IMG/VR virus record: IMGVR_UViG_3300035698_004454
Span: 1 to 23,478 of that record
Origin: a virus
Length of the DNA stretch: 23,478 nt
Strand: one strand, 5' to 3'
Below are positions 1 to 23,478 of the stretch, in pieces (within the stretch, counting starts at the first letter, position 1; every line of letters begins with the position of its first letter). The position numbers were made by a program, and so were the translations under genes. A model generated the notes under the pieces. The model was not told the origin of the DNA. It searched no databases and worked only from the letters and a program-made list of their open reading frames with translations.

Positions 1-194
1 ACTCCATAGTTTGTCGCCGTGGCCGCGTCGGTGCCATAAATAGTGTAATCTTTATAAATCTTTTTCCGGTATATATTGAGTTGATCAACTAAATCTGAAT
101 CAAACCCATTATGGCTATGTTCAGTAAATTCACGAAATCTTTCATTGATAGATTTTATGTCGTCCTGTATTTTTTGTATTTCTTCATCTTCCAT
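1..194 (-). CDS. Virion protein, N-terminal part (3' end cut by window edge)
   Basis: The frame opens with ATG at 194-192 and stays open to the window edge, giving at least 64 residues. It starts MEDEEIQKIQDDIKSINERF, a short charged coiled-coil-like helix, followed by EHSHNGFDSDLV. The H-x-H-x-G-x-D-S signature after a short helix is common at the start of phage tail or fibre-associated proteins; that assignment is family knowledge, not proof. The ATG overlaps the TAA of the upstream gene (TAATG), so translation is probably coupled. The rest of the gene lies outside the window, so length and full function cannot be judged. Confidence 0.75.
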   Translation of the reverse strand, partial: MEDEEIQKIQDDIKSINERFREFTEHSHNGFDSDLVDQLNIYRKKIYKDYTIYGTDAATATNYG

Positions 195-1948
195 TATGGG
201 TATAATCTTATTTCTCTTAACTCAAGGTCTATGCTAGATGAACCACTACTCAGCTCTGCTTGAAACTGGATGTTATCGATATCTGTCAATCCTATTTCTT
301 CTGACGTGAATATATAATTTACTGAGTCACAATATATTGTGTCTACTACTGTAAAATTACTCTCTAGGTCTTGCCTATAGCTGATCCTCACATTCCCGCC
401 CGAGGCTAGAGCTGCTTTCCTGGCCAACACGACCTCCATTCTAGAATATGTCCCTTTTGCTAACTTGGTCTGGATTTCATAGAGTGCTGATTGTATTACT
501 GTTTCGTAAGCACTATATAACTTCAACCCGTACAGGTCTGAATTAAAACTATCTATCCCTCCATCATATCCGAAGTAATAGAAGTCATTTTCTGCCCATA
601 TAGCGGTTGCATTTGTTGATCCGACTGATGGTGTCTTTTCTATCGTAAGGGTGCCGTCTTCATATAACCTCCACACTCCCGAGTTTCCGGTTGTTTGTGT
701 CTGCACTCCGAATAGCAGGCTTCCATTTAAATCAGCTATGCCACCCCAAGTTATTGGGTTGCTCAGTATGGTGCTTCCTGCGTTCGTTAGATATGCAGGG
801 AGTGATCTAAATAATCTAGAGTACGTTCCCTGAGTTGTATAAATGTTTCCCCAGGTCCCGGGTAGTATAAATAATGTACCACCTATGTTTTTTATTCTTT
901 TGATTGATGTCTCTGGTACAGAAATCGGCATATCAAATGAGTCCGCGATTCTGTTCCAAGGATATATTTTATTAAATGTGTTGCCCCCGATCATTAGATT
1001 AGTTCCTAGTTCGTCTAGGCACTGTGCTATTTCTAAGTTTGGCAAATCTAGCGCAGCATTATTATAAGTATAAGACGCTCCAGTTCCGGGTGCGAATGTT
1101 TGCCCGACATTTTCTATAATACTTCCTACATATCTATCATCACAGAAGTATATTGCGTCATCTTGTCCTTTAATCGATTCATGACTATTCGTTTCACCTA
1201 TACCAGTATTCATGGTCTGCCAACCATTCGACCACGCCAAAGCCTCAATCGCCGTAGCCCCAAACACATCTATGACATCTATGGCATTGTTTCTAAATAC
1301 AAATAAGAACGTTTTAGTTGTGCTTGAGAATGCAGACAAGACTAGTCCATTCCCACTTGCGTTTGTCACGTCTGATGATCCATCATCGATAGCTGAGTTA
1401 TGAAGTAAATAAAACTTTTCTGATGTTTCAAACCACACACGGCCATTGTTATCTAATGCAAACTTTCTCTCTGTTCTCGGGTCTTCGATAATCCATTTCA
1501 TCACTCCACTTGGTACCTGATGTATTGTATGAACACCAGTGCCGGTATCCGTGATGTCTATAAATGTTCCAGCGGTTGACCCCTTAGAGTCCGCATAGCT
1601 AGCTGATACCTTAAATGTTGTGTGACTTATTCTCGTTATAAAATAGACCGTATCAACTGCCAGCCCTGCCGGGAGTGTGTTCGTAGTAGTAAAATACACT
1701 GCGGCACCAGTAAAACTCTCCGCGTTTGCCTCAACGTTCGCGACGCAGGTACACAGGTCAGATGTCGCGGCCGTAAACGTCTGAGTTGTAATTGTGAAAC
1801 AATATGGCCCGGGCTTCTTTCCGTTTTTAACTGCTCCAGAAAAACTATCGATATCTGCATTCTTAACCATACCAAATCCCTTGTGAGGTGAGTCGGCTAC
1901 TCCTAGTTCCCAATCTTTGATTATAAGTGGCTCTTGTTGGCTACTCAT
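194..1948 (-). CDS. Large beta-rich virion structural protein
   Basis: 584 residues, no signal peptide and no obvious membrane segment. The N-terminus (GVADSPHKGFGMVKNADIDS) and the repeated short beta segments with aromatic and glycine turns (GRVWFET, NDFYYFGYDGG, GVWRLYEDG) suggest a beta-propeller or beta-sandwich surface protein of the kind found among late phage genes. Residues about 56-145 look like a separate inserted domain containing FTTTNTLPAGLAVDTVYFI and a DITDTGTG ending, a pattern common as a mobile domain in phage tail proteins. The start overlaps the TGA of the holin-like gene (ATGA) and the end overlaps the next gene (TAATG). The precise role (tail, adaptor or receptor contact) is unknown. 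Confidence 0.75.
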   Translation of the reverse strand: MSSQQEPLIIKDWELGVADSPHKGFGMVKNADIDSFSGAVKNGKKPGPYCFTITTQTFTAATSDLCTCVANVEANAESFTGAAVYFTTTNTLPAGLAVDTVYFITRISHTTFKVSASYADSKGSTAGTFIDITDTGTGVHTIHQVPSGVMKWIIEDPRTERKFALDNNGRVWFETSEKFYLLHNSAIDDGSSDVTNASGNGLVLSAFSSTTKTFLFVFRNNAIDVIDVFGATAIEALAWSNGWQTMNTGIGETNSHESIKGQDDAIYFCDDRYVGSIIENVGQTFAPGTGASYTYNNAALDLPNLEIAQCLDELGTNLMIGGNTFNKIYPWNRIADSFDMPISVPETSIKRIKNIGGTLFILPGTWGNIYTTQGTYSRLFRSLPAYLTNAGSTILSNPITWGGIADLNGSLLFGVQTQTTGNSGVWRLYEDGTLTIEKTPSVGSTNATAIWAENDFYYFGYDGGIDSFNSDLYGLKLYSAYETVIQSALYEIQTKLAKGTYSRMEVVLARKAALASGGNVRISYRQDLESNFTVVDTIYCDSVNYIFTSEEIGLTDIDNIQFQAELSSGSSSIDLELREIRLYP

Positions 1949-2187
1949 TGTATTATAATTAATCTTAATACTGCGGCAATAATTACGGTGGTAACTGTAC
2001 TGACACTAATCCATACAAATTTTTCCACCCATTTAGCTGCATACCTTTCTGGTAAGCAATCTATTTTTTTATTAAGGTGGTCAAACTGTTTGATCATTAC
2101 AGTCTCAAGTTTTCCCACAGTAGAATTTACATCTTCCATTTTGGTTTTTAATACTTCTATCTCTGTTTCTTCGCTTAGTTTTGTCAT
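1945..2187 (-). CDS. Holin candidate, XhlA-like coiled coil plus C-terminal membrane segment
   Basis: 80 residues. Residues 1-50 form a charged amphipathic helix or coiled coil (EETEIEVLKTKMEDVNS, then KLETVMIKQFDHLNKKID); residues about 57-79 are one hydrophobic span (FVWISVSTVTTVIIAAVLRL) ending in IIIQ. This matches the architecture of XhlA-type holin-like or haemolysin-associated proteins, which act at the inner membrane with an endolysin. No endolysin is recognised in the window, so a virion membrane-interaction protein is the main alternative. It starts two bases after the stop of the glycine-rich gene and ends in an ATGA overlap with the next gene, which indicates coupled translation. 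Confidence 0.6.
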   Translation of the reverse strand: MTKLSEETEIEVLKTKMEDVNSTVGKLETVMIKQFDHLNKKIDCLPERYAAKWVEKFVWISVSTVTTVIIAAVLRLIIIQ

Positions 2188-2189
2188 AT

Positions 2190-3005
2190 TTAAAATGTCA
2201 TTACTGTCGGTACAAATGATGAAGCTGCTTCAGTTAATGTTAATGTTCCATCTGATGTGAACTTAACCCAAGTTTCAGATCCGTTAGTACCAGTATCATC
2301 TCCACCTGTATGTGAAAATTCAGATGTTGTGTAAGAAACTATAACTATTCCAGAGCCACCTGCGGCTCCATTATCTGTTGTTGCTCCACCACCGCCTCCG
2401 CCACCCAATCCATCAGTTCCTGCGGTTAATAAAGCGTCAGTTCCCTCTCTTGAACCCTGTCCGCCACCACCAAGACCAGGTAAGCCACCGCCTGTCGATG
2501 CGGGTCCACTTGAAGCCATGCTTCCACCACCACCACCTGCATAGTATGTTGCAGTTCCAGAAATAGAGTTTGATAGACCATCAGCGCCGTCTCCACCCTG
2601 ACTTACTGTAGCTTCTTCAGTAACACCATTTCCACCAACTTCACTAGCTCCACCACCACCACCTGGACCACCATAAGAAGATCGGTTGGCATATCCCCCC
2701 GCGTAACCTTGGTCTACTGTTCCTGCCCCTCCAGCACCCTCGTTGTCATATCCATTACCTCCACCAGAACCACCAACAGAACCAGTTGCATTTGTCGCAG
2801 CACCAGCACCACCACCGATTGCGGTAATTGTATCAAAAACACTATTTGAACCATTTCCGTTGATAGCACCACCTGCTCCAACGGTAACTGAATAATCATC
2901 TTGGATTACAGTAAAAGCGGCGTCATATAAATAACCGCCTGCTCCGCCACCGCCACGACCTCCGCCGCCGCCACCAGCTACTACTAATACTTTTGCTGTT
3001 GCCAT
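2190..3005 (-). CDS. Polyglycine-rich tail adhesin-like protein
   Basis: 271 residues, extremely rich in glycine. It opens MATAKVLVVAGGGGGGRGGG and continues with dense glycine runs such as GGPGGGGGASEVGGNG and YYAGGGGGSMASSG to about residue 225. A short non-glycine tail follows (SEFSHTGGDDTGTNGSETW, KFTSDGTLTL). The N-terminal form V-L-V-V-A-G-G-G-G-G-G is typical of phage and bacterial glycine-rich surface domains. In T-even-like phages (S16 gp38), packed polyglycine II helices form the receptor-binding tip; that is a structural analogy here. The gene follows the fibre gene with a TAATATG junction and precedes the holin candidate, which fits a fibre-tip role. Confidence 0.75.
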   Translation of the reverse strand: MATAKVLVVAGGGGGGRGGGGAGGYLYDAAFTVIQDDYSVTVGAGGAINGNGSNSVFDTITAIGGGAGAATNATGSVGGSGGGNGYDNEGAGGAGTVDQGYAGGYANRSSYGGPGGGGGASEVGGNGVTEEATVSQGGDGADGLSNSISGTATYYAGGGGGSMASSGPASTGGGLPGLGGGGQGSREGTDALLTAGTDGLGGGGGGGATTDNGAAGGSGIVIVSYTTSEFSHTGGDDTGTNGSETWVKFTSDGTLTLTEAASSFVPTVMTF

Positions 3006-3006
3006 A

Positions 3007-4446
3007 TTATTCTCTTATTGCCATATAAACTGTTAACCCCTTAGCAGCTGTCCCATCGTGAATGGAGTCTATATCGATTGTTATTATATCTCCTACTGCC
3101 AAGGCTGTTGTTGTCAAGTCTGGTTTGGTCGCTCCTGTAGTTGTAGTCTTTTCTGTTGTATCAAAATCTAATTTATTGGTCGTCATTATACTAGTTCCAC
3201 CAATGCTTATATCTACTACCAATCCAACACCAGTGTTTATTCCTGCTGTGCTGTTCGTCGCATATAGATAAAATGGAGAGCTGTCGTCTTGCAAGATAGT
3301 GCCAGCGATCGGTGAAACAAAGTCTCCGGCTATGTTCGTTGCGACTGCGCAAGCCGTTGCTGCTTCAACCAGGTTAAATACTAACCATCTTATATTTCTT
3401 TTTGATGCTACAAATTGATCAACTGGTATTGCTCGCGCTGTATCTGTTCCGGTGTCAATCTCTGCTGTTGTGGCTAATTCTAGAACCCCCTTAGCTGTCT
3501 TGCTTCCTGCTGTACAACCACTCAAGTCTCCGGAGGCCGGGGTGCCTAAGGCCGGAGTTACTAACGTTGGAGATGTGGCGAACACTAAGGCCCCACTTCC
3601 GGTCTCGTCTGAGATAACACCCTTAAGTTCTAATGACGTTGTCGCTGCAAACTGATCTAACCCGTTTGCTACAAGAGCGTCACCAATCCCCTTAGCATTC
3701 AACTGTGTTTGGATCGCTGATGATAACCCCTTGACGTATGATAATTCTGTTAATGATGGATAAGTAGCTACCGCCGCAGAGATAATTTCTTTTGATGCCC
3801 CCGTTATTAAGATTTCAGATGCTGTCAAGTAGTTTCCAGTTATTGATGTTTCAAATGTCGGCGCTGTTGCTGGGGCCTTAGCATTAAGTTGAGTTTGGAT
3901 TGCGCTCGTAAGTCCTTTTATATAACTTATCTCCGTAAGCGATGGATATGTGGCCACTGCGAGCGATACAACCTCTTTGGCCGCTCCAGTCGCCATAAGT
4001 TCTGATGCAGTAAGGTTTGGTACTGTGATGACTCCGTCGTCAGATACAGTTGGGCCGTCGGAAGTATATGCTTGAATGACTTTACCAGTAGTGCTATTAA
4101 ACCGAACTATCTCGTTATCAACTGATAATGCCGGGCCGGTAACGTCTCCACCTCCTGCGAGTGTTGTCCAAACGGGGTTCGCGGCCGCTCCCTGTGTTTT
4201 TAAAAGTTGACCGTCTGTCCCTGGACCAAGATTAACCCACGCGGTGCCACTATAATATAGGATGTCGCCTTGGGCAAGGCCAGTTAATGTCACATCAGCC
4301 AGGTCTCCTAAGTCACCAGATACCGAAGACACAAGCATTCGATGAGTGGTTGGGTCTACATAAATTGTAACTGGAGTCACGCCGTCAACACTAGAAACAC
4401 CGATCAGTGTTGTTACTCGATTATTGTCTCGTTTTGCTTCTGCCAT
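3007..4446 (-). CDS. Modular tail fibre / surface protein with internal duplication
   Basis: 479 residues. Residues 6-40 (RDNNRVTTLIGVSSVDG to DPTTH) repeat a small module also found twice in the preceding gene. Residues 58-96 carry the fibre-type pattern QGDILYYSGTAWVNLGPG. Residues 145-190 and 207-252 are near-identical direct repeats (LTASE...VATYPSLTE...IKGLTSAIQTQLNAK). Residues 319-346 contain GVLELATTAEIDTGTDTARA, a motif frequent in phage fibre shafts. Residues 351-479 form a C-terminal beta-rich domain (RWLVFNLVEAATA to VYMAIRE). The modular build is characteristic of trimeric phage fibres; the receptor is unknown. The TAATATG junction couples it to the glycine-rich gene. Confidence 0.8.
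   Translation of the reverse strand: MAEAKRDNNRVTTLIGVSSVDGVTPVTIYVDPTTHRMLVSSVSGDLGDLADVTLTGLAQGDILYYSGTAWVNLGPGTDGQLLKTQGAAANPVWTTLAGGGDVTGPALSVDNEIVRFNSTTGKVIQAYTSDGPTVSDDGVITVPNLTASELMATGAAKEVVSLAVATYPSLTEISYIKGLTSAIQTQLNAKAPATAPTFETSITGNYLTASEILITGASKEIISAAVATYPSLTELSYVKGLSSAIQTQLNAKGIGDALVANGLDQFAATTSLELKGVISDETGSGALVFATSPTLVTPALGTPASGDLSGCTAGSKTAKGVLELATTAEIDTGTDTARAIPVDQFVASKRNIRWLVFNLVEAATACAVATNIAGDFVSPIAGTILQDDSSPFYLYATNSTAGINTGVGLVVDISIGGTSIMTTNKLDFDTTEKTTTTGATKPDLTTTALAVGDIITIDIDSIHDGTAAKGLTVYMAIRE
3691..4014 (-). repeat. Direct repeat within the fibre gene (two 46-residue units)
   Basis: Unit 1 is at 3877-4014 (residues 145-190) and unit 2 at 3691-3828 (residues 207-252), separated by 16 residues. 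The protein units share LTASE, TGA-KE, VATYPSLTE and SAIQTQLNAK. The codons have drifted although the amino acids are kept, so the duplication is under protein-level selection rather than recent. Confidence 0.8.
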
Positions 4447-4452
4447 ATATTT

Positions 4453-4728
4453 TTATGTTGATTTTATAAGTAAGTTACCATTAGCCGGGTCTCCATAAAT
4501 AGGTACGGTGGTTTCTCCATCGTCATTTGAGACTCCCAACATGACAGGTACTCTATTCTCGTCTCTGTCAGCGTCGTCATCAGACAAGTCACTTCCGGTA
4601 TTACCACAATCAACTTGCACAACATGAGTTGTTGGGTTCACGTAGATTGGTATCGTTGTAAATCCATCAACGTTGCTTGTTGCAAGGATGGTAGGTACTC
4701 GGTTATTGTCCCTTGGTGCATTTGCCAT
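4453..4728 (-). CDS. Small protein made of two RDxNRVP-DPTTH modules
   Basis: 91 residues consisting almost only of two copies of one module: residues 6-40 (RDNNRVPTILATSNVDGFTT, then IPIYVNPTTH) and 55-88 (RDENRVPVMLGVSNDDGETT, then VPIYGDP), joined by an acidic linker SDLSDDDADRDE. A third copy is the N-terminus of the downstream fibre gene. The predicted pattern is short beta strands with no catalytic residues and no cysteine pair. The position between a coiled-coil gene and a fibre gene suggests a virion connector or fibre-attachment piece; this is inference. It starts one base after the coiled-coil gene's stop (TAACATG). No named family is recognised with certainty. Confidence 0.7.
   Translation of the reverse strand: MANAPRDNNRVPTILATSNVDGFTTIPIYVNPTTHVVQVDCGNTGSDLSDDDADRDENRVPVMLGVSNDDGETTVPIYGDPANGNLLIKST
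4465..4713 (-). repeat. Two tandem copies of the RDxNRVP module inside one gene
   Basis: Copy 1 is at 4609-4713 and copy 2 at 4465-4566. Shared protein positions are R-D-x-N-R-V-P, S-N-x-D-G-x-T-T, P-I-Y and D/N-P. A third copy lies at 4327-4431 in the next gene. The copies have diverged at the DNA level, which points to an old duplication. Confidence 0.75.
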
Positions 4729-4729
4729 G

Positions 4730-5446
4730 TTATTTGATTCCTAAATGGATTTTAGCTTGTTCAAGTGCCTGGTAACTACTCCTAATTGCCCGCTTTTCTT
4801 CGATTACAGCTATCTCAGCCTCTCTAGTGACTGTTTCTCTTATCTCGAGCGCTTTTTCGCTTACACGAACGTTTTTGTCCCTCTCCTCGATGCCCCGTTC
4901 TCTAAGGTCTAGCTTCTTAATTCTATTATAATACTTTTTGACCTTATTATCCAAATCGATTGTCATCTTGTCTAGATTGATTTTTTCATTTTCAATCCCG
5001 ATCTTCTGCTTTCCGAGTTGATCACTAATTTCTTTTAACTCTATTCTAAGCTTATTTTTTTCTTCTATTTTCTCTCTGTTATCACTTATTTTGTTTTCGA
5101 CATTACGCATAGCCCGATCAACCTTGTTTTTTTCTTCAGTGGCATCAGCGAGCATCTTTTTAGCCTCGGCCTTGATCTTGTCAATCGGCAGAAGTAACCT
5201 ATCTCTCTCTTTTTGTAAAGTACCGATCGCTTTATCTAATGTTATTTTATCCTTGTTATAGTTGCTTTTAACGAGATCAACATTTTCGTTAATTTCTTGC
5301 ATTTGTTTGTTTGCTTCTTCCCGGGCCGCATTAACTCTAAGCGCTAATCTATTTTCTTCATCAGCAAGTTTATTGACACGAGATTTCGCCTCCTGTGTCG
5401 CAGTAGTCTTTTCGTTTTTTATTTCTGCTGGGTTTAGAAGTCTCAT
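4730..5446 (-). CDS. Long coiled-coil protein
   Basis: 238 residues, almost entirely charged heptad-like helix rich in K, E, R and D (for example RVNKLADEENRLALRVNAAR and LRERGIEERDKNVRVSEKAL). There is no membrane span, signal peptide or cysteine, and glycine is very scarce. The N-terminus is MRLLNPAEIKNEK. It shares its style, and the stretch of repeated R-E and E-K-E pairs near the C-terminus, with the coiled-coil protein at 6423-6905, so the two may be distant paralogues. Both alternate with beta-rich virion genes, suggesting elongated structural parts, chaperones or spacers of the virion. No enzymatic domain is seen and the exact function is unknown. The start ATG lies 15 bases after the upstream stop and has no clear Shine-Dalgarno sequence. 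Confidence 0.75.
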   Translation of the reverse strand: MRLLNPAEIKNEKTTATQEAKSRVNKLADEENRLALRVNAAREEANKQMQEINENVDLVKSNYNKDKITLDKAIGTLQKERDRLLLPIDKIKAEAKKMLADATEEKNKVDRAMRNVENKISDNREKIEEKNKLRIELKEISDQLGKQKIGIENEKINLDKMTIDLDNKVKKYYNRIKKLDLRERGIEERDKNVRVSEKALEIRETVTREAEIAVIEEKRAIRSSYQALEQAKIHLGIK

Positions 5447-5461
5447 CGGTTTAATTATCTA

Positions 5462-6421
5462 TTAATCTTTTGGAGTATGCTCATACCACTCCCCACAGTA
5501 GCTCACTACATTGCCAGCATCTCTAGATATAATTCTGAAGATTGTGGTTGCATTATTTTTAAGTATAATTTCCCTATCTCTAGCCACTAGTCCACTTAGG
5601 TCTGCCCTTGATGGATTTGTCCCAGCTTTACCAGAGCTTTGAGAATAAATTAGACTTCCTTGTGTCCCTACTGTTGGATCTTTAACTATCACAAGACCAC
5701 TATCGTTATCTGAATTTCTATTATTATTAACTGGCGTTGCACTAGCTCCACCAGTCACAGCAGAATCTTCGTAAATAAGTATTTCGGTTTGTGATGAACC
5801 ACTGATATCGAAAGTCATATGTGTTTCTTCTTCCGAATCTGGCGTAGTTATTGCAAAGTTTGTTTCAGCATTATCCGCCAACGTTTCAAATCCACAGATA
5901 AAGTAATGACTGCCACTATGTATTTCATGATGCTCGTACTCAATAGTTTGGAGGGAATGAGTTGATCCGTCCATTCTCATCGGCTTGACCATGGTGGCAT
6001 TGATTCTTCCGTACAATTGTGACGCTATTAATAGCCCAGACTTACCATCTAGGTTATGGTCGTCATCAGTCATGGTTTCGACTTCGGCAATCGTGCCGTC
6101 GGCATCAATCACCTGTGTTTTCTGAGAACCGTCAGTCTGATTAGTTTCGATATCTACTAGACCGTTAATTATATCAGTTTGTTTAAGCTGGCTAGCAACA
6201 TCATCTTCTAGTGTAGAGTTAATGACGTCCTGTTTTGCTTCAGTAGCAAAATCAACCTCTACGCCACCAGAGTCAACAACTTGAGTTTTTTGGGAGCCAT
6301 CTTTTTGAGTGGCAGCAATGATATCGAGTTCTTCATTTATATCAACAATCCCAGCAATGATAGTATCCTGCTTTCCCTCTGTAGCCCCACCAACTAGTAG
6401 CCCCGGGTTTAGTCCACCCAT
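5462..6421 (-). CDS. Virion structural protein with ATExKQD / DGSQKTQV repeats
   Basis: 319 residues. The N-terminal third holds two related units: residues 13-53 (ATEGKQDTIIAGIVDINEEL to DGSQKTQVVDSGG) and 59-109 (ATEAKQDVI to DGSQKTQVIDADG). The A-T-E-x-K-Q-D pattern is common in phage structural proteins. Residues about 125-319 form a second, beta-rich domain (HSGSHYFICGFETLADNAET to CGEWYEHTPKD) with many short hydrophobic strands, resembling a capsid- or tail-surface domain. Position among late genes supports a virion role; which part of the particle is not known. It starts one base after the upstream coiled-coil gene (TAATATG). Confidence 0.75.
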   Translation of the reverse strand: MGGLNPGLLVGGATEGKQDTIIAGIVDINEELDIIAATQKDGSQKTQVVDSGGVEVDFATEAKQDVINSTLEDDVASQLKQTDIINGLVDIETNQTDGSQKTQVIDADGTIAEVETMTDDDHNLDGKSGLLIASQLYGRINATMVKPMRMDGSTHSLQTIEYEHHEIHSGSHYFICGFETLADNAETNFAITTPDSEEETHMTFDISGSSQTEILIYEDSAVTGGASATPVNNNRNSDNDSGLVIVKDPTVGTQGSLIYSQSSGKAGTNPSRADLSGLVARDREIILKNNATTIFRIISRDAGNVVSYCGEWYEHTPKD

Positions 6422-6422
6422 A

Positions 6423-6905
6423 TTATGATGCTTTTATCGCGGTCTCGAGTCTTGTTTTCTTCTCGTCAAATCGAGTCTCAGCTATTGCCAAGTCAACCTC
6501 TCTTTGATGTAACTCTTTCTCGCGCTTAGATAACTCTTTCTCTTTTGTTATTATGCCATCTTTCCTGGCGGCGATGTCAACTAATTCCTTGTCCTGTTCG
6601 ATTTTGTTATCTCTATTTGTCTTTTCAATCTCACTTTTGGACTTTGTTGCCTTTTGAATGTCAGCTTTAAACCCTCTAAGGATCTCCACTGCATCCTGGC
6701 TTCTAGTTTCAAGGTCCTTGATGTTAATCAAAAGCCCTTTCTCTTTGGACTCGAGTTGACCTATATCGTATTTTTGAGCATTTATTAAACCACCCAATCT
6801 TTTGACCTCGGCTTCGCCGATAGTGATTGAGTCCTTAACAGCATCTATCTGCTTTTTAAGGTTTGCTGGTATCTTTGGGTCGTTTTGTGGTTGTATAGTA
6901 CCCAT
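6423..6905 (-). CDS. Coiled-coil protein
   Basis: 160 residues. After a short polar start (MGTIQPQNDPKIPANLKK) the whole protein is predicted helix with heptad character and strong charge (AEVKRLGGLINAQKYDIGQL; KEKELSKREKELHQREVDLA). There is no cysteine, membrane span or known catalytic motif. It resembles the larger coiled-coil protein at 4730-5446 in composition and in its C-terminal K-E-K-E-L/R-E repeats. It sits between two small virion-type beta proteins and is translationally coupled on both sides by identical TAATATG junctions. It is likely an elongated virion component or assembly factor; function is inferred from context only. Confidence 0.75.
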   Translation of the reverse strand: MGTIQPQNDPKIPANLKKQIDAVKDSITIGEAEVKRLGGLINAQKYDIGQLESKEKGLLINIKDLETRSQDAVEILRGFKADIQKATKSKSEIEKTNRDNKIEQDKELVDIAARKDGIITKEKELSKREKELHQREVDLAIAETRFDEKKTRLETAIKAS

Positions 6906-6906
6906 A

Positions 6907-7215
6907 TTATAGTTCGGTTACTACGTATCGTGGCGTAGTGCCAGCGATAGTGATAATTCCGGTATAGATAACACCGGCATCTTGGAATAATGAAGCTCCA
7001 TTTCCGTCGTCATTACCGGTTCCGCCCTTTAAGACATGATGGAATACTGTGGCTGAAGCCCCAGATCCCAACAAGACGAATAATGGATTTGTGCCTAAGT
7101 TCTGTATACTCCAACCAGCCCTAGCAGTATTACTGGCTAGAGCTGTTGCGTCGTCTACGATCGCTGGAGTATTGGCTTCCTGCTTAGGACAAATTATTGC
7201 CTGTGAGTCTGCCAT
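6907..7215 (-). CDS. Small beta-rich virion protein
   Basis: 102 residues, with strands such as AGWSIQNLGTNPLFVLLGSG, FHHVLKGG and GIITIAGTTPRYVVTEL. The sequence type (conserved N-L-G-T-N-P-L-F-V and G-T-T-P-R-Y-V) is familiar from small proteins encoded near capsid genes, where they often act as head-decoration or completion proteins. No enzymatic motif is present. Its stop forms TAATATG with the following coiled-coil gene. A capsid or fibre accessory role is inferred from the neighbourhood. Confidence 0.7.
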   Translation of the reverse strand: MADSQAIICPKQEANTPAIVDDATALASNTARAGWSIQNLGTNPLFVLLGSGASATVFHHVLKGGTGNDDGNGASLFQDAGVIYTGIITIAGTTPRYVVTEL

Positions 7216-7262
7216 ATTGTTACTTGAGATTATTTATCGGTTTTTGGCTTTTCCGATGTTGC

Positions 7263-7754
7263 TTATTCTGGTTGCGTTTCTGGTTTTGCCTTTGGTGCTT
7301 CATATCCAGCTTCTGCGTCATCATCTTTGCCGCTTTCGTCAACCTTACCGATTACCTGTGGTGCATTTCCGGGGCCAGTTACTTTATTAGTGCTGGCATC
7401 GTATGGATCTATCTGCTCTCTTGGCTCCACCTTGATGTTCATTGATGGTTCAGAGACCTCTGTGCCTCCCCCTCCATCGATGTCTAGGTTATCATCGTCT
7501 GGAATCTCCTCGACGATTAGTGCCTTTTCGAACACATCCATAAACTCTTTAACTTCCCAAGGTTTCTTTGGTGAGGTGTATTGTTCTTTTCCGTCCTCGG
7601 TCAAGATTTGGTTAGTTAAATGTTTGGCGAAATGCTTAGCAATTCCCTTTGGGTACTGCTTTTTTACTCCTGGCTTAAAGGTGTATGGCTTTCCATTCCA
7701 GTAGCCAGTAAAAGGTTTCTCTGTGAAGTTGAAGAAAATGTAGTGTTTGGTCAT
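7263..7754 (-). CDS. Head-region hypothetical protein with acidic disordered C-terminus
   Basis: 163 residues in two parts. The N-terminal half (residues 1-85) is ordered: KHYIFFNFTEKPFTGYWNGK, then a K-P-G-V-K-K-Q-Y-P-K-G-I-A-K-H-F-A-K-H helix, a layout seen in small phage proteins encoded downstream of capsid genes. The C-terminal half is acidic, proline- and glycine-rich and probably disordered (DDDNLDIDGGGGTEVSEP, ending KAKPETQPE). It has no cysteines and no membrane segment. It is preceded by a 116-base spacer with a stem-loop. A head-tail or decoration accessory role is inferred from position only. Confidence 0.65.
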   Translation of the reverse strand: MTKHYIFFNFTEKPFTGYWNGKPYTFKPGVKKQYPKGIAKHFAKHLTNQILTEDGKEQYTSPKKPWEVKEFMDVFEKALIVEEIPDDDNLDIDGGGGTEVSEPSMNIKVEPREQIDPYDASTNKVTGPGNAPQVIGKVDESGKDDDAEAGYEAPKAKPETQPE

Positions 7755-7794
7755 TGATTTATTTGCTGGCCGGTAATCAGCGTTATATCCGGTA

Positions 7795-7816
7795 GGCTGG
7801 CGCGGTGAATCCAGCC
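7795..7816 (-). other. Stem-loop in the 7755-7870 spacer
   Basis: On the transcribed strand GGCTGG and CCAGCC form a perfect 6-bp stem around a 10-base loop, flanked on both sides by CCGG. No U-run follows, so it is not a classical terminator. It could protect or separate the messages of the decoration candidate and the following gene. The rest of the 116-base spacer shows no gene. Confidence 0.4.
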
Positions 7817-7870
7817 GGTTGTATAAGCACCGTTTTTGCGACCCGTTTGGTCTATTGAAAGATTGTTAGT

Positions 7871-8596
7871 TTATAACAATTTTAACATGATTGATCCGTA
7901 TTCCGTATCTGTAGATGCGATCAATGCTGTACCAACCTTTGGTAATAGCTCAGCAGCGCCGTCTGCGACTACTTCAACTGCACCGTCCACGTTATCGGAA
8001 GCGACAACATCTAAGCCAACGGCTAGATTACCATCGTCTCTAATAGCACATGGTCCGGATACCTGCAACCAACCATAATAGTCGGCGGTCATAGCGTACA
8101 CGGCTACACCAACTGGTGCAGATGTTGCGGTTGTTGGATTGATAACAACTCCGTCAAGCGGATTTTTGAAGATGTCTACTGTAGTATCAGTAGTTAAGGC
8201 AACTTGGACCTCATCGTCAAGAGTTAGGGTCACGACAGCGGCTGTTGCTGCTGGATGACTGCTAATTCTATACATGTGTCCCTCGCCTGCGTCATCTGCG
8301 ATTGTCACGAAGCCATTAGTGTATTGGTTGGCTGTGACGGTTACTGTACCAACGGTAGTGATAGTCTTCGTACCTGCTGCGGTTGCGGCGACTGCCAAGT
8401 TGTGGTCTCCAGTATCCTGAGCGGGTGACTGTTGAAGTTTACCGGCTATTAATGCAGTGCCACCAGCCCGGCCGTAACGGAATGTTCTACCACCGCTACT
8501 GTGGACTAGTTCACCAAGGTTATGTAAGGCGCTTACGCTATCCTCATATAAACTTTGGGCTGCCACTGCTGGGCCAGTTCCTGTGATCTGAGTCAT
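7871..8596 (-). CDS. Capsid decoration / head fibre protein candidate
   Basis: 241 residues, rich in A, T, V and G with alternating beta strands. The N-terminus is MTQITGTGPAVAAQSLYEDS followed by HSSGGRTFRYGRAGGTALIA; the middle carries GTVTVTANQYTNGFVTIADD; the end, residues about 170-241, contains VYAMTADYYGWLQVSGPCA and DNVDGAVEVV. The pattern Y-G-W-L-Q-V-x-G with a following A-V-G-D/x-x-V region is common in phage proteins encoded just after the major capsid protein, often annotated as decoration or head fibre proteins. It lies two genes after the capsid gene, which agrees with that. No cleavage or enzymatic motif is visible. Confidence 0.65.
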   Translation of the reverse strand: MTQITGTGPAVAAQSLYEDSVSALHNLGELVHSSGGRTFRYGRAGGTALIAGKLQQSPAQDTGDHNLAVAATAAGTKTITTVGTVTVTANQYTNGFVTIADDAGEGHMYRISSHPAATAAVVTLTLDDEVQVALTTDTTVDIFKNPLDGVVINPTTATSAPVGVAVYAMTADYYGWLQVSGPCAIRDDGNLAVGLDVVASDNVDGAVEVVADGAAELLPKVGTALIASTDTEYGSIMLKLL

Positions 8597-8632
8597 AAAT
8601 CTGTTAGTTAGTTATTAAGGTTGAGTATTTGG

Positions 8633-9613
8633 TTATGTTACTGTCGGAGCGACGGCTAAACCAAGAACGTTAGCTGTGGAAGTGTATGATTGCATTTGGA
8701 TTCGACCAGATGCTGATGCTTCCCAATCTGTGATTCCAAGTCCTAAGAATGGAGTACCAGTCACAAGAACGTGGCCAGTAGCTGATTGTGCGGATAAGTC
8801 CATGCAACCTGTTACTGCTTGACCATCATTAGTTGAGAATGCATAGAATGAGCAGTTCTTAAACTCAACCCATCTATCGATCGCGCTTGTCCCGGTTAGC
8901 AATACATGATTCTGTGTTCCGGCTGTGTCAGCATGCATGATGAATCTTCCGTCTTCGAATACATTTCTAGATGCAGAACTTTCAAACTCTAGAGTAGCGT
9001 TAGCGGCTCCACGAGTGAATGTGTCTGACCCGAATGTACAACCTCCGAAGTAGTTTTCTTGACCACCATTGATGTTCAAGGCTCTCCAAGGGGTTGAGTC
9101 GGCAGAAGTAGCGTTTGATGTACCTTTGAAATCAACTCCTAAGAATGAGTTGTAATGTCCGGTAACAGAAACGGTCTCGTCAATGTCTGCTGAACTAGTT
9201 AGGGTGATTCCTTTGAACATGCAACCATTTTCACTAATTGTCAATGATCCGCCTGTGCCAAATGTAATACCCGCTCTAGCGTCCTGCACGGTCGGTGCAG
9301 CATTTCCTACAAGATGAGTAAATCTCTTTGCCCAATCTATAGCAGTAGTTTCAGCAGTCCTACCAGTACCACCGGTTGAGGCTACAATAACTACGTCATT
9401 CTGTCCACTAACGCAAGCGTCATAAGCAACTGCGATTGTTTTGAATGCATCGTTTTGTGATCGTCCAGCGTTGGCTGTGTCATTTCCGCCTGTTGGGTCA
9501 ACATAGAATATGTTACCAACATAGGGAAGTCCGACCATTCCGGCGATATCTTCCGGATAGATTTTTGCTCCATACTTTAATGCTGGAGTGTAATCTCTTA
9601 GCTTTTTAGCCAT
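8633..9613 (-). CDS. Parallel beta-helix virion protein
   Basis: 326 residues. Residues about 35-66 carry the classical entry to a right-handed beta-helix: NIFYVDPTGGNDTANAGRSQ followed by DAFKTIAVAYDAC. Regular short strands with N, G and hydrophobic rungs follow (SENGCMFKGITLT, GHYNSFLGVDFKG, GGQENYFGGCTF, SSASRNVFEDGRF, RWVEFKNCSFYAFS), typical of pectin-lyase-like folds. Phages use this fold in tailspikes and surface proteins, some with glycan-degrading activity; no catalytic residues can be assigned here. The position directly after the major capsid gene favours a head-surface component over a tailspike. A reasonable Shine-Dalgarno sequence (AAAGGA) precedes the ATG by about 11 bases. 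Confidence 0.75.
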   Translation of the reverse strand: MAKKLRDYTPALKYGAKIYPEDIAGMVGLPYVGNIFYVDPTGGNDTANAGRSQNDAFKTIAVAYDACVSGQNDVVIVASTGGTGRTAETTAIDWAKRFTHLVGNAAPTVQDARAGITFGTGGSLTISENGCMFKGITLTSSADIDETVSVTGHYNSFLGVDFKGTSNATSADSTPWRALNINGGQENYFGGCTFGSDTFTRGAANATLEFESSASRNVFEDGRFIMHADTAGTQNHVLLTGTSAIDRWVEFKNCSFYAFSTNDGQAVTGCMDLSAQSATGHVLVTGTPFLGLGITDWEASASGRIQMQSYTSTANVLGLAVAPTVT

Positions 9614-9686
9614 GTAATTATTTCCTTTATATTTCTCCCTCTCTCGTGGCCGTTAGCCCGAGGTAAAAGGCGAAACAATTAGTTAT

Positions 9687-10706
9687 TTAAATTCCTGTGA
9701 TTCCTGTCAACTTACCATGTCTCTTTGGATTCTTGGTAATGAACTGTCCACCGAAGTAGATGTGTCCAACAACTCCTGCAGCATTAGCTGGAATAATCCA
9801 GTCACTCCATGAGAAACCTAATCCCATTGGTGCGCCGTAGTCGTTACCCTCAATCTGAGACTTATAAGCAACTGGCTTTGCCATCTTATAAGGCAATGCA
9901 TACCAATCTAAGTCGTCTTCTCGAACTGCGATAAATGCACCACTTGTACATTTTTCATCCATCAAGATTGGTTTACCATTGTAAGACAATGCTGTGAAAC
10001 CAGTTCCGCCTTGCAAACCTTTCATCAAGGAAGCATCTTTTGTGATTCTTTCTTGAGGTCTTAATAGTTGACCGTAGTAATTAAATACTGCTTCAGTAGT
10101 GTAGAAAGCTGATGGCTTCTGAGCGCCAGATGCACAATTGATCCACAATGTGTCTACTTTAGCAAGAGTTAATGTACCACCAGAAGCGGTAACAGTACCC
10201 TGCAAAGTGTCGTATGTGGCTCTGCTTAATCCACCAATGTTTGCGACAGAAGTTCCGTCATCTACTAACGCTCCAAGACCCAATGGATCCTTTGATGCGT
10301 TGCCGGTACCGTCGCCGTAGAAGATAGTGCCTAAGTCATCGGCCATGTCTTCTGTGTCAGATTGGATAGTTAACTTCATCAAGTCTAGAATCTTTTCGTC
10401 AGTATCAGCTACTGAAAGCTCATCACCGGGCAGTGCGCAGGTGATCTGATAGAATGATGGAGTGAACTCCATGTATTGACGATTATCTGTAGCTGCTACA
10501 GAGAATGTATCAAAACCTCTGAATGATTGTCCAGTAGTATTTTTCGAAACCTTTACAGGTACTCGCAAAGTTCTACCGCTCCACTTTTTAGCAGCGCGTA
10601 CAACACGCTGGAAAAGCACGTTTGATCCTAAGATCGTATCAACCACGAAAGGCAGGTAACTAGTCTGCACTGTGGTTTGGACTCTTTGTCCGTATAATTC
10701 AGCCAT
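9687..10706 (-). CDS. Major capsid protein
   Basis: 339 residues, a usual size for a phage major capsid protein. It starts MAELYGQRVQTTVQTSYLPF; residues about 42-75 (KKWSGRTLRVPVKVSKNTTG, then SFRGFDTFSVAATDNRQYME) and the segment YQITCALPGDELSVADTDEK resemble the N-arm and E-loop/spine-helix layout of HK97-fold capsid proteins. Later segments include GDGTGNASKDPLGLGALVDD, NYYGQLLRPQERITKDASLM and the C-terminal GHIYFGGQFITKNPKRHGK. It follows the scaffold candidate and precedes surface proteins, the standard head-gene order. The assignment rests on size, composition and order, not on a database match. No obvious prohead protease gene accompanies it and no cleavage site is evident. Confidence 0.82.
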   Translation of the reverse strand: MAELYGQRVQTTVQTSYLPFVVDTILGSNVLFQRVVRAAKKWSGRTLRVPVKVSKNTTGQSFRGFDTFSVAATDNRQYMEFTPSFYQITCALPGDELSVADTDEKILDLMKLTIQSDTEDMADDLGTIFYGDGTGNASKDPLGLGALVDDGTSVANIGGLSRATYDTLQGTVTASGGTLTLAKVDTLWINCASGAQKPSAFYTTEAVFNYYGQLLRPQERITKDASLMKGLQGGTGFTALSYNGKPILMDEKCTSGAFIAVREDDLDWYALPYKMAKPVAYKSQIEGNDYGAPMGLGFSWSDWIIPANAAGVVGHIYFGGQFITKNPKRHGKLTGITGI

Positions 10707-10754
10707 TTTAAGGTGGTTATTTCTTAAGGTTTGAATATGCCGCCACCTATTATC

Positions 10755-11522
10755 TTACCAGGGTCTATCCTGCTGGAAGTCCTTTGTTGTTTTATAGTTT
10801 GCGGGCTTACTCTCTCCTGTAGGCTCTGATGTTGTGGCCCCGGCGATCTTCTTTCGAGTCTTGCCGTTTCCGGCTGGCTTTGATGCGCTTTGCTGCATTA
10901 TTGCCCAACCTGCACGATAATTCCATTGGCCCTTAGAGTCAACTAAATCATTGTCCATCACAGTCTTAAGAAGCTTGTTCGAGTCAACCTTACCTCCGCT
11001 TGGGTTAAGAGTGGTATCACTCTCAATAGCAGCGATTGCATTTTTCATGTAAGTAGTTGCTTTTTCAACAGCCTTTGTCTCGCTTAGCTTTGTATCCTCG
11101 GCGCGCTTGACAGCACGTTCTTCCGCGGACTTAATCTCAGCGTCACGATCAGCTCTGTAAGCATTCCACTGTTCTTGGTCTCCTCCGAACCATGAGGGTA
11201 TTTCGGTGTTAACCTTATTCTCCTCACGTTTATTAGAGAAATCTTCTCTAATAGATTTTAGATCATCCTGATGGCGGGTCTCCTGGTCGTTAAACCTGTC
11301 GTCCCATTCTTGCTCACGCTTTTTCCATCTTGGATGCTCATGAAATGGAGTGTCTTTATGCGGGTCTTCCGGCTGAGTATTTGGATCCTCGTCCCCCTCA
11401 GTCGATGGGTTTTCTACTCCATTGTTTGATTCAGCTGGCGGGGCCTGGGAGTTGTCATTCTCCGCTGCCGGGGTGATAGGGATTTCTCCCTCTACCGGCA
11501 CGTCTGCCATTAACTCTGTCAT
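10755..11522 (-). CDS. Scaffold protein candidate
   Basis: 255 residues, highly polar. Residues 1-65 are acidic and disordered with P, E and N (VEGEIPITPAAENDNSQAPP, PSTEGDEDPNTQPEDPHKD). Residues about 66-170 are charged helix or coiled coil (WKKREQEWDDRFNDQETRH, DAEIKSAEERAVKRAEDTKL). The last 40 residues are basic (GNGKTRKKIAGATTSEP, NYKTTKDFQQDRPW), as in many scaffolds whose C-terminus contacts the capsid protein. It lies between portal and capsid genes, where scaffolds are encoded. There is no protease motif, so a fused maturation protease is unlikely. It is headed by the strongest promoter-like sequence in the window. Confidence 0.75.
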   Translation of the reverse strand: MTELMADVPVEGEIPITPAAENDNSQAPPAESNNGVENPSTEGDEDPNTQPEDPHKDTPFHEHPRWKKREQEWDDRFNDQETRHQDDLKSIREDFSNKREENKVNTEIPSWFGGDQEQWNAYRADRDAEIKSAEERAVKRAEDTKLSETKAVEKATTYMKNAIAAIESDTTLNPSGGKVDSNKLLKTVMDNDLVDSKGQWNYRAGWAIMQQSASKPAGNGKTRKKIAGATTSEPTGESKPANYKTTKDFQQDRPW

Positions 11523-11595
11523 AAGTATTTGGGTTATTAATGCGATCCACTATTTGCTTGCGGCACCGTAGAACGAGAGTGCACTCATTAGTTTG

Positions 11596-11625
11596 ATTAT
11601 AATAAATTAGTTAATTAGTTGTCAA
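11596..11625 (-). promoter_or_regulatory. Consensus sigma70-type promoter before the scaffold/capsid genes
   Basis: On the minus strand TTGACA (11625-11620) and TATAAT (11601-11596) are both perfect, separated by 18 A/T-rich bases. The predicted start near 11589 leaves a leader of about 65 bases before the ATG at 11522, containing the palindrome GAGTGCACTC. It lies in the 108-base spacer after the portal stop, so it would give extra transcription of scaffold, capsid and decoration genes, which are needed in high copy. Confidence 0.75.
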
Positions 11626-11630
11626 ATGAA

Positions 11631-13580
11631 CTACTCGTTTGTTTTTATTGAATTGATTGATATCTTACCATTCTCCTTGGCCAGGTCATTCTTTATCTCC
11701 TTTTCTGATTTAAGGTTGTCGTGGATAGCAATGCCCTCTGGATCAAGCTTGATTCCGGCTTGCTCTGCTAGTTGAGCCTGTCCTGCTGGTGGTAGGTCTT
11801 TGTAACTGATTGATCTTGATGGTGCGTCTGGTGCTTGGGCTTCATTCTTGGCCTGCATAACCTGCTGAACCCTAGTATCGGTCTTAAATAGGATGTCCGG
11901 GGCGTTAGCTTCTAGCCATACATTAGCAGCCATTTCTTCCGGGTTGGAGTAGTCCAGGGCCTTGTAGAGGTCAATCAGCGACATCTTACCGGCTGCAGAT
12001 AACTCTATTGCCTGGTTCGCCATTGCGGTGCTGTCCTTTGGTAGTAGTGACCCCTCTTTGACGCTGATAATAACTTTTGGAGTTTTTTGCTTGCCGTATC
12101 GATCGTCATAGACATATAGCATTTGGACAAACCAGTTATATAAACTGTCAGCCATCTGCTCTAGGTATTCACTGAACCCTCCGCCAATTCTGTCGGTGTC
12201 AAGGACTCTGTTCTGTATCTTGCCCCGCACTGTCTTCTCTGACGATAGTCCGGCCGAGCTAGATCCGGATGTGCCGAATATGTCTCTCATTCTTGTCCGA
12301 GTATCTTGCAATTGAACGTATATATCATTTGGAAGTCCGGGCGCACTCATCCTGGTGACTGCGTCGTTCACGGCTCCGGTTGGTATAAATATAGTACCGC
12401 CTTTTCTAAGCGCTGTTGTTACTCCTTTGGCCTGCTGCTGGGTTAGTCCTGATCGCTCTCCAGATACAACCATTCCGCCATTCATACTGTCTGCATTCTT
12501 GTCGATCTGTCGTATTCGCTTGTTTACCAGGTCCTGGCTGGCCAAATTCTGTCCGATCAGTGATGTCTCATCGACTGGTTGCTTGCCCAGGTTGAATACA
12601 GATAGCAACACGTACGGTTTCTGTGGTGTTGGTAGGTGGTTTACTCCCTGGATTGTCTCCATTAAAACCTCTCCCTTTTCGTCTAGTTGCGGTTGTCCAT
12701 GGTCACTGTATGGTGCTTCTTTTTCTGTAGCATAGTTCCAATGAGGGTTTTTAACCTTAAGTAATACCTGCGCGTCTTTGATCGTCCAGCACATGTACTC
12801 GTTGGTCCACCATTCGATGAATCCTATCTCGGTTCCAAGTGCTTTACCTTTTTTGTCGTCCACCATCTTATTGATTAGCGCGACGGCTCCATCCTCGCCT
12901 CCGACCGCTTCAAGTATATCGATTATCTTAGCTGCTGGTAGTTTTCTTACTTCTCCAATAAACTCGCCGGAGTATCCGTCTTCGTCTACGTTAGCTTCCG
13001 GGTCTAGAATAAGTTTGCCGGGTCTAATGACTCTGGCTGTTGGGATATCTTTGTCCAGGTCCCATCCTGCTTTTATTGCACCCAATAGATAGATTGCCCA
13101 ATGTCTTGCGGCCTTTTTCATCTTTAGCCTTATAACAATCTCGGAAGCTATCTCTCCTAGCTCCTTTTTCAAGTTGGTAGCGTATGCAAGGTTTTCCGGG
13201 GTCTGTTCTACTGCCCTGGATAGAGTTACTTGCGGATCCGGGTTTCTTCGAGTGACCTGCGGTAGGTATGTTTCTAATGATTCGAATATAACATTGTCAA
13301 CCAGACCACGCTTCTTATAGTTTTGGGGCATGTCGAACTGTTTGCCTCTCCAGTAGTTTTCGTTTTCTTTTCCGTGTTCAACAAACTTTGTTTTGACTTC
13401 TGATTCATTCCACTTCTTCTCCCATTGAGTGGTTAAACGTAAAAGCTCCTCATTGTCCATGTCGACAGTGAGTTCTTGAAGCTTGTCTGATACTACTCCC
13501 TCCCCGGTCTCGGTATCATCAGAGCCTAGTGCTTTGTTGATGTTTCGTCCTAGGGAATAGAATGCGTCTAGTATAGCCAT
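11631..13580 (-). CDS. Portal protein
   Basis: 649 residues, within the range of long portal proteins such as the P22 type. The order terminase, portal, scaffold, capsid is diagnostic. Recognisable features are the N-terminal helical region with KENENYWRGKQFDMPQNYKK followed by NVIFESLETYLPQVTRRNPD, the beta-rich middle (RVIRPGKLILDPEANVDEDG; EIGFIEWWTNEYMCW), a stem-like helix (NLASQDLVNKRIRQIDKNAD), and DTRTRMRDIFGTSGSSSAG followed by VRGKIQNRVLDTDR. The C-terminal part is helical and polar (DTRVQQVMQAKNEAQAP). The protein forms the dodecameric DNA gate at the capsid vertex and docks the terminase. A promoter-like sequence lies immediately upstream. The gene is intact. Confidence 0.85.
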   Translation of the reverse strand: MAILDAFYSLGRNINKALGSDDTETGEGVVSDKLQELTVDMDNEELLRLTTQWEKKWNESEVKTKFVEHGKENENYWRGKQFDMPQNYKKRGLVDNVIFESLETYLPQVTRRNPDPQVTLSRAVEQTPENLAYATNLKKELGEIASEIVIRLKMKKAARHWAIYLLGAIKAGWDLDKDIPTARVIRPGKLILDPEANVDEDGYSGEFIGEVRKLPAAKIIDILEAVGGEDGAVALINKMVDDKKGKALGTEIGFIEWWTNEYMCWTIKDAQVLLKVKNPHWNYATEKEAPYSDHGQPQLDEKGEVLMETIQGVNHLPTPQKPYVLLSVFNLGKQPVDETSLIGQNLASQDLVNKRIRQIDKNADSMNGGMVVSGERSGLTQQQAKGVTTALRKGGTIFIPTGAVNDAVTRMSAPGLPNDIYVQLQDTRTRMRDIFGTSGSSSAGLSSEKTVRGKIQNRVLDTDRIGGGFSEYLEQMADSLYNWFVQMLYVYDDRYGKQKTPKVIISVKEGSLLPKDSTAMANQAIELSAAGKMSLIDLYKALDYSNPEEMAANVWLEANAPDILFKTDTRVQQVMQAKNEAQAPDAPSRSISYKDLPPAGQAQLAEQAGIKLDPEGIAIHDNLKSEKEIKNDLAKENGKISINSIKTNE

Positions 13581-13586
13581 AGATTT

Positions 13587-13615
13587 ATTATACTATTTTT
13601 TTAGATTGTCCACAA
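13587..13615 (-). promoter_or_regulatory. Possible promoter directly upstream of the portal gene
   Basis: A perfect TATAAT lies at 13592-13587 on the minus strand, 17 bases after TTGTGG (13615-13610), a weak -35 element. The expected transcription start falls about at the ATG (13580), so a transcript from here would have almost no leader. The 38-base spacer has no other feature. Confidence 0.4.
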
Positions 13616-13618
13616 GTA

Positions 13619-15361
13619 TTATTCATTACGCCAGTCTTCTTCGTCCTTGTCCCACCATTCTTCTTCTGTTTTTACGCCCTTTCCAAACATTTCTTCGGGG
13701 TCGAAGTCAACAGTCCCATCCGGGTTGACGACGTAACTATCTGCTGGTTTGTCCGGGTCTCCGCTAACGATACCGCCGGAGTCTCCGAATCTTGATATAC
13801 CAACCCTCCAATATATAGTGGCGTGTACCCAATCATCTCGATCGTTTCTTAGCCATTTATATCTTGGAACGTTCAGCGCGTTGTCATCATCAACAACTCG
13901 ATAGATATGAGACCAATGCAACCAGTAGTCATGCCAGTCTTCTATCATCCCACCGAATAGCTTCATCCTTTTGTCTCGCCACTCATCAACTGAAAGCTGA
14001 ATCATTCTGTTTCTATCCACGACTACGTTTCCACTCTCATCCTTTTCGCCCCAACGTATCAATTGCATTGTTTTCCTGTCTTGGGCGTAGTGGCATAGGA
14101 ACACTCGGCCGGGGTATGCTTCTCGTAGTTTTCTTGATCCGATGATATCTCCACCCTGATCTATTACCATTATACTATTTGGGAACGCTTTTAGGAAGTA
14201 TTCTAGTGTTTCGTTCAGCGCTAGCTTATTTACTTTGTCTGGCATGTAGTCTTTAACCTGCCCGAATCCTAGCAGTCCCTGCTTATTGCCATATACGTAT
14301 CTGAGGTCTATTCCGGTGTCAACACCGATGACCATCCTGCCCTGGTACAGATTCTTCTCGTCGGTCCAGGCTCCCTTAATCATGTCTTCTGTGACGCTGT
14401 TTCCGCCTCCGGAGTACGCCAGCCCTAGAACTTTGTTATAAAAATAGTCCATTGTCTGCTTGCCCTTTTGGACTTCGATAAACTTCTCGACTATATCTTG
14501 AGCCGTAACCCACGGGGCCATTAGCAACGATATGTGGTATCCGGACCATTTGGCGTTTTCCTTGCCCTTTTTGACCCTCCACTCGCCCACTGCTCGATCG
14601 TTTGGTTCCAGGACGGCCTTGCATTTCTTACACTTGAACTCCATGGTCTCCATGTCAATGCTCATCTTCTTTTCGTCTTCTGTATCCCAGGTAAGCATTT
14701 GCCACTTATCACAGTGCGGGCATTTAATGAACCATTCTTTTTGATCAGATAGATTCCACTCAACGTCTACTCCACTGTTTGGGACGCTGGGATGACTGAA
14801 CACATGGGTCTGCTTAAACTTAGAATGCTGCAGTCTGGCCTGGTAGTCAGCTACAACGTCTTGTTTTGAAGAGTCTTTTTCGTCATGGACTAATCTATCG
14901 GCTGTGACCATGATCGCCGCTTTCTTGGTCCACGTTCCACGGAAGTATACCATACTTAAGCCGATTTGTTTTTGCTCGATAGTATCCTTATCTGTTGTCA
15001 GCCCGCTTAGGTGGGGATTGTTTGAGATTATTCAATTTACTTTACCACCCACGAAAACAGAGACGTCAGCGTCACTTGGTAGGGTATAGATTATATCCAT
15101 CCGGTGATTCTCTGCGTCTCTTATGCTTTTCAGTATTTCCAGTGTACTCAACCCAATCTGCGCCGCCTTGGTTACTACTAGGTTATCGCTTTGGTCGTTG
15201 TAGATGTCAATTAAGAACTGATGTTTGAGCCATTCTATTCGCTCGCCCTTTTCGTTCTTGATCTGGTAGTAGTCTATCCATGCGTCAACGTTCAGAGCTG
15301 CCAACTCCTTTGAGTCTAGCTCCGGACTTCCACTGCTCTTTTTATTCTCCGGCTTGCTCAT
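13619..15361 (-). CDS. Large terminase subunit (GpA-like), interrupted by an in-frame TGA
   Basis: DNA-packaging ATPase and nuclease. From ATG 15361 to TAA 13619 there is one frame of 581 codons with one internal TGA at 15032-15034. Before it are 109 residues with a variant Walker A (KAAQIGLST, 65-73); after it come IISNNPHLSGLTTDKD and, from an internal ATG at 14953, a Walker B-like VTADRLVHDE, a zinc pair CPHC...CKKC typical of GpA-type terminases, and an RNase H-like nuclease part (VIGVDTGIDLR; VIDQGGD). Reinitiation at 14953 would remove 26 conserved-looking residues and separate Walker A from the rest. So this is readthrough, a nonsense mutation, a sequence error, or a genuinely split protein. 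The start overlaps the upstream gene by 20 bases. Confidence 0.85.
15032..15034 (-). other. In-frame TGA codon in the terminase gene
   Basis: The codons read GTA AAT TGA ATA ATC in the terminase frame. The reading frame is otherwise continuous for 471 sense codons downstream. One transition from CGA (Arg) would create it. TGA is not generally recoded here, since two ATGA gene overlaps use it as stop and no other large gene contains it. Confidence 0.8.
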
Positions 15362-15611
15362 TAGTTTGTGCTTGATTTTCTATTGAGTACGATCCGTCTT
15401 CCCAAACAGTTCTGACCTCTCCACAGAGTGGGCATCCTACCCTGGCTCCATAGATATCACGGATTGGCACCACAACGTCTGGCGCGGTTGAGTTAGAAGA
15501 AAACTGCTTTGTAGCGCTCCCTCTAGTCACTTGCTCGATTACAACAAACTGATGTTGACATTTTGGTTTACTATCAGTCGACAATGTATCTACTTCAATT
15601 GGTACTGGCAT
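15342..15611 (-). CDS. Small zinc-binding protein upstream of the terminase
   Basis: 89 residues. The N-terminus MPVPIEVDTLSTDSKPKCQH supplies C18 and H20; C61 and C64 come from GCPLCGEVRTVWEDGSY, giving a C-x-H...C-x2-C set that could bind one zinc ion. The centre (RGSATKQFSSNSTAPDVVV) is polar. No enzymatic domain is recognised. It starts at a TAATATG junction with the metallopeptidase candidate and overlaps the terminase start by 20 bases, so it is co-translated with the packaging genes and may assist terminase or DNA handling; that is inference. Confidence 0.7.
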   Translation of the reverse strand: MPVPIEVDTLSTDSKPKCQHQFVVIEQVTRGSATKQFSSNSTAPDVVVPIRDIYGARVGCPLCGEVRTVWEDGSYSIENQAQTNEQAGE

Positions 15612-15612
15612 A

Positions 15613-16146
15613 TTATTTGTTTCTAGCGAATGATTTAATTAGCTTTGTTGCACCTTGGTGATCGATTGCCTCACCGTATAGCGGACCACACAGTGACATT
15701 GCTAGGTCCCAGAGGTATCTTGATCGCTTATTCCGGTCAGTCACTATCTTACACACCTCATCATATTGCCTTGCGTATCCTTTGGCTTCTTGGTCTAGTC
15801 TGAACTCTGGCTCTCGGAGATACCTGCCCCACCATAGAGCCGGTGTCATTCGCATCATCTTTGGCCCAGACTTAAAGGTGCTTGGGCCGACTGACCCTGT
15901 TTTATAGACGATGAGAGCCTTTTGTTGTTTCATGTGGATCTTCTCATGCTCGATTATCTCAGCCGGGATCTCTAGCTTCTCCGGGTTATAAATTGCATCG
16001 CCGTAAGTATAGAATACTCCGGATGGCTTGATCTTGAGCGCCGCGCATAGATTTCTGTAGATTGGTGGCTTCTTCTCAATGATCTTAACGTCTTCGTCTT
16101 TGTCGAGGAACTTTGGCTTGACCCTGTTCCAAAATGATGTTCTCAT
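15613..16146 (-). CDS. Putative zinc metallopeptidase (HExxH)
   Basis: 177 residues. Residues 67-71 are HEKIH, matching the HExxH zinc-binding helix, followed at residues 112-120 by EPEFRLDQE, whose glutamates could give the third ligand as in gluzincin-like peptidases. The order I-I-E-H-E-K-I-H-M-K-Q-Q then W-W-G-R-Y-L-R-E-P-E-F-R-L-D-Q-E-A-K-G-Y is a coherent pattern, not a chance motif. The C-terminus (RYLWDLAMSLCGPLYGEAID) is hydrophobic. It may be a virion or head-maturation peptidase, or act on host proteins; no substrate can be named. The start is directly preceded by three tandem TAATCAA units instead of a Shine-Dalgarno sequence. Confidence 0.7.
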   Translation of the reverse strand: MRTSFWNRVKPKFLDKDEDVKIIEKKPPIYRNLCAALKIKPSGVFYTYGDAIYNPEKLEIPAEIIEHEKIHMKQQKALIVYKTGSVGPSTFKSGPKMMRMTPALWWGRYLREPEFRLDQEAKGYARQYDEVCKIVTDRNKRSRYLWDLAMSLCGPLYGEAIDHQGATKLIKSFARNK

Positions 16147-16167
16147 TTGATTATTGATTATTGATTA
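16147..16167 (-). repeat. Three tandem copies of TAATCAA before a start codon
   Basis: On the minus strand the 7-mer TAATCAA occurs three times without gaps and runs straight into the ATG at 16146. It occupies the ribosome-binding position. Single copies of the related 8-mer ATAATCAA lie upstream of three other genes (17588, 23148, 23352). Confidence 0.8.
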
Positions 16168-16175
16168 TTTACTCG

Positions 16176-16256
16176 TTAACCCAACTAGATGTAATGATAG
16201 TATTTACGATGCTTGGTGTTGTAGAAAAGAACGTTTTTTTGTGTTAGTTGGATCAA
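16176..16256 (-). other. Long-stem inverted repeat in the 16147-16320 spacer
   Basis: TTGATCCAACTA (16256-16245) can pair with TAGTTGGGTTAA (16187-16176) over 12 bp with two G-U pairs, enclosing 57 bases. Upstream in the same spacer, GCCAGC and GCTGGC can pair, in competition with an inner CAGCT/AGCTG hairpin. This could be an untranslated leader or attenuator. No clear sigma70 promoter is visible in it. Confidence 0.4.
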
Positions 16257-16320
16257 TGAACAAACAATCTTGAGGTAGTGCCAGCTTTCGGTAGCTGAGG
16301 TGCTGGCGGACCTCATTTGG

Positions 16321-16503
16321 TCATCTGACCGTTGCGAACAAGTTATCTTGCTGCACTATCTTTGACTCCACTTCCTGCCTCTTTACGAGACACTCCGGGC
16401 ATAGGGCTTTCTCTACCAATTGGCCTGGCGGGACTTTGATGTCAAACCACATTGCTGTCAGTTTGGCCCTGCCACAGTCCTTACATATCAACAGCGTTCT
16501 CAT
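16321..16503 (-). CDS. Zinc-ribbon mini-protein
   Basis: 60 residues. Two C-x2-C knuckles, CKDC (7-10) and CPEC (35-38), frame a beta-rich loop (AKLTAMWFDIKVPPGQLVEK), a typical zinc-ribbon. The C-terminal helix is polar (KRQEVESKIVQQDNLFATVR). Such proteins bind nucleic acid or partner proteins; no precise role is known. An AAGGGG Shine-Dalgarno sequence lies 7 bases before the ATG, one of the best in the window. The gene ends in TGA, unlike most neighbours, and the frame after that TGA stays open to about 16207. Confidence 0.7.
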   Translation of the reverse strand: MRTLLICKDCGRAKLTAMWFDIKVPPGQLVEKALCPECLVKRQEVESKIVQQDNLFATVR

Positions 16504-16514
16504 GGTCTGACCCC

Positions 16515-17018
16515 TTACATTTTGATTTTACGACTCTCGGCTTCTATTCGCTTACGTCTAGCCTTTCTGATTATCTCCAGGGCATCTTTTTCTTCCTTGC
16601 TCATATCAGTTGTGAGGTCTGCTACTTCAATGCTTCGGGCTAGTTCCACCTTGCTCTTTGGCATGAATGATGGGTCTTTTTTCTCGAGCCATTTCCATGC
16701 ATGCTGTGGATCTCCTAGTCTTGACACAACTGTTTGCTGGGCTTTTATATCTGGCCGAAGCTTTAACTGCTCTTTTCGCTCTATAAACTTCGGGTTCTTT
16801 AACTGATAATTATATAATGTCGCCGTGCATATATTCGCATAGGCACAGGCTTTTTCGTCGCTCATGCCGTTCATGAACGCGTCCTCGAGTTTCTGGAGTA
16901 TATTTTTGTCTATTACTGGTGGTCTGCCACACTCACAATACCCCTCAAGGTCTCTGAACTTCTTACCTTTAGGTCTCTTGGGCTTGTTACATTTTCCGCA
17001 GTTTTTATCTCTTGCCAT
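16515..17018 (-). CDS. HTH protein, terminase small subunit candidate
   Basis: 167 residues. The N-terminus has a cysteine cluster (C7, C10, C28, C30) in a basic context (KCNKPKRPKGKKFRDLEGYC). Residues about 40-76 form a helix-turn-helix: LQKLEDAFMNGMSDEKACAY followed by ANICTATLYNYQLKNPKF, closely resembling DNA-binding domains of phage small terminases and related transposase-type HTH proteins. The rest is charged helix (LRPDIKAQQTVVSRLGDP; KARRKRIEAESRKIKM), suitable for oligomerisation. It lies four genes before the large terminase rather than adjacent, so a regulator is the alternative. A GAGAGAG purine tract precedes the ATG. Confidence 0.65.
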   Translation of the reverse strand: MARDKNCGKCNKPKRPKGKKFRDLEGYCECGRPPVIDKNILQKLEDAFMNGMSDEKACAYANICTATLYNYQLKNPKFIERKEQLKLRPDIKAQQTVVSRLGDPQHAWKWLEKKDPSFMPKSKVELARSIEVADLTTDMSKEEKDALEIIRKARRKRIEAESRKIKM

Positions 17019-17040
17019 ATTCTCTCTCTATAGGGTTTAT

Positions 17041-17250
17041 TTAATCTTCTGGTTTGTAATCTTTAACATTAAAGTCTGCCCCACTTAGAAAATCAGTAGT
17101 TTCTTCTCTATCAAAATTCAGTTTCATAAATCCATCTTTATCAATAGCTGATACTTCGGCATACTCATCGTGTTCTTGTCCAGCTTCATCTTCCCACGCT
17201 TGTTCAATATAAATTGTATCTCCTACTTCTATTTTTCTGGCTAATTCCAT
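17041..17250 (-). CDS. Small acidic hypothetical protein
   Basis: 69 residues, strongly acidic. IEVGDTIYIEQAWEDEAGQE followed by YAEVSAIDKDGFMKLNFD suggests a small SH3-like or Tudor-like beta barrel: V-G-D-x-I-x-I, then a strand pair. The C-terminus is FLSGADFNVKDYKPED. No catalytic residue or cysteine is present. It lies between the tRNA-like gene and the HTH protein gene. A purine-rich AAAAAGAG lies shortly before the ATG. Function is unknown. Confidence 0.65.
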   Translation of the reverse strand: MELARKIEVGDTIYIEQAWEDEAGQEHDEYAEVSAIDKDGFMKLNFDREETTDFLSGADFNVKDYKPED

Positions 17251-17296
17251 ATACTCTTTTTATTTAATAAGTCTATGTAGGGGTTTACTCTCTCTG

Positions 17297-17374
17297 TGCT
17301 GCGTGCAGGGATCGAACCTGCATCTTCGCGGATTTCTGCAGTCCCGCCTGTCTTACCAATTAGACGACCACAGC
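17297..17374 (-). tRNA. tRNA-Cys-like gene (GCA anticodon) with irregular anticodon arm
   Basis: The minus strand shows a 7-bp acceptor (GCTGTGG with ACGCAGC, one mismatch and one G-U), a D arm (GTCT-AATTGGTA-AGAC) and a perfect T arm (GCAGG-TTCGATC-CCTGC). The only T33-like base is at 17340, giving anticodon GCA (17339-17337). The segment between D and T arms is 28 bases, about five longer than normal, and the anticodon stem GCGGG/TCCGC leaves a 10-base loop. No CCA is encoded. It may be a functional divergent tRNA, a decaying one, or a tRNA-like element. A TATAAT at 17405-17400 lies upstream, without a good -35. Confidence 0.65.
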
Positions 17375-17390
17375 TCAGAAAGATCAATGG

Positions 17391-17588
17391 TTATTCAACA
17401 TTATATTTGAATGATTCTATGTAATCACTGCAAACTACATATATCGCCTCGCTCCATGTTTCCACTCTTTCTTCTGTCTTTGTGACTTTTATCCAGATAA
17501 TACAATATGGAACAGCTATCGGTGCGATGATAATCATCACTATGTCCACAAACAGGTTGCCTATTATAGTCGCTATGTTTTTTCCCAT
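17391..17588 (-). CDS. Small membrane protein
   Basis: 65 residues. Residues about 5-33 are hydrophobic (ATIIGNLFVDIVMIIIAPIA, then VPYCIIWI), making one or two close membrane passes, followed by a soluble tail rich in E, T and Y (KVTKTEERVETWSEAIYVV to YIESFKYNVE). No lysis-gene signature is evident. It lies between the zinc-ribbon gene and the tRNA. An ATAATCAATAATC stretch precedes the ATG; the 100-base spacer before it holds only C-rich and G-rich tracts that could pair. Function is unknown. Confidence 0.6.
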   Translation of the reverse strand: MGKNIATIIGNLFVDIVMIIIAPIAVPYCIIWIKVTKTEERVETWSEAIYVVCSDYIESFKYNVE

Positions 17589-17688
17589 TGTTTTAGATTA
17601 TTGATTATACCTCTCCCCTCCCCTCTCGTATGCCTCGTATTTCGCCCAAAATGGCTATTATCGTGGCCCGGAGGAGAGTGGGGGAGTG

Positions 17689-17943
17689 CTAATAGTCTCC
17701 GACGATTGCATCTAGACTCTCTCGATCCTCCAGCGACAAGCAAAGATTCGCCGGGTGATCCGTGTCCAGTAGCAATTCGACTGCCCTCTCTTTTTTGATG
17801 AAGAAGCAATTTCTGCCCTCCTCTGTCGGGTGAGGGTTTGGACACATTAGATACATCCCACTAACCTCTAGCTCTACCCCACAGTTTGGACATCTCTTAT
17901 GTAAAAGATTTTGCCACTTTCGTTTTGGTTTTTCATCTACCAT
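17689..17943 (-). CDS. Zinc-ribbon protein
   Basis: 84 residues. Cysteines C18-x2-C21 (RCPNCGVELEVSGMYLMC), C34 and C46 (CPNPHPTEEGRNC) form a zinc-ribbon like those at topoisomerase C-termini and in small phage proteins. The C-terminal half is acidic helix (ERAVELLLDTDHPANLCLSL, EDRESLDAIVGDY). It overlaps the end of the methyltransferase gene by 7 bases, so translation is coupled and the product may work with that enzyme or on DNA; this is inference. The gene ends with TAG, which is rare here. Confidence 0.7.
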   Translation of the reverse strand: MVDEKPKRKWQNLLHKRCPNCGVELEVSGMYLMCPNPHPTEEGRNCFFIKKERAVELLLDTDHPANLCLSLEDRESLDAIVGDY

Positions 17944-19193
17944 ATTATCTTTTTACCATTTTTAAGTATATTTTGATCTTCCGTATAATCCATGTACCTC
18001 TGGACTATCACGTCTGCGAACTTCGGATCTAACTCTATGCCGTAGCACACTCGGTTTGTCTTCTCACACGCTATCAACGTCGCCCCGCTCCCTAAGAATG
18101 GGTCTAGGACTATGTCATCTACCTTTGAACTGTTGGTGATCGCGTAGACAATCAGCTCAACTGGCTTCTGTGTTGGATGTAGGTATTCTGATGTGGACTC
18201 CCGGCTCATGGTCCAGATGGTAGTCTTGCCGGCGGCTTCCGCGTCCTTTTGTCTCTTGGCCCATAATGCTAGCTCTGACTGAGTCTTCTGAAAGTCGATC
18301 ACACTTGCGTTTGTTCTGTCTCCGTAGAACAGTGGCTTTGTGTCTCTGAATGTGGCGTAGAAAAATGGTTCATGCTTGGCCCTGTAGTCTCCCATGCCTA
18401 ACCCTGCTGATGGTTTATTCCAGATAAGCTGGTACTTAACATCAAATCCATTCTGACCCAGCGCTTGTTCGAACGCATTTTGTGTTGTCGGACTATGGAA
18501 TATATAGAATGCAGCTCCTTTTTTCACCGTCTCGGGCCATCGTCCGAATGCCTCAGAAAGAAATATCTGGAAGTCTGCTGAATCCATCTTATCGTTAAGT
18601 ATCTTGGTTGATGTATTCTCGCCCTGGCCGTTGTAGTCGATGTTGTACGGTGGATCTGTGAACACTAGGTCAGCCTTGACATCGCCTAGAAGCTTCTCAT
18701 ACACTCCCTGGCTGGTTGAGTCTCCAACTATCAGTTTGTGTTGTCCTAGCTGGTACACGTCTCCGACCTTACTCTTTGGCTCGTCCGGGGTGGCTGGCAC
18801 AACGTCATCGTTCTTGTCAACCTCTAGGATTAGCTTTCTATCGAATCCGGTTAACTCTAGCATTGGGAGTGACAGGTCTTTCAGTTCGCCTATTACTAAC
18901 TCCATGTCCCACTCGGACTCGTTCAGCTTATTATCAGCCAGTCTGTATGCCTTGGCCTTGTCTGCGTCTATGTCTACGGTTAGAACTGGTATCTTGGCGA
19001 GGCCCAGGGTTTGCGCTGCCATGTATCGACCATGACCCACAATAATCACGTCGTCTTTGTCTACGACGATTGGCTGGTTAAATCCAAACTCATTGATCGA
19101 GTCAGCTATCTTCTCGACCTGTTTTTTCGGATGTTTTTTGGCGTTGCGACCGTATGGTCTGATTTCGCCTATTGACCTATCCTTAATTTCCAT
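17937..19193 (-). CDS. ParB-N domain fused to beta-class DNA methyltransferase
   Basis: 418 residues. Residues 1-100 are a ParB/sulfiredoxin-like domain (SIGEIRPYGRNAKKHPKKQV, GHGRYMAAQTLGLAKIPVL, RLADNKLNE). Residues 145-410 are an SAM-dependent amino-methyltransferase: catalytic DPPY at 180-183, HPTQKP at 339-344, and SAM-binding DPFLGSGAT at 364-372. The DPPY-before-FxGSG order defines the beta class; DPPY favours N6-adenine methylation. This fusion is common in phages and prophages. It probably modifies phage DNA against host restriction or marks host DNA; no restriction enzyme is visible beside it, so it is an orphan enzyme. The start lies inside the end of the exonuclease gene (11-base overlap). 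Confidence 0.92.
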   Translation of the reverse strand: MEIKDRSIGEIRPYGRNAKKHPKKQVEKIADSINEFGFNQPIVVDKDDVIIVGHGRYMAAQTLGLAKIPVLTVDIDADKAKAYRLADNKLNESEWDMELVIGELKDLSLPMLELTGFDRKLILEVDKNDDVVPATPDEPKSKVGDVYQLGQHKLIVGDSTSQGVYEKLLGDVKADLVFTDPPYNIDYNGQGENTSTKILNDKMDSADFQIFLSEAFGRWPETVKKGAAFYIFHSPTTQNAFEQALGQNGFDVKYQLIWNKPSAGLGMGDYRAKHEPFFYATFRDTKPLFYGDRTNASVIDFQKTQSELALWAKRQKDAEAAGKTTIWTMSRESTSEYLHPTQKPVELIVYAITNSSKVDDIVLDPFLGSGATLIACEKTNRVCYGIELDPKFADVIVQRYMDYTEDQNILKNGKKIIW

Positions 19194-19743
19194 TGCGCTT
19201 TATTATTTCATGATAACACTTTAGGGTTGCCTTAACGTCTCCTATGGCTGTGTGCTGGTCATCGAATGCTTTCTCGAAGAAGAACTGATACATCTCGCTT
19301 AGCTTTGGCCACTTACTTACTCCCATCACTGGCATTGCTTTCATCATGGTATCAAATCTCTTTTCTTTATCGAGTATCTCACACATCATATCCTTGTCTA
19401 TTCCTTGTCTTAAACAGTTTGCCTTTATGATCGAGATGTCAAAATATATGTTGTGAGCAATAAGTCTTTTAGAAAAGTAGCAATCGAATAGGAAGCTTTT
19501 TAACACAAGCTTCTCGTTGCATCCCTCTTTTTTTGCCTGCTCGGTAGATATGCCGTGGATTTTGGTTGCTTCTTCTGGTATTTCGTATCCGTCCGGGGTT
19601 ATTAAATAGTGGTTTTCTTTTGATCCATCATCCCCTACGTCTATCCATGCTATGGACGCGATGTGAGGGAACTTGTCAAAGTCTTTTTCCCAATCAAGAC
19701 CTTTCTCCGGCAAGCCGGTGGTCTCTGTGTCGAATACAATCAT
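19183..19743 (-). CDS. DnaQ-like 3'-5' exonuclease (DEDDh)
   Basis: 186 residues. The three exonuclease motifs are complete: DTET at 5-8 (ExoI), HNIYFD at 97-102 (ExoII), and HTAIGD at 164-169 (ExoIII), where the histidine five residues before the last aspartate marks the DEDDh subtype. KIHGIST (62-68) is a further family hallmark. It resembles the proofreading epsilon subunit but has no C-terminal polymerase-binding extension, so it is a stand-alone nuclease for repair, proofreading or host DNA/RNA breakdown. No polymerase gene lies in the window. It overlaps the methyltransferase start, which suggests co-expression of DNA-processing enzymes. Confidence 0.92.
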   Translation of the reverse strand: MIVFDTETTGLPEKGLDWEKDFDKFPHIASIAWIDVGDDGSKENHYLITPDGYEIPEEATKIHGISTEQAKKEGCNEKLVLKSFLFDCYFSKRLIAHNIYFDISIIKANCLRQGIDKDMMCEILDKEKRFDTMMKAMPVMGVSKWPKLSEMYQFFFEKAFDDQHTAIGDVKATLKCYHEIIKRNGN

Positions 19744-19765
19744 GTTTTTAAAGTTAAGTATTTAA

Positions 19766-20518
19766 TTATTTTACCTCTAGAACAACAGACTCTGTCATGT
19801 TGCCTGATATGAAAGTTATTGTATGTATGCCTACTGTTTTAAACTCGTAGTGGAATGGGAAGTAGTAAACCACCTTTTGTTGGGTGCCGTCGAAGTATTT
19901 TGCTACATTTCCAGTAGTATTTATTGTTTTATTTTGATCTTTATCGGTAGCTGATACCGTAACCTGTGCCATCTTGTCCGGGTCTCCGCTTTTATTAAAT
20001 ACTATCAATCCGAGTTCAATGTAATTAGACTCGTTTTCTATTGGATCTTTGGCGAAGTATTCCCTGTCCAGGCCCTTGCCGTTAATGGGACTAAATATGA
20101 CAAGTCTTGCTTGTGATACTGGTACTTCTATTTCTTCTTCTTTTTCTTTTTTTGGCATAATTGTTACTTCTTGGATTATTGGTTGCGGTTGCTGAATTGG
20201 TACTTCTACTATTTTCTCTATAATTATCACTTGAGGTGGTGGAATCTCTGGCTGTGCTGGTGCTTGCGGTGGGTCGCGGGTTACTTCTGGCTCTTTTATC
20301 ACTTCTCTAATTATTTCTCTTACAGTCTCATTTTGGGCCTCTGGCACGTTTATGTTGTTTTCTATGTTTATCGTGTCTGGCGCTATGTCAACTCTGATCG
20401 TTTCTTTAGCTGTATCAGCCATTGGAGAATCTGCGGGAGCGGTGTCTGAGAGTAGAATCGCTCCGGCCATTATTCCTACTAAGGTGATCGACGCACCAAT
20501 GGCTATATACTTTTTCAT
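19766..20518 (-). CDS. Membrane-anchored, proline-rich protein with C-terminal beta domain
   Basis: 250 residues. Residues 1-25 (KKYIAIGASITLVGIMAGAI) form a signal anchor or signal peptide without a lipobox. Residues about 40-75 are polar helix (ETIRVDIAPDTINIENN; ETVREIIREVIKEPE). Residues 75-130 are a P/Q/E-rich stalk (PPQAPAQPEIPPPQVIIIEK, VPIQQPQPIIQEVTIMPKK). Residues 140-250 are beta-rich and Ig-like (ARLVIFSPINGKGLDREY; VTVSATDKDQNKTINTTGN; GIHTITFISGN). This layout fits a protein exposed outside the inner membrane. It could be a superinfection-exclusion or host-surface factor, but no family is recognised. It directly follows groEL and has a good Shine-Dalgarno (AAAGGAAG). Confidence 0.7.
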   Translation of the reverse strand: MKKYIAIGASITLVGIMAGAILLSDTAPADSPMADTAKETIRVDIAPDTINIENNINVPEAQNETVREIIREVIKEPEVTRDPPQAPAQPEIPPPQVIIIEKIVEVPIQQPQPIIQEVTIMPKKEKEEEIEVPVSQARLVIFSPINGKGLDREYFAKDPIENESNYIELGLIVFNKSGDPDKMAQVTVSATDKDQNKTINTTGNVAKYFDGTQQKVVYYFPFHYEFKTVGIHTITFISGNMTESVVLEVK

Positions 20519-20521
20519 ATC

Positions 20522-22045
20522 TTATTCTTCCTTTAGATGTTTAGGCGTTTCTACAATCATACCACTTGTTGTGACTAATAGCGATGCGATTGATACCGCG
20601 CTTTCTACTTGAGCCTTTAAGACATTCGCTGGGTCCATTACTCCAACTCTCTGCCATTGGCCGATCTCTCCTGTTACCACATTGATTGCCTGGCCCTCTT
20701 TAATCTCTTGGTCATTGTCCATACCGACATTCTTCAATAGCTGGATAAATGGTACTTTCAATGCCTTGTTAAGAATCTCACTACTGGTCTTGATCCGTGA
20801 TAGTGTTACTCCGGCTCCGGCTACAACTCCGCCCTTGAACGCTGAATGCGTGGCGTTGATTGCATCTTCCACTTTATATCTTAGTGCCTTTTCTTCACTC
20901 TCTGTGGCAGCGCCCACCTTAATTACTCCGACTTTATTAGTGAATCTTGCGATCCTCTTTTTCAGTTTGATTTTGGAGTTCTCATCTACTGATTGGTCCA
21001 TGGCAGTCGTAATGTCATCTATTACTACTTTGACATCTGCTTTTTTACCTCGTGGGCCTACAATAACGGATTCCTTTTCTCGACAGATAAACCTATCGGC
21101 TCTGCCCAGATCAGAGATTGTTGCGTCCTCAATCCTATCTCCCTTGGACTCACTGAACACCTTACCTCCGGTCATCAGCGCCATGTCTTCTAATGCTTGA
21201 GTTCTATCTCCGTCGATTTCCGGGGTGCTGATAGCAATTCCTAAGAACTTCTGTTGCATCTTGTTTATCACTAATGTTGAGAGTGCTGTCTGTTCAACGT
21301 TTTCTGCAATGATTATTAGGCTGGTGATCTTCTTGGCCACAAGCTTCTCCATTATTCCGATGACGTCCTTGGCCTCTGTTAGCCGGTAGTCAGTGAATAA
21401 GATATAAGGCTTTTCAACCACAGCTTCCATTCTCTGACCGTCAGTTACCATGTATGGACTAATGTATCCTCTCTCGATGGTGATTCCCTCTTTTAGCTCT
21501 GAGAATGTCTCCATTGTGCCTGACCGATCGACTGTCAATGATCCCTCAACTCCTAGATCATACCATGCGTCTGCTATAATCTTTGCCACTTTTTCGTCGT
21601 CGAAACTAACTAGGGCAACCTTTAGCAATTCTTCTCTGCTCTTAACTGGTTTTGCCTCAGCATTAATGTAGGCCTCACATTCTTCAAATCCTTTTTTGAG
21701 TTCCTTTTCAATTTTCCGTCCGTCTTTTACTCCCTTGGACACTTCATTGATAATTGCCTGTAGAATAATGAGCGCTCCGGTGGTACCATCGCCAACACGA
21801 TCGTTGGTTCTGATGGCTGTCTCTCTCACAACCTTTAGCACTGCATTTTCTGCGGCATCTCCTAGCTCCAGGTCACGAGCGATTTGAACTCCGTCATCTA
21901 GGACGTGTCCATGAGTTAGTTTGCTGATAATAACCTTATTACCTGCCGGGCCGAACGTTGGCTTGATAAGGTCGACTGTTTTATCTACGGCCGATTTAAT
22001 AACATCAAATGTGTTATTCTGTACGATTTTTACTTTTTCTGACAT
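20522..22045 (-). CDS. groEL: GroEL-type chaperonin, compact phage form
   Basis: 507 residues against about 545 for cellular GroEL. ATP-site elements are present: FGPAGNKVII (31-40), GDGTTG (85-90, catalytic D86), GVVAGAG (406-412) and VEDA (D394, equivalent to E. coli D398). The apical substrate-binding patch keeps RGYISPYM (Y194, Y198). Differences: the usual P-G-F-G-D-R-R is replaced by PEIDGDR, and the protein ends at HLKEE with no GGM repeat tail. It forms the folding ring for phage or host proteins, perhaps the capsid protein. GroES is encoded two genes upstream in the same run. The start follows a TAATATG junction. Chaperonin identity is certain; partner specificity is not. Confidence 0.95.
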   Translation of the reverse strand: MSEKVKIVQNNTFDVIKSAVDKTVDLIKPTFGPAGNKVIISKLTHGHVLDDGVQIARDLELGDAAENAVLKVVRETAIRTNDRVGDGTTGALIILQAIINEVSKGVKDGRKIEKELKKGFEECEAYINAEAKPVKSREELLKVALVSFDDEKVAKIIADAWYDLGVEGSLTVDRSGTMETFSELKEGITIERGYISPYMVTDGQRMEAVVEKPYILFTDYRLTEAKDVIGIMEKLVAKKITSLIIIAENVEQTALSTLVINKMQQKFLGIAISTPEIDGDRTQALEDMALMTGGKVFSESKGDRIEDATISDLGRADRFICREKESVIVGPRGKKADVKVVIDDITTAMDQSVDENSKIKLKKRIARFTNKVGVIKVGAATESEEKALRYKVEDAINATHSAFKGGVVAGAGVTLSRIKTSSEILNKALKVPFIQLLKNVGMDNDQEIKEGQAINVVTGEIGQWQRVGVMDPANVLKAQVESAVSIASLLVTTSGMIVETPKHLKEE

Positions 22046-22046
22046 A

Positions 22047-22322
22047 TTAATTTATTTTAATTATTGTTCTTTCCGGGTGATACAATTTCATATACACCCT
22101 CTTGGTTGATCCAAAGTCTTGAGCGAACTGTCGGACGTGAGCCTTAAGATAATGTGCGTTATCTATCCTGCCCTCGTACCCCTTATTCCATCTAAATACC
22201 TTACCGCATATCTTACATGTCTCTCGCAGTCTAGTGGGGCTTTCTCCTGTTTTAGCCATGTCATGGGGCTGGCCGAATCTACAGCCGAACCTGGTGCCAT
22301 AGCGTACTGGTTTATTTATCAT
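22047..22322 (-). CDS. Small C2H2-like zinc-binding protein between groES and groEL
   Basis: 91 residues. C36-x2-C39 (ETCKICGKVFRWNKGYEGR) and H57-x4-H62 (NAHYLKAHVRQF) make a C2H2-type set with a 17-residue spacing, longer than a classical zinc finger. The N-terminus is RYGTRFGCRFGQPHDM with a further cysteine at 14. The whole protein is basic, so nucleic-acid binding is plausible. It is translationally coupled to groES by an ATGA overlap and to groEL by TAATATG, so it is made together with the chaperonin. No known chaperonin cofactor resembles it. Function is unknown. Confidence 0.7.
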   Translation of the reverse strand: MINKPVRYGTRFGCRFGQPHDMAKTGESPTRLRETCKICGKVFRWNKGYEGRIDNAHYLKAHVRQFAQDFGSTKRVYMKLYHPERTIIKIN

Positions 22323-22600
22323 CTTAAAAACGCAATGATATCTTCTTCAAGCACTAGTTTGTATTCGACTTTTTTACCTTTTTCTTCTCTCTCGATTTGT
22401 TCGCCGGCAAAAGCACCGTATACAACCTCATCTCCTTTACAGATGTCTGGCACATTTTCTCCTACTTCATAAACAGTCCCGAACGCTTTTTGCTCTGTTT
22501 CTTCTTGAGCCGGCAGAATAAGTCCATGCTCGGTTTCGTGAGCCTCCTTTGGGGTTGGCCTTACGAGTACCCAATTACCTCTTGGTATGATTTTTTTCAT
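22319..22600 (-). CDS. groES: GroES co-chaperonin
   Basis: 93 residues, close to the 97 of E. coli GroES. The N-terminus MKKIIPRGNWVLVRPTPKEA matches the first barrel strands; residues 18-36 form the mobile loop with GLILP (26-30), aligning with the hydrophobic I-V-L that binds GroEL. GTVYEVG (41-47), KGDEVVYGAF (55-64) and the C-terminal EEDIIAFLR are further family marks. It caps the GroEL ring and defines the folding chamber. The gene ends TGA TAA, two stops in a row, with the TGA inside an ATGA overlap with the next gene. It starts four bases after the upstream stop. Confidence 0.93.
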   Translation of the reverse strand: MKKIIPRGNWVLVRPTPKEAHETEHGLILPAQEETEQKAFGTVYEVGENVPDICKGDEVVYGAFAGEQIEREEKGKKVEYKLVLEEDIIAFLR

Positions 22601-22604
22601 AATT

Positions 22605-22850
22605 TTATTGTAGTTCTGAGAGAGGAGTGTCTCGTCCTGCTCTCTTGTTTTTTTTAATTATCTCTTTCCGCGCTATGGTTGCCTCATCCTCTGGCAATAT
22701 AATGACACCCTTTGGTCTGGGGCCAGCGTTTACCATCTTGGTCTCTACTATCTTGATCCTCTTTTCAATCCCTGCCCTAAAAAATGCAAGGATTAAAAAT
22801 ACTAATATAGATGTCAAGAGTCCTAAAATGTAGCCGAGGATAAGGTCCAT
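22605..22850 (-). CDS. Single-pass membrane protein
   Basis: 81 residues. Residues about 4-25 are a strong transmembrane helix (LILGYILGLLTSILVFLILA), followed by a basic tail (GIEKRIKIVETKMVNAGPRP, ARKEIIKKNKRAGRDTP). The short N-terminus and positive C-terminal side suggest N-out, C-in. Size and shape would fit an inner-membrane spanin or holin accessory, but no lysis gene is next to it; it lies just before groES. It is separated by four bases from both neighbouring genes, consistent with coupling. Function is unknown. Confidence 0.65.
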   Translation of the reverse strand: MDLILGYILGLLTSILVFLILAFFRAGIEKRIKIVETKMVNAGPRPKGVIILPEDEATIARKEIIKKNKRAGRDTPLSELQ

Positions 22851-22854
22851 ATGT

Positions 22855-23148
22855 TTATGCTTCTGGGTTATCTAATTTTGGTGCTGGTGCTGGTGCGGCT
22901 GTGTCTCCCTTAGGCACTTCTCTACCTCTCATACTAACAATGATTGGATCAGCTACGACCCGTCCATCTGGTAAAATCTTTGCTAGAGCCGATAGGCCTA
23001 GTTCATATTTACCAAGCAATGGTCTTAACTCACCATTAAACCCGTCGATCCGCTCCTCTAAATCCTTTTCCACTGGTGGCTGGGCCGGCTGGGCCGGTTG
23101 AGCCGGGGGAGTTGGAACTGGTTGCTTTTCTTCTTTTTGTTCTGACAT
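22855..23148 (-). CDS. Hypothetical protein with proline-rich ends
   Basis: 97 residues. The N-terminal 28 residues are P/A/Q-rich (VPTPPAQPAQPAQPPVEKDL), the middle (30-75) is ordered (ELRPLLGKYELGLSALAKIL followed by VADPIIVSMRGREVP), and the end is disordered (GDTAAPAPAPKLDNPEA). There is no membrane span or cysteine. The ordered part resembles small phage proteins of unknown role. An ATAATCAA motif precedes the ATG by 7 bases in place of a clear Shine-Dalgarno sequence. Confidence 0.65.
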   Translation of the reverse strand: MSEQKEEKQPVPTPPAQPAQPAQPPVEKDLEERIDGFNGELRPLLGKYELGLSALAKILPDGRVVADPIIVSMRGREVPKGDTAAPAPAPKLDNPEA

Positions 23149-23172
23149 AATTCTTTTGATTATTTAATTATT

Positions 23173-23352
23173 TTATTCTAATTCACTTTCATAAGCATCC
23201 CCTGCGTGATACCCCTTGTCATACAATGTAACTCTATATTTTATTACACCGTCAATAATACCGGAAAACCTTTTTCTTTTTAAAATTACCATGACATGCC
23301 CGGACCCTGTCTTGTGTGTTTTTTTATCACCCGGTTCAAATTTAAAATCCAT
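23173..23352 (-). CDS. Small beta-rich hypothetical protein
   Basis: 59 residues: MDFKFEPGDKKTHKTGSGHV, then MVILKRKRFSGIIDGVIKYR and VTLYDKGYHAGDAYESELE. The F-x-P-G-D opening, a V-M-V-I-L strand and G-V-I-K-Y-R-V-T-L-Y strand suggest a small SH3-like barrel of the type seen in phage accessory regions. It ends with TAA at 23173-23175. ATAATCAA lies 5 bases before the ATG. Intact but unrecognised. Confidence 0.6.
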   Translation of the reverse strand: MDFKFEPGDKKTHKTGSGHVMVILKRKRFSGIIDGVIKYRVTLYDKGYHAGDAYESELE

Positions 23353-23364
23353 CTTTTTTGATTA

Positions 23365-23478
23365 TTAATTACTTTTACCCCATCTTTTTTCGGCTCCCTT
23401 TCTGCCGATATCACTCATGTATTTTGCGCCTTTCTTTTTAAATGTAGCTTGACCTCCTCTACGACCAACCAGAGCATA
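23365..23478 (-). CDS. KGG-like basic protein, C-terminal part (5' end cut by window edge)
   Basis: The frame is open from the edge for 37 residues: GRRGGQATFKKKGAKYMSD followed by IGRKGAEKRWGKSN. The repeated R/K-G-G/A motifs with Q-A-T and M-S-D-I-G-R-K-G resemble the KGG motif of YciG-like general stress proteins. The start lies outside the window. It is small and basic, and may bind nucleic acid. Confidence 0.6.
   Translation of the reverse strand, partial: YALVGRRGGQATFKKKGAKYMSDIGRKGAEKRWGKSN

Follow-up and report, generated by a model that had tools for sequence, protein, structure and literature searches.

GroEL and GroES are among the best-studied folding machines and are described as a two-component system. 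In the groES-groEL operons of bacteria (E. coli, CPR cells) GroES precedes GroEL, and the products combine Cpn10 and Cpn60 domains with a GroES mobile loop, an apical hydrophobic groove and the aspartates D52, D87 and D398. Divergent GroEL homologs are encoded by the phages EL (gp146), OBP (gp246) and AR9 (gp228); these chaperonins function without a co-chaperonin (PMC9598537), no interaction of the EL protein with GroES of E. coli was observed (PMC7185714), and a search for GroES in the EL and AR9 records was negative. T4 gp31 and RB49 CocO are GroES-like lids of phage origin for capsid folding, which work with the GroEL of the host (PMC9598537). Both GroES and GroEL are carried by some phages (PMC7185714, citing Marine et al. 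2017); in Flavobacterium phage immuto, Bacteroides phage SJC03 and Cellulophaga phage Calle_1 the two genes are adjacent, and GroES is also encoded by 9 of the 17 GenBank GroEL phages examined. The original prediction for the locus studied here held that a complete pair is uncommon in phages, a view with which neither these counts nor PMC7185714 agree. Phage GroELs, GroES lids and pairs are already known (PMC7185714, PMC9598537), and what is new here is the gene in the middle. No description of a third gene fixed between phage GroES and GroEL was found in the literature covered, which leaves aside the survey of Marine et al. 2017, where the gene could appear unlabelled; chaperonins go unmentioned in two recent papers on phages of Patescibacteria.

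The window (the whole stretch of 23,478 bases that was analysed, identical to the complete IMG/VR virus record) encodes TerS, TerL and a major head protein, together with a weak match to a head-tail adaptor, and nearly all of its genes are on the minus strand. It is a genuine tailed-phage contig; no tRNAs or Rfam matches were found in it. The chaperonin cassette, its junctions and its upstream neighbours are as follows.

22855-23148, minus strand: 97-aa upstream neighbour, kept in the close clade and a few midB loci.
22605-22850, minus strand: 81-aa protein with an N-terminal hydrophobic stretch, an upstream neighbour in the close clade only (every tabulated midA locus, no midB locus).
22319-22600, minus strand: GroES (co-chaperonin, Cpn10), 93 aa; PF00166, phrog_3188.
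22319-22322, minus strand: ATGA overlap of the GroES stop and the start of the middle gene.
22047-22322, minus strand: middle gene ("mid"), basic protein of 91 aa whose C-H-C-C site is invariant, a candidate for the third component; homologs lie between GroES and GroEL.
22043-22049, minus strand: TAATATG junction of the mid stop and the GroEL start.
20522-22045, minus strand: GroEL (group I-type chaperonin), 507 aa; PF00118, phrog_5725, residue survey, trees.

The overlaps are as originally described, and, read from these junctions, GroES, mid and GroEL are translationally coupled in this phage contig. The relatives considered below fall into midA, the window's clade, and midB. The operon differs from those of bacteria in the extra gene and in a GroEL that falls outside the cellular clade. 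The window GroEL is 23% identical to each of the EL and AR9 proteins and is coupled to GroES and mid; every midA cassette that visibly extends far enough upstream has a coupled GroES gene there, which sets these cassettes apart from the EL/OBP/AR9 type. T4 gp31 and RB49 CocO differ in that their phages have neither mid nor a GroEL of their own. The adjacent pairs of immuto, SJC03 and Calle_1 come without a credible mid homolog anywhere in their genomes; an ORF in the corresponding slot of Calle_1 (L101 3684-3956, 90 aa) was considered and proved unrelated and cysteine-free.

Both chaperonin genes of the original prediction were recovered well above the Pfam cut-offs. GroES scored 48.9 bits against PF00166 (cut-off 21.1), and its relatives are 53-83% identical. 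Its mobile loop with the hydrophobic tripeptide, G26-L-I-L-P30, lies at 22525-22511, and the pattern G-x-x-x-P is found throughout the midA sequences listed; domain and loop together identify it as a Cpn10 protein. The midB GroES (e.g. L078 373-636, L065 450-701) does not have the usual G-hydrophobic loop and carries a shortened TFLPTEKG-type loop, the sequence of which suggests a different GroEL-GroES contact. GroEL scored 110 bits against PF00118 (cut-off 34.3) over profile positions 3-488 of 490, matched phrog_5725 with E = 1e-104, and belongs to the Cpn60_TCP1 family. Its two hydrolytic aspartates, predicted from the outset to be kept, align with those of the E. coli protein:

21788-21790, minus strand: GroEL D86 codon, equivalent to E. 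coli D87, ATP hydrolysis; conserved in 27/27 midA and 11/11 midB sequences.
20864-20866, minus strand: GroEL D394 codon, equivalent to E. coli D398, ATP hydrolysis; conserved in 27/27 midA and 11/11 midB sequences.

In addition, D51 aligns with E. coli D52 and is, like D86 and D394, invariant in the 27 midA sequences; with TxGP and GDGTT, the catalytic and nucleotide-binding features of the protein are complete. The apical positions for substrate and GroES binding are still hydrophobic (E. coli Y199, Y203, F204 and L234 correspond to Y194, Y198, M199 and I229; L237, L259, V263 and V264 to M232, L255, V259 and I260), and the inter-ring residues are only partly retained (R452 is I434 and E461 is D443). 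The equatorial segment is shortened compared with bacterial GroEL. The alignment and residue survey bore out that the P-G-F-G-D-R-R segment and the GGM tail are missing, both of which are typical of group I chaperonins and not obligatory. Absence of the tail is not specific to viruses, since the aligned cellular GroEL of a CPR bacterium (L114) also does without it; loss of PGFGDRR is more telling, because 15 of 15 CPR GroELs checked retain that segment. The pair is very probably functional.

The only invariant residues of the mid family (alignment A7, 21 sequences from both groups; window numbering) are C14, H20, C36 and C39.

22281-22283, minus strand: mid C14 codon, putative metal ligand 1; invariant in A7.
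22263-22265, minus strand: mid H20 codon, putative metal ligand 2; invariant in A7.
22206-22217, minus strand: mid C36-x2-C39, putative metal ligands 3 and 4; invariant in alignments A4 and A7.

The pattern C-x5-H-x15-C-x2-C is likely a zinc site, to judge by its residues. Mid had been called C2H2-like, a label that has to be replaced: the HxxxxH pair is not conserved, H57 varies, the protein does not present the C-x2-4-C...H-x3-5-H set of a C2H2 zinc finger, and its PF00096 match (E 0.11) is below cut-off. Small zinc-ribbon and C2H2 proteins share with mid a CxxC knuckle and a beta-hairpin core, but mid has its own ligand pattern and a conserved helical C-terminal part, and it matches no family above any cut-off (Pfam, NCBIfam, PADLOC); PHROGs gave weak matches only, to phrog_2670 (function unknown). 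Beyond the metal site, the strongest shared features are a C-terminal YLxxHxR and then the helices. AlphaFold2 predicted three strands followed by helices for the window protein (pLDDT 87) and the same order for one midB member (pLDDT 82). No fold match was obtained at Foldseek E ≤ 0.001 in PDB or BFVD, and the best VIA Z was 3.8. In the well-diverged pairs window-L002, L012-L111 and L025-L027, dN/dS was 0.13-0.18 for mid and roughly 0.05-0.11 for GroES and GroEL; mid is under purifying selection.

Whether the three-gene order recurs in related phages was followed from mid, GroEL and terminase as entry points, and it recurs from all of them. Scans with mid alone yielded 5 relatives, its alignment 4 more contigs and the distant family 6 more, and all 15 new contigs had the order GroES-mid-GroEL. 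A presumed relative without the cassette (L007) was judged a chance hit, the match being 15 residues long and antisense to a terminase-small-subunit-like ORF of a different phage. When all ORFs of the retrieved loci were searched iteratively with a profile, mid members were recovered down to 14-24% identity; every mid recruited in this way (E < 1e-5) lies directly upstream of GroEL, and wherever a locus reaches to the GroES end, mid is flanked by GroES and GroEL. In the GroEL-based scan, 67 contigs extended 1 kb or more upstream of GroEL; GroES and mid are both present in 40 of them, GroES only in 2 and neither gene in 25. Mid without GroES did not occur, nor did mid at another place. The terminase-based scan, which is blind to the cassette, gave 22 relatives in which the sequence upstream of TerL spans 7.5 kb or more, and all 22 have the three genes in order, so that the cassette is a core feature of this phage lineage; the contigs behind all these linkage counts are related to one another, and the counts are therefore not independent events. 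The upstream sequence of the remaining terminase-retrieved relatives is too short to judge, and 4 of these also show the cassette. The opposite outcome, a middle gene absent in all relatives, was thus looked for and not encountered. At midB loci the upstream neighbours change (the 81-aa protein is present in 0/19 and the 97-aa protein in 3/19) and mid is kept. The mirror-tree correlation, computed for 12 taxa and so for too few to build on, was 0.57 for mid-GroES, 0.40 for mid-GroEL and 0.20 for mid-TerL.

Searches beyond the cassette were negative for mid. It was not seen outside the GroES/GroEL slot in the whole records checked, and tblastn against 50,697 GenBank phage records gave no credible match. 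The mid profile found nothing credible in the whole genomes of the 17 GenBank GroEL phages or in the searched GroEL contigs outside both mid groups. No relatives came out of a pattern scan across 84,980 prokaryote genomes, and a profile search of 380 Patescibacteria (CPR) genomes returned mid in 2, solely on virus-type cassette contigs. Phages with GroES and GroEL yet without mid do exist (L045, L048 and the GenBank phages); mid is thus not needed by every phage chaperonin pair, as related phages with both genes lack it. In L041 and L042, the closest mid-less relatives, an ORF of 424-449 aa that looks glycosyltransferase-like by eye precedes GroEL in place of GroES; the idea that both had lost GroES along with mid was dropped for L042, the full record of which has GroES at 39.9 kb. 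Contig 3300008050_005719 (L005/L011/L028) has, besides a complete cassette, a second GroES-like gene (7285-7551) downstream of GroEL.

We propose a dedicated three-gene phage chaperonin operon, probably in CPR phages, with mid as an accessory factor, a reading that we regard as an even call. The GroEL rings would bind phage late proteins and GroES would cap them, while mid would deliver or select substrates; alternatively, mid may tune the GroES/GroEL interaction where the apical PGFGDRR segment is rebuilt. Where relatives include the region, the terminase-portal-capsid block follows closely downstream of the operon, and from this position we infer an action on phage late proteins. A role in virion morphogenesis is probable. 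The earlier idea that the machine serves the capsid is only suggested by this position. That an extra cofactor might be involved gains from the strict linkage over deep divergence, and the biochemical part of that idea is what we infer: a physical action of mid on the chaperonin or its substrates seems about evenly poised. The stronger version, in which the CHCC protein belongs obligatorily, as third subunit or cofactor, to a distinct class of viral group I chaperonin and is a kind of co-chaperonin without known cellular counterpart that compensates for the rebuilt apical domain and steers the machine to phage structural proteins, is possible and somewhat doubtful. A conserved third gene, if a real part of the machine, would represent either a co-chaperonin factor of a new kind or a new form of chaperonin control, and may also help to explain how virions are assembled in hosts whose genomes are very small, probably Patescibacteria/CPR in this case. 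The idea is directly testable, since the proteins are of small size and expressible in E. coli.

The main rival is that mid regulates the operon: it would be a basic protein of the zinc-ribbon kind which, by binding mRNA or DNA of the chaperonin genes, controls how much GroES and GroEL is made or in what ratio. The window protein has a pI of 10.1 and the median net charge in midA is +12, in contrast to GroES and most GroELs, which are acidic; such a charge would suit nucleic-acid binding equally well, and mid sits between the two genes that it could balance. Its core is zinc-ribbon-like, with a weak similarity of residues 12-50 to the zinc ribbon of NrdR (Z about 2.3), but none of its fold or family matches is significant, the resemblance of midB to an archaeal RNase P protein included. 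The conserved C-terminal YLxxHxR and helices contain no obvious nucleic-acid-binding motif, and positional constancy of this kind, over deep divergence and with changing upstream neighbours, is seldom seen for regulators. We consider regulation rather unlikely.

Mid could also be an unrelated late protein (e.g. for minor morphogenesis or host takeover) that is trapped in its slot by overlapping frames. Start/stop overlaps are common in the cassette, a fixed position can come from coupling alone, the synteny of the lineage is strong overall, and small CxxC proteins of unknown role are common in phages, in line with the weak phrog_2670 matches. Mid nevertheless stays in the slot where the genes lie hundreds of bases apart (L023, L030, L170) and where the upstream genes have been replaced, and it neither occurs without GroES in contigs that show the upstream region nor turns up elsewhere in the whole records checked, so that a trapped bystander is unlikely.

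The GroEL tree gives a support of 100/100 to the window's clade and of 100/99 to midB. The cellular GroELs group at 100/99, apart from midA and midB, and several GenBank phage GroELs are nested within them. The AU test rejected a clade of midA with the cellular GroEL of CPR (p-AU 4e-9) as well as midA and midB as a single clade; the two are not sister groups, and mid is therefore either an ancient gene that was lost in places or one transferred between lineages. The comparison with cellular and phage chaperonins thus places GroEL outside the cellular clade, and a position inside a single cellular lineage, with bacterial genes on either side, was not what we found. Together with the retained catalytic and binding residues and the presence of the cassette throughout the visible lineage, this upholds the proposal that the phage brings its own folding machine.

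Among bacterial genomes, only 3 CPR MAGs (Patescibacteria KR13, Parcubacteria GWA2_48_9, WWE3 RIFOXYD1) matched the window GroEL. Their contigs with the whole or partial cassette are 4.9-27 kb long, and those of L111 and L112 are short and phage-like. The contigs G002:C28 and G002:C33 of the GWA2_48_9 bin (L120, L112, L183) probably belong to one phage genome, since they carry the two ends of a GroEL of this type. In the WWE3 MAG scaffold (L113, 4266-4739) a mid-GroEL segment, with the same mid as viral contig L037, is connected with bacterial genes through a stretch of N alone; for that reason it does not prove a prophage, and it is probably a scaffold chimera or a masked stretch. Matches to TerL were found in 7 of 380 CPR genomes, at only 25-33% identity, and carry no host signal. 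Patescibacteria/CPR are the likely hosts of the phage, an assignment that rests on binning. That the cassette is a captured groESL operon of a CPR host, an ordinary auxiliary host gene, could be read from the three MAGs but is highly improbable and was rejected on the AU test and the structure of CPR operons: each MAG has a separate ordinary GroEL, the measured CPR GroES-GroEL gaps (about 30-210 nt) are too short for mid, and the CPR genomes have mid on cassette contigs only.

Three other features of the window were noted. The TerL frame (15361-13619, minus strand) has an in-frame internal TGA at 15034-15032, where the 10 compared relatives have no stop; it may be a sequencing error, a variant or a broken gene, all of which fit. 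Two further small Cys-rich (CxxC) proteins (17689-17943 and 15342-15611, minus strand), without evident kinship to mid, are both kept near TerS/TerL in relatives. At 17937-19193 (minus strand) a ParB-like N-terminal domain is fused to an N6/N4 DNA methyltransferase (PF02195 and PF01555), and the presence of this fusion in relatives is variable or partial.
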